NCBI RefSeq assembly: GCF_020524355.2 | Contig: NZ_CP129019.1 | Span: forward strand, 3,348,001-3,412,000 | Source of the DNA: Mesobacillus subterraneus | GTDB lineage: Bacteria; Bacillota; Bacilli; Bacillales; Cytobacillaceae | Reading direction: 5' to 3' | Length of the DNA stretch: 64,000 bases | In this document: one piece after another, positions 1 through 64,000 of the stretch | Position numbering within the stretch: position 1 is the stretch's first letter | Layout of the letters: the number at the start of each line of letters is the position of its first letter | Made by a program: the position numbers and the translations under genes | The notes under the pieces: generated by a model | Seen by the model: only the letters and a program-made list of their open reading frames with translations | What the model was told of the DNA's origin: nothing | Database searches by the model: none

Positions 1-1616
1 GGCAGTTTTGCTGTATTCATCTGGCTCAATGCCGGCGAAGTCATGGTCACTTCTGCTGGCTTGCTTGTCGGCTTATTGACTCCTAAGCTTGCAGCGACTT
101 CCTCAGCAAGGAAAGTATCAATATTTCCGAGCATCTCGACGACCTGCTGCTGCACATCCTTGCTCTTCACTTTTCCAAGCTCAAAACTGAAAGCCTCAAT
201 CATATGCTGCTTTTCCACATCAGACATACTATTCCAGAATAGAGTCGCCTGGGAATAGTGATCCTTGAAGCTGTCACTGCGTGCCTGGACTTTTCTTCCC
301 TCTACTTTTTCCTGGTGATGTTCATATCCTCCTTCGCTTACAGGTGAAGGCTTAGGATCATTGCTTTGCAGTGAATTTTTGTGATAAGCGACCTGCCCGC
401 GGTCAACCGTCATCCGGTGCATACCATCACGCTGGTTGTTATGGAATGGGCAAACCGGCCTGTTGATCGGGATCTCGTGGAAGTTCGGGCCTCCGAGACG
501 GGATAGCTGCGTGTCAGTATAAGAGAACAAACGCCCTTGAAGAAGCGGGTCGTTTGAAAAATCAATCCCTGGAACGACATGTCCCGGGTGGAAGGCCACC
601 TGCTCTGTTTCCGCAAAGTAATTGGTCACATTTTGATCAAGCGTCATTTTTCCGATGATCTTGACTGGCACCGACTCCTCCGGCCAGACTTTTGTAGGGT
701 CCAATACATCGAAATCGAATTTAAACTCATCTTCTTCGTCAATCATCTGGACGCCCAGCTCGTACTCCGGATAATTCCCCATCTCAATCGCGTCGAACAG
801 ATCCCGGCGGTGGAAATCCGGATCCTTCCCGGCAAGTTTCTGGGCTTCGTCCCAGACTAATGAATGGACACCCAGTACCGGTTTCCAGTGGAATTTAATG
901 AAGCGTGACTTGCCCTGTTCATTCACGAACCTGAAGGTGTGCACGCCAAAGCCCTCCATCATCCTGAAACTGCGTGGGATTGCACGATCTGAAATATGCC
1001 ACATGATCATATGAGCTGATTCCGTATTATTCGCAATAAAATCCCAGAACGTGTCATGCGCCGATTGAGCCTGGGGGATTTCATTATGCGGCTCTGGCTT
1101 TACCGCATGAATCAAGTCAGGGAATTTGATTGCATCCTGGATGAAGAAAACAGGGATATTGTTACCAACAAGATCATAATTACCTTCTTCTGTATAAAAT
1201 TTAGTCGAAAAACCTCGGACATCACGAACCGTGTCGCCAGATCCGCGTGAACCGGCCACCGTTGAAAATCGCACAAACACGGGAGTCTTTTTGGCAGGAT
1301 CCTGCAGGAATCCTGCTTTCGTATATTCAGCCATTGGCTCATAGACCTGGAAATGACCATGGGCGGCAAATCCCCTCGCATGCACGACACGCTCCGGAAT
1401 GCGCTCATGATCAAAATGGGTCATCTTCTCACGGAAATGGAAATCCTCCATCAATGTTGGACCACGGGCTCCTGCTTTCAAGGAATGTTCATCTTCAGAT
1501 ACACGCAGCCCCTGGTTAGTCGTCATTGCTTCACCATTATGTCCAGACCTGAATTGCTCAAGCTGCTGATCCTTTGAATTTTCGTTCGTAGATTGATTGG
1601 TCTCGTCCTTCTTCAC
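1..1616 (-). CDS. katE: Large-subunit heme catalase (3' end outside window)
   Basis: Hydrogen peroxide dismutation by a cytoplasmic monofunctional heme catalase. About 538 codons are visible and the frame runs off the left edge. Seen: the distal histidine in [14 protein letters not shown] (H79), the distal Asn in [11 protein letters not shown] (N152/153), and the proximal heme Tyr in [15 protein letters not shown] (Y366). The frame continues past the catalase core, which ends near residue 490, into a linker. That fits the long clade-2 catalases with an extra C-terminal flavodoxin-like domain rather than the short type. The start is GTG at 1616, 8 nt after GGGAGGA; the ATG 8 nt upstream runs into a stop after three codons. 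Family assignment is firm; the exact paralogue (KatE against another large catalase) is less certain. Confidence 0.93.
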
Positions 1617-1638
1617 TGATTCATTCCTCCCACTCTTG

Positions 1639-1718
1639 ATATGGGAGCATGCAGACAAATATGTAATCGCTCTCAAGTTGCTTTTTTTTATTCACCATGA
1701 TTGACCATGCTCCTATAT
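1639..1718 (-). promoter_or_regulatory. Long inverted repeat in the catalase leader
   Basis: ATATGGGAGCATG (1639-1651) and CATGCTCCTATAT (1706-1718) are inverted copies about 55 bp apart in the leader of the catalase gene. In the transcript the 3' arm would lie about 15 nt upstream of the Shine-Dalgarno. It could be an operator pair or an RNA stem. No PerR-type or Fur-type box was recognised here. Confidence 0.3.
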
Positions 1719-1734
1719 GGACGTATACCACAAG

Positions 1735-1774
1735 AGAAAGCCCGCTAAACGATTAGTCAGCGGGCTTTCTTTTT
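1735..1774 (-). terminator. Intrinsic terminator of the small lipoprotein gene
   Basis: Perfect 12-bp stem AGAAAGCCCGCT/AGCGGGCTTTCT with a 12-nt loop. It starts within the last codon of the lipoprotein gene and is A/T-flanked on both sides. Confidence 0.8.
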
Positions 1775-2156
1775 ACAAGTTTTCATTCAAGTATTCTTTC
1801 GCATCCTCAGGAGAAGCGAATGGTTTAACTAAGGTAATTTCATTCCCGTCGTTGGCAACTGCAAGGAACCCATCGGCTACCTGGATAATATCTGCAGAAA
1901 CATTCTTTTGCCCTTCAGTCTTTACAGTATCATCGATTGTGGCCTGTCCTTTATCAACCCAAGACTGGACTTCAACCGCGTAAGCGTCATAATCCATTCC
2001 TTCGTAAAACCTTTCTTGCAGATAATCCGTTGTCACCGGATCATCCTCAGTTTTCACTTCCGTTTCCGGCGGACCTTCCTGGCCAACTTCACCGTCATCA
2101 GCACTGCACCCAGCAAGGATTCCTGCTGCCGTTAAAGATATCAGTAGTTTCTTCAT
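1773..2156 (-). CDS. Small hypothetical lipoprotein
   Basis: A 127-aa protein with a lipoprotein signal peptide: MKKLLISLTAAGILAGCS, lipobox LAGC, predicted lipidated Cys17. The mature part is acidic, with a low-complexity stretch (DDGEVGQEGPPETE) followed by a compact domain of about 85 residues that I do not recognise. AAGGAGG lies 6 nt before the ATG. It is monocistronic with its own terminator, downstream of a stretch of repeat DNA. Anchoring to the outer face of the membrane is inferred from the signal; function is unknown. Confidence 0.8.
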   Translation of the reverse strand: MKKLLISLTAAGILAGCSADDGEVGQEGPPETEVKTEDDPVTTDYLQERFYEGMDYDAYAVEVQSWVDKGQATIDDTVKTEGQKNVSADIIQVADGFLAVANDGNEITLVKPFASPEDAKEYLNENL

Positions 2157-2276
2157 AAGATCCTCCTTGTTGTTTGATTCTCTTATTAGTTCTATACCCT
2201 ATTTAACATACGAAAAAAGTTTCTAGGTCAGTATGGATGGAATTGGCAATATTGCTGCAGCCAGATAACTCTTTTT

Positions 2277-2500
2277 GGTATTAAATCTTCTAACTGGTAT
2301 TATAATCGCTACAACTGGTATTAAATCTTCTCCAGCTGGTATTATATTCGCTGCACCTGGTATTCACTTTCTATCAACTGGTAATAAATTCTCTGCAACC
2401 GGTAATAAAACTCCACAAACCGTTGATAAATTCATCTCAACCGTTGATAAAATCGCTGTAACCGGTTTTTTATTTTCCAAAAGGAGAAAAATTCTCCTCC
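2277..2500. repeat. Degenerate tandem array, 21-bp period, with terminal hairpin
   Basis: The words GGTATTA, GGTAATAAA and CGTTGATAAA recur at 2296, 2317, 2338, 2359, 2380, 2401, 2422, 2443 and 2464, an exact 21-bp step, with one off-phase unit at 2277. The core drifts from GGTATT on the left to CGTTGAT on the right while the spacing is held. A small hairpin (AGGAG...CTCCT, about 2480-2497) closes the right end. There is no convincing ORF. It lies between the lipoprotein start and the 123-bp-type element at 2618. Confidence 0.75.
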
Positions 2501-2617
2501 CTGGCCTTTGAAGATATCTATTTTTTGGTTTTTTTCGTAAAATCCTTTTATTTTGCAATCAAGTTTGAGAATCTATTGTTTTTCCTTTCTAGAGATCCTC
2601 TCTTTCTCTACTGTGTA

Positions 2618-2738
2618 AGTAAGCGTAAGCGCCTTGGTCAGCCCCGACATGCGCTGGAGGCCCTGACAGTGAAGTTGTTCTTTGACTTCATTGGCAGGAC
2701 CGAAGCGACTCGAGGGGCTAGGCGCTGGAGCTGGACAC
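2618..2738 (+). repeat. Intergenic nested-palindrome element, copy 1
   Basis: A single copy of the family seen at eight places here. It opens with AGCGTAAGCGCC, holds a central hairpin (GTGAAGTTG..GACTTCAT) and closes with GGGGCTAGGCGCTGGAGC, which pairs with the opening arm. It is followed by CTAATCTAAGTA, a 3' flank also found after the copy at 29152. Short translated frames inside it are not genes. Confidence 0.85.
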
Positions 2739-2776
2739 TAATCTAAGTACATAAATTTTATGCTTTCTGGTTCAGC

Positions 2777-2814
2777 AAAAAAGCAGGATTCCCAACTAGG
2801 GAATCCTGCTTTTT
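2777..2814 (-). terminator. Terminator of the ferritin gene
   Basis: Stem AAAAAGCAGGATTCCC / GGGAATCCTGCTTTTT with a 5-nt loop, directly 3' of ferritin. Confidence 0.9.
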
Positions 2815-2825
2815 GATATATCTAT

Positions 2826-3329
2826 TCACTCTGGCGCAGTAAATGAACGCTGTGCCAGTTCGTTTTCGAGCATGAAGAATGCGTTGCTGTCCTTATCGAT
2901 GCGTCGCAGCTTTTGAATTAGGCTGTCAAAAAGGGCTTCTTCTTCTACCTGTTCTTCAATGAACCATTTCAGGAATGTCATCGTTGCGTGCTCTCGCTCA
3001 TCCAGTGCAATATCTGCAAGATGATAAATGCGGCGTGTTACTTCCTTCTCGTGGCCAAGTCCTTTTTCAAAAACATCAAGAACAGACTCGAAATCGTTTG
3101 ATGGAGCGTGGAACCCATCGAATGTCACGCGCTCACCCATATCATTAATGAAATTGTAAAATTTCATCGCATGGAAGCGTTCTTCTTCAGCTTGTACCAA
3201 AAAGAAGTTTGCAAAGCCATCGAGATTCTCCGCTGAGCAATACGCAGCCATTGCCATGTATGCGTGCGCAGAATAAAACTCATAATTCATTTGTTGAACC
3301 AAACCATCAACCAACTTATCGCTGATCAT
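2826..3329 (-). CDS. ftnA: Ferritin (non-heme iron storage protein)
   Basis: Oxidises Fe(II) and stores ferric mineral inside a 24-subunit cytoplasmic cage. The 167-aa length is normal for bacterial ferritin. Diiron (ferroxidase) ligands are recognisable: E in MNYEFYSAHAY, the pair ExxH in QAEEERFHAMKF, and the second-half E in DEREHATMTFLKWFIEEQVEEE. The ATG at 3329 is preceded by GAGGAGG at 6 nt; a longer TTG-initiated frame starts inside this Shine-Dalgarno and is unlikely. Monocistronic. It is close to the catalase, but nothing shows co-regulation; no Fur box was seen. Confidence 0.95.
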   Translation of the reverse strand: MISDKLVDGLVQQMNYEFYSAHAYMAMAAYCSAENLDGFANFFLVQAEEERFHAMKFYNFINDMGERVTFDGFHAPSNDFESVLDVFEKGLGHEKEVTRRIYHLADIALDEREHATMTFLKWFIEEQVEEEALFDSLIQKLRRIDKDSNAFFMLENELAQRSFTAPE

Positions 3330-3449
3330 TGTATTCCTCCTCAATCCATGCAGCTATTGTCTTTTTACGCTAACATATTTATTTTACCTTCACAATTGAA
3401 TTTTACCCTTTTGTATGGATAAAAACCATGTTTATCCAAGTCAAAAATA

Positions 3450-3494
3450 AAAAAGGACAGTCCGTAAGCCACATCCAAGCTTCCGGAGCTGACC
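3450..3494 (-). terminator. Probable terminator of the exporter operon
   Basis: Imperfect stem (GGTCAGCTCCGGAAGC against GGCTTACGGACTGTCC) followed by a T-rich run on the minus strand, a few bases after the stop of the coiled-coil secreted protein gene. Confidence 0.55.
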
Positions 3495-3499
3495 TAAAT

Positions 3500-5296
3500 T
3501 TATTTGAATAAATCCATTAAAAGATCCCAAAAGCCTTTCTTTTTCTCTGGCTTCGCCTTCTTCGTCTCTTGCTCTTCTTTTTCAATGGCTTCTGTTTTGA
3601 TGACGAATTGTACTGAAGTGACGTTCTCGTTCTTCGGGGAAACGAAAGAAACTGGCTCGAAGTCCGATTTGTCATACTCCTTGATCATATCAGTGATTTC
3701 CTGCTGCATTTGCTCAGGCAAGTTTTTCGTTTCCTGGTGCAATTCATTTGTTCCGTCTTTGAGTTCACCGACTCCTCTGTTCAATTCAGCTGTGCCATCT
3801 GCCAGACCGGCAATTCCAAAATGCAGCTGATTATAGGAAGCTGCAAGCTTGCTTACTCCTCCTGTAAATCCATCAAGACCGGAGTGGAATTCCCCGTATT
3901 GTGAGGACAATTCCGCGAGCCCTTTCTGCAACTGTTCCAGGCCGCTCATATCCATGTCCTTAAGGGATGCAGACAGTTCATCCGCAATTGTTGTCAGTCC
4001 TGCACTCATTTCAGTTACAGAGCCGCTGACCTGCTTCAGTGTTGGGTCAACAGCTGCAAAGGCTTCCTGTACCTGTGAATAAGTACCTTTGACTTTTTGG
4101 GCAGCTGTATAGGACTCCACCAGTTTATTAATAACATTCGCATCTGCGCCGCTGCTGTATAATGCTTCTATCTCTTCTTCTGAAACTTCATGGGCCGGAA
4201 TTTCTTTGATCGCTCCATCAAGTGCACCGTAGGCATTTGCGTAATTTTCGCGCAAAGTTGTCAGCCCATCGGCTGCCTGCTTCATCCCGCTGGCTAATTG
4301 ATTCAGTACAGCCGGCAGCTCACTCATGCTTGTCACGTCCATTTGAGTTGAATCCCCTGAAAGTGACGTGCTGATTTGCTTCAATGCATCACCAATGGAA
4401 CTGGATGCACTGACGATTTGTGAGGAGGAACCATTCAGCTCACCAATGCCGTTTTTATATTTTGCCGAACCGTCACGCAGGCTAGCTGCACCATTGTTCA
4501 ATTGTGAAACACCACTGTTCAGGTCGGCAACTCCATTATTCAATTTACTGATTGCGTCTGATAATGCCGACATATCATCGGTCATGCTCTCCATTTCCGA
4601 AGTATCGATCGGCAGAGTTGAAGGAACGGCTGCAATATCGACACCTGTGAATTCAAAATCCTCCACGTCGGCTTCGACACTGAACTCTTCCTCCTGGCCC
4701 GGCATGACAGTAAAGGTAATTTGCTTGTTCTTTCCGGCATTTGCAACCATTCCAGCATCAGCTTCTATATTTTGATAGCTATTAGCTAATTGCAGCGAAA
4801 CTTGCAATAAGTAATTCTCAAAATACACGCTGTCTGCTCCTTCATTGGCTGTAGTACTGATCTTCATTTCCAAATGGCCTTCTTTTCCTGCAAGCTCAGA
4901 TGCTTCAACTTCACGTCCATCAAGAAAATAGGAAATCTTAATCTCCCATGGCAGCTCTGTATTGTCTTCCATGTTTCCCTGATAATAGAACTTTCCTTCT
5001 GGGGCATCGATCCGGACAGCCTGCCCGTTTTGATCAAGTTCAGACAGGTTAGTCAGGTTTTTGACGCTGCTGTACATCCCATAATCGAGAATTTCTCCAG
5101 CCTTCGTTACTTCCAATGTATTGACCACATAAATATCATCAAGATGTCCATTGGATTTTAATGTGGCATAAACAACTTCGTCTTTGGAGGTGATCTTCCC
5201 TCCAGTTTCTGCCGCTGCTCCATGACTAAGAAATGTAGGCAGGATGATCATTGATGCTAGAGCAGCAGGAAGTAATTTATTTGTTCTCATCATCAT
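3500..5296 (-). CDS. Secreted coiled-coil protein, YhgE/Pip-like, partner of MMPL exporter
   Basis: 598 aa with a signal peptide (hydrophobic residues about 8-25, AAAETGG cleavage region). There is a beta-rich N-terminal domain to about residue 230, then long heptad-like repeats of the type LNNGVADLNSGVSQLNNG (about 240-300 and 425-530). These are typical of the YhgE/Pip extracellular region found beside RND/MMPL transporters. The C-terminus is short and Lys-rich with an amphipathic end and no clear membrane anchor. Its start overlaps the transporter stop (ATG/TGA overlap), so the two are translationally coupled. Three ATGs occur in a row; the third (5290) has the best spacing to GAGGAG. An accessory role in export or envelope assembly is inferred from family and position only. 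Confidence 0.8.
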   Translation of the reverse strand: MMMRTNKLLPAALASMIILPTFLSHGAAAETGGKITSKDEVVYATLKSNGHLDDIYVVNTLEVTKAGEILDYGMYSSVKNLTNLSELDQNGQAVRIDAPEGKFYYQGNMEDNTELPWEIKISYFLDGREVEASELAGKEGHLEMKISTTANEGADSVYFENYLLQVSLQLANSYQNIEADAGMVANAGKNKQITFTVMPGQEEEFSVEADVEDFEFTGVDIAAVPSTLPIDTSEMESMTDDMSALSDAISKLNNGVADLNSGVSQLNNGAASLRDGSAKYKNGIGELNGSSSQIVSASSSIGDALKQISTSLSGDSTQMDVTSMSELPAVLNQLASGMKQAADGLTTLRENYANAYGALDGAIKEIPAHEVSEEEIEALYSSGADANVINKLVESYTAAQKVKGTYSQVQEAFAAVDPTLKQVSGSVTEMSAGLTTIADELSASLKDMDMSGLEQLQKGLAELSSQYGEFHSGLDGFTGGVSKLAASYNQLHFGIAGLADGTAELNRGVGELKDGTNELHQETKNLPEQMQQEITDMIKEYDKSDFEPVSFVSPKNENVTSVQFVIKTEAIEKEEQETKKAKPEKKKGFWDLLMDLFK

Positions 5297-7350
5297 TTCT
5301 CCTCGTAAAAATTTGCTTTATAGGTCGTCTTTTTTATGAATTTATCGAATACCAGCAGCATTGCTGGCAATAAGAAGACGACCATCACGAACGCAAGCAA
5401 TGCTCCCCTTCCTAATAACAGGCCGATGGATCCAACAATCGGGTTGGAAGACGTCAGCCATAAAATAAATCCGACACTCGATAAAATCGCTGCAGATATC
5501 GAGATGGAGAAGGTTTTTGCATCTAATGTTTTCACGATTGCTTTTTTCGCGGACATGTCCTGGCGATTATGCTGGTAAGCTTCCGTCAGCAAAATAGCGT
5601 AGTCTACCGTCGCGGCAAGCTGTACCGTGCTGATGATCAAATATCCGACAAACACCAGCGATGAACTTGTAAAATACGGAATCGACAGATTGATCCAGAC
5701 CGCTGACTGAATCGTGATCAGCAGCACCAGCGGAATCGAAATTGACTTAAAGGTTGCCAGCAGGACGATCGCAATCGTCACGACAGTTAATACATTCACG
5801 ACAATATTATCCTTGTTGACGACATTTTTAATATCATACAATGTGACGCTTTCCCCGAGGCTCAGTGCCTTGTCGCCATAATATCTTTCAGCTGCTCCAT
5901 TTACCTTCTGAACGATTGAAAAAGGAATATCTCCTTCTGTCCCCTGATTCGTATTAATGATGATCCTGCTGTAATTTTTCGAATAAAATTCGTTCGTGAT
6001 CGATTCATCCAGGTATTCAGGAGGAATGACCGAGCCTACCATATTGACATAGGCAATCACACTTGTGACGTAATCCAGATTCTCCAGCTCTTGGACCAGC
6101 TCTGCTTCCTTTGCAGTATCTCCTTTAGGAACCAAAAGGACAACCGGGGTCGTTTCTCCAAACGCTTCTTTGATCTTGATAAAATCACTGCCGGCTCGTG
6201 TCGTTTCCGGCTGTTCGCCAAGCCCATACGTAAACGCCGTATTGCTTTGCGCCAAAAAGCTTGGAACAAGAATAGCAAAAACGAGCAGGAGACTTGGGAT
6301 TTTCAATTTTACGACAAAGCTGCCGATTCCAGTAAAGCTTGGAACAAAGCTTCTGTGCTGCGTTTTGTCCATCCATTTATAGAAAAATAATGTCAGCGCC
6401 GGCAAAAATACCATGACGCTACTAAAGCTTAAAACAATTCCTTTTACGAGATTGATCCCAAGGTCCGAGCCTATTTCAAATTCCATGAATGTCAGGGCAA
6501 TGAATCCAAAAAATGTAGTCGCTGCACTGGCGGTGATTGCCGGGAATGACTTTTTCATCGCCATACGCATCGCTTCTTCAGGATTATTGGTCTGCTTCCG
6601 ATAATCTGAAAAGCTATGAAGCAGGAAAACGGCATAATCGAGTGAAACAGCCAGTTGCAGGATCGGAGCGACCGACTGGGTAACAAAGGAAACCTCGCCG
6701 ATAAAAATGTTCGTGCCAAGGTTGATGAGAACCGATACCCCGATCGCCGTCAGGAAGAATAAAGGCTCGATCCATGAAGTGGTTGAAATCGCGAGAATGA
6801 AAATAATAATTGGAACGAGCAAAATCGCTGCATACATCGATTCTGTCCCAGCCATTTTTTGTGAGGATGCGGTATTGATGGCTTCGCCCGCAATCGCTCC
6901 GTCTTCACCAATCAAGGCATAAATACCATCGGTGATTGATACTTCATCACCAGAGCGGACGCTGATGGAGAACAGCGCATTCCCATCTTTATAGTAGTTT
7001 TCGACTGTCTCTTTATCAGCCATCTCGAGGGGAGTTTTTAAATCCACCACATCATCAAGCCATATGACATCGCCAACACCATCAATCGCTGACAATTCCT
7101 CTTTGAGGCTTAGTGCTTGCTGCAAGGATATATCCCTTACCATCACCCTAGTATCTGGTACCTCTGCAGTAAACTCCTTTTCCATCACTTCCATTGCCCT
7201 TGTTGACTGAGCATCATCTGGCAGATAATCGACCATATTATAATTGACCGACACAAAAAATTGCGCCACCGTCGAGATTAACGTAAATAAAAAAAATGCG
7301 ATCACAACAGCTTTTTTATGTTTTATGATTTTTTCAGCAATGCTTATCAT
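5293..7350 (-). CDS. MMPL/RND-family transporter
   Basis: 685-aa polytopic membrane protein with the duplicated MMPL layout: TM1, an extracytoplasmic domain, then a six-helix block, repeated. The second half starts near residue 345 (FVVKLKIPSLLLVFAILVPS). It is a proton-driven exporter of lipids, peptides or drugs by family; the substrate is unknown. First gene of a two-gene operon with the coiled-coil secreted protein and divergent from a TetR regulator across a 160-bp region with inverted repeats. That is the classic layout of a repressor-controlled efflux unit. The reading frame is intact. Confidence 0.9.
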   Translation of the reverse strand: MISIAEKIIKHKKAVVIAFFLFTLISTVAQFFVSVNYNMVDYLPDDAQSTRAMEVMEKEFTAEVPDTRVMVRDISLQQALSLKEELSAIDGVGDVIWLDDVVDLKTPLEMADKETVENYYKDGNALFSISVRSGDEVSITDGIYALIGEDGAIAGEAINTASSQKMAGTESMYAAILLVPIIIFILAISTTSWIEPLFFLTAIGVSVLINLGTNIFIGEVSFVTQSVAPILQLAVSLDYAVFLLHSFSDYRKQTNNPEEAMRMAMKKSFPAITASAATTFFGFIALTFMEFEIGSDLGINLVKGIVLSFSSVMVFLPALTLFFYKWMDKTQHRSFVPSFTGIGSFVVKLKIPSLLLVFAILVPSFLAQSNTAFTYGLGEQPETTRAGSDFIKIKEAFGETTPVVLLVPKGDTAKEAELVQELENLDYVTSVIAYVNMVGSVIPPEYLDESITNEFYSKNYSRIIINTNQGTEGDIPFSIVQKVNGAAERYYGDKALSLGESVTLYDIKNVVNKDNIVVNVLTVVTIAIVLLATFKSISIPLVLLITIQSAVWINLSIPYFTSSSLVFVGYLIISTVQLAATVDYAILLTEAYQHNRQDMSAKKAIVKTLDAKTFSISISAAILSSVGFILWLTSSNPIVGSIGLLLGRGALLAFVMVVFLLPAMLLVFDKFIKKTTYKANFYEEK

Positions 7351-7405
7351 TCTTCAACCTCACTTGAGTCTTTTGCCATTTCACTTTATCATTATATAAA
7401 CACCG

Positions 7406-7474
7406 TGTTGTCTATTCAACAAACAGTTGCGTACATAACGTGCAATAAACAACATATGATTAATTTCTGTTGTT
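7406..7474. promoter_or_regulatory. Candidate TetR operators between tetR and MMPL operon
   Basis: Two inverted repeats share a core: TGTTG-N6-CAACA (7406-7421) and AACAACA-N13-TGTTGTT (7448-7474). They lie in the intergenic region between the divergent regulator and exporter, where a TetR dimer would be expected to act on both genes. Confidence 0.5.
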
Positions 7475-7512
7475 TAACTCAATGTTTTGCAGATAAAGGA
7501 AGGGTTTATTTG

Positions 7513-8033
7513 ATGGACAGACGAAAAAAGTAACAAGGATGGTTCTTAAGGAAAGTCTGATGAACTTATTGAAAAACAAAACGATTTCCAATATCACCAT
7601 AAAAGAAATCTGTGAGTTGGCAGACATCAATCGCTCCACATTTTACTCTCATTTTTCCAGTCAATATGACCTGCTGAATGCGATTGAAGAAGAATTCATT
7701 GAAGATATGACAGCGACGCTTAACCAATATAATTTTTCCAAAGAAGAAGAAGCTTTAAAAATGACAGAGAAGACCCTTGAGTATATTGCACTGAAAAACG
7801 ATGTATGCCAGACACTCCTTAGCGAAAACAGTGATATCCACTTCCAGAAAAAAGGAATGGCGATCACGCAGGAATTCATCTTCAAAAACTGGATTCGCGA
7901 CAAACACTTTGACCGTGATACATTTGAATATATCAATAGATTTGTCGTAAGCGGAAGTATATATGTGATTAAAAACTGGGTGGAATACGGGATGGACAAA
8001 ACACCGAGAGAGATGGCAGAAAATCATCAATAA
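7513..8033 (+). CDS. TetR/AcrR-family regulator (frame break near start)
   Basis: About 173 aa if read from ATG 7513. N-terminal helix-turn-helix: TIKEICELADINRSTFYSHF. The C-terminal ligand domain resembles the TetR C-terminal types found with MMPL exporters. The ATG at 7513 has a good ribosome site (AAAGGAAGGG) and starts MDRRK, the usual beginning of this family. An A6 run (7524-7529) then puts the frame out by one, and the stop TAA follows at once. One more A would give MDRRKKVTRMVLKESLM without a break. As written, translation could only begin at ATG 7539 or 7560, which lack ribosome sites and lose the first helix. Sequencing error or a slip-prone switch are both possible. Confidence 0.8.
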
Positions 8034-8064
8034 CTTCATAAATAGAGGATTATCGAACATACGA

Positions 8065-8100
8065 TAAAGCGCCAGCCCATCTATCCGGGGCCGGCGCTTT
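8065..8100. terminator. Bidirectional terminator between tetR and rlmCD
   Basis: AAAGCGCCAGCCC / GGGGCCGGCGCTTT stem with one bulge, A-rich on the left and T-rich on the right. It serves both convergent genes. Confidence 0.85.
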
Positions 8101-8102
8101 CA

Positions 8103-9665
8103 TTATTTCAGTACCAGTCTCGTGACACTCTCAATCTGAGAAGTGTGCGGGAACATGTCGACTGGCTGGATGTATTCAACTTTATATTTTGAGCCGAGTG
8201 TCATGATATCCTTTGCAAGTGTTGAAGGATTGCAGGAAACATAGACAAAGGATTTTGGTTTGATTTTTAGGACTGTCTGCAGGAATTCGTCATCGCAGCC
8301 TGTTCGCGGCGGATCGACGACAATTACATCCGGCCTCCAGCCTTCCTTCAGCCATTTTGGAAGCAGTTCCTCAGCTTTGCCCATATAGAACCTGGCATGA
8401 TTGACCTCGTGCTTGATGGCATTTTTCTTTGCATCTTCGATCGATTCTGCAATGACGTCCATTCCGCGGACCTCTCCAGCCTGATCGGCCATCCATAATC
8501 CAATTGTCCCAACTCCGCAATAGGCATCAACCAGCTTTTCTTTACCTGTCAGCATCGCCGCTGCCTTCGCTTCATTGTAGAGTTTAACAGTCTGTTCCGG
8601 GTTCAGCTGGAAGAATGTACGTGCAGACAATTCAAACTGCAGGTCGCCCAGTGTTTCCTGGATATAATCATTGCCTTCCAAAGTCGCCGTTTCGTTTCCG
8701 AAAATGACCGAAGTTTTCTCTCCATTGACGTTTTGGACAATCGAGTTAACCTCTGGCAGCCTCTTTTTGATTTCCTGGATGATGATGTCCTTTTTCGGAA
8801 GCTCTTTCTGTGTCGTAATCAAGACAATTTGGAGCTCTCCGGTCTGGACACCTGTCCTGGCAACGATTGTCCGGACGAGACCTTTGTGCTTCTTCTCATT
8901 GTAAATCGGAATCTTCAAATCCTGCAGAATGCCTTTTACAATCTCTGTAGCTTTTGTCGTTGCCGGATGCTGGACCGCACACTGCTCGATATTGATCAAG
9001 TTGTGCGAGTTTAAGCCATAAAGACCGGCAAGTATCTTACCGTCCTTTTCGCCAACCTGGAACTGGCTCTTGTTCCGGTAACCCCATGGGTTTTCCATAC
9101 CGATAGTCTGGCGGATATCCAGGTCATCGATTTTCAGCTTTGTATGGCGCTCCATAGCCTGGATGACAATGTCACGTTTTTCATTGAGCTGCTGGTCATA
9201 GCGCAAATGCTGGAGCTGGCAGCCTCCGCACTGGTCGTAGACCGGACACAGCGGCTTGATCCGATGCTCTGATTGCTTGCGGATTTTCTTGATTTTCGCC
9301 TCAGCAAACTTTGGATGTACCTTCGTCGCCTCCGCAACAATTTCCTCACCCGGCAAAGCACCCGGCACAAACACGACCTGGCGCTTGAAATAACCTACGC
9401 CTTCTCCATTGATACCAAGACGCTTGATCGTCAGCGGGAAGGTTTGTTTCAGCTCCAGTTTCGCGGTTTGCTGGTCTTTGCTCGGCTGCAGGCCCTGTTT
9501 TTTATACTTGCCTTCACTTACTTGCTGTCCTTTTTTGATAGGATTGGTTTTTTTTACATGCGAGTCTTTGTCAGCTGGCTTCCCGCCTTTTTTATACTGC
9601 TCTTTGCTCTTTTGCTGACCTATTTTGAGTTGATGCTCTTTTTGCTTTTGCTGCTCTTTTTTCAT
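8103..9665 (-). CDS. rlmCD: 23S rRNA (uracil-C5)-methyltransferase RlmCD
   Basis: SAM-dependent methylation of 23S rRNA uridines (U747/U1939 in the Bacillus enzyme). 520 aa. Residues about 75-130 form a TRAM RNA-binding domain. The Fe-S cysteine set follows in [14 protein letters not shown], then the methyltransferase fold with [13 protein letters not shown] (SAM loop), DPPRTGC, and the catalytic Cys in [14 protein letters not shown]. Odd: the first 75 residues are a Lys/Gln-rich basic tail made of imperfect repeats ([31 protein letters not shown]), longer than in typical orthologues. It may bind RNA. Downstream of alkA on the same strand with a 15-nt gap, so the two are probably co-transcribed. 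Confidence 0.93.
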
Positions 9666-9680
9666 AAAACTTCACTCCAA

Positions 9681-10541
9681 TTATTCAATGCTTCTCCATA
9701 AATAGAGCGAAGCATAGCTTAAATAAGGGTTCCATGGTTCTTTAAACTTTTCCATTTCAGCAGGGGTCGGTTTTTCCTCAAGATTGAAATACTTTTTCAG
9801 TGCATTCTGGATGCCAATGTCGCCCATCGGGAATAAATTCGGCCGCCCGAGCGCGAACATCTGGAAGTTTTCAACCGTCCATGGACCGACGCCGCGAATC
9901 TTGATCAATTCCCGGGCAACTTCCGCATCAGGCATTGACTTCATTTTTTCAAAATCAAGCTGTCCGGATGCTGCCATCTCGGCAATGCCAATCACATATT
10001 CAGCCTTCCGCCCGCTGAATTGTAGTTCCCGCAGCTGTTCAACTGTCAGTTGAGCGACTTTTTCCGGATTCGGATAATACCAGACACCATCCAGTTCCTC
10101 GCCGAAAGATTTCACGAACCGTTCTGTTAAAGTAAAAGCGAACTTAAGATTGACCTGTTGATGAATAATACTCTTGATAAGACTTGAAAATGGATCAAAT
10201 TCAAGGACGAGCGGAGTGCCATAATGTTCATTGAACAAGTTTTTTAACTCCGTCGTCTGAAAATGCTCATGAATGTGGATTAATTTCACATCCCATTGAA
10301 AAATTTCCGTTAGACGCTGCAGAGTCATTTCTTTGTCATGGTCAGCACGAATAAGGAATTCAGGCTTTTCCAGAGTCCCCGTTCCGATGACATCTGCTAC
10401 GACTTTTTTATTTTTAAAATCAAGCGGCACCTTCACATGTCGCTTTTCTATATCCACCGAATGAAGAGGATCGAGCGCCAGCCTGCTTAAAGCAAGATCA
10501 AAATCATATGGACCTGAAAATGCCACCTTTTCTTCCCACAT
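9681..10541 (-). CDS. DNA-3-methyladenine glycosylase, AlkA/YfjP type
   Basis: Base-excision repair of alkylated purines. 286 aa with an AlkA-like N-terminal domain and then the HhH-GPD fold. The hairpin is in IRGVGPWTVENFQMFA and the catalytic Asp follows in FPMGDIGIQNAL. SLIKSIIHQQVNLKFA is the usual first GPD motif. The start is taken at ATG 10541; a TTG two codons earlier is possible. The B. subtilis counterpart YfjP lies in the same yfj region as pdaA (yfjS), so local order is conserved. Followed by rlmCD. Confidence 0.88.
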   Translation of the reverse strand: MWEEKVAFSGPYDFDLALSRLALDPLHSVDIEKRHVKVPLDFKNKKVVADVIGTGTLEKPEFLIRADHDKEMTLQRLTEIFQWDVKLIHIHEHFQTTELKNLFNEHYGTPLVLEFDPFSSLIKSIIHQQVNLKFAFTLTERFVKSFGEELDGVWYYPNPEKVAQLTVEQLRELQFSGRKAEYVIGIAEMAASGQLDFEKMKSMPDAEVARELIKIRGVGPWTVENFQMFALGRPNLFPMGDIGIQNALKKYFNLEEKPTPAEMEKFKEPWNPYLSYASLYLWRSIE

Positions 10542-10667
10542 ACACAAACCGCCCTTAAGTATTTTCCCCGTATTATAGCATTTCCGCAGGATTTTTACGA
10601 AGAAATGGGGTTTTTTAAAAAGGAAGCTTTATCTGTTTGTTTAAAATTCTGATATGAAATGGGTAGC

Positions 10668-10812
10668 TGTTATTTTTATAGCGAAAAAATCTTTTTTATA
10701 GCGAAAAAGAAGATATTATAGCGATAATTTCTTTTTTATAGCGAAAATAAAATTTTTATAGCGAAAAATTCATTTTTATAGCGACTTGGAAATTATCTAG
10801 AACTTTTTCCAA
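10668..10812 (-). repeat. 20-bp-period TATAGCGA array with terminal hairpin (array A)
   Basis: TATAGCGA recurs at 10677, 10697, 10717, 10737, 10757 and 10777, exactly 20 bp apart, with T-rich DNA before and A-rich DNA after each core. The array ends on the right in a hairpin TTGGAAA...TTTTCCAA (10786-10812). Read on the minus strand: pdaA stop, terminator, hairpin, array, then the alkA start. Three further arrays with the same core, period and end hairpin occur in this window (40858, 48840, 57725). Confidence 0.85.
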
Positions 10813-10822
10813 TTTCAATAAT

Positions 10823-10844
10823 CCCGGCACCAAAAGATGCCGGG
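10823..10844 (-). terminator. Hairpin terminator of pdaA
   Basis: Stem CCCGGCA/TGCCGGG, 8-nt loop, 13 bp past the pdaA stop. The T-run is weak. Confidence 0.65.
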
Positions 10845-10856
10845 ACAAACTGCCAC

Positions 10857-11666
10857 TCAGTACAACATCGGATCCTTCATTCCGCTCTTGCTTAGCATCA
10901 AATCATCAAGGCTTTTAAAATTGTAGCCTTGTTCTTTCAAATCCCTGATTACTTTTCCCAGTGCATCAGCGTTATCCTTGGATACGGTGTGCAAAAGCAG
11001 GACTGCGCCTGGGTGGATCTGCGTCATGATTTTATCATAAGAGTATTGAGCGCCTTTTTGCTGGTCGGTATTCCAGTCAACGAAAGCGAGCGACCAGAAA
11101 ACATGGGTGTATCCGGCTTCCTTCGCAGCTGCCATCGTCTTTTCGCTGAAAATCCCCCGTGGGGGCCGCAAATACGTCATATGCTTTTTCCCTGTGATTC
11201 TCTCGGTTTCAGCTCTGACCATTTCCAGTTCCTTTTTAATCTTCTCTTCACTGATCTTCGTCATATCAGGGTGGTGCCAGGAATGATTGCCGATGATATG
11301 GCCTTCATTCGCCATTCGCGCAACAAGCTCTGGAGCACTTTCGAGATAATGCCCTGTCACGAAAAAGGCAGCAGGCACCTTTTCCTCCCTTAAAATATCG
11401 AGGATTTTTTCAGTATAGCCATTTTCATATCCGTTATCGAAGGTTAAATAGATATCCTTTGAATTCTTGTCTCCTTTGTAAACTGCTCCGTGGTCTTCAA
11501 GGATGACCTCAAACATCCTGCCTGCATCTGCCTGCCTTCCATTGCGGCCCTTCTTGAACCCCCAATGCAAAGGTGAATTGGAGTTATCCTCTGCATCCGT
11601 TGTCGCTGGCAAGGTAATTAGCAGCAGCATCGCCGAAGCAAGCAAAATTTGAAAAATCTTTTTCAT
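10857..11666 (-). CDS. pdaA: Polysaccharide deacetylase PdaA (spore cortex muramic delta-lactam)
   Basis: Removes the N-acetyl group of muramic acid on the way to cortex muramic delta-lactam, which marks spore cortex for germination lysis. 269 aa. Signal peptide MKKIFQILLASAMLLLITLP. NodB domain motifs: the metal Asp in TFDNGYENGYT, the H-x3-H pair in GNHSWHHPDM, TYLRPPRG, and LLLHTVSKDN at the end. The start is ATG 11666, 6-7 nt after GGAGG; the longer frame reaching 11738 has no ribosome site. Own terminator. A sporulation promoter was not resolved by eye. The presence of PdaA supports a spore-former. Confidence 0.93.
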   Translation of the reverse strand: MKKIFQILLASAMLLLITLPATTDAEDNSNSPLHWGFKKGRNGRQADAGRMFEVILEDHGAVYKGDKNSKDIYLTFDNGYENGYTEKILDILREEKVPAAFFVTGHYLESAPELVARMANEGHIIGNHSWHHPDMTKISEEKIKKELEMVRAETERITGKKHMTYLRPPRGIFSEKTMAAAKEAGYTHVFWSLAFVDWNTDQQKGAQYSYDKIMTQIHPGAVLLLHTVSKDNADALGKVIRDLKEQGYNFKSLDDLMLSKSGMKDPMLY

Positions 11667-11785
11667 GATGTTCCTCCATTGATGTTTTTGCTTAGTGTTT
11701 GTCAGCTTGTCAAAAAAATTCTTATAAGTATATATCAATTTAAATAGCGAATAGTAAAAACATACAAAACACTAAGGAGAACGCT

Positions 11786-12748
11786 ATGTCAGAAGAACAA
11801 AAGATCGGTTGGACATCTGGAGAAGTAGGCAACCTTTGGAATATATATATGGCGAACTCAATGGCTGCCTGTATGTTCAAACATTTTCTATTGCACGTGG
11901 ACGATGAGGAGATCAAGGATTGCCTTATAACAGCAGATCAATTGAGTAAAAAGATCCTCGCAGAATTGGAAGAACTTTTTACAGCTGAAGGAATGACCAT
12001 ACCAAATGGATTTTCAGATGCTGACGTAAATGAACAGGCTCCCCGGCTGTTTTCAGATAGTTTTTACCTGAACTACCTTGATATGATGGTCAAATATGGG
12101 GCGCTCTATTACAGCGTCGCGCTGCCAGGTTTCTCGAAGATGGAGCTGCGCCATTCAATCACGAACATCAATATTTCTTCACTCAATCTTTCGAATAAGG
12201 TAACTGAAATGATGCTAAAGAAGGGATTGCATGTCAGGCCACCATACATCCCGATAACAAAAGAAACGTCTTTTGTAGAAAAACAAAGCTTTTTTAATGG
12301 CTATTTTGGCGATAAAAGATCTCTATCAGCTATGGAAATAACCCATTTATTTCTGAACATCCAGGTCAATGCGATCAAAACGATTCTTGTCATGGGATTC
12401 AGCCAGGTTGCGAAGAAAGAAGAGGTAAGGGATTATTTTTTACGAGGGAAAAAAATTAATATTAAACAGCACAACACACTTTCCCAGATCATGTATAAAG
12501 AAGACTTGCCTGTATCCATTCCAAGCCAATTTATGATTACCGATTCGACTGAAGCTCCTTACTCAGATAAGCTTATGCTCTTCCACATTTCAAATCTGTC
12601 TTCCGCAAAGGTGCGGAACTTTGGAGATTCAATGGCAGTAAGTCCGCGGCATGATCTCGCGGCAACTTACGCAAGATTCCTTATTGAGACAGCGAATTTC
12701 GCTGAAGATGGGGCAAATATTCAAATCCAAAACGGCTGGATGGAATGA
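11786..12748 (+). CDS. DUF3231-family protein
   Basis: 320 aa, soluble, with two similar halves of about 160 residues, each starting with a helical segment (TSGEVGNLWNIYMANSMAAC; SAMEITHLFLNIQVNAIKTI). This layout matches the DUF3231 proteins common in spore-forming Bacillaceae. Helical bundle halves resembling ferritin-like or rubrerythrin folds have been suggested for such families; no metal motif is obvious here. AAGGAGA precedes the ATG. Convergent with fumA over a shared terminator. Function unknown. Confidence 0.8.
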   Translation: MSEEQKIGWTSGEVGNLWNIYMANSMAACMFKHFLLHVDDEEIKDCLITADQLSKKILAELEELFTAEGMTIPNGFSDADVNEQAPRLFSDSFYLNYLDMMVKYGALYYSVALPGFSKMELRHSITNINISSLNLSNKVTEMMLKKGLHVRPPYIPITKETSFVEKQSFFNGYFGDKRSLSAMEITHLFLNIQVNAIKTILVMGFSQVAKKEEVRDYFLRGKKINIKQHNTLSQIMYKEDLPVSIPSQFMITDSTEAPYSDKLMLFHISNLSSAKVRNFGDSMAVSPRHDLAATYARFLIETANFAEDGANIQIQNGWME

Positions 12749-12868
12749 CCGCCGGGAAATGTGGATCGAGAGCAGCTGGCAAAACGGAAGAAATAGCGAC
12801 AAAGGCTACCTGTCCTGTCTAACTTCGGCAAGCGTCTGGAAAAGTCAGGAGACGCATCTAGACAATAA

Positions 12869-12903
12869 AAAGGAGACTCTCCCAAAGAGTGAGTCTCCTT
12901 TTC
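12869..12903. terminator. Shared terminator between DUF3231 gene and fumA
   Basis: Perfect stem AAAAGGAGACTC / GAGTCTCCTTTT, 11-nt loop. Confidence 0.9.
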
Positions 12904-12909
12904 ATTGTT

Positions 12910-14463
12910 TTATTTGTAAACTCGATCAGCGAACTGTGCCAGTTTTTCAAGGGATGATTTTTCAACTTCCTCGTGCAGGCTGTTTCCGTGTGAGTCCATC
13001 GTGACAACCGCAGTAAAACCTTCTACGTTCAGGTGCCACATGGCTTCAGGGATACCAAAATTCATCAGGTCAACGCCGTCTACGGATTTAATGCAGTCAG
13101 CGTAGTACTGCGCTGCGCCGCCGATTGCATTAAGGTATACACCGCCATGTTCTCTCAAAGCAGCGAGCGTCTTTGCTCCCATTCCACCTTTACCGATAAC
13201 AGCGCGGACGCCGAACTTCTTCATGATATCGCCCTGGTAAGGCTCCTCACGAATACTTGTTGTTGGACCAGCCGCCTTCACATGCCATTTACCTTCATCA
13301 TCCTTGAGCATAACCGGACCACAATGGTAGATGACCTGGCCATTCAGGTCAACTGGTGAATCATGATCTGAAAGATACTTGTGAATCGCGTCACGGCCGG
13401 TATACATCATGCCGTCGATTTTCACAACATCCCCAACCTTAAGCTCGCGGATTTGCTCTTCTGTAATTGGCGCAGTCAATGTAACAACAGTTTGTTCTGC
13501 TGGTGCTTCAGCTGCTGCAGCGATTTCCTGGGCTGCAGGCTGTGCGAAGTCGATCTTCTCACCCTCCTGGTACATCCAATCCTGAATCTCTCCACTTTCA
13601 GGATTCACCGCTACACCAAGACGGCGGTATGCCCAGCAATTGTATGCTACAGATACATAGAAGCTAGCAGGAATACGGTTCATGACACCAACTTTGCAGC
13701 CAAGGAGGGTTGTTTCGCCGCCAAAGCCCATCGTGCCGATTCCAAGCTTGTTAGCATTTTCCAGTACATATTCCTCAAGACTGCGAAGGTCAGGATGCGG
13801 ATTCACATCGTCAACCGTACGGAACAGCTGCTCTTTCGCAAGGTCGTAACCGGAAGAACGATCGCCTCCGATCCCAACGCCTATAAATCCAGCGCTGCAG
13901 CCTTGTCCCTGTGCCTGGTAAACCGAATGCATGATGCACTTACGGATCCCATCCAGGTCACGGCCAGCGCGGCTAAGTCCTTCTAGTTCAGCTGGCAGGC
14001 TGTACTGGATGTTTTTATTTTCACAGCCGCCGCCCTTTAAAATCAGGTGTGCGTCAATATAATCCTTTTCCCATTGCTCGAACTTGATGACAGGAGTGCC
14101 GCCGCCAAGATTGTCGCCGCTATTTTCCCCTGTAAGTGAATCAACGGAGTTTGGACGTAATTTCCCATCCTTCGTTGCCTGCGCAATTGCATGGTGAATC
14201 GCTTTTTTCATTTCCAGCTGGTTCGCCCCAACCGGAGTTTTGATTTTGAAGGTTGGCAAGCCCGTATCCTGGCAGATCGGTGATACATTGTCATCAGCCA
14301 TTTTAATATTATTCGTAATCGTATCAAGGCTCATCGCCGAACGGGTTCCCGCGTTCTCGCGCTCCGCCGCTGCTCTGATTGCCCTGCGCACATCCTTAGG
14401 CAGGTTCGTGGATGTTTCAACAATCAGCTGGTACATGCTTTCCTGAAACTTTTCGATATTCAT
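12910..14463 (-). CDS. fumA: Fumarate hydratase class I (4Fe-4S)
   Basis: Reversible hydration of fumarate to L-malate in the TCA cycle. 517 aa with the class I alpha and beta parts fused, joined by an Ala/Glu-rich linker near residue 310. The three cluster cysteines are visible: SPICQDTGLP (C64), KGGGCENKN and LLGCKVG. B. subtilis uses the iron-free class II enzyme; class I occurs in the B. cereus group and thermophilic bacilli. GGGGAGAGGGG lies 7 nt before the ATG at 14463. Monocistronic. Confidence 0.94.
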   Translation of the reverse strand: MNIEKFQESMYQLIVETSTNLPKDVRRAIRAAAERENAGTRSAMSLDTITNNIKMADDNVSPICQDTGLPTFKIKTPVGANQLEMKKAIHHAIAQATKDGKLRPNSVDSLTGENSGDNLGGGTPVIKFEQWEKDYIDAHLILKGGGCENKNIQYSLPAELEGLSRAGRDLDGIRKCIMHSVYQAQGQGCSAGFIGVGIGGDRSSGYDLAKEQLFRTVDDVNPHPDLRSLEEYVLENANKLGIGTMGFGGETTLLGCKVGVMNRIPASFYVSVAYNCWAYRRLGVAVNPESGEIQDWMYQEGEKIDFAQPAAQEIAAAAEAPAEQTVVTLTAPITEEQIRELKVGDVVKIDGMMYTGRDAIHKYLSDHDSPVDLNGQVIYHCGPVMLKDDEGKWHVKAAGPTTSIREEPYQGDIMKKFGVRAVIGKGGMGAKTLAALREHGGVYLNAIGGAAQYYADCIKSVDGVDLMNFGIPEAMWHLNVEGFTAVVTMDSHGNSLHEEVEKSSLEKLAQFADRVYK

Positions 14464-14591
14464 CAAACTACCCCTCTCCCCTTGTCGTTCTAACTCTTTT
14501 ATATGTGAAAATTTTATAACAATTTCTCCGATATCATTATACTCCTATCATCTATTGTTTTAAAGATGAATGTGGAATCGTTTACAAATAA

Positions 14592-15172
14592 GAAAAGCGA
14601 AAGCGCCTCGTTCAGCCCTGACAAGCGTTGGAGGGCCTGACATTGAAGTCGGTCTATGACTTCATTGGCAGGACCGAAACGTCTCGAGGGGCTAGGCGCT
14701 GGAGCTAGACAAAGAAAAGCGAAAGCGCCTCGTTCAGCCCTGACAAGCGTTGGAGGGCCTGACAGTGAAGTCGCTCTTTGACTTCATTGGCAGGACCGAA
14801 TTCGAAATGCGGAGGCGACTGCTCAACTCCGACTAGCGCTGGAGGGCCTGACATTGAAGTCGGTCTTTGACTTCATTGGCAGGACCGAATTCGAAATGCG
14901 GAGGCGACTGCTCAACTCCGACTAGCGCTGGAGGGCCTGACAGTGAAGTCGGTCTTTGACTTCATTGGCAGGATCGAATTCGAAATGCGGAGGCGACTGC
15001 TCAACTCCGACTAGCGCTGGAGGGCCTGACATTGAAGTCGGTCTTTGACTTCATTGGCAGGACCGAAGCGTCTCGAGGAGTTAGGAGCCGCAGCTAGACA
15101 AACGTCTCGAGGGGCTAGGCGCTGGAGCTAGACAAAGAAGAGCGAAAGCGCCTTGGTCAGCCCCGACAAGTT
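14592..15172 (+). repeat. Amplified nested-palindrome elements, copy group 2
   Basis: About 580 bp with no gene. Two element starts lie 121 bp apart (14593, 14714). The second copy is expanded internally: an 89-bp unit beginning GAATTCGAAATGCGG repeats at 14798, 14887 and 14976, then a normal tail closes it, followed by a second tail and a truncated third start (15135-15172). Two arm versions occur: AGCCCC with GGGGCT, and AACTCC with GGAGTT. Confidence 0.9.
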
Positions 15173-15184
15173 TTATTAAGCATA

Positions 15185-15213
15185 GAAAAAAGACCTCCTT
15201 AAAGGTCTTTTTT
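15185..15213 (-). terminator. Terminator of the SE1561-family gene
   Basis: Stem AAAAAAGACCT / AGGTCTTTTTT with a 6-nt loop; it overlaps the stop codon. Confidence 0.88.
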
Positions 15214-15397
15214 ACATATCGCGATGCTTGAATTCGCGGCATTTCGCGTCCATTTCTTCGACGATTTGAATCATGCGGTCGATATCTTCAAGCTCCGTTT
15301 CTTCAGGATTGATTGCTTCAAGCAATTCAGCAAACATATCCAAACGCTGTTTCAAGAATACAACCTGCGTATTTTTATCATTTATCGAACTTCCCAA
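15212..15397 (-). CDS. SE1561-family small protein
   Basis: 61 aa, highly charged and helical: FLKQRLDMFAELLEAINPEE, then DIDRMIQIVEEMDAKCREFK. Matches the small conserved SE1561 family of Bacillales, of unknown role. The start is TTG at 15397, 8 nt after AAAGGAG, which begins MGSSINDKNTQ; upstream in-frame codons have no ribosome site. Probably cytoplasmic. Confidence 0.75.
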   Translation of the reverse strand: MGSSINDKNTQVVFLKQRLDMFAELLEAINPEETELEDIDRMIQIVEEMDAKCREFKHRDM

Positions 15398-15545
15398 AAT
15401 TCTCGCTCCTTTCACTACCTTTAACATCCTACCTAAAAATGGGGAATTGTGCAATATTACGGTTACACATCATATGGATAGTATTCCCCCTTCTTCATAT
15501 GTTTGTCCATGGTTTTTTAGGAAAAAACATAGATGAGGTGATGAT

Positions 15546-16049
15546 ATGTTTTTTAATTCTTGGGAATCGGCTTTGCGGCTACTGATTATGGGCTTTCTTG
15601 CTTATTCCGCTCTTATTTTATTGCTGCGCATTTCCGGCAAAAGAACTTTATCAAAAATGAATGCATTTGACCTGATTGTCACAGTTGCGCTCGGCTCGAC
15701 CCTGGCGACCACCCTTTTGAACAAAAATATTGCGCTTATTGAAGGGATTGCGGCGTTTCTCATTTTGATTGTCCTTCAATTCCTCGTTGCGTGGCTGTCC
15801 ATCCGTTCAGACGGGTTCAAAAAGCTAATCAAATCAGATCCAAAACTAATTTTTTATCAAGGGAAATATTTAAAAGAAAATATAGTAAAGGAGCGTGTGC
15901 TCGAAGTTGAAATTCTCCAGGCAGCACGTTCAAGCGGAATCAATTCAATGGATCAGGTGGAAGCTGTTGTCCTTGAAACAGACGGGAGCATCTCCGTCAT
16001 AAAAAAATCAGATTCACAGACCAATACTCTGGCTAGCGTGGACCAATAA
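15546..16049 (+). CDS. DUF421 (YetF-like) membrane protein
   Basis: 167 aa. Two or three N-terminal transmembrane segments (about 10-30 and 60-85) with the conserved RISGKRTLSKMNAFDLIVTV, then a cytoplasmic domain with KERVLEVEILQAARSSGI. Typical of the short DUF421/YetF proteins, some of which are tied to spore germination or resistance in other bacilli. GAGGTGATGAT precedes the ATG. Its own terminator hairpin has been split by the IS element at 16070. Confidence 0.88.
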   Translation: MFFNSWESALRLLIMGFLAYSALILLLRISGKRTLSKMNAFDLIVTVALGSTLATTLLNKNIALIEGIAAFLILIVLQFLVAWLSIRSDGFKKLIKSDPKLIFYQGKYLKENIVKERVLEVEILQAARSSGINSMDQVEAVVLETDGSISVIKKSDSQTNTLASVDQ

Positions 16050-16114
16050 GAAGCAGACTGAAATCATTCTGAACTGCTCCCCGTCAAGTAGACAGTGGAA
16101 ATAATAAAAACAGC

Positions 16115-17022
16115 CTAAGCGGCTTTAGCCCTGAATTCTAGGGGGCTAAGGCCGTTTAATCTTTTTTGGTAACGTTCATGATTATAAAAGTATATGTACT
16201 CATCAATCGCCGCAGAAAGCTCTTCAAAGGTCTTATATTTCTCCATGTAATATTTCTCGCTTTTCAGTGATCCCCAAAAGGATTCCATTGGACCATTGTC
16301 AATACATCTTCCGACTCGGGACATACTTTGAGTCATCTGTGCTTGATCTATTCTTTGTTTAAATCCAAAATGGGTATACTGAAAGCCCCTGTCGCTATGT
16401 ATAAGTGGGCGGTCACCATTCAGTAGGGCCGTGGCCTGATCCAGCGTATCAAATACCAGTTTATTGTTGTTGGAATGTCCAAATACGTAACTAACGATGG
16501 CTCCATCATGTAAGTCTTTAATTGCACTCAAATAAGCCTTTTTTGCTTCTCCATACTTGAACTCAGTCACATCAGTTACCCATTTCTCATTTGGACTTTC
16601 GGCTTGGAAATTACGGTCTAACACGTTTTCTGCGACGTGTTGAGGGGTTGACTTTTTATAGCGATTTTTCTTTTTCCGAATAACGCTTTGAATGCCGACA
16701 ATCTTCATCAGCCTATAGATTCGCTTTTCATTGAAGCTCTTGTTCAACCTTCTATTCAAAGTCATCGTAATCCTGCGGTAGCCGTAGATTCCTTTAACCT
16801 CCTCATGGAGAGCCTTCATTTCTTCTACAAGCATCACATTTTGACATTCACGCTTGGAAGGTGTTCGCTTCAGCCATTTATAATATGCAGACCTACCAAC
16901 CCCGCAATTTCACAAAGCATAACGAAAGAGAATCCTTCTTCTTCGTGTAGTTCCTTGATAGCGATATATTTCTCCTCAAGGCGTATCTGGCTTATCTTCG
17001 CCTCCTTTCGATCTCCTCTAAC
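16115..17022 (-). pseudogene. IS3-family transposase OrfB (DDE integrase domain), frame break
   Basis: Normally made as an OrfAB fusion by -1 slippage at 17022-17028. All three catalytic residues are present: D in WVTDVTEFKYG, D in LIHSDRGFQYTH, E in CIDNGPMESFWGSLKSEKYY. The fused frame reads through KVRGDRKEAKISQI to FVMLCEIAG. It then needs one extra base at a G4 run (16900-16903 on the plus strand) to continue as VGRSAYYKWLKR. As written the product stops early, so the element would not transpose by itself. The remaining intact frame (16115-16837) lacks the N-terminal part. Confidence 0.85.
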
Positions 17023-17669
17023 TTTTTTAGGAATAAGTTCTCTGCGCGTAATCGCTCATTTTCGCTCGCAAGCCTCTTCATCTCCAATTTCATCTTCTGT
17101 TCTGGGGAGAGTTCAACTTCTTCCTTTTTCCTCCCTCGCTTATCCCGAAGGGCTTCTTCGCCGCCATCCTCATACTTTTTAACCCATTGATATGCTTGTT
17201 GGTAAGAGACCTTAAAGGTCTCAGCTGCCTTCTGATAATCCTTGCCGTTCTCAAGGCAATAGAGCACAATCTCTTTTCGTTCATTTATGGTAGTGTTTCT
17301 TCTAGTCATAGTGTTTGTCCTTCCTTTGGAAGTGTCCTTTAATTCTCTATGACTATTATACTTGTTAATCCATTTCTGGAGGACGCGTCTACATGAGATT
17401 TCATACTTTCTGATAACATCATTTTGAGAGTAGTCCCCACTAAGATAGTCCTGTACAGCCGCCAGCTTAAGTTCCTTAGAATACCTCTTCCAGGTAGAAG
17501 ACTTCTTTAATCCTTCTGCTCCGTATTTTTCATACCTGTAGACCCAATCATAAATTGCATGATCATTTACTTTGTATATAAACTTCAGCTCTGAAATAGA
17601 ATGGCTACCCTTTTTTAACGCCTCTACAATCTTGATTTTATCTTGGAATGAATATGTCCTTTTTGACAT
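16992..17669 (-). CDS. IS3-family transposase OrfA (helix-turn-helix)
   Basis: 225 aa, longer than the roughly 170 aa of classical IS150 OrfA. Two or three helix-turn-helix units are visible: SISELKFIYKVNDHAIYDWV, QNDVIRKYEISCRRVLQKWI and YQKAAETFKVSYQQAYQWVK. A C-terminal leucine-zipper-like stretch (MKLEMKRLASENERLRAENL) follows. Binds the IS ends. The ribosome site AAAGGGGAG, 8 nt before the ATG, is part of the hairpin at 17678-17731. Confidence 0.9.
   Translation of the reverse strand: MSKRTYSFQDKIKIVEALKKGSHSISELKFIYKVNDHAIYDWVYRYEKYGAEGLKKSSTWKRYSKELKLAAVQDYLSGDYSQNDVIRKYEISCRRVLQKWINKYNSHRELKDTSKGRTNTMTRRNTTINERKEIVLYCLENGKDYQKAAETFKVSYQQAYQWVKKYEDGGEEALRDKRGRKKEEVELSPEQKMKLEMKRLASENERLRAENLFLKKLEEIERRRR
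17022..17028 (-). promoter_or_regulatory. Programmed -1 frameshift site A_AAA_AAG
   Basis: The heptamer A AAA AAG is in the OrfA frame near its end (LFLKKLEEI). A -1 slip leads straight into the OrfB frame (KKVRGDRKEAKIS). This is the standard IS3-family signal. Confidence 0.8.
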
Positions 17670-17677
17670 AATAAATA

Positions 17678-17731
17678 CTCCCCTTTAGGTAGACAGATTT
17701 TTATTTTTTAATCTGTCTACCTAAAGGGGAG
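17678..17731 (-). promoter_or_regulatory. Perfect 22-bp hairpin that hides the orfA ribosome site
   Basis: CTCCCCTTTAGGTAGACAGATT (17678-17699) and its exact inverse (17710-17731) with a 10-nt loop. The distal arm is the IS right terminal repeat; the proximal arm contains the orfA Shine-Dalgarno. A transcript entering from outside would fold and block orfA translation, while one starting inside the element would not carry the outer arm. Confidence 0.75.
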
Positions 17732-17764
17732 CATATCATTCAGCCTGCTTCTTTTTCCACCTAA

Positions 17765-19450
17765 TTATTCATCAAGTCCAGTAGCCTTCCCTTCGCGGCT
17801 TGAATCTGCCGCTCCATATATCAGGCCTTTTTCACGATCAATCTGGATTGCCTGCACGTTGCCGAGCGGGAATGGTCCATCAGCGAACTCGAAGCCTCTG
17901 GATTCCAATTCCCCCTTCGCCTCCATGCTGATACCAGATTCCCAGCCTATAAGCGGGCCGGTACTATTAAAAATCCTCGGCTCTTCAATGGCTTCTTTAA
18001 GATCCATCCCAAAATCAAGAACATTGACGATGGTTTGGAATACAGAGCCAATGATCGTTGGACCGCCTGGAGAGCCTAACGTCAATACAGGTTTTTCATC
18101 CTTGAAAACAATCGTCGGTGTTTTGCAGCTTACGGGACGTTTGCCTGGCTGAACCTCATTCAATCCGCCAGGGACCGCGTCAAAGTCAGTCATTTCGTTG
18201 TTTAAAACAAATCCATGATCCTTGACCATGATTCCAGAGCCAAATGGATGCTCAACGGTAGATGTGCAAGCGACAATATTTCCCCATTTGTCCATCACAG
18301 TGAAATGAGTCGTTTCACTTCTCTCCCTTTCAGGCTCGAATGGCTGGGGCACAACGTTGATTTCTTTTCCAGCAGAATAAACCCACGGATTGCCAAAGTC
18401 GACAGCATCATTTCTTCTATCGAAATTAATAAGCTTCCGGCGTTCCGCGAGATACTCTTCACTAAGCAGACCTTCTAACGGGATTTCCCCAAATTCAGGA
18501 TCCCCAGCAAAAGCGATTTTATCTGAGAATGCAATCCTCATTGCTTCGGTAAATAAATAATATTTTTCCCACGATTTTACATTATATTTGCTGAGATCAA
18601 AGCCCTCGAGCAGCTTTAAAATTTGCAGCATCGTTGTCCCGCCAGCACTTGGCATATTAGAGGAAGCTATTTTGTAGTCTCGGTACGTTCCCCAGACAGG
18701 TTCATCAATGGTGATTTCATACTCCTTGAGATCAGACATTTCCATGATCCCGCCAAGTTCTTTTAAGGTAGAGATAATCGCTTCACCAATCTCACCTTCA
18801 TAGAATGCCTCGATTCCATCACGCTGAAGAATACGGAATGTTTTCGCGAGGTGCTCCTTCTGGTAGATGTCACCTTCTTTAAGTGATTTGCCTCCTGGCT
18901 GGAACAGTTCCTTTGCATGTTCGCCTAATCGATAATCAAATGTATTAAGGATTTCTTCCATCACCCAGTTGACCTCTACACCTTTTTCTGCTGCCTGTGC
19001 AGCCGGTTCGATCAATTCTGCCAGCGGCTTTGTCCCGTATTCCTTTCTTGCTGCTTCCATTGCTTTAAGAATTCCGGGAACACCTACTCCGGTCGCCTTT
19101 GTCGATCTCACTTTAAAAGGGACAACTTCTCCCTCTTCATCTAAAAAAAGTTCTGGATATGCCGCTTTTGGCGCCCTTGTATGACCATCGAAAATCTTCG
19201 TTGTTTTGCTTTCGGCATGATAAACCATGAAAAAGCCGCTACCGCCAATGCCAGTCATCATCGGTTCGCCGACATTCAGTCCAAACTGGATGGCGATGGA
19301 CGCATCAATCGCATTGCCGCCTTCTCGGAGAATCTTCTCCCCGGCATTTGTAGCAATCGGGTGCGCCGAAGCTGCCATAGCTATTTTACCTGTTGCTGTT
19401 TCTCTATCATAATCACACCTGTTCGAGCGTGGTTTCATGTCCTTGTCCAT
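17765..19450 (-). CDS. ggt: Gamma-glutamyltransferase (cytoplasmic, YwrD-like)
   Basis: Ntn-hydrolase that cleaves gamma-glutamyl bonds such as glutathione or related thiols and is matured by self-cleavage. 561 aa. The predicted nucleophile is the first Thr of ETTHFTVMDKWGN (T380). Glycine-rich GSPGGPTIIGSV and SCKTPTIVFKDEKPVLTLG match the small subunit; AMAASAHPIATNAGEKILREGG matches the start of the large subunit. No signal peptide is present, unlike secreted B. subtilis Ggt and like YwrD, so it is probably intracellular. GGGAGGA lies 9 nt before the ATG. Followed on its 3' side by the old terminator arm at 17739. Confidence 0.9.
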   Translation of the reverse strand: MDKDMKPRSNRCDYDRETATGKIAMAASAHPIATNAGEKILREGGNAIDASIAIQFGLNVGEPMMTGIGGSGFFMVYHAESKTTKIFDGHTRAPKAAYPELFLDEEGEVVPFKVRSTKATGVGVPGILKAMEAARKEYGTKPLAELIEPAAQAAEKGVEVNWVMEEILNTFDYRLGEHAKELFQPGGKSLKEGDIYQKEHLAKTFRILQRDGIEAFYEGEIGEAIISTLKELGGIMEMSDLKEYEITIDEPVWGTYRDYKIASSNMPSAGGTTMLQILKLLEGFDLSKYNVKSWEKYYLFTEAMRIAFSDKIAFAGDPEFGEIPLEGLLSEEYLAERRKLINFDRRNDAVDFGNPWVYSAGKEINVVPQPFEPERERSETTHFTVMDKWGNIVACTSTVEHPFGSGIMVKDHGFVLNNEMTDFDAVPGGLNEVQPGKRPVSCKTPTIVFKDEKPVLTLGSPGGPTIIGSVFQTIVNVLDFGMDLKEAIEEPRIFNSTGPLIGWESGISMEAKGELESRGFEFADGPFPLGNVQAIQIDREKGLIYGAADSSREGKATGLDE

Positions 19451-19544
19451 TGACTTTGTCCTCCCTATCTATCTGCATGTACTTTTAATTACCCCCGACT
19501 GCCAGACCGGAAACAACCAAATATATGGGAGTAAAGCCATGAAC

Positions 19545-19730
19545 AAAAAGCGCAAGTGTCTCGTTCAGTCCCGACAATCTATGGAGGGCCTGACAGGAAG
19601 TCGTTCTTTGATTTCATTGGCAGTACGAGCTAGACGCTGGAGCTAGATTAAGATTACTACATGTAGTTATCCACACTTGCAATTTTATAATTCCCTGGTT
19701 AACAATAAAATAACAGTCCTTTGAATAGGA
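19545..19730 (+). repeat. Nested-palindrome element copy 3 with long 3' tail
   Basis: AAAAAGCGCAAGTGTC start, central GAAGTCG..TGATTTCAT, then CTGGAGCTAGATTAAGA. The roughly 75 bp after the palindrome (ACTACATGTAGTTATCCACA and so on to AACAATAAAAT) match the DNA after copies 6 (33214) and 7 (45674), so the tail belongs to the element. Confidence 0.75.
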
Positions 19731-20114
19731 TAAACCGTTCCGTTTTGAGGTGCATATGGCGAAAATGGCACAGTAAATGGCGTTGAAATTTTCCACGCCA
19801 TTTTTCCTCTTGTGCCAGAATTTATAAGCCATTTCATTACAAATTAACACCTGCAAAATGATAGTAAATGCCATTGACAATGTTTGTTGTACAAGGAATA
19901 ATGACGGTCATTTACACTGTCAATTTTATGACCAGTTCGGAAGTCAATTTAAGGGTTCCATTCTACGAACATTGCATTCAAGTATAGCCTGTATAACGAT
20001 GAACATGGAATTTTACTTTATTTTTTTCTCACCGAAGGGAGCAGTTAGCGGAAGATTGATTTTTTCTAGAACAAGGGAAGACTTAACCTTAATTGAGTAA
20101 CAAACAATCCTATA

Positions 20115-20305
20115 TAAACGGAGAATATCCGGTTAAACTGTAGAGTATAGCTCGGTGAGGGGTAAATAAGCGGAGGTTTTCCGGTTAAGCAAGCACGATT
20201 GCCAATTTTTTATGTTTTTCAAGTAAATAGGCGGAAATCTTCCGTCTATTTAAGCTGTTTTCCGTGCCATTTTCTAAATAAGGGAAGTTTCTCCGCTTAT
20301 TTATC
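20115..20305. repeat. Group of similar hairpins with CGGAxxTTCCG cores
   Basis: Four related palindromic words: AAACGGAGAATATCCGGTT (20117), AAGCGGAGGTTTTCCGGTT (20169), AGGCGGAAATCTTCCGTCT (20229) and AAGGGAAGTTTCTCCGCTT (20280), about 50-60 bp apart, often flanked by AAATA/TATTT. Similar in style to the other arrays, but with irregular spacing. Confidence 0.5.
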
Positions 20306-20415
20306 AGCCCATGATGATCCCTTCACTAGGGTCCGTTCTTTTATGGTGTGGAATAAACGGGTGCTTTGTTGAATAAGAACCATTATATTTTAGATCCGAA
20401 AATACATTAAATCAG

Positions 20416-20459
20416 AAAAATGGCGTGTCAAAACTGATGTCAGTTTACACGCCATTTTT
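20416..20459 (-). terminator. Terminator of the YtxH-domain gene
   Basis: AAAAATGGCGTGT-x-AAACTG / CAGTTT-ACACGCCATTTTT, a long stem with a T-run, 67 bp after the stop. Confidence 0.8.
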
Positions 20460-20525
20460 ATTGTCATTTAAATGATATGCACCCTAAAACAGAGTGGTTT
20501 ATGAATAGGACTGGTCTGGTTAAAA

Positions 20526-21317
20526 TTATCGGTTGTTATCATTCTTCTGGTTTTCAGGCGATACAGTGAAGGTATTTGAAGTGTTTCCTAATCCTGTTGT
20601 ATCAGACGGCTTGCTTTCCATGCCTGTAGCATAAGCATCAGCTGCACCATTGGATCCAGTATTTGAAGAGCTTGATTCAGATACAGAGTTAACCACCGGG
20701 TTATCCATCGCAGTTGAGCCTGCTTCCATCACTTTAGATCCGACTTCCTTAAGGTCATTTTTAGCGTCCATCACTGTTTGCATAGCTTCAGAAGAATTGG
20801 ACTTAGCCTCATTCATCTTGCTGAATACATCATCGTTCAGTCTCTGGTAAAGGTTTTGCGCATCGCTAATTGCTTCCTTTAGGATAGTGGAAGCTTCTTT
20901 AAAGCTGTTCATCATTTGGTCCTTTACGTCAGAAGGATTGTTTTTGACTTCGCTGAACACATTCATTGACGTGTCTTTTGCATTGACAGCCTTATCCTTC
21001 ACCTTTGTACGAGTGTTTGAATCAAGCAAGGTCAATGCCCCTCCGATTGCCGCTCCAATAAGGACGCCTTTCATCAGCTTGCCATTTGACGAGCTTGAGT
21101 TATTTGAACTTACTCCGTAACTGCTAGAGTAGCCGCCCATTGAAGTATTGTTAGAGTACGCATTACCTGATGTGCTTGCGTATGTTGTTGTACCAGTTGT
21201 TGTATCATATGAAGCATTTTCCGTTGATGAAGTGTACATGTTGTTGTTCATATTGTAAGAGTTTGAGTTGTTGTTATCCATTGAGTTCTGGTTGTTTGAA
21301 AGGATATTTTCAGACAT
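20526..21317 (-). CDS. YtxH-domain protein with Asn/Ser-rich tails
   Basis: 263 aa. Residues 1-78 are low complexity, rich in Asn, Ser, Thr and Tyr. A YtxH-type membrane segment follows, GKLMKGVLIGAAIGGALTLL (about 79-98), then DSNTRTKVKDKA and amphipathic helices (about 110-200), and a disordered C-terminus. YtxH proteins are general-stress-associated small membrane proteins of unknown biochemical role. AAAGGAGGAATT precedes the ATG. A shorter relative is encoded at 30251. Confidence 0.82.
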   Translation of the reverse strand: MSENILSNNQNSMDNNNSNSYNMNNNMYTSSTENASYDTTTGTTTYASTSGNAYSNNTSMGGYSSSYGVSSNNSSSSNGKLMKGVLIGAAIGGALTLLDSNTRTKVKDKAVNAKDTSMNVFSEVKNNPSDVKDQMMNSFKEASTILKEAISDAQNLYQRLNDDVFSKMNEAKSNSSEAMQTVMDAKNDLKEVGSKVMEAGSTAMDNPVVNSVSESSSSNTGSNGAADAYATGMESKPSDTTGLGNTSNTFTVSPENQKNDNNR

Positions 21318-21438
21318 AATCTAATTCCTCCTTTAATATTTGGTGTTTCATTTGGTTATGTCTAACTATTTCCCGCCTTGGACAACTGTTAAACAGGATA
21401 TATCTACCTTTTGTCAAGAGGAAAAAATTACCGAAAAA

Positions 21439-21806
21439 AAAGCGCAAGCGGCTTGATCAGCCCCGACAAGCGCTGCCCGCCTTAAAGCGCAACGTCCTGT
21501 GGCTGGCGGGGCTAGCACATCGTGTGCACCGGAGGGCCTGAGAGTGAAGTCATTCTTTGACTTCATGGGCAGGACCGAAATCGAAAAGTATAGCCGAATG
21601 CCCAGAAACGCAGAAACTGGAGACTAAGACAAAGAAGCGCTTTTTGCTTCTGTCGGCGGAGTTGAATTTCGGAGTTTCTAGGAGGCGACAGTAGGCTAGC
21701 GTCTCGAGGAGTTAGGAGCCGTAGCTGGACTAGCGTCTCGAAGAGTTAGGAGCCCTAGCTAGACAAGCGACTCGAGTGATTTGGGCTAGGCGCTTGAGCT
21801 GGACAA
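21439..21806 (+). repeat. Rearranged mosaic of nested-palindrome elements, copy group 4
   Basis: Starts AAAAAAGCGCAAGCGGC and contains the usual centre (GTGAAGTCATTCTTTGACTT), but with foreign palindromic inserts. These include GCCCGCCTTAAAGCGC...GGCGGGGC near 21475-21510, and a second hairpin AGAAGCGCTTTTTGCTTCT near 21634. Three consecutive tails follow (GTCTCGAGGAGTTAGGAGCC and two variants). Probably several elements recombined. No gene. Confidence 0.75.
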
Positions 21807-21851
21807 TTCTCGAAGTGAAAATTTGCTCCTTCTTTTTAAGGAGAAAATAAA

Positions 21852-21880
21852 AAACCTTACTCCTGGTAAAGGAATAAGGC
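21852..21880 (-). terminator. Terminator of yfkD
   Basis: Stem CCTTACTCCT / AGGAATAAGG with a small loop, 14 bp from the stop, followed by A/T-rich DNA. Confidence 0.7.
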
Positions 21881-21893
21881 TATCTTCTTCTAT

Positions 21894-22724
21894 TTATCTT
21901 GGTTTTTCGCTGGAGACAAAACCGAAGCTGACATGGTCCTGAACCGGAATCCATGCACCAATTCCCTGCGAGACAACATTTTTAACGACTATGATTTTCT
22001 TGTTTCCTTTTAGCATCAAGTAGACCTCTCCATATGTCACCTTGCCCTTTTCATTTATAGCAGGTGCGTAGGCGTAAAGGTAACCGAGGCGTTTTGGCTG
22101 GATATTATAAATATGGTCTTTTTTTGTGCCGGCGCCGACGATTGTTTCAAAAGCAAGCGGTAGTCCTGTTTTCTTTGCTGCTTTTAAAAGCATCATCTTT
22201 TGCACCTCTTCGGCATTTTTGATCTTTGCCGTCAAGCCGCCCTTAACAGTCTTTTGCTGCTCCTGAACATAATGGATTTGGTATATAGAATTTCCACCGC
22301 GATTATCATAGTAGTTCGTATTGATTTTCTGGAACTCCCAGTTTGGGGACGTTTCAGAAGAGACATAATTCAGCGGCCATTCGCCAAGGTAAACAATCGC
22401 GCGATAGCCGATGACAAAAGGAGTGCTGTTAATGGTCGTTTCATTCAGCATTCGGATCAAATCAGGGTTCTCAATCTTCACTTTCGATGTCTTGATCAAG
22501 TTCTTCGTCAGTTCACTTGGCTGAAGGAAAGGCAAATCCTCCGTCGGGTTAGGGTAGGTGTTGTCCTTTGTGATATTCATGACCGAATTCGGAATGGTAT
22601 ACTTTGCTTTTTCAGCCTGCTTTGGCTGTGGAGCTTTCTTCGTTTTTTCTTCAGCAAAGCCGGAAGCAAATATGGACATCATGAAAACCATCGTCATCAC
22701 AAGAATAGCTGCTGCTTTTTTCAT
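21894..22724 (-). CDS. yfkD: YfkD-family secreted protein
   Basis: 276 aa with a signal peptide (MKKAAAILVMTMVFMMSIFA). Mature domain features match the conserved Bacillus YfkD family: LGEWPLNYVSSETSPNWEFQ, NTNYYDNRGGNSIYQIHYVQ and PKRLGYLYAYAPAINEKG. YfkD is an extracytoplasmic protein of unknown function linked to general stress control in B. subtilis. Monocistronic. Its position among other yfk-type genes supports orthology. Confidence 0.85.
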   Translation of the reverse strand: MKKAAAILVMTMVFMMSIFASGFAEEKTKKAPQPKQAEKAKYTIPNSVMNITKDNTYPNPTEDLPFLQPSELTKNLIKTSKVKIENPDLIRMLNETTINSTPFVIGYRAIVYLGEWPLNYVSSETSPNWEFQKINTNYYDNRGGNSIYQIHYVQEQQKTVKGGLTAKIKNAEEVQKMMLLKAAKKTGLPLAFETIVGAGTKKDHIYNIQPKRLGYLYAYAPAINEKGKVTYGEVYLMLKGNKKIIVVKNVVSQGIGAWIPVQDHVSFGFVSSEKPR

Positions 22725-22847
22725 TGGTGTTGTATTCTCCTTTCACTACAGGAAACTTATAAGTTTGTTTATAGTGTTTTCGGAGTTGAGTAACTTTATC
22801 CAAAGTTTAAGGTGCTTTTAAGAAACTTTGTTGTTTTTAACATAATG

Positions 22848-22873
22848 AAAGGCTCTGTTTATGACAGAGCCTC
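22848..22873 (-). terminator. Terminator of the YczE-like gene
   Basis: GGCTCTGT / ACAGAGCC stem with a short loop, 6 bp after the stop. Confidence 0.8.
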
Positions 22874-22878
22874 AAAAA

Positions 22879-23496
22879 TTAACGCGCAGATGTGATCAGC
22901 TTGTTATATAATTTTTCACAGTAAGGATAGAATAGTTGAATCAGCGGACCGATTGCGAAAGTTACTATTAAAGTTCCGATGCCGATTGGTCCTTTAAAAA
23001 TGAATGCAGCAGATAAAGCAAATACTTCACCAAGCGTTTTGGCTACCATCAGATTAAGGCCGAACCGTTCCCTTAACGCCATCATGAAATTGTCGATAGG
23101 AATCAATGGGAATTTCGGCTGGAGGTAGACCGCAAGACCAAAGCTTAGTGCGACCATTCCCAAAATAAAGACTCCAAATTGCTTTGCATAGCCGGTAACT
23201 ACCATGTCTTCGAACACACGCAGCAGCCAGAAGTCAATGAGCACACCAGTGATAAGCAGCGTGATAATCGCAGCTAGATCCGGACGTCTTTTTACTAAAG
23301 CCGCATTGACGAAAATCATGACGATTCCCACGATCACAACCCAGCTTCCAGGTGTCAGTCCTACAGTATTTGATAAACCGACATTGAGTGCATCCCATGC
23401 ACCTGTCCCCAATCCAGCCTTGATGGTCATCGATACTCCAAAAGACAGAATGATTAACCCAATGATGTAAAATAGAGTGCGATAAACAAAAGCCAT
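22879..23496 (-). CDS. YczE/YyaS/YitT-family membrane protein
   Basis: 205 aa, five or six transmembrane helices. Conserved SFGVSMTIKAGLGTGAWDAL near the N-terminus and a cytosolic PKFPLIPIDNFMMALRERFG motif resemble the YczE group. YczE is needed for surfactin production in B. subtilis; related proteins are of unknown transport function. AAGGAGAATACGG precedes the ATG. Monocistronic. Confidence 0.82.
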   Translation of the reverse strand: MAFVYRTLFYIIGLIILSFGVSMTIKAGLGTGAWDALNVGLSNTVGLTPGSWVVIVGIVMIFVNAALVKRRPDLAAIITLLITGVLIDFWLLRVFEDMVVTGYAKQFGVFILGMVALSFGLAVYLQPKFPLIPIDNFMMALRERFGLNLMVAKTLGEVFALSAAFIFKGPIGIGTLIVTFAIGPLIQLFYPYCEKLYNKLITSAR

Positions 23497-23614
23497 ATTC
23501 CGTATTCTCCTTCTTATATAACCGTTCTATTAGGTATTTTAGTTAAACCGTTTCCTGGATTAAAATGTCCATTAAGCATAGTTCGCTCGGTTAGAACTTT
23601 GTCCACACAGCGAA

Positions 23615-23650
23615 AAAAGAACCCTGTCCTCCCGGAACAGAGTTCATTGT
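23615..23650. terminator. Possible terminator hairpin between OsmC and YczE-like genes
   Basis: GAACCCTGT / ACAGAGTTC stem with a purine-rich left and T-rich right side, 80-110 bp beyond the OsmC-family stop. The T-run favours plus-strand termination, so its role is unclear. Confidence 0.35.
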
Positions 23651-23730
23651 TTCTATTATATTAATACAGGTAAATTCCCATACTTATTATAGCATATTGA
23701 GCTAAAGGTGTAACTCGCCATTAAGAACAT

Positions 23731-24117
23731 TTATTGAACGATTTCAAACGTTTCTTCAACTTCGATGCTGCCAATTACCGATTGGACCATTGAACAGTTC
23801 TTCCTTGTCAACGCCATTGCCTTTTCGATTTTCTTTTCATCCAGATTGTTGCCGGCAATGCGGAAATGGACGGTAATCTTGCTTACTCTGTTCGCTTCCT
23901 CTTCGACACGTTCAGCATCAGCCTGGATATGTATATCCTTGACGTCCATTCTCATTTTTTCCAAAACCTTGCGAAGAACTCCGCCGCTGCACACCGCAAC
24001 AGATGAGACGAGCAGCTGGTAAGGTCTAATGCCGTATTGCTCGTCACCAGCAACATCCAGTCTTCCAATGCCTACTTCTGTAAAAAAACCTACATCCGGT
24101 TTCATTTTAAATTCCAT
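23731..24117 (-). CDS. OsmC-family (Ohr-like) protein
   Basis: 128 aa. The two conserved reactive cysteines of the fold are visible: SSVAVCSGGVLRKVLEKM (about C43) and RKNCSMVQSVIG (about C107). This group acts as a thiol peroxidase on organic hydroperoxides; the YhfA-like subgroup is less defined. Cytoplasmic, monocistronic, and divergent from an MFS gene. Confidence 0.85.
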   Translation of the reverse strand: MEFKMKPDVGFFTEVGIGRLDVAGDEQYGIRPYQLLVSSVAVCSGGVLRKVLEKMRMDVKDIHIQADAERVEEEANRVSKITVHFRIAGNNLDEKKIEKAMALTRKNCSMVQSVIGSIEVEETFEIVQ

Positions 24118-24280
24118 GTAACTCTCCCCCTATCGCAACCTCTAATTAAAATAGTTGATTTTGACTATTACCATGAGATTACACTATTTTTTCCATAAAT
24201 AAAAATAAAAATCGTTGCACATAAAATTTTATATCGTTAACATCTAAAGAGTATTAAGTACCTAGGGAGATTTTAATATT

Positions 24281-25459
24281 ATGAATATAAGTAAGAAGCT
24301 TCGTTTCTGGATTTTGGTCAGCATAGTCGCGATTTCAGGATTTTCACAGGGAATGCTGCTTCCATTGATTGCAATTATTTTTGAACAGGACGGCGTGTCG
24401 TCATCGATGAATGGATTTCACGCCACAGGCCTGTATTTAGGGATATTGATCGCTTCACCATTAATGGAAGCGCCGCTCCGCAGGTTTGGCTACAAGCCGA
24501 TCATTCTTATCGGCGGCTTTACGGTAGCCATTTCCCTCGCTTTATTTCCATTATGGAAATCCTTTTGGTTCTGGTTTTTGTTAAGGCTGGCAATCGGGAT
24601 TGGCGATCACATGCTTCATTTTGCCACACAGACATGGATTACTTCTTTTTCACCTAAAGACCGTCTTGGAAGGAATATTTCCCTCTACGGTTTGTTCTTT
24701 GGACTGGGGTTCGCCGCTGGACCGTTGATGACTGGTTTTGTAAAAATAAACACTACCCTGCCTTTCGTCATTTCCTCTGTGATCAGCCTTGCCGCCTGGC
24801 TGACCGTCTGGCTTCTGAAAAATGAACGGCCCGAACATGACACGGACAGCAGTTCATTCTTTGGGACAATGAGAAGGTTTGGAAAAGTATTTAAATATGC
24901 CTGGGTTGCATTCCTGCCTCCATTTGGTTATGGGTTCTTGGAAGCGAGCTTAAACGGCAATTTCCCTGTCTATGCCATGAGAACAGGGATCGGCGTCGAT
25001 GCGGTGGCGCTGTTGCTTCCGGCCTTCGCGATCGGAGGGATCCTTTCCCAGCTTCCGTTAGGTATATTAAGTGATAAGCTCGGCCGGAGGAATGTGTTGA
25101 TCACCGTCACACTAGCCGGCTTCATCAGTTTTACCGCCGCAGGCTTGCTCGAAAATTCGACTACCGGACTGCTTATTTGCTTCTTTATTGCGGGAACGGT
25201 TGTAGGATCAACATTCTCTCTTGGCATCAGCTATATGGCAGACCTGCTGCCGAAACAGCTGCTGCCAGCAGGCAATCTGATGTGCGGCATTTTCTTCAGC
25301 TTCGGCAGCATCAGCGGCCCTTTTATTGGGGGACTGGCGATTCAATGGCTTAAAGGCATCAGTTTCTTTTACGTGATCAGCACGATACTGCTCTTGATTT
25401 TCATTGCCCTTGTTGCCGTTCGTCATGATGGATCCTCACATCAGACAAATACTGCATAA
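24281..25459 (+). CDS. Major facilitator superfamily transporter
   Basis: 392 aa, 12 predicted transmembrane helices. The loop 2-3 motif is degenerate (APLRRFGYKPI) and the loop 8-9 motif is GILSDKLGRRNVL. Likely a drug or metabolite exporter; the substrate is unknown. The B. subtilis yfk region also carries an MFS gene (yfkF), so this may be its counterpart. TAGGGAG precedes the ATG. Ends at a terminator shared with the convergent EamA gene. Confidence 0.85.
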   Translation: MNISKKLRFWILVSIVAISGFSQGMLLPLIAIIFEQDGVSSSMNGFHATGLYLGILIASPLMEAPLRRFGYKPIILIGGFTVAISLALFPLWKSFWFWFLLRLAIGIGDHMLHFATQTWITSFSPKDRLGRNISLYGLFFGLGFAAGPLMTGFVKINTTLPFVISSVISLAAWLTVWLLKNERPEHDTDSSSFFGTMRRFGKVFKYAWVAFLPPFGYGFLEASLNGNFPVYAMRTGIGVDAVALLLPAFAIGGILSQLPLGILSDKLGRRNVLITVTLAGFISFTAAGLLENSTTGLLICFFIAGTVVGSTFSLGISYMADLLPKQLLPAGNLMCGIFFSFGSISGPFIGGLAIQWLKGISFFYVISTILLLIFIALVAVRHDGSSHQTNTA

Positions 25460-25462
25460 CGA

Positions 25463-25503
25463 AAAACAGCCTCCCTTATTTCGCAGGGAGGCTGTTTCTT
25501 TTT
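25463..25503. terminator. Bidirectional terminator between MFS and EamA genes
   Basis: Perfect AAACAGCCTCCCT / AGGGAGGCTGTTT stem. The EamA stop codon lies in the loop. Confidence 0.9.
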
Positions 25504-26414
25504 CGAGCAGGCCGGTTGACAAGAACGATTCCTGTCACCACCAATATTAATCCGGCTATGATAAAATAATGTAGCGGTTCGTCTAACAGGAGTGCTGATA
25601 ACATCACACCGAATACAGGAACCAGGAACAAGTAAAGAGACACTTTGCCGACCTGGTTGTATTTCATGATATTGTTCCATAAAATAAAGCCTGCCGCTGA
25701 TAAGAATGCAAGATACAGAAGCATCAATCCGGACTTAAGGTCGAAATCGAATGGAGCAAGCCCGACGGAAAAAGCGCCAATCGCAATCAAACCGAGGGAT
25801 CCTAAAATCATCTGGTAAGCTGTTAAATAAATGACCTCCATTTTGCCGCTGCCCTGCTTGGCAAGAATATTACCGTAGGCGCCAGCCATCATTGCTCCCA
25901 TCAGCAGGATTTCACCGATCCCGAAGCTGATTTCGTAATCCCCATTTGGCCAATTCGCAAAAATGACCCCGGTGAATCCAACCATCAACCCAGCAACCTT
26001 CAAACGGCTCATCCTGTCATCAGGATAAAGAAAATGCGCAAGCAGGATCTGGAAAAATGAAGTTGTGCCGGCAATGATGGAACCCTGGATTCCCGTTGAA
26101 TAACTAAGTCCGATATAGAAGAGGACGTATTGGAGAAACGTCTGGAACAGGCCAATTTTCAGAAGAGACTTTGTCGTCTCCGGCCTGAACTTCATATTCC
26201 TTTTTAATAGCAGGAACATAACGAGGATCAGCAGTCCGGCTAGCAGGAAGCGGTATCCTGCAAACAGCATCTGTTCACCCATTTCTTCCGGCTTGATATC
26301 AAGTCTGATATAGCTCAATTTTATAAATGGGAAGGCACTTCCCCATAGGAGTGTCGCCCCTGCAGCTGAAGCAGCAATTCCAAGCGGGTGTGTAAAAAAG
26401 TCTTTAGTTGTCAT
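25476..26414 (-). CDS. EamA/DMT-family transporter (RhaT-like)
   Basis: 312 aa, 10 transmembrane helices in two EamA halves (about 12-150 and 165-300). The first repeat shows LLWGSAFPFIKLSYI; the second ends with LVPVFGVMLSALLLDEPLHY. Probable metabolite exporter; the substrate cannot be read from sequence. The start is ATG 26414 after AAGGAGATAG; the upstream TTG is not needed. Confidence 0.88.
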   Translation of the reverse strand: MTTKDFFTHPLGIAASAAGATLLWGSAFPFIKLSYIRLDIKPEEMGEQMLFAGYRFLLAGLLILVMFLLLKRNMKFRPETTKSLLKIGLFQTFLQYVLFYIGLSYSTGIQGSIIAGTTSFFQILLAHFLYPDDRMSRLKVAGLMVGFTGVIFANWPNGDYEISFGIGEILLMGAMMAGAYGNILAKQGSGKMEVIYLTAYQMILGSLGLIAIGAFSVGLAPFDFDLKSGLMLLYLAFLSAAGFILWNNIMKYNQVGKVSLYLFLVPVFGVMLSALLLDEPLHYFIIAGLILVVTGIVLVNRPARKRNSLPAK

Positions 26415-26565
26415 CAAACTATCTCCTTAGGACAAACGCAATTATCTTTTAAAAAGCATATATTGTATGGTAACATAATAGTGAACACAATATGTATTTT
26501 TTGACTTGGATTTTCGCTGTCACCAATCTGGTGGCAGCTTTCGTGTTTTTTAAGGGTAATGATTG

Positions 26566-26580
26566 TGATTATTAGTATCA
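26566..26580 (+). promoter_or_regulatory. Fur-type box upstream of the P-type ATPase
   Basis: TGATTATTAGTATCA matches the 7-1-7 box TGATAATnATTATCA at all but two positions and lies about 29 bp before the ATG. A small hairpin (GCTGTCACC/GGTGGCAGC, 26517-26539) precedes it. The PerR version of the box fits less well (four differences). Metal-dependent repression is inferred. Confidence 0.45.
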
Positions 26581-26608
26581 TTTAGAGATTTTTAAGGAGG
26601 AGAAAAAG

Positions 26609-28530
26609 ATGGCACAGGGAGCAAGTGCATTAGCAAAGCAGAACTCGGTTCCAGAAGTAAGCTTTTTAGAAAAAATTAAGCCTCACGCAGAACTGATCGC
26701 CGCGAGCTTCAGCGGGATCCTGATTGCGGTACCGGCTGGATTTTGAGCAAGGGAGATTCAGAAACATCATCTGTCATCGCTTTTATCCTGGCTTATGTAA
26801 TAGGCGGTTTTGCCAAAGCAAAGGAAGGTATTGAAGCCACAATCGAAGACAAAGAACTGAACGTCGAAATGCTGATGATCTTTGCCGCGATTGGATCTGC
26901 AATTATTGGCTACTGGACAGAAGGCGCAATATTGATATTCATTTTTGCGATGAGCGGAGCGCTTGAAACGTATACGATGAATAAAAGCCATAAGGAAATT
27001 TCCTCTTTGATGGAGCTGCAGCCGGAGGAAGCATTGAGGATTTCAGATGGCGTGGAAGAGAGAGTGCATGTTTCGAAACTGGAAATTGGCGACATGATCC
27101 TGGTGAAGCCCGGTGAAAGAATTCCATCAGATGGCAAGGTTGCCAGGGGTCAGACGACGATTGACCAGGCTGCCATCACCGGGGAATCGATCCCCGTTTC
27201 AAAGGAATCCGGAGACGATGTCTTCGCGGGTACGGTCAACCTTACTGGATCGCTTACCGTTGAAATCACAAAACGTAATGACGATACACTGTTCCAAAAA
27301 ATTATCCAGCTTGTCCAGAACGCACAAAGTGAAAAGTCTCCTTCACAGCTGTTCATTGAACGGTTTGAAGGTACTTACGTAAAGGTTGTTCTCGCTGTGG
27401 TTGTGCTGATGATGTTTGTTCCGCATTACTTGATTGGCTGGAGCTGGACGGAGACGTTTTACCGGGCGATGATCCTGCTTGTCGTCGCTTCCCCATGCGC
27501 ACTCGTTGCCTCGATTATGCCTGCTACTTTGTCGGCAATTTCGAATGGTGCGAAGCACGGTATTTTATTCAAGGGCGGCGTCCATCTGGAAAACCTGAGC
27601 CACCTTAAGACCATCGCCTTTGATAAAACAGGAACATTGACAAAGGGCAAGCCTGAAGTAACGGATTTGATTGTAGCTAAAGGACTGAATCGCGATGAAG
27701 TGCTGCTTAAAGCAGCATCGATTGAAAGCCACTCCAACCATCCACTGGCCAACGCGATCGTAAAACACTCCAGAGATACTATTGGTAAAGAACTTGTTCA
27801 TCCAGAGAGCATCGAGGATGTATCAGGCTGGGGCGTAAAGGCTCATTTTGAAAATGAAGACTGGAAAATCGGGAAAGCTGACTTTGTCGGAAGGCCTGCA
27901 GCAGAAGCCTTTTCAGGCGGTGCTGCAATAGAGCTTGCCGCTGAAGGAAAGACGATTGTTTTTATCGAACGGAATGGTCAGCTGGCAGGGTTGATTGCAC
28001 TGAAGGACGTAGTGCGTGAAGAAACAAAACAGGCAATTGACCTGTTGAAATCTGAAGGCATCTACACCGTCATGCTCACAGGTGACAGCCAAAACACAGG
28101 AAAAGCAATCGCTGCCGAAAGCCATGTCGAGGGTTACATTGCTGAATGTCTGCCTGAAACAAAAGTCCAGGAATTAAAGAAATTGAAAGAACAATACGGT
28201 CAGGTTGCCATGGTCGGAGACGGCATCAACGACGCCCCGGCGCTCGCAACCGCGAACGTAGGCATCGCAATGGGTGAAGGTTCCGATGTCGCCCTGGAAA
28301 CAGCAGACGTCGTCTTGATGAAAAACGACCTGCCGAAGATTGCCGAAGCCATCAATCTGTCACGCCGGATGAACAGAATCGTCAAGCAAAACGTCGTCTT
28401 CTCCATCCTCGTGATCATGGTGCTGATCGCATCAAACTTCCTGCAGCTGCTCGACCTGCCATACGGCGTCATCGACCATGAAGGAAGCACGATTTTAGTT
28501 ATCTTGAATAGTTTGAGGCTGTTGAAATAA
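26609..28530 (+). pseudogene. P1B-type heavy-metal ATPase (one-base frame break near codon 40)
   Basis: About 640 aa if restored. Seen: actuator motif AITGESIPVSKE, membrane SPC motif VVASPCALVAS, phosphorylation site FDKTGTLTKGK, ATP-binding histidine in ESHSNHPLANAI, hinge MVGDGINDAPALA. No N-terminal metal-binding domain. This fits the ZosA/CadA-like group moving Zn, Co or related metals. ATG 26609 has AAGGAGG and encodes MAQGASALAKQNSVPEVSF, but the frame stops at 26757 after VPAGF. Adding one G before GGTACC (26728) gives GTGWILSKGDSE and joins the two frames. Downstream TTG 26743 lacks a ribosome site. The break may be a sequencing error. Confidence 0.85.
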
Positions 28531-28536
28531 AACGAA

Positions 28537-28570
28537 GCTCCTGCTGGTAGTTAAGCCAGTAGGAGTTTTT
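28537..28570 (+). terminator. Terminator of the P-type ATPase gene
   Basis: CTCCTGCTGG / CCAGTAGGAG stem followed by TTTTT, 10 bp after the stop. Confidence 0.88.
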
Positions 28571-28589
28571 GTTATTTGGATTTTCTTTA

Positions 28590-28935
28590 CAGCCCTGGGA
28601 TGGACACTTTATCGCTGTTTCTTCCGATTTCTGTCCGTCATTGCACTGATGACGGACACTTGTCCACTGCCGCCGCCGGTTTCTGTCCGTCATTGCTTTG
28701 ATGACGGACACTTCCACTTCTGTTCCGCTGGTTTCTGTCCGTCATAGCCTTGATAACGGACACTTTCACTCCTGGTCCACCGATTTCTGTCCGTCATAGC
28801 CTTGATGACGGACACTTTCACTCCTGGTCCACCGATTTCTGTCCGTCATAGCCTTGATGACGGACACTTTCACTCCTGGTCCACCGATTTCTGTCCGTCA
28901 TAGCCTTGATGACGGGCTTTTTTTTACCGCACGGG
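28590..28935 (+). repeat. 52-bp-period hairpin array
   Basis: CTGTCCGTCAT begins at 28631, 28683, 28735, 28787, 28839 and 28891, exactly 52 bp apart. Each unit folds as GTCCGTCAT-loop-ATGACGGAC. The linker (CTTTCACTCCTGGTCCACCGA in the last units) is almost identical in the three right-hand units and drifts to the left. A half unit precedes the first. The last hairpin ends in GGGCTTTTTTTT, a good terminator form. Not coding. Confidence 0.85.
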
Positions 28936-28993
28936 CAGATTCTGTCAGTCATCGTACCGGCAAATGTCTATCATGCATTGCACCTTAATTACA

Positions 28994-29028
28994 ATGAAAA
29001 GACGCCCTCGCAATGGGGGCGCCTGGTG
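28994..29028 (-). terminator. Terminator of the 34-aa ORF
   Basis: GGCGCCCCCATTGCGAGGGC stem followed by GTCTTTTC on the minus strand, immediately after the stop. Confidence 0.6.
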
Positions 29029-29133
29029 TTAGTGATATCCGTTTGATCCATTTGCTGAGCCGGATGTTTTTTGGCTGTGGTTGCTTTTGCCTTTTTGCTT
29101 GGTGTTTCCGTCTTTCTTCGTTTTCTTTGCCAT
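29029..29133 (-). CDS. 34-aa basic hydrophilic peptide
   Basis: Starts MAKKTKKDGNTKQKGKSN and ends SGSANGSNGYH. Very rich in Lys, Asn, Gly and Ser with no hydrophobic core, like the small acid-soluble or other tiny spore proteins of bacilli, though I cannot match it to a named one. A strong ribosome site (AAGGGGG) and its own terminator support translation. The copy-5 repeat element lies directly upstream. A larger overlapping frame in another phase is a shadow. Confidence 0.6.
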   Translation of the reverse strand: MAKKTKKDGNTKQKGKSNHSQKTSGSANGSNGYH

Positions 29134-29151
29134 CCTGAATTCCCCCTTATT

Positions 29152-29290
29152 AGAATAGCGCAAGCGCCTGTCCAGCCCCGACAAGCGTTGGAGGGCCGAC
29201 CGGTGAAGTCGTTTTTTGACTTCATTGGGCGGACCGAAACGTCTCGAGGGGCTAGGCGCTGGAGCTGGACACTGATCTAAGTGTAAAAAC
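29152..29290 (+). repeat. Nested-palindrome element copy 5
   Basis: TAGCGCAAGCGCCTGTCCAG start, centre GTGAAGTCGTTTTTTGACTT, tail GGGGCTAGGCGCTGGAGC. Followed by CTGATCTAAGTGTAAAAAC, matching the flank of copy 1. Confidence 0.85.
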
Positions 29291-29382
29291 TTAACTACTT
29301 AAAATAATGAGGATCAAGCCTCAACAGTATCTTCTGCTAAAACTGCAGACGTTACTTAAGGTAATTTCAGGATAAAAGGCCA

Positions 29383-30198
29383 TCAGCAGCCTGCTTTCTT
29401 TTCGCTATAGTAGGCATTGATTTCTCCGCCAATGATGATGATATACGCGGATAAATAAAGCCAGATCATCAGGACGATGATTGCGCCGATACTGCCATAG
29501 GTGGCGGTATAAGAAGCGAAGTTGCTGACATAGTAAGAGAAACCGATTGATACGAGCACCCACCCTCCGGTTGCAAAAATCGATCCCGGTACCCCACTGA
29601 CACAGGTCAGCTTTTTGTTGGGAGCAATCCAGTACAAACCAAGGAAAACGATGAATAAAATCAAAATACTGATTACCCAGCGAAGCATATTCCAGACATA
29701 AAGGAATTCTTCCTTCAGTCCGAAATTCGCGAACAGCCAGCTCCCAATTTCTTTTCCAAACACCGGCAGGATCAAAGCGACCAGAAACACAAAAATCATG
29801 GCAAATGTCAAAAAAATCGCCATAAGCCTGCTTACGATAAACGACCTAGTCTCTTCAACTCGGTACGCACGGTTAAATGCCCTTACAATCGCATTGATTC
29901 CATTCGAAGCTGACCAAATTGTCGCCAGTAAACCAAAGCTAAGCAGCTTGCCATCTTTTTTCATGATATCCTCAAGACTGCTTTTGATCAGGTCCATCGA
30001 TTCACCTGGTGCATAGTCATCAAAAAAACCGAGGATATCCAATTCGGAAATTGGCAGATATGGAACAAGTGTGACCAGGAAAATCAGCAGCGGAAACAAG
30101 GAAAGCAAAAAGAAATAGGCAAGCTGCGCGGCAAGTGCCGGAACATCGTCCTCTTGAATTCTTTGCCACATATGCCTAAAAAATGATATATCAACCAT
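29383..30198 (-). CDS. YihY/YfkH-family membrane protein (BrkB-like)
   Basis: 271 aa with six transmembrane helices and the family signatures DDVPALAAQLAYFFLLSLFP (N-terminal) and GSIGAIIVLMIWLYLSAYII (C-terminal). Once annotated as RNase BN or BrkB; the real function is unknown. The C-terminal GGEINAYYSEKKAGC is usual. GAGGTGA precedes the ATG. It follows the YtxH gene on the same strand with a 52-bp gap, so the two may form an operon. The B. subtilis counterpart is YfkH. Confidence 0.88.
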   Translation of the reverse strand: MVDISFFRHMWQRIQEDDVPALAAQLAYFFLLSLFPLLIFLVTLVPYLPISELDILGFFDDYAPGESMDLIKSSLEDIMKKDGKLLSFGLLATIWSASNGINAIVRAFNRAYRVEETRSFIVSRLMAIFLTFAMIFVFLVALILPVFGKEIGSWLFANFGLKEEFLYVWNMLRWVISILILFIVFLGLYWIAPNKKLTCVSGVPGSIFATGGWVLVSIGFSYYVSNFASYTATYGSIGAIIVLMIWLYLSAYIIIIGGEINAYYSEKKAGC

Positions 30199-30250
30199 CC
30201 ATTCACCTCATTTATGCTTTCCTTGCTCGTTCCCAGGGCTTGTCAATTCA

Positions 30251-30613
30251 TCAATCTGTTTCATCTATATGCTTCTGTGTTTGTCCCGATGCCGCAATCT
30301 TTCTCAGCGTTTCTTTTGTATCTTTGACCAATTCTGTAACCTGAGGCGGTACATCCTTTATTTCTTCTACCTTTTCAGTGATAAAAGCAACGTCCTCTGT
30401 TACTTGTTCCACTGTTGCCCTTACTTTATTCGCTGTCTCTCTCAGGTCTTCGATAAACTCATTTGGATTTTTTACAACATACGAAACACTACTGGAAACT
30501 TTGCTGAAATCCTCTTTTACAGCCTGCCGTGTCGATTTTTCCAAAAGGGTAACCGCTCCCCCAGCCACCGCGCCTAACACCATGCCCATCCAAAACTTCT
30601 TCGAACTGCCCAT
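30251..30613 (-). CDS. YtxH-domain protein
   Basis: 120 aa. N-terminal membrane segment SSKKFWMGMVLGAVAGGAVT with the following LLEKSTRQAV, then a long amphipathic helix (about 35-110). Typical size for YtxH/YtxG-like stress proteins. The start is ATG 30613 after AGGAGGAG; the upstream frame extension includes this ribosome site and is not used. Confidence 0.82.
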   Translation of the reverse strand: MGSSKKFWMGMVLGAVAGGAVTLLEKSTRQAVKEDFSKVSSSVSYVVKNPNEFIEDLRETANKVRATVEQVTEDVAFITEKVEEIKDVPPQVTELVKDTKETLRKIAASGQTQKHIDETD

Positions 30614-30940
30614 GTTTTCTCCTCCTACATTCTTCCTTCTCATTTTGCAGGCCTCTTCATGCCTGCCTACTACCTAACATTTTCCACGATTGCCATCACT
30701 TCATGCAAGTATTGTGAAATATATTAAGAAATTTTATGTTGAGTACAACAACAAGAGGTCTAAATTTCAAAAATGAATAATTATTTATAATTCCACAAAA
30801 CACCATAACGACAACCAATCTCACCTTATTTTCAGCTATTGTCCTATTTTTCCTGATGGATATCGCTTGACTTCCCACTAATTATCAGAATATTCTTGTT
30901 GGAGAACATTTTCCGAATATAATTTTTAAGGGGGAGCATC
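30614..30940. other. 327-bp intergenic region
   Basis: A/T-rich spacer between the divergent YtxH gene and the symporter gene. It must hold promoters for both, but I could not pick a convincing one. No ORF with a ribosome site, no repeat copy and no riboswitch fold were recognised. Confidence 0.5.
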
Positions 30941-32299
30941 ATGACATTTGAAGATTGGATTGGAAGAATCAGCGTCTGGGTATGGGGTACCCTCCATTAT
31001 TGATCCTGCTTGTTGGGACAGGAGTTTACCTTACATTCCGCATTGGCTTCTTGCAAATGAAGCTGCTTCCATACTCACTCAAGCTGGCTTTTACTAAAAA
31101 ACAGGACCAACAATCCGAAGGGGATATTTCACAATTCCAGGCCTTGATGACAGCTCTCGCTGCAACTGTTGGTACTGGAAATATTGCTGGTGTGGCAACA
31201 GCGATTTTCACAGGCGGACCTGGTGCCGTGTTCTGGATGTGGATTACCGCATTTTTCGGTATGGCGACGAAATACGCGGAAGCTGTTTTAGCTGTTAAAT
31301 ACCGGGTCGAGGACAAGGATGGCGAGATGTCCGGCGGACCGATGTACTATCTCGAACGCGGCCTTGGCCAAAAGTGGCTTGGGGTTTTATTTGCGCTATT
31401 TGGTGCGATTGCGGCATTCGGAATTGGAAACCTTGTTCAATCAAATTCAGTCGCCAGCGTCGTACAATCAACATTTTCAGTGCCTGCCTGGGTTACGGGG
31501 CTCGTATTGACCATTTTCACGGCTCTTGCATTGATCGGTGGAATCAAGAGTATCGGGAAAGTCACTGCCCTTTTTTGTTCCGGTGATGGCGGCATTTTAC
31601 CTTCTTGCTGGTCTTGTTGTGATGATCATGAACTTTGACCTAGTCCCAGCAGCAGTTGCACTTATTTTTACAGATGCTTTTACTGGCGAGGCTGTGGCTG
31701 GCGGGGCGCTTGGAACTGTCATCCGGATGGGTGTTGCCCGCGGAGTGTTCTCCAATGAAGCAGGACTCGGGTCTGCACCGATTGCTGCAGCCGCGGCAAA
31801 GACGGACCTTCCTGGACGCCAGGCTCTTGTGTCGATGACTCAAGTATTCATTGATACCATTGTCATCTGTTCGATCACAGGCATCACCATCGTCATGGGT
31901 GGCTTGTACACTGGCGATACTACCGCAGCCGACCTAACTTCAGCGACCTTCGACAAGTTCCTCGGCCAGACCGGCTCCGTGATTGTCGCGGTTGGATTGC
32001 TGTTCTTTGCATCATCAACAATTATCGGCTGGTCTTATTATGGAGAGAAGTGCTTTTCCTATCTGTTCAGCAAGAAGGTCGTGTTTTACTACCGGATCGC
32101 GTTTGTCGCGGCTGTCTTTGTCGGAGCGATATCCCAACTGGAGATCGTTTGGGGAGTTGCAGACGTTATGAACGGATTGATGACCTTCCCGAACCTAATC
32201 GGATTGCTCGGTTTGTCTGGCGTGGTCGTAGTTGAAACAAAGAAGATCCTGAATGCGATTAAGGAAGAAAAGAACGAAGCAAAAACGTATAGTGCCTAA
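30941..32299 (+). pseudogene. yflA: Sodium:alanine/glycine symporter, AGCS family (YflA-like), two frame breaks
   Basis: About 452 aa if restored; a Na+-coupled small amino acid importer by family. ATG 30941 (after AAGGGGGAG) gives [16 protein letters not shown], then a stop; one missing base at the GGGGTACCC stretch (30984-30992) would lead into [20 protein letters not shown]. The middle part is canonical: [37 protein letters not shown] and [14 protein letters not shown]. At a T6 run (31571-31576) one extra T breaks the frame between GKVTALF and [12 protein letters not shown]. The end holds SNEAGLGSAPIAAAAAKTD. Two opposite one-base errors in runs suggest sequencing error more than decay. 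Confidence 0.85.
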
Positions 32300-32304
32300 G
32301 AGAT

Positions 32305-32328
32305 TCCGGCGTCTTTACGGCGCCGGAT
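32305..32328 (+). terminator. Hairpin after the symporter gene
   Basis: CCGGCG / CGCCGG stem just 3' of the stop; the T-run lies 15 bp further on. Confidence 0.5.
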
Positions 32329-32393
32329 TCCTGATTGACTTTTTTAAACGAACGTGGAAAGATGGTTGTACAAACATTGAGAGGATGAACGGT

Positions 32394-32618
32394 GTGGACT
32401 TAACTAAAAATTCCCCTGAAAACGTTGATTTCATGATTGAGAAAATCAAGGAAAAATTGAAGTTCATGAACCTTGGCGCGATTAAATCAACACATTTTGA
32501 TAGCGATATGTATGAAGAACTAAAAGAAATCTATGATATGATCATGCGAAAAAACAACTTCAGCCCGAATGAAATGCAGGCGATCGCTGAAGAACTAGGA
32601 AACTTAAGAAAGCAGTAA
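32394..32618 (+). CDS. DUF1128-family protein
   Basis: 74 aa, soluble and helical: NSPENVDFMIEKIKEKLKFM, then FDSDMYEELKEIYDMI and SPNEMQAIAEELGNLRKQ, the full DUF1128 pattern conserved in Bacillales. Unknown function. The start is taken as GTG 32394, 10 nt after GAGAGG; an ATG three codons earlier is too close to that site. It follows the symporter gene by about 95 bp and has its own terminator. Confidence 0.82.
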   Translation: MDLTKNSPENVDFMIEKIKEKLKFMNLGAIKSTHFDSDMYEELKEIYDMIMRKNNFSPNEMQAIAEELGNLRKQ

Positions 32619-32623
32619 CATCA

Positions 32624-32653
32624 GCAGGCACTGAATTACGGTGCCTGTTTTTT
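32624..32653 (+). terminator. Terminator of the DUF1128 gene
   Basis: CAGGCAC / GTGCCTG with an 9-nt loop and TTTTTTT. Confidence 0.88.
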
Positions 32654-32753
32654 TATGCCACGAAAAATGTCAAAACTTATTTGTTTCCACTATGCATATA
32701 TTGTTATACGATAGTGTTACTACTCTTCAAGGGAGTGAGGAACCGTTAATAAG

Positions 32754-33062
32754 CTGATAATTTCTTCACTTAGCCTGATTTTTTTATTCTTGCTCAGCCA
32801 TGGAACGATTCCTGCTGAAAAAATCCATGCAGATGGCAACAGCCCGTCGAAAATCATACTGCCCTTAGATCAAGTTCAGGAAAATACCCCTAGTCCCGAT
32901 TTCGATGATAAGAAATTCCCGTTCGTCCTATCCACTTTATCCCTTCTCACACTAACGGCATATATCACCTTAAAAACGTTCCGAATAGATAAGGTTTCAG
33001 GCTTAATTTTATTTCTTACTGCAGTTTTTTTTCAGTCGAATTACGTGATCAGAACTCTTTGA
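32754..33062 (+). CDS. Small membrane protein of unknown function
   Basis: About 100 aa. A signal-like hydrophobic start (ISSLSLIFLFLLSHGTIPAE), a hydrophilic stretch (about 38-65), then two transmembrane helices (FVLSTLSLLTLTAYITL and SGLILFLTAVFFQSNYV). The start is uncertain: the ribosome site AAGGGAGTGAGG ends near 32740, but the expected first codon reads GTT (32745). CTG 32754 and TTG 32790 are in frame. Not recognised. A 38-aa membrane peptide gene follows 34 bp later and could be co-transcribed. Confidence 0.55.
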   Translation: MIISSLSLIFLFLLSHGTIPAEKIHADGNSPSKIILPLDQVQENTPSPDFDDKKFPFVLSTLSLLTLTAYITLKTFRIDKVSGLILFLTAVFFQSNYVIRTL

Positions 33063-33096
33063 TTTTTTGACCAAAAAAAATCAAGGAGGAATGAAT

Positions 33097-33213
33097 ATGT
33101 GGTTTCGATTCCTAATGATCGGTTTCTTTTCCCTGACTGCGGTTAGCTTTATTTTTTATCAGGGCATAGAATTTTATCATGCGTTCATCGATTTATTTAA
33201 ACATAATAAATAA
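33097..33213 (+). CDS. 38-aa single-pass membrane peptide
   Basis: MWFRFLMIGFFSLTAVSFIF followed by YQGIEFYHAFIDLF and a basic end. One transmembrane helix. AAGGAGG lies 7 nt before ATG 33097 (an ATG at 33091 is too close). Probably co-transcribed with the small membrane protein upstream. Not identified. Confidence 0.6.
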   Translation: MWFRFLMIGFFSLTAVSFIFYQGIEFYHAFIDLFKHNK

Positions 33214-33320
33214 CAAAAAGCGCAAGCGCCTCGTTCAGCCCCGACAAGCGCTGGAGCTGGATTAAGAAAACTACATTTAGCTATACACACTTAAATAATT
33301 TGATAATTTCCTTAACAGCA
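33214..33320 (+). repeat. Truncated nested-palindrome element copy 6 with tail
   Basis: AAAAAGCGCAAGCGCCTCG then CAGCCCCGACAAGCGCTGGAGC: the whole central hairpin is deleted, joining the 5' arm to the 3' tail. The following DNA (GGATTAAGAAAACTACATTT and on to AACAGCAAAATG) matches copies 3 and 7. Confidence 0.8.
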
Positions 33321-33357
33321 AAATGAAACGGTCCCCAATTTTTGGGGACCGTTTCAT
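33321..33357 (-). terminator. Strong terminator after the respiratory operon
   Basis: TGAAACGGTCCCCAA / TTGGGGACCGTTTCA with a 3-nt loop, right after the torD-like stop. Confidence 0.9.
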
Positions 33358-33360
33358 TTA

Positions 33361-33942
33361 TCAAGCTGCCTTCACCCAATCTTCATTCATCACCTCTGCA
33401 TAAAAGCTGAGGAACTCTTTGAAAAATGGATGGTTTAATTTTGCTTTAGCGTTATCAAGCAGTGGTTTGAGGACAGGATTGATGAATCGTGTCATCATTT
33501 CCGCTTCAATTTCTTCAAGCTGTTGAAGCTGTTCTCCGTCTCCTTCTTGCTCCGCTTTAATTTCCCCCTGTAAAATTGAGCTGATGAATGCGGTCATGCT
33601 GCCGAAATGGTCTGGCAGTCTGTCTTTTTCAAGAGGGAAATAAAAGGCTGTTTTTTCATAAAGACCAATCAGGCAAAGCAGCTCGTGCCTGCGAGCTTCT
33701 TCATCTTCATTATTCTTCGTATAAGATGAAAAATAAGGGGAGACAAAGTGGTCTCCAGGTATGAAAAAGTGATTGTCATACCAGAGCTGCACTTCATCTC
33801 GTTTGTAAAATGAATGAAATGTAAGCTCCTCCTGCATTCCTTCAGGGACATCGTTCATGAACGCTTCATAAGTATCCCATTCCCCAAGCCAGATGCTTGT
33901 CATGATATTCGCGACCGCGAGCTTTCCATATCGTTCTTCCAT
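33361..33942 (-). CDS. TorD/DmsD-family redox enzyme maturation chaperone
   Basis: About 193 aa, all-helical. The family motif region is present in modified form (FISSILQGEIKAEQE), with FINPVLKPLLDNAKAKLNHP and a conserved FYxxxA-type end. Such chaperones bind the Tat signal peptide of a partner molybdoenzyme and assist cofactor loading; the partner is almost certainly the adjacent oxidoreductase (34005). The start is taken at ATG 33942, 6 nt after GGTGGAG; in-frame ATGs at 33945 and 33960 also exist. Last gene of the operon, 62 bp after the catalytic gene. Confidence 0.85.
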   Translation of the reverse strand: MEERYGKLAVANIMTSIWLGEWDTYEAFMNDVPEGMQEELTFHSFYKRDEVQLWYDNHFFIPGDHFVSPYFSSYTKNNEDEEARRHELLCLIGLYEKTAFYFPLEKDRLPDHFGSMTAFISSILQGEIKAEQEGDGEQLQQLEEIEAEMMTRFINPVLKPLLDNAKAKLNHPFFKEFLSFYAEVMNEDWVKAA

Positions 33943-34004
33943 CATTGTCTCCACCTTCATTTTTCAAGAAATTTCGAGGGCCCATCAAGGCACCCCCGAT
34001 GATG

Positions 34005-37000
34005 TTATGCTTTATCCACGTCTACGAATACGTCCTGCTGTGCCGGTCCGCCAATCAGCAAGTCTGCAAGGTAGCCTTCGAAATAACTGCCATCGCGGTC
34101 GGATAGTGCATTGACTGAGAAGCCTAGTCCGCGCGGTTTAGCGTAGCCGGATTCTTCATGCAGCGGCTTATTGAATTCATAGTCTGTGTGACCATATTTT
34201 CCAGCGGGCTCGATTGTTTTCCCGTCGACTTTGACTGCCTTTGAGCCGTATGCATCATGTCCGAAGCTGAAGTTTGCTCCGACGACGCCTGGCTTGATTC
34301 CTGGTGTTACGAGCGCCCGGCCCTTCACTTTTGAGTTATTGGATGAGATGTAAATCTCGTCATCGGTCTTGATGCCTTTTTTCTTGGCGTCGATTGGGTT
34401 GATCCACAAATAGTTTTCCGGTTTCACTTCACGGAGCCACGTATTTCCTTCGGTACGGTGAGTTGCCATATTCCTTGATTTCCAGTTGATGAATTGCAAC
34501 GGCTTGTTTGGCTTATAAACTTCTCCGTCGTATGTCTTGATTTCCTCCGCTACCGGAACGCCTTCAAAGAACTTGCCTGTATAGGCACTCTTGAAGCCTG
34601 CAGCCTTTTCATCGTAAAAATAAACCTGCTTTGCCCATTGATACTTGAGCTTGTTGCCGACATATTCATCGCCAGCTGCCTCAAAGCGGCCGCCGCGGTT
34701 CAATACGTAGACGACTTTCTTCCATTCATCCGGTTTAACGGCACTTTTGAGCTTCTGGATGTCAAAATATTTTCCGAGCGCTTTCTTTCTTGCTTTTTCA
34801 AAAATCGCCAGCTCTTCAGCATTTGCGTCCTTGACAGGCTTCTGTCCATCGAAGGCGATGTTCGCAATTCGTTTTAGGTAATAATCTTCAGGCGTGTTAA
34901 GCGCCGAACCATCTGCGAATGCTTTGTCGCCAACACCTGGAAGGCTCAAGCCTTTAAGCAAATCGATGTACACTTGTTCAGTTGGGCGCGCGTCTGGAAC
35001 GACTCTTGTCACCGGCTGAATGACGCCTGCGAATTTATGCTTCAGGATCGGGAAGATGTCCTCCGCGTTCCAGCTTTCCAGGTAAGCAAGATCCGGTAAA
35101 ATAAAGTCCGCATACTTCGAAGTCTCGCCGATGATTACGTCAGATGCCACTACAAGTTCCACAACTTTTGGATCCCTGATGAATTTTGCCTGCATTTCCG
35201 ATCTTGGCGCAGACATGACTGGTGAAGTCCTGTTGATCAGCAATGCCCTGATTTTGTATGGATAGCCTTCAGCTGAGCTTGGAAGGACATCATGGATCAG
35301 CTTATTGCCGAATGGATACCATGGGCGCTTTGCTGGATAGCCATCTTTTGCGAATAATGATGTTTTTTCATAAGGTACTTTTTGTCTTGTGACGGGGATG
35401 CCCCAGCCTTTGTTCGCATTCGGTACTGTCGCAAGATCGTAGCGTCCTTCGGTTGCTTTATACTTGGCGCCAAGTACGGTGTCGCCGCCTTTCCAGTCAT
35501 GGTTGCCGACAAGGTGGTTGAGCATATTGATTGCTCTCACGCTGTAATAGCCATTCGTATGCATAGCTGGTCCGCGGTAAGAATGGATGCCGACCTTTTT
35601 GCCGTGGGATGTGAATTCCCGAGCAATTTGGACGATCTGGTCAACAGGCACATCTGCCTGGTTTGCGTATTCTTCGATTGATTTTTCCATAACCCTGTCT
35701 TTAAAAATCCTGAAGACCGATTTTACTTTCATGCCATTGATTGTTGTATCAATATCAAGCTCGCCGTTTCTTGCCTTCGCATGTGAAACTGGCTTGCCGT
35801 TTTCGATGACCACAAACTCCTCGCCGCCGATTCCAAGGTCCTGGGCACGGACGAACGGGCGCTTTTTATCTCCTACATTCACAAGGAAGGAAGCATCACT
35901 CCAGGTTGTCTCTCCATCTTCATTTGCTGCTTCCTGGTTCGGATTGCGGAGGTAGATATCGTCATAACGATTGTTCTCAATGATCCATCGACACATTGCC
36001 ATGGCTAACGCTCCGTCACCACCCGGTTTAACCGGAACCCAAACGTCCGCTTTCTCTGCTGTCTTGCTGTAGCGTGGATCGATGACGACCATTTTCATGC
36101 CGCGGTCGATTGCGTTTGTGATTTGTGGAGCAAATGTAGTTGGACCACGGTTTGCCACCATTGGGTTTGTTCCCCAGACAATGACCATTTCTGCTTTATC
36201 ATAATCAGGAATCATCCGCTTCTTCGCCTTTTCAGAATCATGTGAGCGGACATTACCCATTACGCTTGTGATACCGCAATAGCCGCCATGGTCGTAATAG
36301 TTGGCAGTTCCTAAGCTGCTAGCAGCTAGTCGCTCGATGAATTCACGTCTGTGTCCTGCCATGACAGCAATCTGGTTTGCTTTCGGTCCAAGGTCAGGAT
36401 GGTTTGTATCAATTAAGACATCCTTGTATTTTTTATCAAATTCAGCTTTTGTCATTTCGCCAGCTTTCAGTTTATCCCAATCAGCCATGACCGCTGCTTC
36501 CGGGGCGTATTTCCACATTTCTTTTAACCCCGGAGTGCCAAGATCCTTGCTCCCCTCGAGGATTTCCTTGTAGGCCTCTTCCCAGCTGACTGATTTCCAG
36601 ACGCCGCTTCCCCTTTCGCCGACGCGCTTCAACGGTTTTTGGATCCTGAATGTATCATAGTTGGTCTGGATGCCGGCCTGCCCTTTCAAGCAGGTACGTC
36701 CACCGCGGAGGCCGCGACCCATTTTAGCCACATCGCCAGTTCCCTTTACAGCCTGTGAGACCGGCGTATCGTAGTTGATATGGCCGATTTGTACCATATT
36801 TATCGGGCTGTACTGGTTGCCGGCAATCTTGCGGACGATGGAAGAGTAAGCTCCCCCTGCCGCCCCGGCAGTGATATATGTTTTGATCGTACATGTCGCA
36901 TTACACTGCTGACATGACGTGAAGATGACATTTTCTGCTGTATAATCCTGATAATCTGTGCCGGTTCCGTGTGGCTCATCGATCCAGACATCGCCCATTA

Positions 37001-37103
37001 CCTGCTTGATTGGCCCAACGAATGCCGGACCGACAAACGCTACCGCTCCAAGCGTTCCAAGCGCTTTTAAAAATCCACGCCGTTTCATTGGTTTATTTTC
37101 CAT
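34005..37103 (-). CDS. Tat-exported molybdopterin oxidoreductase catalytic subunit (SrdA-like)
   Basis: 1032 aa. Twin-arginine signal MKRRGFLKALG (R8, R9) followed by a hydrophobic stretch, so it acts outside the membrane. [4Fe-4S] ligands: TSCQQCNATC (C64, C67, C71) and GGRTCLKGQ (C138). The Mo ligand is probably Cys276 in YYDHGGYCGITS. DMSO-reductase family signatures: MVIVWGTNPMVANRGPTTF and MVVIDPRYSKTAEKAD. The size and gene order B-C-A match srdBCA selenate reductase of Mesobacillus selenatarsenatis; tetrathionate, polysulfide or thiosulfate reductases are close alternatives. The substrate cannot be told from sequence alone. It overlaps the anchor gene by 11 bp. Confidence 0.88.
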   Translation of the reverse strand: MENKPMKRRGFLKALGTLGAVAFVGPAFVGPIKQVMGDVWIDEPHGTGTDYQDYTAENVIFTSCQQCNATCTIKTYITAGAAGGAYSSIVRKIAGNQYSPINMVQIGHINYDTPVSQAVKGTGDVAKMGRGLRGGRTCLKGQAGIQTNYDTFRIQKPLKRVGERGSGVWKSVSWEEAYKEILEGSKDLGTPGLKEMWKYAPEAAVMADWDKLKAGEMTKAEFDKKYKDVLIDTNHPDLGPKANQIAVMAGHRREFIERLAASSLGTANYYDHGGYCGITSVMGNVRSHDSEKAKKRMIPDYDKAEMVIVWGTNPMVANRGPTTFAPQITNAIDRGMKMVVIDPRYSKTAEKADVWVPVKPGGDGALAMAMCRWIIENNRYDDIYLRNPNQEAANEDGETTWSDASFLVNVGDKKRPFVRAQDLGIGGEEFVVIENGKPVSHAKARNGELDIDTTINGMKVKSVFRIFKDRVMEKSIEEYANQADVPVDQIVQIAREFTSHGKKVGIHSYRGPAMHTNGYYSVRAINMLNHLVGNHDWKGGDTVLGAKYKATEGRYDLATVPNANKGWGIPVTRQKVPYEKTSLFAKDGYPAKRPWYPFGNKLIHDVLPSSAEGYPYKIRALLINRTSPVMSAPRSEMQAKFIRDPKVVELVVASDVIIGETSKYADFILPDLAYLESWNAEDIFPILKHKFAGVIQPVTRVVPDARPTEQVYIDLLKGLSLPGVGDKAFADGSALNTPEDYYLKRIANIAFDGQKPVKDANAEELAIFEKARKKALGKYFDIQKLKSAVKPDEWKKVVYVLNRGGRFEAAGDEYVGNKLKYQWAKQVYFYDEKAAGFKSAYTGKFFEGVPVAEEIKTYDGEVYKPNKPLQFINWKSRNMATHRTEGNTWLREVKPENYLWINPIDAKKKGIKTDDEIYISSNNSKVKGRALVTPGIKPGVVGANFSFGHDAYGSKAVKVDGKTIEPAGKYGHTDYEFNKPLHEESGYAKPRGLGFSVNALSDRDGSYFEGYLADLLIGGPAQQDVFVDVDKA

Positions 37104-38391
37104 TATGACTCACCTCGTCAGAAGTTTCTTCGATTGGCAGCAGCAGCTCGCCGAATGAATAGATTAATAGTCCCATCGCGACAACACCGACACTCACCAT
37201 CCATTCCTTGATTGTCGGTGCGTAATTTCCCCAAGGCAGCTCATGGAAAACTGGCACGACAAGCGGAGGGACAACGATGTTGAAGCGTACGCCGATGATG
37301 CCAATAACGATTAGCACGGCGGCTGTCAGCAAGGCATTAATGTTTTCGCTTGTTTTCTTCCAGAATACAAGCGTGATTGGCACTACAGCACCAAGGAACA
37401 TTTGCACGATCCAGAACGACCAGGCTTTTTCACTTGCCATCATGGTTCCGAGGGTATCAAGGTGTTCCGCTTCTAGACCGTACCAGCCAGTGAGATATTC
37501 ATAGAATTGAAGACCCAGGTCGATGATCAGGAAGCCAACCATCAATTTTGCCAGGGATACAACCATGTTCTTATCAATTTCCTGCTTCTGGACTTTTTTC
37601 TTTATGACATACATTGCCAAAAGTAATGCGGTTCCAGAAACCATTGCCGATACGACGAAGATAATTGGGAATAATGCTGTATTCCAAGCAGGCCGTGCTT
37701 TTACAAGGGCAAATATCGTTCCAGTACCGCCATGGACGCCGAAGATCGCGATTGGGATTCCGACAGTTCCGAGGACTTTCATCCACATATGGTCACGTTT
37801 TTTTGTTGCTGCATTGATTGTTGAATTTTTAAAGGTTAATAACTTTGCCACAAAGCCTTGCATCGTGTTTTTCTTTGCAGCTCGGACAAGGTCTTCCCTC
37901 ATCGCAATGTAAAGCTCCACCATCAGCAGCGCAATGTAGACAAGGTAAAAGTGGACCTCCCACCCTAATGGTGAAGTAACATTCCAGTAGATAATCGCAT
38001 TCAGCAGACGCTCTGGACGACCAAGATCCATCAGGACGAATGTCAGTGCGACGATCATACACACAATCGCTGTGAACAGCGCCGCCTTGCCGACTCTCTC
38101 GTATTCTTCCATCCCGAAAACATAGATCAACGTCGACAGCAGGAACGAACCCGCGCTCAAACCAACAAAGAAAATGTAGAAAGCAATCCAGGCTCCCCAT
38201 GGAGTGATGCTGGAAAGATTCGTTGCTGCCAGGCCAGTGATGAAACGCTCTACGATAAAATACCCGCCTATTAAGAAAGCAACTGTCAAAGCAGATATCC
38301 AAATTTTAAAAGCTTTTGATACTTGCACATTTATTTTCGTTTTTGATGTACTTTTCTCTTTTAAATCAACCGCAAGATTGGCCATCGCCAT
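37093..38391 (-). CDS. NrfD/PsrC-type membrane anchor subunit (SrdC-like)
   Basis: 432 aa with about nine or ten transmembrane helices. First helix ISALTVAFLIGGYFIVERF, then the conserved GLSAGSFLLSTLIYVFGMEE, and VLMDLGRPERLLNAIIYWN with the usual Asp-Gly-Arg-Pro signature of quinol-interacting NrfD proteins. Passes electrons from menaquinol to the Fe-S subunit; no heme ligands are expected. AGGAGG is 2 nt before ATG 38391 and 8 nt before ATG 38385, so the second Met may be the true start. Tightly packed between the Fe-S and catalytic genes. Confidence 0.88.
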   Translation of the reverse strand: MAMANLAVDLKEKSTSKTKINVQVSKAFKIWISALTVAFLIGGYFIVERFITGLAATNLSSITPWGAWIAFYIFFVGLSAGSFLLSTLIYVFGMEEYERVGKAALFTAIVCMIVALTFVLMDLGRPERLLNAIIYWNVTSPLGWEVHFYLVYIALLMVELYIAMREDLVRAAKKNTMQGFVAKLLTFKNSTINAATKKRDHMWMKVLGTVGIPIAIFGVHGGTGTIFALVKARPAWNTALFPIIFVVSAMVSGTALLLAMYVIKKKVQKQEIDKNMVVSLAKLMVGFLIIDLGLQFYEYLTGWYGLEAEHLDTLGTMMASEKAWSFWIVQMFLGAVVPITLVFWKKTSENINALLTAAVLIVIGIIGVRFNIVVPPLVVPVFHELPWGNYAPTIKEWMVSVGVVAMGLLIYSFGELLLPIEETSDEVSHNGK

Positions 38392-38397
38392 TCCCTC

Positions 38398-39285
38398 CTA
38401 TCTTAAGTAAATAACATTTGGATGCGTTCCAAGCTCTTCCTTAAGTCGGAATGCTCTAGGACTCGCTGCAAGCTTGGATACAACACTGTTCGGATCGCTG
38501 ATATCTCCGAAGAAACGAGCATCTCCAATGCAAGTTTCCACACATGCCGGCTCTTCCCCTCTTTGCAGGCGGTGGAAGCAGAAGCTGCATTTACGGACCG
38601 TGCCGATTGGTGTCTTGCCTTTTTCACGGTTGCCGCGTTCTACGCCGTATTCAGGGCTTGTTACATCATTAGCTCCCTGCATTTCCTGTTCATAGCTTTC
38701 GCCGAAATCGAAGGAGCGAGCTCCATACGGGCAGGCTACGATGCAGTAACGGCAGCCGATGCAGCGGTCATTGTCAATCGCGACAATTCCGTTCTCCAAT
38801 TTATAAGTCGCTCTCGTCGGACAAACCTGGGCACAAGCTGGTTTGTCACACTGCATGCACGGCCTTGGCAGGTTGACGGCCTTGATGTTCGGAAACTCCC
38901 CTTCTAGCGATTCCATGACGACGTTGTAGGATATCCCCGGCGGCGTCCTGTTTTCTGCCTTACAGCTGACCGTACATGTATCACAGCCGACACATTTCTT
39001 CAGATCGATGACCATCGCCCATTTTGGGCCATCACCCTTCCTGATGTCTGGTCCATCTGCTGATGCATAATAGTTGCCGAATTCCTTGGTCAGTGATGAA
39101 GAATAGACTTTATGGAAGTCTTCAATTTTCAGTTTGCCGCTGATGACCTTCCTGGCATCGCGCGCCATGTTCAGCCCGAGCTCTGTGTCATACTGTGATT
39201 CATCCATTTCTTTCTTGGCATCTGGAACCATCTTGTCGACGATTTTGTCGTAATCTACTTTTTTCTCATTTGAAAATAGACCCAT
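38398..39285 (-). CDS. Four-cluster ferredoxin subunit of the molybdoenzyme (SrdB-like)
   Basis: 295 aa. Cysteine sets for four [4Fe-4S] clusters: CVGCDTCTVSCKAENRTP, CMQCDKPACAQVCPTRATY, CIGCRYCIVACPYGAR and CSFCFHRLQRGEEPACVETC. The first about 90 residues are an extra hydrophilic domain. No Tat or Sec signal is present, so it probably travels with the Tat-exported catalytic subunit. Electron wire between the NrfD anchor and the Mo site. AGAGGTGAG precedes the ATG; 24 bp after tatA. Confidence 0.9.
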   Translation of the reverse strand: MGLFSNEKKVDYDKIVDKMVPDAKKEMDESQYDTELGLNMARDARKVISGKLKIEDFHKVYSSSLTKEFGNYYASADGPDIRKGDGPKWAMVIDLKKCVGCDTCTVSCKAENRTPPGISYNVVMESLEGEFPNIKAVNLPRPCMQCDKPACAQVCPTRATYKLENGIVAIDNDRCIGCRYCIVACPYGARSFDFGESYEQEMQGANDVTSPEYGVERGNREKGKTPIGTVRKCSFCFHRLQRGEEPACVETCIGDARFFGDISDPNSVVSKLAASPRAFRLKEELGTHPNVIYLR

Positions 39286-39309
39286 TTTTACTCACCTCTT
39301 TTTATGCGT

Positions 39310-39519
39310 TTAGATTTCTTTCTTGATTTCTTTGATTTCTTTGATGTCATCTGCGATATCGTCAGTGATATCACTTGTCAGTTCACGAGTCGATTTTTTA
39401 AATTCCTTCAGCGTCTGGCCAAACGCCCTGCCGATTTCCGGAAGCTTTTTCGGACCAAAGATGATTAACGCCAATGTGAGAATTAAAATCAAACCAGGAA
39501 TACCAATATTGGATAGCAT
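39310..39519 (-). CDS. tatA: Twin-arginine translocase TatA/E
   Basis: 69 aa. N-terminal transmembrane helix ([20 protein letters not shown]), the [20 protein letters not shown] hinge and amphipathic helix, and a charged tail ([17 protein letters not shown]). Forms the Tat pore. Being the first gene of the molybdoenzyme operon suggests a dedicated translocase component for the folded catalytic subunit. AAAGGATG precedes the ATG. The 5' leader is about 30 nt from the predicted sigma-54 start. Confidence 0.93.
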
Positions 39520-39558
39520 TATGCCACATCCTTTTTATTTTTTCTTGCTAATATATAA

Positions 39559-39574
39559 TGCAAGCTGCGTGCCA
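39559..39574 (-). promoter_or_regulatory. Sigma-54 (-24/-12) promoter of the tatA-srdBCA-like operon
   Basis: Minus strand reads TGGCACGCAGCTTGCA, which matches the -24/-12 consensus TGGCACG-N4-TTGCA. The predicted start is about 12 nt downstream (near 39548), 30 nt before the tatA ATG. Confidence 0.85.
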
Positions 39575-39669
39575 ACTTTTTCGGCATGGTGGATTATAGG
39601 GAGTTCGGCTTCTTGTAATCCATGGGGGGAGTAAGGCTGCAGGATTCGTGACATCTTTGTGAACGCCAA

Positions 39670-39710
39670 AAGGCGGCTGAAACCGAATTGTAGATTCGGA
39701 ATCAGCCGCT
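39670..39710 (-). terminator. Terminator of the NERD-domain gene
   Basis: GCGGCTGA-AACCGAAT / ATTCGGAA-TCAGCCGC, a long stem, then CCTTTTGG on the minus strand. It isolates the sigma-54 promoter from upstream transcription. Confidence 0.75.
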
Positions 39711-39722
39711 GGTTGTGTGACA

Positions 39723-39766
39723 TTTTGGCATGGTTTTGCAATTTTGGCATGTGACATTTTGGCATG
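39723..39766. promoter_or_regulatory. Triple TTTTGGCATG direct repeat, candidate activator sites
   Basis: TTTTGGCATG at 39723, 39742 and 39757. They lie about 150-190 bp upstream of the sigma-54 promoter, the usual range for enhancer sites of NtrC-type activators. A related word (TTTTCGGCATG) occurs at 39579, next to the promoter. Confidence 0.5.
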
Positions 39767-39800
39767 GTTTGCTGGAATGAAAGGAATCCAGATTGGCGGC

Positions 39801-40784
39801 TTATTCCCATAACGGAAAATTTTTGCCAGGTTTGTAGACTCTGCCTTTTTTAGTGCCGACGCTATCGAGATCCATTGATGAAAGCAGCCTTTTGGCTTGG
39901 TGTATGGAGGGGATGTTGAGGAAATCGCTAAATTGTCTGCTCGTAATAGCAGGACCATAAATGATGAAGAAATCCCTAAGCGCATCAATATGAGCATTTT
40001 TTGATAGATGTCCGCATTTTTCACACACCCAGTTGCCATGAATCTTTTTCATGCCTATTCGGCTGCATTCAGGACATTGGACTCCTTTGTGCACTTGATT
40101 CATAGGTAAGTTCATTGAAAGAATATCAGGGATATACGGTTCATGGCTATTCAATAAAAGCTTGGTGATTTTTTTGATTTCTTTTGTTGATAAAACCTGG
40201 TTATGATATTTGTCATCAAAGTTTTGAATTTTATAGGCAACAGCTGGAGTCTTAAAAACTCTCATTCTTACCTCCTGGCTGTTCCCTGGATTTCTGATGA
40301 TAGCCTGTGAGTTACTGATGGAAACCAGAAATTCGATTGGGGGTGGAGAAAAATAATGCTTAATTAGGAAGGATTTTAGTTGTGAAGCCTGGGTTCTTGT
40401 TTGCAGGATCGGGTCCGGGTAAACTTTTTCGATTCCATTCAACGTTTGAAGCAAATAATTGAATTCCGGATAGAAATCCAATACGCCAGCGTAATTTTTT
40501 GAGTCAATGATAAGGATGAAGGTGTCTGATATTAGGAGGGAATCAATCTGGAAGTGGGTATTATTATGTGGAATCCTCAAATCGTGTAAAATATGGAATT
40601 TGGAATGGTCAAATTGCGATAAATGGTAATCTAATTCCTTTTCACCTCTATAACCTGCTAATTTTCTGGATAATTTACTCTCAAGTTCTGCTTGCAGCTG
40701 TGGATTTAAGGTAAATCTTCTTAATAATGTCTTCAAAACAGTAATTTCTCTTGGATAATCCCGGATTTTTTCAATCAAGCACAT
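39801..40784 (-). CDS. NERD-domain protein with zinc ribbon
   Basis: About 327 aa. N-terminal nuclease-related (NERD) domain: LAGYRGEKELDYHLSQF, then FQIDSLLISDTFILIIDSKN with the catalytic-type Asp and xD-x-K pattern. A zinc ribbon follows (CPECSRIGMKKI..CEKCGHL, about 235-257), then a helical C-terminus. Proposed nuclease or DNA-processing role; unproven for the family. The start could be ATG 40784 or TTG 40775; the latter is 8 nt from AAGGGAG. It lies between the sensor operon and the respiratory operon, with no obvious tie to either. Confidence 0.82.
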   Translation of the reverse strand: MCLIEKIRDYPREITVLKTLLRRFTLNPQLQAELESKLSRKLAGYRGEKELDYHLSQFDHSKFHILHDLRIPHNNTHFQIDSLLISDTFILIIDSKNYAGVLDFYPEFNYLLQTLNGIEKVYPDPILQTRTQASQLKSFLIKHYFSPPPIEFLVSISNSQAIIRNPGNSQEVRMRVFKTPAVAYKIQNFDDKYHNQVLSTKEIKKITKLLLNSHEPYIPDILSMNLPMNQVHKGVQCPECSRIGMKKIHGNWVCEKCGHLSKNAHIDALRDFFIIYGPAITSRQFSDFLNIPSIHQAKRLLSSMDLDSVGTKKGRVYKPGKNFPLWE

Positions 40785-40857
40785 CACTCCCTTATATTTT
40801 TTCTCTATAATGATTCTCTATGTGCTCTTCAAATTCCTTTTACCAGGTCATTAAAAG

Positions 40858-40998
40858 TTTTATAGCGAAAATTTAGGTTTTATAGCGATTTTTTAAGTTT
40901 TATAGCGAAAATCTCGTTTTTATAGCGATTTTTTCTTTTTTATAGCGAAAATTAGATTTTTATAGCGAACTGGAAATTTTGAGCGATTTTTTCCAGTT
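40858..40998 (-). repeat. 20-bp-period TATAGCGA array with terminal hairpin (array B)
   Basis: TATAGCGA at 40861, 40881, 40901, 40921, 40941 and 40961, exact 20-bp steps. Hairpin AACTGGAAA...TTTTCCAGTT at 40968-40998, next to the response regulator stop. Same plan as arrays at 10668 and 48840. Confidence 0.88.
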
Positions 40999-41024
40999 CG
41001 CTGCTTGCCTTCAAACTTAATATC

Positions 41025-42365
41025 CTATTCTTTCAACCCGTATTGATCGATTTTGCGGTACAAATTGCGGACGCTGATGCCTAACACATCTGCCGCCTTC
41101 GTTTTGTTCCAGTTCATCTGCTTCAAAGCGTTTTCGATATGCACTCTTTCTACTTCTTCCAAGGAGCAGAGTGGAGAAAGCTGAACTTCTGGCTCAGCCT
41201 TGGTTTTACCAGCGTGAGGCAAAAGTAAATCCTCAGTTCCAATTATGCTTCCTTTGGATAACAACACACCGCGTTCAATCAGGTGGCTCAGCTCCCGGAC
41301 ATTACCCGGAAAATCATAATCTTCAAGGGCAGCGAATGCTTCACTCGATAGCAGCTTCGATGGGTCTTTCGTTTTCCCGATGAAATGCTCAATCAGCGCT
41401 GGCAGGTCTCCCTTCCGTTCACGCAGCGGCGGGATCGTCAGCTTGACAACATTCAACCGGTAATACAAGTCTTCGCGGAACCGCCCTTGGGCAACTTCTT
41501 TTTCCATGTCCCGATTTGTTGCAGCGACTACCCGGACGCTAACATGCCGTTCCCGGACATCGCCGACGCGTCGGAATTCACCTGTCTCCAGGAAACGCAG
41601 CAATTTCACCTGCAGCGCCAATGGCATTTCGCCCAACTCATCCAGAAATAGAGTTCCGCCTTTTGCTGCTTCAACGAGACCTTTCTTATCCTGGCTCGCT
41701 CCGGTAAAAGCACCGCGGGCATGGCCGAACAGCTCGCTTTCCAGCAGGTGCTCAGGGAGCGCACCCGAATTCACCGGCACGAATGGTTCTTCTGCACGAC
41801 AACTCCAATAATGAAGTGCTTTTGCAAACAGCTCCTTGCCTGTGCCGCTTTCGCCCTCAATCAGGACCGGTACCTCGCTGTCAGCAATCCTCCGCGTCAT
41901 CTCAATCACTTCTTTAAAATTGGCACTGTTTCCAATGATATTGAAACCATTATGCTGGGCGATGATTTTTTTCATTGAGTCATTCTTTTCTTTCAGCGCT
42001 TTATTTTCCGCAGCCTTCCCTATCGTCAGTTCCAATTCTGATAGATTATAAGGCTTTGTGATATAATCGAATGCGCCCACCTTCATAGCTTCGATCGCAG
42101 TATCAATCGTCCCGTGCCCGGTCAAAATCAGCACTTCGATTTCCGGCTGGGCTTTCTTGGTTTCTTTCAATAGCTCAATCCCATCCATACCAGGCAGCCT
42201 AATATCATAGACACCAATGTCATATTCATTCTTTTTCACAAGTTTAAGGGCGTCCTCTGCTGTGCCAGCGCTGTCCACGTCAAATCCCTTACGCTTCAGC
42301 CTTCTTACCAGAAGCTCAAGCAGATCCTGCTCATCGTCAACGACTAACAATCTTGTTGCTGACAT
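41025..42365 (-). CDS. NtrC-family sigma-54 response regulator
   Basis: 446 aa. Receiver domain with phospho-acceptor D54 (GVYDIRLPGMDG), AAA+ domain with Walker A GESGTGKELFAKAL, the sigma-54 contact loop HARGAFTGASQDKKG, Walker B GGTLFLDELGEM, and a Fis-type C-terminal helix-turn-helix (NWNKTKAADVLGISVRNLYR). It activates sigma-54 promoters, and the one at 39559 is the obvious candidate target. It overlaps the kinase gene by 29 bp. Sigma-54 two-component regulators are few in Bacillus, which makes the link to the nearby promoter stronger. Confidence 0.93.
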   Translation of the reverse strand: MSATRLLVVDDEQDLLELLVRRLKRKGFDVDSAGTAEDALKLVKKNEYDIGVYDIRLPGMDGIELLKETKKAQPEIEVLILTGHGTIDTAIEAMKVGAFDYITKPYNLSELELTIGKAAENKALKEKNDSMKKIIAQHNGFNIIGNSANFKEVIEMTRRIADSEVPVLIEGESGTGKELFAKALHYWSCRAEEPFVPVNSGALPEHLLESELFGHARGAFTGASQDKKGLVEAAKGGTLFLDELGEMPLALQVKLLRFLETGEFRRVGDVRERHVSVRVVAATNRDMEKEVAQGRFREDLYYRLNVVKLTIPPLRERKGDLPALIEHFIGKTKDPSKLLSSEAFAALEDYDFPGNVRELSHLIERGVLLSKGSIIGTEDLLLPHAGKTKAEPEVQLSPLCSLEEVERVHIENALKQMNWNKTKAADVLGISVRNLYRKIDQYGLKE

Positions 42366-44575
42366 CGTAGCCCACCTCCATTATTTCTTGTGCCGACCGC
42401 TCGTAGTTATTTTCACTGTTCACTACTGATTCTCGTGCTTGCAAGTGACTGCCGATACTGCGGTCCTTCTCTATTGGTCCCTGAGCCACATCCAGACCTG
42501 CTTTCAGTAAACGCTCTGCCGGCAGCTGGATTTCTACCGTCGTTCCTTCTGATGGCTTGCTGTCAATCGTGATGCTCCCGCCGAATTGCTGGATGATGCC
42601 GTAACATACTGACAAGCCAAGCCCGGTTCCTTTACCAACTGGCTTTGTCGTAAAGAAAGGATCAAACAGTTTATCCATCGCTTCGGCAGGGATTCCATGT
42701 CCACTGTCTGTGACCTTAATCGAAACCACATCTCCATTTCTTTCTGAAGCTGAAACTACCAGTCTTCCTTCGCTTTCCATCGCATCGACTGCGTTATTGA
42801 TCAGGTTGACGATCACCTGCATCAGCTTGAGGCCGTCACCATTCACAGCCGGCAGCCCTTCTTCCACATGAAGTTCAAGCTGGATCCGCTGCTTTTTCAG
42901 CTGATGCTCGACAAGGCTGACGCTATTCTCGATAATTTCCTTCACCCGGATCTGGTCCTCTGTCCAATCATTCTTCCGGGAAAAATTAAGCAGGTTTCCG
43001 GTTATTCGTTTGCAGCGCTCAGTATTTTCCTTGATTTTACGGAGATAGTGCTCCATTTCATCCTCATCGAGATCCTCGTCATCTGCTTGCATTCGGTCAA
43101 TCAAATCCTCTGCGTATACATTAATGGTCGCCAACGGATTGTTGACCTCATGCGCAAAGCTCGAAGCCATGATGCCTAGCGCGCTTAGTTTATCGGTCTG
43201 GATCATCGTTTCTTCCAATTGTTTTTGCTCGGTAATATCTTCTAGGACGACTAGGAACTCTCCCTCTTCATCGATCGCATGATTCAGCGGGAAAACCCTG
43301 TGCCTGAAAATCCGCTCGCCATTCGCGCCGTCCTTAAACTTCATGACTTCGTCGGCGATTTTATCAAGATCCGGACAGGTAATTGGACAATTCAAGCAAG
43401 GAGCATTTTCCCCGCCAATCACTGCGTAACAAGGCAGGGTCAACCGGTCTTCCTTCAGCCACCCTTTTAAAATCGGGTTCATCCAGGTGATTCGATACTC
43501 TTTCGTCACGAGAGCCAGCCCGGCACCAATTCCGTTGACAACCACATCGAGCCTTTCCTTCTCCTGCTCGAGAAGTCTTGATTTTTCAAGCAGCTCCTTG
43601 CTCATATCATTGAAGGAATCAGCCAGTTTCCCCAGCTCATCGGTCCGTTTCATTTTTACCGGCTTGATTTTCCGGCCTTGCTTCAAATTGTTCATTTCCC
43701 GGTCGATTGAGACAATTGGCTTTGTAAAATAAAGCCCCGCCCAAACGCTGATTAAGCTTACGGTTAAAATCATCAATGCGACTGCACCTATGCCACTTTG
43801 CAGCATCCTGTTGATTGGGGCAAATGCCGTTGTTTTCGGCTGCTCCATCACTAGCACCCAGTTTAAGTCTTCAATCTCAGCTGTAACACCAAGCTCATCC
43901 TCGCTGCCAGACGTTTGTTTTTGCCAGAGCTTACTGTAGTCCTGGTGGGCGATGACTCGGTCTTTGTCATCGATTAAATATATATATGAGGAGTGGTCCT
44001 GGCGCATGGACGAAATTTTCCCGATTATTTTCTGAAGCTGGACAACGACCCCGATGGCTTTTTTCGATTCACCTTCGTAAAAAGGAATTGCCAGCTTCAT
44101 AACAGGCTGGCCGTACTGGTTGAATTCTACCTGGCCGTAGACCCTGTCAAGTGTCTGGAGCTGGAACCACATTTCATCCGTGAACCACCGCTCGTTATCC
44201 CCGGCAATGTTGAGCTCGTATCGCGATACCCTTTTTTTCCACAAAGCCTTTATCATCGGCAATTATGACCTCCTCGACTGATTCGCTTTGCTGCAGGAGC
44301 TCATATAAGGCGCTTTGTTTTTCATTTAATAGATTAAGAGATGCAAGGACTTGGATTCGCTGAAATGTCTGGCTGAATTCATAATCGATTTCACCCGATA
44401 GATTTTCAAGCACAAGATGCTGTTTTTCCAGAATCCTCGTTTCCAGATCCGATTTAACAAAAGAGTAGTAAAATAAGCTAATCAGCAGCAACGGGATGGT
44501 CGACATCACGACACCGAATACAAGAACCTTGTTGCGGATTGTCTGCGAATGCAGGAAATTGATCAGTGCTCTCAT
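42337..44575 (-). CDS. Membrane sensor histidine kinase (one-base frame break)
   Basis: About 745 aa if restored. N-terminal TM (VLVFGVVMSTIPLLLISLFY), an extracytoplasmic Cache-like sensor (about 40-285), a second TM, HAMP, then a PAS domain with a cysteine cluster (GGENAPCLNCPITCPDLDK). HisKA follows with the phospho-acceptor in SSFAHEVNNPLATIN, then an HATPase with DSGHGIPAEAMDKLFDPFFT and GTGLGLSVCYGI. A T7 run on the plus strand (44232-44238) has one base too many: removing it joins KGFVEK to RVSRYELNIAGDNE. As written, two partial frames (44195-44575 and 42337-44262) result. Its start overlaps the upstream binding-protein stop (ATGA). Confidence 0.87.
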
Positions 44576-45580
44576 CGCTTCCTGCCTCCTTGTACTTCAG
44601 GATGAATCAGCTCGGCGATATGCAGCAGATCTTGATTAATGGCGACTCCAAGCGAGTCCTTCGTCTGCTGGTTGACGACAAAACGAATGCCATCGGGCAG
44701 TTCTACAGGCAATTCCCCCGGCTTGTTTCCCTGAAGAATCAAGCTGACAAACCTTGATGCCTGATAGCCTTGCGAATAAAAGCTGGATCCGTAGCTTGCT
44801 AACAACCCTTTTTTCGCTTCAAAATCATACAATCCCATTGCCGCAACTTTTTTCTCCTCCGTCAGCTTCACAATCTCAGCTGTCAGCGATTCAATCCTGA
44901 AACTCGGCAAGATAAGGATTGCCTCTCCATCATCAACCGTTTTCCATAGAGTATCCAGGCATTCCTTCGAGCTGGCATCGCATGGGGAAATCGCCACCCC
45001 CAAGTCCTTCGCTGCTTTTCTTGTTTCTTCAAGGCTCAATTTGCTGACATCAATTTTGCTGTCATAAATCACATGCACCCTTTCAATAGCGGGCACAAGT
45101 GAAGTAAGCATCTCGAGGCGCTTGCCAGAGATACTTGCGTGATAATTATTGATCCCGGTAAAAAGACCTCCAGGTGACTTGTAATCTTTAATCAATCCAA
45201 GTTCCTTCGGTGCCGCAAGACCTGCAAAAACTACCGGAATTTCAATGTTTCTCTCATCCATTTTTGCTTTCAGACGCTGAGTTTCAATCCCGCCAAGCGT
45301 AACAATTAGATTGGGTTCATCCTCGAGCAGCTCATCGATTTGCTTTTCAATCAGCACTTCATCATCATGTGCATTTTTCACAGTAAAATGAACCTCATTA
45401 TCGGTATACCCGAGATCTTTCAACCCAGCTTCCAAACCAGTGAATTTCTCATATCTGTTTTCACCAATCATCAGGACGCCAATTTCTACCGGCTCATCTC
45501 CCCCTGACTCCAAGAAAAGCATATATAATAGCCGAAACGGCAATCATTGTAAGAAAAAAGAAATACCACTTTGTTTTCAC
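44572..45580 (-). CDS. ABC-type substrate-binding-like protein of a sensor operon (frame break in leader)
   Basis: About 335 aa if restored. Periplasmic-binding fold of the ABC_sub_bind type: VEIGVLMIGENRYEKFTGLE, NLIVTLGGIETQRLKAK, GGLFTGINNYHASISGKRLE and FYSQGYQASRFVSLILQGN. GTG 45580 (after TTGGGGGCG) begins a signal-anchor VKTKWYFFFLTMIAVSAIIY that ends in the wrong frame; one base too many in the C5 run at 45500-45504 explains it. The remaining frame from TTG 45543 has no sensible leader. First gene of an operon with a kinase and a sigma-54 activator and no transporter genes, so it probably presents a ligand to the kinase. Confidence 0.8.
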
Positions 45581-45673
45581 AATCTGCGCCCCCAATTCCA
45601 TTATTCCCTTCCACTATAACGGAAAAAGTAACGTAGCCATCTTGCAAAAAAGGATAATTTTATGAACGTGTAT

Positions 45674-45868
45674 AAGAAAAGCGCAAGCGCCTTGGTCACC
45701 CCCGACAAGCGCTGGAGGGCCGACCAGTGAAGTCGTTCTTTGACTTCATTGGGCGGACCGAAGCGACTCGAGGAGTTAGGAGCCGCAGCTAGACATGCGT
45801 CTGAAGCTGGATTAAGAAAACAATTTATAGTCATCCACAAGGAAAATATTTAATACATCCCGTACAAT
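45674..45868 (+). repeat. Nested-palindrome element copy 7 with tail
   Basis: AAAAGCGCAAGCGCCTTGG start, centre GTGAAGTCGTTCTTTGACTT, the alternative tail GGAGTTAGGAGCCGCAGC, and a second tail piece. Followed by GCTGGATTAAGAAAAC and further bases like copies 3 and 6. The minus-strand frame across it is not a gene. Confidence 0.82.
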
Positions 45869-45901
45869 AAAAAAAGGCTCCCCTCATTTAGAGGAGAACC
45901 T
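45869..45901 (-). terminator. Terminator of gnd
   Basis: AGGCTCCCCTC / GAGGAGAACCT stem with AAAAAA on its left (T-run in the minus transcript). Confidence 0.8.
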
Positions 45902-45906
45902 GAGTC

Positions 45907-46809
45907 TTAATCTTCTTTTCTTTCAACTGCGTGGCCGCCAAATTCGTTTCTTAGTGCAGCAACAACTTTTCCTGTGAACGTATCGTCTTCAAGTGAGCGG
46001 TAGCGCATCATCAGTGACAGCGCGATGACCGGTGCTGCTGTCTGCAGGTCAAGTGCGGTTTCAACAGTCCATTTTCCTTCGCCTGATGAGTGCATGACGC
46101 CCTTGATGCTTTCAAGCTTTGGCTCTTTGGAGAACGCATTTTCCATCAATTCCATCAGCCAGCTGCGGATGACGGATCCGTGGTTCCAGACGCGCGACAC
46201 TTCTTTGTAGTCATAATCGAACGGACTCTTTTCAAGGATTTCAAAGCCTTCGGCAATTGCCTGCATCATACCATATTCAATTCCGTTATGGACCATTTTC
46301 AGAAAATGTCCGCTTCCCACTTTACCTGTGTAGAGATAACCTTTTTCGATTGAAATGTCCTTGAAGATTGGTTCTACATGGGCAAAAACTTCTGCATCGC
46401 CGCCGATCATTGTGCAAGCACCGTTACGAGCGCCTTCCATTCCGCCACTTGTACCGACATCCATGAATTGGATGCCTGCTGCTGAAAGCTTTTCAGCACG
46501 ACGAAGTGTATCCTTGTAATTTGAATTGCCGCCATCAATCAGAATGTCGCCCTCTTCAAGGAAAGGTGTGAACTTTTCGATGACCTGGTCGATTAAATCG
46601 CCAGCAGGAATCATCAGCCAGATTACACGCGGCTTTGGCAGCATGTCCACCATTGTTTTATAATCTGCAGCAATCTCAGCACCTTCTGCTTTAATTTTCT
46701 GCATCGCTTCTTCATTAATATCGTTCGCCACTACCTCATGGCCATTTTCCATCAAATTCAATACCAAATTATAGCCCATTTTACCAAGGCCAACCATTCC
46801 TAGTTTCAC
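45907..46809 (-). CDS. gnd: 6-phosphogluconate dehydrogenase, decarboxylating (short YqeC type)
   Basis: Oxidises 6-phosphogluconate to ribulose 5-phosphate. 300 aa, the short form rather than the 470-aa GndA. Rossmann motif GMVGLGKMGYNLVLNL, substrate motif DVGTSGGMEGARNGACTMIG, catalytic Lys in HFLKMVHNGIEYGMMQAIAE and GVMHSSGEGKWTVETALD. The start is GTG 46809 after AAAGGAG. It lies 146 bp behind an RpiR-family regulator on the same strand, so sugar-phosphate control of the pair is likely. Confidence 0.92.
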   Translation of the reverse strand: MKLGMVGLGKMGYNLVLNLMENGHEVVANDINEEAMQKIKAEGAEIAADYKTMVDMLPKPRVIWLMIPAGDLIDQVIEKFTPFLEEGDILIDGGNSNYKDTLRRAEKLSAAGIQFMDVGTSGGMEGARNGACTMIGGDAEVFAHVEPIFKDISIEKGYLYTGKVGSGHFLKMVHNGIEYGMMQAIAEGFEILEKSPFDYDYKEVSRVWNHGSVIRSWLMELMENAFSKEPKLESIKGVMHSSGEGKWTVETALDLQTAAPVIALSLMMRYRSLEDDTFTGKVVAALRNEFGGHAVERKED

Positions 46810-46954
46810 TTAGAAGCACTCCTTTTTCGTTAAAAATTTCTCATTTATTATTTATTTTCCAAACAGCTTCTCATTTATGAAGCGAACTTTATACAAAGAT
46901 AATATCAAATATTTTTTCATATGTATATTAAAAATAAGAAAATAATTTTCATTC

Positions 46955-47815
46955 TTAATATCTTTTGATTGAAATGGCTTCCCTGATTTTTTGCAGGTTA
47001 TCCAGTGTTTGTTCTTGCTTGCGAACTGAAACACCTACATGAAGCACATCAATCAAACTTAATTGAACCAGCCTTGAAGCTAATGCTTCAGATCGGAATA
47101 GTGTTTCGCGTGAGGTCGTGTACAATACGTAATCCGCTTCCTTTGATAGTGGAGACTTGAAGTGACTTGTGATTGCGATTGTCGCGGCTCCATTAGCTTT
47201 TGCAATCCTCAGTGCTTCTATGACATCTTTATTGCTGCCGCTATGGGAAATTCCAACGGCTGCCTGTCCAGGACCGAGAAGCGCTGCGGAAATAATTTGC
47301 TGATGTCCGTCACTGTGGGCATTGCAATTGATGCCTGTCCTCAAAAATTTATGATATGCATCGAGTGCGATGGCTGACGAACCGCCTGATCCGTAAAAAT
47401 CTATGCGTGCTGACTTTGCAAGCACATCAATAATGCTCTCAAGAACCTTTTCATCCAGAAGATTAAGCGTTCCTTTCATTGCCTCGATATGCCCGGAAAA
47501 TACTTTTTCCGCAAGAGTAACAACTCGATCTTCTTCCTTTATTTCTTCGTGGATATTCTTGATCGGTTCCACGACTTCACTCGCAAGCGCGATTTTAAAA
47601 GCTTGATAGCCCCGAAATCCAAGCCGTTTGCAAAAACGGAAAATGGTTGCCTCAGCGACAGAAGCATTCTCTGCAAACTCGGTGATTGATAAATGGATGA
47701 TTTCCTTTGGATTGTTCAATATATAATCCGCGACTGCCTTCTCCTTCGAGGAAAGAGACGAGTGGATGGCTTTAATCTTGACGATGACATTTTGCCCTTT
47801 CAACTCACTGGCCAA
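46955..47815 (-). CDS. RpiR/MurR-family transcriptional regulator
   Basis: 286 aa. N-terminal HTH_6 domain (EFAENASVAEATIFRFCKRL) and a SIS sugar-phosphate domain with the GSGGSSAIALDAYHKF loop and ISHSGSNKDVIEALRIAK. Senses a phosphosugar, probably 6-phosphogluconate or a related compound, given gnd downstream. The start is TTG 47815, 8 nt after AAAGGAGG. Confidence 0.88.
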   Translation of the reverse strand: MASELKGQNVIVKIKAIHSSLSSKEKAVADYILNNPKEIIHLSITEFAENASVAEATIFRFCKRLGFRGYQAFKIALASEVVEPIKNIHEEIKEEDRVVTLAEKVFSGHIEAMKGTLNLLDEKVLESIIDVLAKSARIDFYGSGGSSAIALDAYHKFLRTGINCNAHSDGHQQIISAALLGPGQAAVGISHSGSNKDVIEALRIAKANGAATIAITSHFKSPLSKEADYVLYTTSRETLFRSEALASRLVQLSLIDVLHVGVSVRKQEQTLDNLQKIREAISIKRY

Positions 47816-47931
47816 TTGTATTGCCTCCTTTTTTTGACGCCGAATTTCGTAATTATATGTTGAAGCTGAAATTTTTTTTTCATTTCTTTTATAAAAATAG
47901 GGCCAAACTCGTGTTCAGCCCGCTACATTTG

Positions 47932-48681
47932 TTAATCCTGTTGAGTCAAAATGACAGGACCATCTTTGGTGATCGCGATTGTATGTTCATACTGTGCCGA
48001 CAACTTGCCGTCTACGGTTCTTGCTGTCCAGCCATTAGAATCCATCATCGTTTTCCATTCGCCGATATTGACCATTGGTTCGATGGTGAATACCATGCCT
48101 TCCTTAAGCCTCGGCCCCTTGCCAGGCATGCCATAGTGTGGAATATCGGGCTTCTCATGAATCACTGCGCCTATGCCATGACCGATAAATTCACGGACAA
48201 CCGAAAAGCCTTCTCCTTCGACAAATGACTGGATCGCATGACCAATATCGCCAACTCGATTGCCAGGTACGGATGCTGCAATACCTCGATACAATGCCTC
48301 TTTTGTTACATCGAGCAGCTTTTGTGACTGTTCGCTTATATCCCCAACGGCGTAGCTCCAAGCAGAATCCGCCAATGCACCGTTCAGTTTGACGACCATA
48401 TCGATCGTGACAATATCGCCATCATTCAGGGCTTCTTTTCTAGGGAAGCCGTGGCAGACCTCATCATTGATGCTGGCGCACGTTGCATATTGATAGTTCC
48501 GGTAACCTTTCTGCTCAGGTGTGGCGCCGTGCTCCTTCAAATAATCCTCAACAAACTGATCAATTTCCCAGGTAGAAACCCCAGGCTTAATCCGTTTGCG
48601 CAACTCTTTATGCACGGAAGCGAGCAGCTTGCCCGCTGCCTTCATATTTTCAATCTCACGTGCCGATTTTAAAACAATCAT
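47932..48681 (-). CDS. map: Methionine aminopeptidase, type I
   Basis: Removes the initiator Met from nascent proteins. 249 aa, with all five metal ligands in place: D in TIDMVVKLNGALADSAWSYA (two Asp), H in GHGIGAVIHEKPDIPHYG, E in MVFTIEPMVNIG and E in QYEHTIAITKDG. Resembles B. subtilis YflG, the second, non-ribosomal-operon Map. The start is ATG 48681, 8 nt after GGGGAG. Confidence 0.93.
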   Translation of the reverse strand: MIVLKSAREIENMKAAGKLLASVHKELRKRIKPGVSTWEIDQFVEDYLKEHGATPEQKGYRNYQYATCASINDEVCHGFPRKEALNDGDIVTIDMVVKLNGALADSAWSYAVGDISEQSQKLLDVTKEALYRGIAASVPGNRVGDIGHAIQSFVEGEGFSVVREFIGHGIGAVIHEKPDIPHYGMPGKGPRLKEGMVFTIEPMVNIGEWKTMMDSNGWTARTVDGKLSAQYEHTIAITKDGPVILTQQD

Positions 48682-48839
48682 TCCGTCATCTCCCCGAATC
48701 AATTCAATTCTATATTATCTTATATGATGAAATTCGCAAAATGAACCAGATTGCCGGAGAGCAATATGAAATTGTCCTTTGTTGCCTGATTTCATTACGA
48801 ATACCCTCTTTGCTTCTATAAAAAGTCTCATCCATAAAT

Positions 48840-48980
48840 TTTTATAGCGAAAATTTTATTTTTATAGCGATTTTCTCGTTTTCATAGCGAAAATTCATTT
48901 TTTATAGCGATAATGAAATTTTTATAGCGAAAATCTCTTTTTTATAGCGAATTGGAAATTTCACACGGTTTTTTCCAGTT
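48840..48980 (-). repeat. 20-bp-period TATAGCGA array with terminal hairpin (array C)
   Basis: Cores at 48843, 48863, 48883 (CATAGCGA), 48903, 48923 and 48943, exact 20-bp steps. Hairpin AATTGGAAA...TTTTCCAGTT at 48951-48980, downstream of the YfkM gene and its terminator, before map. Confidence 0.88.
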
Positions 48981-49003
48981 TCCAGCTACAAACCACCGCC
49001 ATT

Positions 49004-49033
49004 AAAAAACCCTTCTGCCTAAGCAAAAGGGTT
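49004..49033 (-). terminator. Terminator of the yfkM-like gene
   Basis: AACCCTT / AAGGGTT stem flanked by AAAAAA on the left, 12 bp beyond the stop. Confidence 0.75.
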
Positions 49034-49044
49034 CCTGACCAATA

Positions 49045-49560
49045 CTATTCCAGCACCTTAAGGGCTTCACGATTGAACGCCGGGATGTCCTTCGGTTCCC
49101 TGCTGGTCACGAGCTGGTTGCAGCAAACGACGACTTCTTTGTCCATGTATTTTGCTCCGGCGTATTCCATATCCACACGGATGGATTTATAGCCGGTGGC
49201 TCCTCTGCCTTCTAGCGTTTTTGCAGTTAGCAACAGCTGAGGTCCATGACAGATGGCGAAGACTGGTTTCTTTTCGTCCATGAATGCCTTGGCAAATTGG
49301 ACAAATCGCTCGTCTTCACGTAACTGGTCCGGAGAGAAGCCTCCAGGAATGAAAAGTGCATCGAAATCTTCCGGCTTAACGCTGTCGATGCTTTCATCAA
49401 TTTTCACCTCGGCTTTTTCCTGCTTTCCCGTCACAGTCTTCCCTTTTTCCTTTTCGATTGTGACTACTTCATGACTCGCTTCGGTGAATGCGCGTGCCGG
49501 CTCAAGATATTCGACATCTTCAAATAAATCGGTTAATAAACAGGCAATCTTTTTACCCAT
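49045..49560 (-). CDS. yfkM: DJ-1/PfpI-family general stress protein (YfkM-like)
   Basis: 171 aa. The nucleophile elbow Cys is in VFAICHGPQLLLTA, the acidic partner in ACLLTDLFEDVEYLEPARA, and FIPGGFSPDQLREDE is the oxyanion loop region. Annotated variously as protease, deglycase or stress protein; B. subtilis YfkM is a general stress protein. A sigma-B promoter was not found by eye. Monocistronic with its own terminator. Confidence 0.9.
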   Translation of the reverse strand: MGKKIACLLTDLFEDVEYLEPARAFTEASHEVVTIEKEKGKTVTGKQEKAEVKIDESIDSVKPEDFDALFIPGGFSPDQLREDERFVQFAKAFMDEKKPVFAICHGPQLLLTAKTLEGRGATGYKSIRVDMEYAGAKYMDKEVVVCCNQLVTSREPKDIPAFNREALKVLE

Positions 49561-49762
49561 GTCCTCAACATCTCCTTTTCTACAAGATCTCCACTATTAA
49601 ATTTCCCTGTCTGAGGCTCGTAAAACATTTAATAAAAGTTCCAATATTTTGTATAAAAATATGCAAAAAGACCTATCTTATAGCAAATATTAAAAAAACA
49701 TTTTATATTTCCAGCATTCAACTATAATTTAATCTAGGACATCAATAGGGAGAGAAAGCACC

Positions 49763-50038
49763 ATGAAATTTAATTATGTCAATGTAATGGAAGAGGTCGT
49801 TTCCACTCTTGTCAACGTGCTGATGATGAGCCCTGATTACCAGACTTTCTGTAACTGCCAGAAGTGCAGGAATGATATCATTGCCATCAGCCTGAACACT
49901 CTTCCAAGTCACTACGTCACTACTGAAGATGGCCGGAAGGTAGTTTACGAACAGCTTAATACGCATGAAAACAGGGCCTGGATCAATAAAAGAATCATCA
50001 GTGCCATCCATCTTGTCGGCAAGTACCCCAAGCATTAA
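49763..50038 (+). CDS. ComFB-family late competence protein
   Basis: 91 aa. Family pattern: YVNVMEEVVSTLVNVLMMSP and a zinc-type cysteine set FCNCQKCRNDIIAISLN, then LNTLPSHYVTT. In B. subtilis ComFB lies between comFA and comFC; here it stands alone, with no com genes near. Recent work on cyanobacterial relatives links the family to cyclic di-nucleotide binding; whether that holds here is unknown. GGGAGAGAAAG precedes the ATG. Confidence 0.85.
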   Translation: MKFNYVNVMEEVVSTLVNVLMMSPDYQTFCNCQKCRNDIIAISLNTLPSHYVTTEDGRKVVYEQLNTHENRAWINKRIISAIHLVGKYPKH

Positions 50039-50062
50039 ACATAGAAATTTCACAATAAATAA

Positions 50063-50117
50063 AAGCTGCCAATTGACAGCCTGGTTAACCGGGCAACTTC
50101 AATGGCAGCTATTTTTT
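50063..50117 (+). terminator. Terminator of the ComFB-family gene
   Basis: AGCTGCCA ... TGGCAGCT outer stem with an inner GGTTAACC palindrome and ATTTTTTAG tail. Confidence 0.8.
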
Positions 50118-50263
50118 AGGGATGTTGTTGCATTGATTAATGCTTTATAAGCTATCAATTGCATTATGACCAGCTTCGAGCTATTTCTTGCAGTACCATA
50201 ACAGACATCGCACGAAAAAACGTAAAAATACAGTGACCCTTGCTTACTTTTCGAAAAGAGCCA

Positions 50264-50993
50264 TTATAAGGACTGTTGAGTATCCATACGTCTGGCAAAA
50301 TCAACGAAACGGAACTTATCAGGACGGTGCCTTGACTCGGTAAATTGGAACAGGGTAGCATCATCAAAATGGATATAGTTTTTCACGATGACAATCGCAT
50401 TGAACCCTTCCATATCAAGTAGTTTTCTGTCTTCGGCACTTGGTTCCTCTACTGTAAATTCCTTTTTTGCAAAGCTGATTTTTTTATCCAGTTCCCCTTC
50501 AATATACTCAAATATCGAGTTTTCACAAGTCACACGTGACAGGCCTGGCACATGCTTTTCTACGAGAAAATCCTTGTCAAGAATCACTCGTTCTTCATCA
50601 ATATGCCTCACTCTTTTTACCTTCCAAATCTTTTCATCTTCTTCTGCATTCAATTCCCCTGGCAATTTCACCGCCTGCTAATTCAAGAATGAACTCTTCC
50701 ACAGTCGTTTTGGCCTTTCCGCCCATGTTCTCCGCCAGTTCTTTAAAACTAATCAATCCCGAAATCGGAAACTGATGTCTTTTCAAATCCAGCACAAGCG
50801 AACCTTTGCCGCGAATTTTTTGAATGAACCCATTTTGAGCAAGCAGATTTAATGCTTTCCGGATTGTTTCCCTCGAGGTTTGATACCTGTCAGCAAATTC
50901 ATTTTCAGATGGCAGTATCGTTTTTGGAGGATAATGCCCTTCCTGGATCAGTTTCGAAATCTCTTTGTAAATCACTAAATATTTTTTCTGCAT
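50264..50993 (-). pseudogene. treR: GntR-family trehalose operon repressor TreR (one-base frame break)
   Basis: About 242 aa if restored. N-terminal wHTH (SRETIRKALNLLAQNGFIQK, wing IRGKGSLVLD) and UTRA effector domain (VILDKDFLVEKHVPGLSRVT, ENSIFEYIEGELDKKISFAK, LFQFTESRHRPDKFRFVDFA). Both match B. subtilis TreR closely. The frame breaks after LAGGEIAR: removing one base from the C4 run at 50656-50659 (plus strand) gives ELNAEEDEKIWKV, which aligns with the B. subtilis protein without a gap. No treA or treP lies in this window, so the repressor is separate from its usual targets, or those lie elsewhere. Confidence 0.87.
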
Positions 50994-51288
50994 AACACAT
51001 CACCCGTACCTTGTCTGATTGCTACCATTTTACCTTTTTTATGCGGTTTTGAACACAAGTGACAATGGAATATGAAATTTTCAAAGAATCTTCATAAAAT
51101 ATTGTACAACTGTAATCATATTGGCCGATAATAAAGCGATGAGTTTTTTCCCAACATGATTTTCATAAAAGTGACTCTTAAAAACTTTAAGATTGGTTAT
51201 AATTGTTCTATAGGCCGTTCTTAATATGGAACTCTTTTGTCAGATTTGTTATGATATAAATATAAATTGATAAGGTGTGTGGATAACA
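50994..51288. promoter_or_regulatory. Divergent region between treR and sinR-like gene, with GTTC boxes
   Basis: A -10 like TATAAT (51198-51203) is followed by GTTCTAT (51205-51211), GTTCTTA (51217-51223) and an inverted GGAAC (51228). GTTCTYT is the SinR recognition word known from B. subtilis, so autoregulation is plausible. No TreR palindrome was recognised. Confidence 0.45.
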
Positions 51289-51610
51289 GTGATCGGTGAA
51301 CGCGTCAAGAAACTTCGGCAAGAAAAAAAGAATGTCCTTATCTGAACTGGCAGAGCAAGCCGGCGTGGCAAAATCATATTTGAGCTCATTGGAGCGAAAC
51401 CTTCAAACAAATCCTTCAATTCAATTTCTAGAAAAAATTGCAGGAGTATTGAATGTACCAGTAGACCATCTAATACATGAACAACCTGACAAGGAAAATA
51501 TGGATACTGATTGGGTCAACCTTGTAAAAGAAGCAATGGATTCTGGTATCACAAAGGACCAGTTTCGTGAGTTTTTAGAATTCAATAAGTGGAGACTCCA
51601 CAATAAATAA
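51289..51610 (+). pseudogene. SinR-like XRE repressor 1 (one-base frame break)
   Basis: About 106 aa if restored. HTH: MSLSELAEQAGVAKSYLSSL followed by NPSIQFLEKIAGVLNVPVDH. C-terminal SinI-like dimerisation segment: DTDWVNLVKEAMDSGITKDQ. The natural start is GTG 51289 (VIGERVKKLRQEK) after AAGGTG; an A7 run (51323-51329) has one base too many, so the frame stops. The frame that starts at 51296 reads nonsense for its first 12 residues. Master regulator of biofilm and motility genes in B. subtilis. Convergent with the tiny sinI-like gene. Confidence 0.85.
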
Positions 51611-51613
51611 ACT

Positions 51614-51645
51614 TAATGGACAGTCTAAGCTGTCCATTTTTTTTT
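51614..51645 (+). terminator. Terminator of sinR-like gene 1
   Basis: AATGGACAG / CTGTCCATT stem plus T9. Confidence 0.9.
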
Positions 51646-51650
51646 AAAAA

Positions 51651-51677
51651 TAAAAAGCACCTCCAAAAGAGCTGCTC
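51651..51677 (-). terminator. Terminator of the sinI-like gene
   Basis: AGCACCTC / GAGCTGCT stem with one mismatch, then TTTTTATTTTT on the minus strand. Confidence 0.6.
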
Positions 51678-51714
51678 GATGGCACTTCCATTTTCTATGT
51701 AAGAATTCATTTGT

Positions 51715-51840
51715 CTATTTGTTGGGTTTCGTTAAAAATTCCCTGATTTCCTCTTTGTTAATTCCCATCTCTAAAGCTTCCATTATAAGCTGCACCCATT
51801 CTGTATCCAGTTCTTCGAAAACTACCTGCTCTTTAATCAA
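51715..51840 (-). CDS. sinI: SinI-like antirepressor (41 aa)
   Basis: TTG 51840, 7 nt after GGGAGGG. It starts MIKEQVVFEELDTEWVQLIM and continues EALEMGINKEEIREFLTKP. This is the SinI interaction module (LDxEWVxLxxEAxxxGIxxEEIRxFL) and nothing else, shorter than B. subtilis SinI (57 aa). SinI binds SinR and takes it off DNA. The same module forms the C-terminus of both SinR-like proteins nearby. It faces sinR-like gene 1 tail to tail, unlike the sinIR operon of B. subtilis. Confidence 0.82.
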   Translation of the reverse strand: MIKEQVVFEELDTEWVQLIMEALEMGINKEEIREFLTKPNK

Positions 51841-52196
51841 GTTTTTCCCTCCCAAAATACAGTTAGTATTCCAGGCAGTCCGGCCATCATAGTTAATCGC
51901 ACCTTAGATCCGTGACTTTGCGTCCTAGTTTTTCAACAAGTTTGCCTTTTTCTGTATCTTTTTACTCATTTTTTCACTTTCAATGCCATTGTACATTGTT
52001 CTATATATAAAAAATGTAAATATTTGTCGGCTGTAATAAAAGTATTTCATCTCTTTTATCCCAAATAATTACAAAATTATAGTAAGAAAGAGATATTATC
52101 TGAAAATTACAACCATTCATTAAAATATTATGTCAGATTATGAATCTAATTGTAGAACGCTTTTTTTCAAATAACCCCCATAAACTTGAGATGTTT
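51841..52196. other. 356-bp intergenic region upstream of sinI
   Basis: A/T-rich. On the minus strand TATATATAGAAC (GTTCTATATATA at 51998-52009 on the plus strand) combines a -10-like word with a GTTCTAT SinR box and may be the sinI promoter. Otherwise no gene or repeat seen. Confidence 0.4.
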
Positions 52197-52391
52197 TTAT
52201 CGTTGGCCAATTTTCTTATAGATTTGCTTTTTTAAGTGCGGTGTAATTACCACTTTTTCAAGATTGATGGCATTAAAAAACGGATATCTTGTTAAATCAT
52301 TTCCGCAAACTGGGCAGAGCCACTCTCCTACCTCACTGCTGCTAAACGAAGGACGATTACAACGGTCACAATTTTTTCTGTACACAGCCAT
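52197..52391 (-). CDS. Small zinc-ribbon protein
   Basis: 64 aa. Two CxxC pairs (CDRCNRPSFSSSEVGEWLCP and CPVCGNDL) form a rubredoxin-like zinc ribbon; a basic helical end follows (TPHLKKQIYKKIGQR). AAAGGGG lies about 6 nt before the ATG. Not identified beyond the fold; it may bind nucleic acid or a protein partner. Confidence 0.7.
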   Translation of the reverse strand: MAVYRKNCDRCNRPSFSSSEVGEWLCPVCGNDLTRYPFFNAINLEKVVITPHLKKQIYKKIGQR

Positions 52392-52482
52392 CCAGCCCCT
52401 TTGAAAAGTGAATTGTTACTATCTTCCATTCGAGTATAGTCCATAAGTATCAATTCTGAAAAAGTCTAAAATATCGCGAATT

Positions 52483-52580
52483 TTCTTAAAAAAGAACATA
52501 AATCGTTCTTTTTTAAGAATATCCTCCGTTTATCTCAGTTTCTCGTGTTTTTAAAAGAACCCTTTTGTTCGTTATAATGA
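52483..52580 (+). promoter_or_regulatory. SinR-type operators and promoter of sinR-like gene 2
   Basis: A perfect 15-bp palindrome TTCTTAAAAAAGAAC-N7-GTTCTTTTTTAAGAA (52483-52519) contains two inverted GTTCTTT SinR boxes. A second inverted pair, AAAAGAAC-N6-GTTC (52553-52570), abuts the -10 TATAAT (52573-52578). Binding there would block RNA polymerase. Confidence 0.65.
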
Positions 52581-52611
52581 ATTAATAGATGAATAAAAAG
52601 GAGATCCACTT

Positions 52612-52950
52612 ATGAAGGTTGGAGAAACTATAAGAAGCTTAAGGCTTGAAAAAAATTATTCAATTAGTGAACTGTCCGAAAAAGCGAATGTTTCTAAATC
52701 CTATCTCAGTTACATCGAAAGAGGGATTCAGGGAAATCCATCGCTTCAGGTATTGTCCCGCTTGGCAGACAACCTTGATACAACTGTTGAGTATTTGATG
52801 GGACAGCAAAACATGAAAGCCGCCAGGATGCCTGTTGATGATGAATGGGTTGGACTTGTAGATGAAGCTATAAAAAACGGTATCAGCAAAGAAGATTTTG
52901 CTTATTATCTTGATTTCATGAAGTTTAATAGCAGGAGAAAACAAGATTAG
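52612..52950 (+). CDS. SinR-like XRE repressor 2
   Basis: 112 aa, intact. HTH: SISELSEKANVSKSYLSYIE then GNPSLQVLSRLADNLDTTVE. The C-terminal SinI-like segment is DDEWVGLVDEAIKNGISKED. Similar in both domains to SinR-like gene 1, so the two may share partners. AAGGAGA precedes the ATG. The promoter region carries inverted GTTCTTT words, the known SinR site, implying self-control or cross-control. Confidence 0.9.
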   Translation: MKVGETIRSLRLEKNYSISELSEKANVSKSYLSYIERGIQGNPSLQVLSRLADNLDTTVEYLMGQQNMKAARMPVDDEWVGLVDEAIKNGISKEDFAYYLDFMKFNSRRKQD

Positions 52951-53319
52951 CATGTTAGTACTTATATAAATTACAATGCAAAACTGCGCTTTAGAACGAG
53001 TATTTTCAAGTAAGAAGCTTTTATTTGATGTTCGCACACAAAAAAAACAGTATCATACGCTTTTCTTTGTCTGGTCAGGCTGGCGGCATCCTTTATCCAC
53101 ACCCTCGCACTACTTTAACGATATGCGCAACAAGGTTATCCTATCAGTTAATTCTTTCACCTTCTTAAGAATGTACATAAAATATATATTTTAATGATTG
53201 CTTAATCGTCATAAAACTGTCACAAAAAATAGAATACTTCTCACGCTTTTTCCTTTGATTTTTCGCATTTTACTCACAACTCCCTGATAGGATTAAATTC
53301 GATCAAAGGAGGAGATTTT
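52951..53319. other. 369-bp intergenic region
   Basis: A/T-rich spacer before the nosL-like gene. A 72-codon frame (52976-53194) lacks a ribosome site and protein character. No repeat, riboswitch or clear operator was recognised. Confidence 0.5.
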
Positions 53320-53955
53320 ATGAAGAAGTTATTTGCTATCATGTTGGCCTTATTTTTAATGATAATTGTTTCTGGCTGTGGAGATGAAGCAACGGAAAAT
53401 GAACAAAAAGAGGGTCAGGAAACGGCAGCAACTGAAGTGAACCACGATGATGACGACCATGCAGATGGCCCTCATGAACCAGGTGCTGACGATGTCTGTG
53501 CATTCTGCAACATGAAGGTATATCCGGAAGCTGATCCAATGGGAGTTTTCACAGCACAGGCCAAAACAAAAGACGGAGAATATGTATTCTTTGATGACTC
53601 AGGCTGCTTATTAAATATCAATAGACGTGATGATGTTGAATTCGAGGAGAAATGGGTCCGTGATTATATCACATCAGAATGGGTCGAGGCTGATTCTGCG
53701 ATACCTGTAAAGGCAGACCTTAAGACTCCGATGAAATACGGCTACGCATTCTTCAAAGACAGCGAAAGCGCCGAGAAATTCATTTCTGAAAACAGCGATA
53801 AGAACCCTGCCAATGCAACATGGGAGCAAATCGATCAAATTGCAAACGAACGCTATATGAAAATGAAGATGAACAGCGACAGTATGGATATGGATAAGGA
53901 TAAGAATAAGGACAGCGAAATGGATGGGGAAAGCGAAGAAGAAAGCGGCCATTAA
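53320..53955 (+). CDS. NosL-family copper-binding lipoprotein 1
   Basis: 211 aa. Lipoprotein signal with lipobox VSGC (Cys20). A His/Asp-rich segment (NHDDDDHADGPHEPG) precedes the NosL core: CAFCNMKVYPEADP, FFDDSGCLLNIN and YAFFKDSESAEKFISE. The Met-rich tail (MKMKMNSDSMDMDKDK) is an extension absent from the second NosL here. NosL binds Cu(I) and supplies copper to N2O reductase or other cuproenzymes outside the membrane. AAAGGAGGAG precedes the ATG. It converges with nosF across a shared terminator. Confidence 0.88.
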   Translation: MKKLFAIMLALFLMIIVSGCGDEATENEQKEGQETAATEVNHDDDDHADGPHEPGADDVCAFCNMKVYPEADPMGVFTAQAKTKDGEYVFFDDSGCLLNINRRDDVEFEEKWVRDYITSEWVEADSAIPVKADLKTPMKYGYAFFKDSESAEKFISENSDKNPANATWEQIDQIANERYMKMKMNSDSMDMDKDKNKDSEMDGESEEESGH

Positions 53956-53980
53956 TGTGATATGAACAAAATAATCATAG

Positions 53981-54013
53981 AATCCCGGTGTTGAATCAAC
54001 ACCGGGATTTTTC
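53981..54013. terminator. Shared terminator of nosL1 and nosF
   Basis: AATCCCGGTGTTGA / TCAACACCGGGATT stem, T5 tail. Confidence 0.9.
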
Positions 54014-54033
54014 GTCTGGTATTTAATACCTAA

Positions 54034-54742
54034 TTAAAAAAAGACCTTCTCAAGTGGAGTATAGACACCGTCTTTTTGTACAAGTGATTCAACTGAGTCA
54101 CAATACTGCAGATGCCCCTCCTGCATGAACGCAGCTCTGTCTGCCAATTCTTCGACCAGGCTGAGGATATGGGTAGTAAAGAAAATTGTCCTGCCCTGTC
54201 TTTTCTCTTCCAGGATAATTTCCTTGAAGCGGTATACCCAGAGTGGATCTAGTCCATTGGTTGGTTCATCGAGAATTCGCAGCGGAACATCCGGCATCAG
54301 AGCCTGCGCAAGCGAAAGCCGCTGCTGCATTCCTTTGGAATATTGTTTAATCTGAATATTCCTTACATCAAATAAGCCAACCTGATTCAGGGCTTCCATA
54401 ATTTTTTTATCAGTAATTCCTCTTAATCTCGCAAAAAAAAGTCAAGACTTCCAAGCCCGTCAGCTGGCGCGGAAAGAGCATCTCATCCGGCATATATGAA
54501 AATAGTTTTTTAAAACTTTTACTATGCGGTTCAACTTTCTTCCCGTCCATATACACCATGCCCGCAGACGGCTTCATGATCCCTGTAAGCATTTTGATCA
54601 ATGTACTCTTGCCTGCTCCGTTTCCACCGCAGAGTGCAAAGATTTCAGGCTTGTCGATGGAAAAGCTGATGTCAGAAATTTTCTTTGTCGGACTATAATG
54701 CTTTGCCAATCCCTCTATCCTGATCCATTCCTTGCTATTCAT
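54034..54742 (-). pseudogene. nosF: NosF-type ABC ATPase (one-base frame break)
   Basis: About 235 aa if restored. Walker A CGGNGAGKSTLIKML, signature KQYSKGMQQRLSLAQAL, Walker B LRILDEPTNGLDPL and H-loop TIFFTTHILS. An A8 run on the plus strand (54433-54440) has one base too many; removing it turns FFCEIKRNY-stop into FFARLRGITDKKIMEAL. ATG 54742 overlaps the permease stop. Together with NosY it forms the transporter thought to provide a sulfur species for the Cu-S site of N2O reductase. Confidence 0.85.
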
Positions 54743-55555
54743 TCTCAACACCCCGTTTCGTCCTGTATACAGTATATAGGACAGGCAGTAGCGTCCAGAG
54801 CAAAATGGCAAGTACAAACAACGTTTGACCAGTCCATCCATCTGCCCAGATGGTTAAATCATATAATCGCGGCCCGAATACCGATGCTCCATCCAGCGAC
54901 AGGATCGACTGGACGCGAATTAACTCTACCGGATTGAGAAAGATGGACACTGTCAGCATTGGCAGCAGCCATTGCTTCATCATGAACATGCTCAACCCCA
55001 TAATGATAAATTCATAGAAAAGTACAAGAAAGGCCCAGACAATCAAGCTTATCCCCAGCGCCTGGAACCGCGTTTTGGCCATTATGCCAATCATCAATGC
55101 CAGCGACAGGAAAATGGCCGCCAGCAGGTTCGAATACACATAAAATAATAGCAGCAAAGAAACTGAGACTCCCCCCCGCCAACGAAAAAGATGACGAGCA
55201 ATGCTGCACCATACCCAAACGTCAATACAGACCAGATTGCAACAAACAAACCTGCATACTTTCCAAGAATTACTGCCCATGGTGAAATCGGATAGGTCAG
55301 CAGCAAAGTTAGCCCGCGATCTTCCTTTTCACCAGATAAAAACAAGCTGCCGATCAGCAAAGACAGCAAAGGAATCAGCAGTAAATTGATATTCAGCAAG
55401 CTGGCCGTCATCCGGTTAAATCCGTCAAACCCAGTTCCTCCTGTGTTTCCAAGAAAAGCGACCATCACGGCCAATGACGAGAACAGTAAGCCAAAGCCCG
55501 CAAGCCAATGGCTTCTCATCATCAAGGTCATTTGCTGCCTCGCGATGTATCTCAT
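54735..55555 (-). pseudogene. nosY: NosY-type ABC permease (one-base frame break)
   Basis: About 273 aa if restored, six transmembrane helices. The first half has FLSGEKEDRGLTLLLTYPIS, the usual NosY loop; the second half ends LLPVLYTVYRTKRGVENE. A C7 run (55171-55177, plus strand) lacks one base: adding it continues FFVGGGG into VSVSLLLLFYVYSNLL. ATG 55555 overlaps the nosL stop (ATGA). Confidence 0.84.
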
Positions 55556-56019
55556 TGCTCCCAGCTCCACACATGTTCCTTCAATGATTCATAATCCAAC
55601 AACACTTCACCCATTCCCTGTTCCTTTACATATTTTTCAGCGCTCTCTCTGTCCTTGAAACTGATCACACCATTCGCCATCGGAGTCCAGAATTCCTTAT
55701 GGTACGCATAGTAAGCTTTGTCCAGTTCAATCCATTCTCCCGAATCCACGTCACGCACATACTTTTTTGAAGCACTTTCTTCCTTCAGATCTGTCTCCAT
55801 TTCCATGAATTCTTCCATACAGCCAATATCATCAAATTTATATATTTCGCCATCGGTGGTGACCACTTCTGTAGCATAATGCTCGTGGGCAAGACCCATA
55901 TTGCAAACCTCGCATACATCAATTTCCGGGTTGATTTCCTCCGGTTCCATAGCACTGTTGCTGCAGCCCGCTAGTACCCCAACAGACATCATCAACAATA
56001 TTCCAAGCTTTTTAATCAT
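55552..56019 (-). CDS. nosL: NosL-family copper-binding lipoprotein 2
   Basis: 155 aa. Lipobox LAGC (Cys19). Core: CEVCNMGLAHEHYATEV, KFDDIGCMEEFMEM, VISFKDRESAEKYVKEQG. Start and stop overlap its neighbours by 4 bp (ATGA) on both sides, so it is the second gene of a tightly coupled nosDLYF unit. Copper delivery outside the membrane by family. Confidence 0.9.
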   Translation of the reverse strand: MIKKLGILLMMSVGVLAGCSNSAMEPEEINPEIDVCEVCNMGLAHEHYATEVVTTDGEIYKFDDIGCMEEFMEMETDLKEESASKKYVRDVDSGEWIELDKAYYAYHKEFWTPMANGVISFKDRESAEKYVKEQGMGEVLLDYESLKEHVWSWEQ

Positions 56020-57362
56020 CGCAGTTTCCTTCCTTTCACAATCACGAATATCGAGAACAAAATAAACAGTATCCCTATTATTCCTGGCATCATTCTGTCC
56101 TTGCTCCGCTGTTCTGTATCCTGTAGCATGGTTACCGGCTCTACCAGCGGTCGCGCATCATACACATCTGCTGTCCCAAAAGAAGGAAATAAAGCTTCCG
56201 CCTTGGTCCACAGCTTGATCGAAGGACTTTCAAAAAAGAATTGCCAGTATGGCTGTTTCCTCAAAAGGCGATCATACAGTGAACCAGCCTTGTACGCTTC
56301 TTCTCCCACTCCATCACCTGAAAGATCAAAACTGCTGTAATCATCCCAGTAATTCCCCTTCACTCCATCATCCAGCCTCATATCTTCCCCGGAAATCTTC
56401 GACTGAACGACATTCCCGATGAAGTTGTTTTCGGAAAACGTATTATTTTCATTCTTGCCCATGAACTCTAGTCCAACTTGATTGGCGGCAATTTGATTTC
56501 TGTTGATCAAGGTATCGCCCCCATATTCCAGGGACAGTCCTGTGCTGTTTCTAAGAATTTCATTCCCCTCAACGAGGATGTCTTTTGTTTCATAAATCAA
56601 GATTCCATAGCCGCGGAAATGAAAGTGATCCGTTACCTTGTTTTCTATGAAGTCAATATGAGCTGAATCCATCACCATGAATCCTGTCACATTTTTTTCA
56701 ACATGATTTCTCTCAGCTAAAATTCCCTCACTGAACATAAAATGCATTCCATAGCGAGATTCAGTTACATGATTCTCCGACACCTCGATGTCTTTTGTAA
56801 AATCGAAATAGACCCCATCCTGTACATTGGCGATTTCGTTCTCTTGCAGCAAATGACCTCCACCCTTAAAAAGATGAATACCGTTCCCACGCTTGGAGAA
56901 ATGTGCTTTGCTGCTCGTGATGCTATTTTCAATCAGTTGGTTTTCAAAGCTGTTGGCTATATAAATTCCATACTGAACATTTTTCAATGTATTGTTTTGG
57001 ATTACATTCTTGTCGGCTTTTTTAATGTGAATTCCGCTGTCCTCCTGTCCCGACCCGCTATTTTGAATTGTGAGCCCATCTAGAACCACATTTGACGCTG
57101 TGACGGTGATGACATTCCCTTCTCCACCGCCATCAATAATTGCTCCATCTTCTCCTTTTATAGAGACTTCCTTATTAATCACGACACTTTCTTTGTATAA
57201 TCCAGGGAAAATTAGAATGGTATCCCCATTATTGGCATTTTCGACAGCTTTCTGGATCGATTGGCCGACTTCCACTTTGAACTCATCGGCATCGGAATGA
57301 GTCGGGATGAGCATGAGAAGCAAAAAGAAATTAAAAGCAAACAGCCTTATCAGCCTGCGCAT
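56016..57362 (-). CDS. nosD: NosD, copper-assembly beta-helix protein
   Basis: 448 aa. Signal peptide (LIRLFAFNFFLLLMLIPTHS), then a right-handed parallel beta-helix with many CASH-type repeats (NVIQNNTLKNVQYGIYIANS, ILVEGNEILRNSTGLSLEYG). A C-terminal transmembrane anchor (IIGILFILFSIFVIVKGRKL) is present. NosD works with NosFY in maturing the CuZ centre of N2O reductase. AAGGAGGAGG precedes the ATG. Nothing like nosZ occurs upstream: the next gene that way is a 37-aa peptide on the other strand. Confidence 0.9.
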   Translation of the reverse strand: MRRLIRLFAFNFFLLLMLIPTHSDADEFKVEVGQSIQKAVENANNGDTILIFPGLYKESVVINKEVSIKGEDGAIIDGGGEGNVITVTASNVVLDGLTIQNSGSGQEDSGIHIKKADKNVIQNNTLKNVQYGIYIANSFENQLIENSITSSKAHFSKRGNGIHLFKGGGHLLQENEIANVQDGVYFDFTKDIEVSENHVTESRYGMHFMFSEGILAERNHVEKNVTGFMVMDSAHIDFIENKVTDHFHFRGYGILIYETKDILVEGNEILRNSTGLSLEYGGDTLINRNQIAANQVGLEFMGKNENNTFSENNFIGNVVQSKISGEDMRLDDGVKGNYWDDYSSFDLSGDGVGEEAYKAGSLYDRLLRKQPYWQFFFESPSIKLWTKAEALFPSFGTADVYDARPLVEPVTMLQDTEQRSKDRMMPGIIGILFILFSIFVIVKGRKLR

Positions 57363-57603
57363 ACAGCTGCCTCCTCCTTATATTATTCTCTTTTTTTAAA
57401 CTAGCAAAAAATTGTGATGAAACCTTGAAATTTTTGTTGGGAATCGTTGAAGTTAATGAGAGGTTTATAGTGGAAATAGGGGTAAACTAGTTAATTCTGT
57501 TTATTTTTCAGAATAATCAAAATAAATGTGTCTATTTTGTGACAAATGCAATATGATATTAATAATATGTAAACCTTATTAAGGGTTGAGGGAGGACTTG
57601 GAC

Positions 57604-57717
57604 ATGACAATCGTTCATATTTTAAACTTCTCCATTCCGATAGCGATGATGCTTGTGATTGGATTTGCTGTCGATAAAATGTGCCAGCCAGACACACCAG
57701 AACCGAAAGCCGAGTAA
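57604..57717 (+). CDS. 37-aa membrane peptide
   Basis: MTIVHILNFSIPIAMMLVIG followed by FAVDKMCQPDTPEPKAE. One transmembrane helix with a single Cys just after it. GGGAGGA lies 8 nt upstream of the ATG. Not identified. Its 3' side is followed at once by the hairpin and array D. Confidence 0.6.
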   Translation: MTIVHILNFSIPIAMMLVIGFAVDKMCQPDTPEPKAE

Positions 57718-57724
57718 TTGCTGC

Positions 57725-58020
57725 GGTTTCCTATTTCTTGTAAAAATGGAAAAATAGCTGATTAATTACCATTTCGCTATTAAAACGAATTTTTCGCTAT
57801 AATAATTATGTTTTCGCTATAAAAACGAATTTTTCGCTATAATAATTACGTTTTCGCTATAAAAACGAATTTCTCGCTATAATAATTTCGTTTTCGCTAT
57901 AAAAAAATATTTTTCGCTATTAAATTAATTTTTTCGCTATTTAATTTTTATTTTTTCCTTTTAACTTAACTATTCGTTATTAAATTTCATTTTTCCTATC
58001 ATTAAATTAACTATTTGCTT
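57725..58020 (+). repeat. 20-bp-period TTTTCGCTAT array (array D, opposite orientation)
   Basis: TTTTCGCTAT ends at 57780, 57800, 57820, 57840, 57860, 57880, 57900, 57920 and 57940, exact 20-bp steps, then decays (CGTTAT at 57980, CCTAT at 57999). Odd and even units differ (AAAACGAAT against AATAATTATG), giving a 40-bp super-period. A hairpin TTTCCTATTT / AAAATGGAAA (57728-57753) stands at its start, after the 37-aa gene. Same family as arrays A-C on the other strand. Confidence 0.88.
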
Positions 58021-58074
58021 TTTAGCTTCGTGTTTAATGGTATTAAACCTAGACATGCATGCCAACTTGCACAA

Positions 58075-58108
58075 AAGAGCGAGATTCTCTCCAGAATCTC
58101 GCTCTTTT
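58075..58108 (-). terminator. Terminator of the MFS gene
   Basis: AGAGCGAGATTCT / AGAATCTCGCTCT with a 4-nt loop. The A-run on its left gives the T-tail on the minus strand. Confidence 0.9.
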
Positions 58109-58110
58109 CA

Positions 58111-59328
58111 TTAGTTTTTTACCACTTTCGCTGCTGTTTTCACAAAGATCTTGTTTCCCTGAATGAAAAATAGGATACTCCCGAGCACGACCAAGGCTAT
58201 GAATGAGAATAACATGGTCCCTCCTGCTTCATTCAATAAATAACCGCCTGCAATCGGACCGAGAAAATGGCCGATTTTTCGGAACTGGGCGGCTCCGAAA
58301 TAAGTTCCCCGCAGTTCATCTGTTGCGAGCTGGTCGACGAGATAACTGCTTGAGGGAAAAATCAGGATTTCCCCTATTGTGATGAAGACAATGGCAAGTA
58401 TACCAGTGTACCATCCTGTTACAAACCCGAATGTCAGCATGCCCACCGACAGAAAGGCTGCTCCTGCCATCATCACCTGCATCGTCTTGAATCTTTCTGC
58501 ATAGTGGCTCATAGGCATCTGCAGCAGGACAACCATGACCGCATTGATGGACAACATGACTGAATAAACGAATACTCCGTTCGCAATCGATGATTCCAGA
58601 TACTGCGGGACATTCGATTCCATTTGGGAATACCCGAAATTAATGAGGATTGTTCCTAGGATCAGATACCTCAACGCTTTATCTTTGCCAATGATCTTCA
58701 AGGAACTGGCAATCGTTACTTTAGAAGTCCCTTTACTCGCCGGATTCCCCAGATTGTATTTTTTCATCATTAGCGCCAGTATCAGTACGTACATGAAATA
58801 CATGATTCCTGTTACCATGAAAGCAGATTTAGCCGAAACGACTGCAAGATAGGCTCCGAGCAACGGGCCCACCGAAGCTCCGATATTTATCGCTGTATAT
58901 CTTAGAGAGAATGCTCTCATCCGCTTGCTCTTTTCCGTCAAGTCGGCAATAAGCGCCTGGCCAGTCGGTTCAAAAAACGACCCGCTCAACCCATTTAATG
59001 CATTCAGTACAATGAACCATGCCGGGGTTTCCGCGATCATAAAACCGAAATAAACGAGCGACATCGAAAACAAAGAACCGATCATAACCGGTTTGCGGCC
59101 GAACACGTCAGATAAATGGCCGCCAAGGAAGCCGCCAATCACTCCGGATAATGGACTGATTCCAATCGTAATCCCGATTAGTACTGGGTGTAAATCAAGA
59201 TTCCTAGAAAGGTAGATTGCCAGGAATGGCAGCGTCGCGAATGCTGAACCCCTTGCGAGAACTGTTCCGCTCAGCAGTACCCATACGATCGGATGGAATT
59301 GCCGGTAATAGCTTTTTAGTTTATTCAT
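58111..59328 (-). CDS. MFS transporter, multidrug-resistance-like
   Basis: 405 aa, 12 transmembrane helices. Motif A GGHLSDVFGRKPVMIGSLF is intact and motif C-type AINIGASVGPLLGAYLA is present, as in drug/H+ antiporters (12-TM group). Likely exporter; the substrate is unknown. Start ATG 59328; ribosome site weak (GGTTAAAAGC). Monocistronic. Confidence 0.88.
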   Translation of the reverse strand: MNKLKSYYRQFHPIVWVLLSGTVLARGSAFATLPFLAIYLSRNLDLHPVLIGITIGISPLSGVIGGFLGGHLSDVFGRKPVMIGSLFSMSLVYFGFMIAETPAWFIVLNALNGLSGSFFEPTGQALIADLTEKSKRMRAFSLRYTAINIGASVGPLLGAYLAVVSAKSAFMVTGIMYFMYVLILALMMKKYNLGNPASKGTSKVTIASSLKIIGKDKALRYLILGTILINFGYSQMESNVPQYLESSIANGVFVYSVMLSINAVMVVLLQMPMSHYAERFKTMQVMMAGAAFLSVGMLTFGFVTGWYTGILAIVFITIGEILIFPSSSYLVDQLATDELRGTYFGAAQFRKIGHFLGPIAGGYLLNEAGGTMLFSFIALVVLGSILFFIQGNKIFVKTAAKVVKN

Positions 59329-59398
59329 TGCTTTTAACCTCGTAAATTCAGATTACTAAATCATAGCAAATATCCCAAAATATGAAAATACCCAAATA

Positions 59399-59426
59399 AA
59401 AAACGCCGCCATACAGATTGGCAGCG
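59399..59426 (-). terminator. Terminator of motAB
   Basis: CCGCTGCC / GGCGGCG stem with one G-T pair, then TTTTTTATTT on the minus strand, 11 bp after motB. Confidence 0.8.
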
Positions 59427-59436
59427 GTTCTTCGTC

Positions 59437-60210
59437 TTATTGTCCAGGATTATTACTTGTCCGCGGTAGGATTAGGATCTCTACCCGGCGGTTCCTTGCT
59501 TTTCCCTGGGCAGTATCATTTGTAGCCACTGGCTGGAATTCCCCAAATCCCTTGGCGCTGAACCAGCGCGGGTCAAGCTGTTTATTTTTTAAAATAATCT
59601 TCATGAATTCGACTGCACGCATCACACTTAGTTCCCAGTTCGAATCATATCTCGCGGTCCTGATTGGCACATTATCCGTGTGGCTGCTGATAATGACATT
59701 CCTCGGCGGCTCCATGACCAGTAAATCAGCTATCTCATTCGCGATATTCAAGTCGGAAGAACGGACCTCTGCCCTGCCCGATTCAAACAGGACATTATCA
59801 CGGATTGTCAGCAGCAGTCCTTCATCTGTCAGCTTTGTTTCCAGTTTTTCTGTTAGCTTCTTCTCTTCTATATAAGAATTGACCTTCTGCTGAATTGCCA
59901 AAAGCTCCATTTGATCCTTAGCAATATCGGCCTTCTCCTCATCATTCTTTTCGACATCTTCCTTGCGCTCATCCGGTGATTCCATCTGGACCTCAGGCAT
60001 CGGGCTCTGGAACTCGAACACCCCTGTGCCACCGGAAAAAACGTCATTGAATGCCTTTGAGAGCTGCTGGAATTTGACGGCATCAACCGAACTCATCGCA
60101 AACAGAACGATGAATAATGCCAGCAGGAGAGTAAGAAGATCCGCATACGGTATCAGCCAGGACTCATCCATATGCTCCTCATGATGCGTTTTCTTCTTTC
60201 TCCTACTCAT
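59437..60210 (-). CDS. motB: Flagellar stator protein MotB
   Basis: 257 aa. One transmembrane helix after DESWLIPYADLLTLLLALFI, with the ion-carrying Asp at position 24 as in B. subtilis MotB. Plug and linker (about 50-125), then an OmpA-like peptidoglycan-binding domain (VIISSHTDNVPI, AKGFGEFQPVATNDT, ARNRRVEILI). ATG 60210 overlaps the motA stop by 8 bp; the upstream in-frame ATG lies inside motA coding. Works with MotA as the torque-generating ion channel. Confidence 0.94.
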   Translation of the reverse strand: MSRRKKKTHHEEHMDESWLIPYADLLTLLLALFIVLFAMSSVDAVKFQQLSKAFNDVFSGGTGVFEFQSPMPEVQMESPDERKEDVEKNDEEKADIAKDQMELLAIQQKVNSYIEEKKLTEKLETKLTDEGLLLTIRDNVLFESGRAEVRSSDLNIANEIADLLVMEPPRNVIISSHTDNVPIRTARYDSNWELSVMRAVEFMKIILKNKQLDPRWFSAKGFGEFQPVATNDTAQGKARNRRVEILILPRTSNNPGQ

Positions 60211-60997
60211 CCTTAGCCACGCCGCTTTCTTCAAGAATCATCTTCCGTTCTCCTGCTGGAAGATAGGATGCAAGCTTCTGCTCGATCACTCGCGGCGCTT
60301 CACCTTCAAGGATTGAAAGAATACCCTCAATCATCATGTATTTTACTTGTGCTTCCTGCTTTGATTTTCGCTTTAATTTATTGGCGAATGGATGCCATAA
60401 AACATAACCAGTAAATATCCCCAGTAATGTCGCCACGAAAGCAGCACTGATTGCCCGGCCAAGCTCATCGGTATTGTCCATATGGCTAAGCGCCGCAATT
60501 AAACCGACAACGGCACCAAGAACCCCAAGTGTCGGTGCATATGTACCCGCCTGGGTGAAAATGGACGCCCCTGACAGGTGGCGTTCCTCCATGGCTTCGA
60601 CCTCTTCAGTTAGAACGTCTCTGATGTAGTCAGCACTTTGACCATCAACCGCAAGTGATAACCCGTTTTTTAAGAACTCATCATCAATTTCACTTGTCTT
60701 CGCTTCAAGTGCTAGCAAACCTTCTTTACGGGCGAGCTGTGCCCATTCAGAAAATAAACGGATCAATGACGGTAAATCAGCACTTTCTTGTTCCTTGAAT
60801 AAAATTTTGAATAATTTCGGCACTTTTTTCAGTTCTTTTGCAGGAAAGGCGATTGTCACCGCTGCTATAGTACCTACGATTATGATTAAGATTGCTGCCG
60901 GATTGGCAAGGGCACTCGGACTGACACCTTTGAACACCATCCCTACTCCTACCGCAATAATCGCTAATATGACACCAATGATCGACGACTTATCCAT
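60203..60997 (-). CDS. motA: Flagellar stator protein MotA
   Basis: 264 aa, four transmembrane helices. GVILAIIAVGVGMVFKGVSP at the start, the conserved AGTYAPTLGVLGAVVGLIAA with its prolines, and the cytoplasmic loop with charged residues that touch FliG (LFSEWAQLARKEGLLALEAK). First gene of motAB. No sigma-D element was recognised upstream on the minus strand. Confidence 0.94.
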   Translation of the reverse strand: MDKSSIIGVILAIIAVGVGMVFKGVSPSALANPAAILIIIVGTIAAVTIAFPAKELKKVPKLFKILFKEQESADLPSLIRLFSEWAQLARKEGLLALEAKTSEIDDEFLKNGLSLAVDGQSADYIRDVLTEEVEAMEERHLSGASIFTQAGTYAPTLGVLGAVVGLIAALSHMDNTDELGRAISAAFVATLLGIFTGYVLWHPFANKLKRKSKQEAQVKYMMIEGILSILEGEAPRVIEQKLASYLPAGERKMILEESGVAKDE

Positions 60998-61129
60998 GTA
61001 CGACTCCCCTGTCTGCTTTACTTCTATTTCTTTATTTACCTCTCAATTGTCATACTATCTCTTTTTATTTCGACATTTTTATAAAAATCTTAAGTGATAG
61101 CGACATAAAAATAATTTTTCACAAATAAT

Positions 61130-61156
61130 TAAGATTCAGATTTTTTATGCCGATAT
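61130..61156 (+). promoter_or_regulatory. Sigma-D (motility) promoter of the chemotaxis receptor gene
   Basis: TAAG-N15-GCCGATAT. The -10 GCCGATAT (61149-61156) is a perfect match to the Bacillus sigma-D consensus, and the -35 (TAAA consensus) has one change. The start codon lies 42 bp downstream. Confidence 0.85.
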
Positions 61157-61197
61157 AATAAATATAAATACTAGGTATTACTAAGGAGGCTTTTAAC

Positions 61198-62679
61198 GTG
61201 GAGGCTATACAAAATCTCCGCAGACAGGATACGAAAAAGAAAAACATCTTGATGCTCAGCACTTATTCGGTATCCTTGATTGCGACAACTGCATATACTC
61301 TCATCGAAAAAGAACCAATCATTAAAACGATGGTTTATGTAAGTGAATTATCATTTTTTATACTATTTTTCCTTATGTTCCAGCTCTGGCTTAAGAAAGA
61401 GTCCTTATTCCCTTATGCCGCTTTTGCTGCGATCTTCATCCATCACTTCTTTTATATCGGAATGTTCGGAGGAAGCGGTGGCTTCTTGCTCGTCCTGCTG
61501 TTCCTGGCGGTCTTTTCAGCCATTCATTTTGATATAAAAATCTTTGTCACAGGATTTAGTCTGGGCCTTGTGGCCGTTGTCTTGAACACCATGCTGGCGA
61601 CAGAAAACCAGGACTTTTTAAGCAGCAATTTCACAGCGATCCTCCTTTGTTATATTTTGATCGGCGCCGTGCTGTTCGTCTTGATTCGTTTGAACAGGAA
61701 TGCCTTTAAGTCACTGGAGACCTTCCTTGCAGATTCTGAGAAAGAAAAGGACCGTAAAGAGCAGCATAGCGCTTTGCTTCATGGTGAGCTCCTCGTCGTA
61801 ACGGAGAGTCTTGGCAAAATCAACGAGCAAATCCAGACACACCTTACTTCACAGACAGAAATGAAAATCGCTGTAAACGAAATTTCTGCTGGCAGCCAGG
61901 TACAGACGGAGCAAATTAATCAAATCTCGGAAAATGCAGACATGACAAAACAAAGGATGGATGATATGTCCGATATGTCTGCTCTGCTCTCTGACAATAC
62001 TTTACAGGCTGCCAAAGCATCCGAAAGCGGCTCAGTTAAAATCAACGAGCTTCAGGGCGACATGCAAGAGCTTGCCGCTTCGATTTCCGAGCTAAGCCAG
62101 ACATTCTCCATGCTCACAAAGAAAATCGAGGAAACGAACGGCTTCATCGTCAACATCCGCAACATCACAGAGCAAACGAATCTGCTTGCCCTCAATGCCT
62201 CGATTGAAGCCGCCCGTGCCGGAGAGGCTGGCAAAGGATTCTCAGTCGTTGCCAATGAAATCCGTAAGCTTGCGGAAATGACAAAAGAAACTGCCATCCA
62301 GATTACCGAAAACCTTACTGCAGTAAATGAAACAAACTCTGCAGCGCTTGAGAAAATGAACGACAGCAGCGAAAAGCTTACAGAAAGCCGTTCCGCTGTT
62401 GAAGAGGTTTCCGGCTTCTTCGCAGAAGTCAGCGGAACACTCCGTGAGTTGACGAACCAATTCGGCCAATTCGAATTAACTGTCAGCGATGTCAAAAACC
62501 AGACAGGCGATGTCGAAGCCTCAACACGCGAGCTGGCTGCCATTATCGAACAGGCAACCGCAGGCCTTGAGGAAATGAATGCAACGATCGAAACATTGAA
62601 CGACGATAACGAGACAATCGCAGCATACGTAAGCCAAACAGCTGCAGCTGCAGAAAAAATCAAAACGCTCGGTGCCTAA
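61198..62679 (+). CDS. Methyl-accepting chemotaxis protein
   Basis: 493 aa. Residues about 17-170 hold six transmembrane helices with almost no extracellular domain, and there is no HAMP. The signalling coiled coil follows, with the hairpin tip [20 protein letters not shown] and [20 protein letters not shown]. Membrane-embedded sensing resembles receptors that detect membrane state, energy or small permeant signals. The start is GTG 61198, after AAGGAGG at 8 nt. A sigma-D promoter places it in the motility regulon. Confidence 0.9.
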
Positions 62680-62683
62680 TAAG

Positions 62684-63175
62684 AAAAGCGCAAGCGCCTT
62701 GTTCAGCCCCGACAAGCGCTGGAGGGCCGACCAGTGAAGTCGTTCTTTGACTTCACCTGAACGGACCGAAGCGTCTCGAGGGGCTAGGCGCTGGAGCTGG
62801 ACAATGAAAAGCGCAAGCGCCTTGTTCAGCCCCGACAAGCGCTGGAGGGCCGACCAGTGAAGTCGTTCTTTGACTTCACCTGAACGGACCGAAGCGTCTC
62901 GAGGGGCTAGGCGCTGGAGCTGGACAATGAAAAGCGCAAGCGCCTTGTTCAGCCCCGACAAGCGCTGGAGGGCCGACCAGTGAAGTCGTTCTTTGACTTC
63001 ACCTGAGCGGACCGAAGCGTCTCGAGGGGCTAGGCGCTGGAGCTGGACAATGAAAAGCGCAAGCGCCTTGTTCAGCCCCGACAAGCGCTGGAGGGCCGAC
63101 CAGTGAAGTCGTTCTTTGACTTCACCTGAGCGGACCGAAGCGTCTCGAGGGGCTAGGCGCTGGAGCTGGACAATT
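62684..63175 (+). repeat. Four tandem 123-bp nested-palindrome elements (group 8)
   Basis: Unit starts at 62684, 62807, 62930 and 63053, exactly 123 bp apart, nearly identical. Each unit: opening arm AGCGCCTTGTTCAGCCCC, a perfect inner hairpin GTGAAGTC-N7-GACTTCAC, and closing arm GGGGCTAGGCGCT. 123 is a multiple of three, so one minus-strand frame stays open through all copies and encodes a 41-residue repeat; this is a by-product, not a gene. Confidence 0.92.
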
Positions 63176-63208
63176 CTCGAAGTGACGATTTTATACTTAC
63201 TAATAACT

Positions 63209-63243
63209 CAAGGGCCAGGCTGGATTTCCCCGCCTGGCCCTTT
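63209..63243 (+). terminator. Terminator after the chemotaxis receptor and repeat block
   Basis: AGGGCCAGG / CCTGGCCCT stem with T-rich 3' side. Confidence 0.85.
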
Positions 63244-63260
63244 CACTTTACTTTATTATC

Positions 63261-63311
63261 TGTCTAGCTCCAGCACCGGTCGTAGCTGACCGAGGCATTT
63301 GCGCTATTCTT
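63261..63311 (-). repeat. Minimal remnant of the nested-palindrome element (copy 9)
   Basis: Reversed orientation. Read on the minus strand it joins the opening AGCGCAAATGCCTCGGTCAG directly to the closing GGTGCTGGAGCTAGAC, with the centre lost. It abuts the stop of the DUF1992 gene and may act as its terminator. Confidence 0.65.
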
Positions 63312-63684
63312 ATAGAAGCTTCTTTTCAATTTTTCGTTCGTAATTTTTAAACAAGGAGGAATTGGTTTTAGCACCCCGGCTCGACATGATTTTATTGTAC
63401 CGAAGAAGCTTCTGGCTTAGTTCCTGGTTCAGCTTGTCTTTTTCCTCTGGATTCTCACATGTGCGGATCAAGTCCTCGATTGACATCACTTCCTGCCGTA
63501 GCCGCTGTTCCTCTGGGGAGAAGCCGGCATTTTTCATCATCTTGTAAGCCATCCTCAGTTCCTCTGGCACGGCTGACATATCTTCCAGGTTTAACGGTTT
63601 CCCGTAGCCAGGCAAATTTTCAAACTCTCCGTCCTTATAAGCACGCTTGATTCGATCCTCTGACACCACCATTGAAAAATCCAT
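63310..63684 (-). CDS. DUF1992 (DnaJ-homologue-C28-like domain) protein
   Basis: 124 aa, soluble, helical. The domain signature is near the N-terminus: RIKRAYKDGEFENLPGYGKP then LNLEDMSAVPEELRMAYKMM; after that PEEQRLRQEVMSIEDLI and a basic end (YERKIEKKLL). Widespread, function unknown. The start is ATG 63684 with GGAGTGG upstream; the GTG three codons earlier lies within that site. Confidence 0.88.
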   Translation of the reverse strand: MDFSMVVSEDRIKRAYKDGEFENLPGYGKPLNLEDMSAVPEELRMAYKMMKNAGFSPEEQRLRQEVMSIEDLIRTCENPEEKDKLNQELSQKLLRYNKIMSSRGAKTNSSLFKNYERKIEKKLL

Positions 63685-64000
63685 CTGAACCACTCCAGTC
63701 CATTATTTTCAACATTTCTACTATCATTATATTACTTAAATCCAGTATTTTCTAATTTTAGCAGGGGTAAAAGCTCTTTTCTCAAACTTTGTTGCTATTG
63801 AAACAAAATTAGATTTAATTACCCTATGTCCTAAAAGTCGACGCTTCTTATGAGAAAAAGAATGCAAACTGAATACCGACCTGCAAAAATGATATTTTCC
63901 ACGTTAATAATCGGCTTTAAACAGCCTTGGCAAAAAATATTTTATCGCGCTAAAGGTTTAAAGAGTTAGCAAGCAGGTTATTTATTATGTAAAAATAATT
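63685..64000. other. Intergenic end of window
   Basis: 316 bp of A/T-rich DNA upstream of the DUF1992 gene. No ORF with a ribosome site, no repeat copy and no clear signal seen. Confidence 0.5.

Follow-up and report, generated by a model that had tools for sequence, protein, structure and literature searches.

A putative sigma-54 control region in front of a molybdenum reductase operon of Mesobacillus subterraneus and its association with a three-gene sensor

We analysed a stretch of 64,000 nucleotides from Mesobacillus subterraneus (contig NZ_CP129019.1, positions 3,348,001 to 3,412,000), which is called the window here and to which all coordinates of this strain refer. The genome is a single contig of 4.79 Mb and encodes RpoN (PF04552, E 1.1e-61). 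On the minus strand, the window contains a molybdoenzyme operon that begins with tatA (39310-39519; PF02416; ATG at 39519) and continues with the genes for an iron-sulfur subunit with 4Fe-4S domains (B, 38398-39285), an NrfD-type membrane subunit (C, 37093-38391; PF03916), a TtrA/SrdA-like molybdopterin catalytic subunit of 1032 amino acids (A, 34005-37103; PF00384 and PF01568) and a TorD/NarJ-type chaperone (33361-33960; PF02613). The nearest named relatives of the enzyme belong to Mesobacillus, at 97%. Downstream of the operon lies a gene for a BrkB-family membrane protein (29383-30198; PF03631), an ordinary neighbour for which the Pfam name 'virulence factor' is a family label only.

Three genes upstream of the operon, also on the minus strand, encode an NtrC-type response regulator (41025-42365), a membrane histidine kinase (42337-44575, in two overlapping frames, 42337-44262 and 44195-44575) and a PF04392 solute-binding protein (44572-45543), the N-terminal membrane segment of which is found upstream in another frame. 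The regulator consists of a receiver domain (PF00072), a sigma-54 AAA+ domain with the GAFTGA motif (PF00158) and a Fis-type helix-turn-helix (PF02954). The original prediction had named both the molybdoenzyme operon and a neighbouring NtrC-type activator, and the domain matches bear out the two assignments. Between the regulator gene and the promoter region, a NERD-domain gene (39801-40787, minus strand; PF08378) occurs in half of the related loci (11 of 22) and is not part of the switch proposed below. This gene is unusually variable, with 58-60% identity in L002, L003 and L019, where the regulator and tatA are 96-100% identical to those of the window, which suggests allele exchange at 39801-40787.

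The minus-strand sequence TGGCACGCAGCTTGCA at 39559-39574 had been proposed as a -24/-12 promoter about 40 bp before tatA. It is indeed an exact match to the sigma-54 pattern TGGCACN5TTGCA, the only one without mismatch in the window, with GG at -24 and GC at -12 in the TGGCAC-N5-TTGCA spacing, and 39 bases separate it from the ATG of tatA. The transcript start is predicted near 39548. Matches with two mismatches numbered 18 in the window versus 20.6 in shuffled sequences, and such weak matches are therefore meaningless. When the strict pattern TTGGCAYN5TTGCW was searched genome-wide, 14 sites were found versus one for a reversed-pattern control. We compared these sites with seven strong sigma-54 activator domains (the search gave 12 matches, of which four weak ones were set aside and one split gene was counted once), and each of the seven has at least one strict site within 2 kb, while 8 of the 14 sites lie within 2 kb of one of these domains. 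A chance resemblance, with the operon transcribed from an ordinary sigma-A promoter, would agree with the chance frequency of the two-mismatch matches, but the match at this position is exact and is kept in 30 of 30 upstream regions, and a sigma-70-type scan of 39300-40200 gave no site on the operon's strand. We regard this explanation as extremely improbable.

Farther upstream, TTTTGGCATG occurs exactly on the plus strand at 39723, 39742 and 39757. At one mismatch there are 11 matches in the window, and 41 of 100 shuffles gave as many or more; single copies are unremarkable, but three exact copies within 44 bp are remarkable. The triple repeat of the original prediction thus stands with respect to the three copies and their place, but not with respect to the unit. 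Distant relatives keep a 13-bp dyad, TGNCA-N3-TGNCA, instead of TTTTGGCATG, which was therefore rejected as the binding unit, and the TTTTGGCATG copies are halves of this dyad. Two perfect dyads with the sequence TGCCAAAATGTCA, putative upstream activator sites, are located 34 bp apart on the minus strand at 39752-39764 and 39718-39730, and a degenerate copy between them (TGCCAAAATTGCA, 39737-39749, minus strand) has one mismatch to TGNCA-N3-TGNCA. Genome-wide, the loose dyad was found at 132 sites versus 44 for the control, and its A-rich form TGNCAAAATGNCA at nine sites in 4.79 Mb versus 4 for the control. Of the nine, only the two at this locus have a strict sigma-54 site within 500 bp. The dyad ranked first of 3328 candidates tested, being present in 16 of 16 regions (next best, 6), a result that serves as a check and not as a blind discovery, since the 16 regions were hand-chosen from 30 and the dyad had already been spotted by eye. 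The regions omitted from this ranking were L002-L006, L008, L011, L012, L017, L019, L021 and L023, which are Mesobacillus or close to it, as well as L131, which nearly duplicates L129, and L013, which lacks a strict dyad.

Other features were observed around these elements. First, TGCCGAAAAAGTTGGCA at 39570-39586 is an imperfect inverted repeat of TGCCA/TGGCA half-sites that overlaps the -24 element, and its perfect form TGCCAAAAAAGTTGGCA was seen by eye in several relatives. Second, a conserved element GTTCACA..TGTCA at 39649-39664, near -145 from tatA, was found in 17 of 34 upstream regions, that is, in 17 of the 30 with the promoter and in none of the 4 without it. We take it to resemble the half-sites of the Bacillus anaerobic regulators ResD and Rex. 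Third, a GC-rich hairpin followed by four T lies between the dyads and the promoter (39673-39709, minus strand) and folds at -26.1 kcal/mol with its flanks. It is probably the terminator of the upstream genes; a simple terminator scan reported nothing at this hairpin because its T run is short. In L129 and L130, the best hairpin is located near the promoter instead.

For the comparison of relatives, 22 loci were gathered by their enzyme and more regions were taken from 397 genomes of the order, and 34 upstream regions were compared (33 of 400 bp, and that of L008 of 182 bp). Every region of the regulator-positive group contains the promoter (30 of 30), and 28 of the 30 contain the dyad; many of these regions come from close Mesobacillus and are not independent, and the others reach down to 52-53% enzyme identity. 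Both elements were absent (0 of 4) from the operons of regulator-less genomes. First-order Markov versions of the 30 regions gave on average 0.1 promoters and 0.3 dyads, with a maximum of 2. The two regions in which the dyad is missing are L008 and L013, and the L013 genome does have the regulator. Within the group of 30, the regulator was observed for 29, L008 being a metagenome fragment in which none was found. It adjoins the operon as a whole gene in 26 of the 30, is a fragment at the contig edge in L127 and is elsewhere in the genome in L013 and L016. At strict thresholds, the enzyme was detected in 21 of the 397 genomes and the regulator in 17, all of them inside the 21; one of the other four, the genome of L127, is 62% complete, and its contig begins in the regulator fragment that adjoins the operon. 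Separately, the record of L017, titled Chryseobacterium sp. ISL-80, contains a Mesobacillus-type locus (A 88%, B 97%) and is probably mislabelled or contaminated.

Judging from these sequences, the promoter and the paired activator sites are kept or lost together with the dedicated three-gene sensor in the relatives compared. It had been expected that promoter, repeats and sensor genes would stay together, and the counts agree with this; the comparison likewise backs the predicted sigma-54 control, with dependence on sigma-54 itself still a prediction. The genome has seven strong activator genes, and one of the other activators might drive this promoter while the dyads serve a different protein. 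However, promoter and dyads are lacking in all four operons without this regulator, despite the other activators in the L018 genome, and the L016 genome keeps the elements though its regulator is unlinked, so that we consider such an assignment very unlikely. We suggest, with a probability of roughly 85%, that this region controls the molybdenum reductase as part of a dedicated sigma-54 switch.

In L018, L125, L126 and L133, a different two-component system is located upstream of the operon, with an OmpR-type regulator in the three that were scanned (L018, L125 and L133), and searches of the four genomes found neither the kinase nor the regulator ortholog. The two pieces of the L133/L134 enzyme share 80% and 74% identity with the enzyme of the window. 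In a quick enzyme tree, in which the L134 row is a 602-aa piece, the regulator-less state takes two changes, both forced by well-supported branches, and the promoter class therefore follows the regulator and not the enzyme. The swapped operons illustrate how regulator and promoter class can change jointly around a retained enzyme.

In the dedicated switch that we propose, the binding protein would detect an oxyanion outside the membrane, and the membrane histidine kinase would pass the signal on to the NtrC-type regulator. Once phosphorylated, the regulator would bind the pair of TGNCA-N3-TGNCA dyads located about 150-190 bp upstream, the DNA would loop, and ATP hydrolysis would open the sigma-54 polymerase at TGGCACGCAGCTTGCA, by which tatA, the membrane-bound molybdenum reductase and the chaperone would be switched on. 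The sequence comparison supports the promoter and the dyads, the association of both with the regulator, and the linkage of regulator and enzyme across genomes, and we infer the direction of the signal, the phosphorylation, the looping and the ATP-driven opening from the known workings of sigma-54 activators.

Here, we need to consider the state of the sensor genes in this strain. Compared with L002 and L003, the kinase gene has a one-base length difference at 44232, in a run of seven A, and the binding-protein gene has one at 45500, in a run of five G, and both genes are thereby out of frame. The kinase is a single open reading frame in 9 of the 10 relatives listed, and L022 has a shorter one. 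The switch could thus be real in relatives and dead in this strain, since the differences hold against both relatives aligned. However, both positions are in homopolymer runs, and this single-contig assembly also splits another activator gene, a pattern to be expected from uncorrected reads; the length differences are for these reasons probably sequencing errors. The enzyme, the regulator and the promoter are intact, and we consider loss of the switch in this strain improbable.

The locus has the same set of parts as AioXSR, namely a molybdenum enzyme behind a sigma-54 promoter and, adjacent to it, a binding protein, a kinase and an NtrC-type regulator. AioXSR belongs to another phylum, and its enzyme, AioBA, oxidises arsenite, in contrast to the TtrA/SrdA-like enzyme found here. 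The binding proteins differ in family as well, AioX being of the PhnD type and that of the window belonging to PF04392. By analogy, the locus would work like AioXSR, differing in binding-protein family, enzyme and phylum. According to the consulted parts of PMC2848651, the AoxRS/AioXSR system of arsenite oxidase (Herminiimonas arsenicoxydans and others) also has the kinase and the NtrC-type regulator beside a Tat-exported molybdenum enzyme, its sigma-54 promoter TGGCACGCAGTTTGC has nearly the same letters as that of the window, and the occurrence of this promoter follows that of the two-component system, the two being either both present or both absent, as observed here.

We then compared the enzyme with TtrRS-TtrBCA of Salmonella tetrathionate respiration, which includes a B-C-A molybdenum reductase belonging to the same broad lineage. 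TtrA was the top NCBIfam model for subunit A with 488 bits, and the equivalog cut-off of 1750 was not reached. TtrBCA has its own two-component system, TtrRS, in which the regulator, TtrR, is of the LuxR/FixJ type and the promoter of the sigma-70 type, in contrast to the NtrC-type regulator and sigma-54 promoter of the window. The binding protein was also considered as a source for the identity of the ligand; five basic residues (R50, K53, K161, R162 and R284 in L003 numbering) are invariant among 18 orthologs, which names no ligand, and this approach was abandoned.

Two related Neobacillus genomes link the regulator to a tsdA-like gene. In Neobacillus massiliamazoniensis (L084), the three sensor genes are apart from the operon, downstream of a gene for a lipoprotein-like diheme cytochrome, and in N. 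rhizosphaerae (L083) the regulator alone is downstream of the same tsdA-like gene. The L083 and L084 cytochromes contain a SoxA/TsdA domain (PF21342, E 6e-20 and 2e-20, respectively), two CxxCH motifs and the heme-1 cysteine region. The best solved relatives of the L084 protein are thiosulfate dehydrogenases (E 5e-51), and the L083 protein gave only a sub-threshold SoxA match against NCBIfam. TsdA enzymes interconvert thiosulfate and tetrathionate, as stated in PMC6879331. Upstream of each of the two tsdA-like genes there are a sigma-54 site, one strict dyad and one dyad with a single mismatch. Searches of the N. rhizosphaerae genome located the kinase ortholog solely next to the reductase and the regulator solely next to tsdA, and the binding protein was observed beside the reductase in a local neighbourhood view. 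The gap between tsdA and the regulator holds small remnants with similarity to the binding protein (E 1.6e-7) and to the end of the kinase (E 2e-4). The simplest history would be two copies of the three sensor genes, each trimmed, which now form one system for both targets. Upstream of the L083 tsdA-like gene (L083:10943-16126), open reading frames resembling sulfur-handling genes (TusA-like, rhodanese-like and a permease) were noted by eye.

Other associations with tsdA were examined across the genomes. In L134, a genome without the regulator, tsdA-like genes adjoin the chaperone gene, and in L015 a 64-aa tsdA-like remnant adjoins the three sensor genes. TsdA homologs were found in 13 of 21 enzyme-bearing genomes versus 9 of 376 others, with ten of the 13 from one genus. 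As a general second target of the regulator, tsdA was rejected, because 25 of 25 further tsdA-like loci, which include the window's own genome and genus, lack promoter and dyad within 500 bp upstream (222 bp in one case). These 25 loci also count against a sulfur oxyanion as the signal. Taken from the neighbourhoods above, the signal is nevertheless suggested to be tetrathionate or thiosulfate, and we give this identity of the oxyanion somewhat better than even odds.

The same sigma-54 switch could instead serve a selenate reductase, SrdBCA, or a reductase of arsenate or another metalloid oxyanion, with that oxyanion as the signal. Mesobacillus selenatarsenatis SF-1 is the source of the selenate reductase srdBCA, which shares organism group, subunit order and enzyme lineage with the window operon (PMC4319585), and SF-1 holds an ortholog of this operon with subunit A 97% identical and the gene order B-C-A. 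Moreover, SrdA is placed in the TtrA/SrdA lineage in the parts of PMC7331816 and PMC10100899 consulted, and Salisediminibacterium selenitireducens has the same system with an enzyme identical to that of L132. However, SF-1 has a second B-C-A molybdenum reductase operon (L082:5487-10772) with subunit A 40% identical, which could be srd, and the link of the regulator to tsdA-like genes points to sulfur. With two B-C-A operons in SF-1, and with neither the literature consulted nor protein names singling out one of them as srd, we did not accept the filing of the window operon as srdBCA from the SF-1 match. The second operon is a candidate for the true srdBCA. Tepidibacillus and Desulfuribacillus stibiiarsenatis are among its relatives, and its counterpart was not found in the window's genome. 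No sigma-54 site precedes its B gene, and a receiver gene, NarL-like or of another type, is located further upstream. Selenate or another metalloid oxyanion is thus a possible but rather unlikely signal, and tetrathionate or thiosulfate looks likelier than selenate.

Sigma-54 is also the factor of known regulons in Bacillota. In the passages of PMC6615313 and PMC12316311 consulted, it is tied mainly to carbon and nitrogen use with mostly one-component activators, and in Clostridiales several activator sites are found 100-250 bp upstream of the promoter, as here, while only about 10% of the activators carry a receiver domain. The available text of PMC6615313 contains neither 'respirat' nor 'molybd', and that of PMC12316311 contains none of 'anaerobic respiration', 'tetrathionate' and 'selenate'. 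Two-component control of tetrathionate and thiosulfate metabolism is described for RsrSR/TspSR of Acidithiobacillus caldus in the excerpted text of PMC5093147, where TspSR is called sigma-54-dependent as unpublished data. These systems differ from ours in that they control oxidative pathways of a Gram-negative acidophile, RsrR is OmpR-like, and the targets are tetH-doxDA and sox with no molybdenum reductase (same excerpts). No report of the present system was found in the literature searched by title and abstract start, mostly outside subscription journals.

Based on these comparisons, it seems an even bet that a so far unrecognised Gram-positive tetrathionate (thiosulfate) sensor is involved, in which a PF04392 protein, a kinase and an NtrC-type regulator act through sigma-54 and TGNCA-N3-TGNCA dyads on a molybdenum tetrathionate reductase, and in certain species on TsdA too, and in which regulator and promoter class were jointly exchanged at least twice for OmpR-type systems within Bacillales with the enzyme kept. 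If true, a two-component sigma-54 switch for one respiratory enzyme would extend sigma-54 to anaerobic respiration. The hosts are soil and sediment bacilli, some of them studied for selenium and arsenic. Since the DNA site and the regulator are defined and there is a candidate for the signal, the case is directly testable. We also observed a dyad, TGTCATTTTGTCA, at L124:628-640, directly upstream of the binding-protein gene (open reading frame from 692), and the sensor operon could be autoregulated in that genome.
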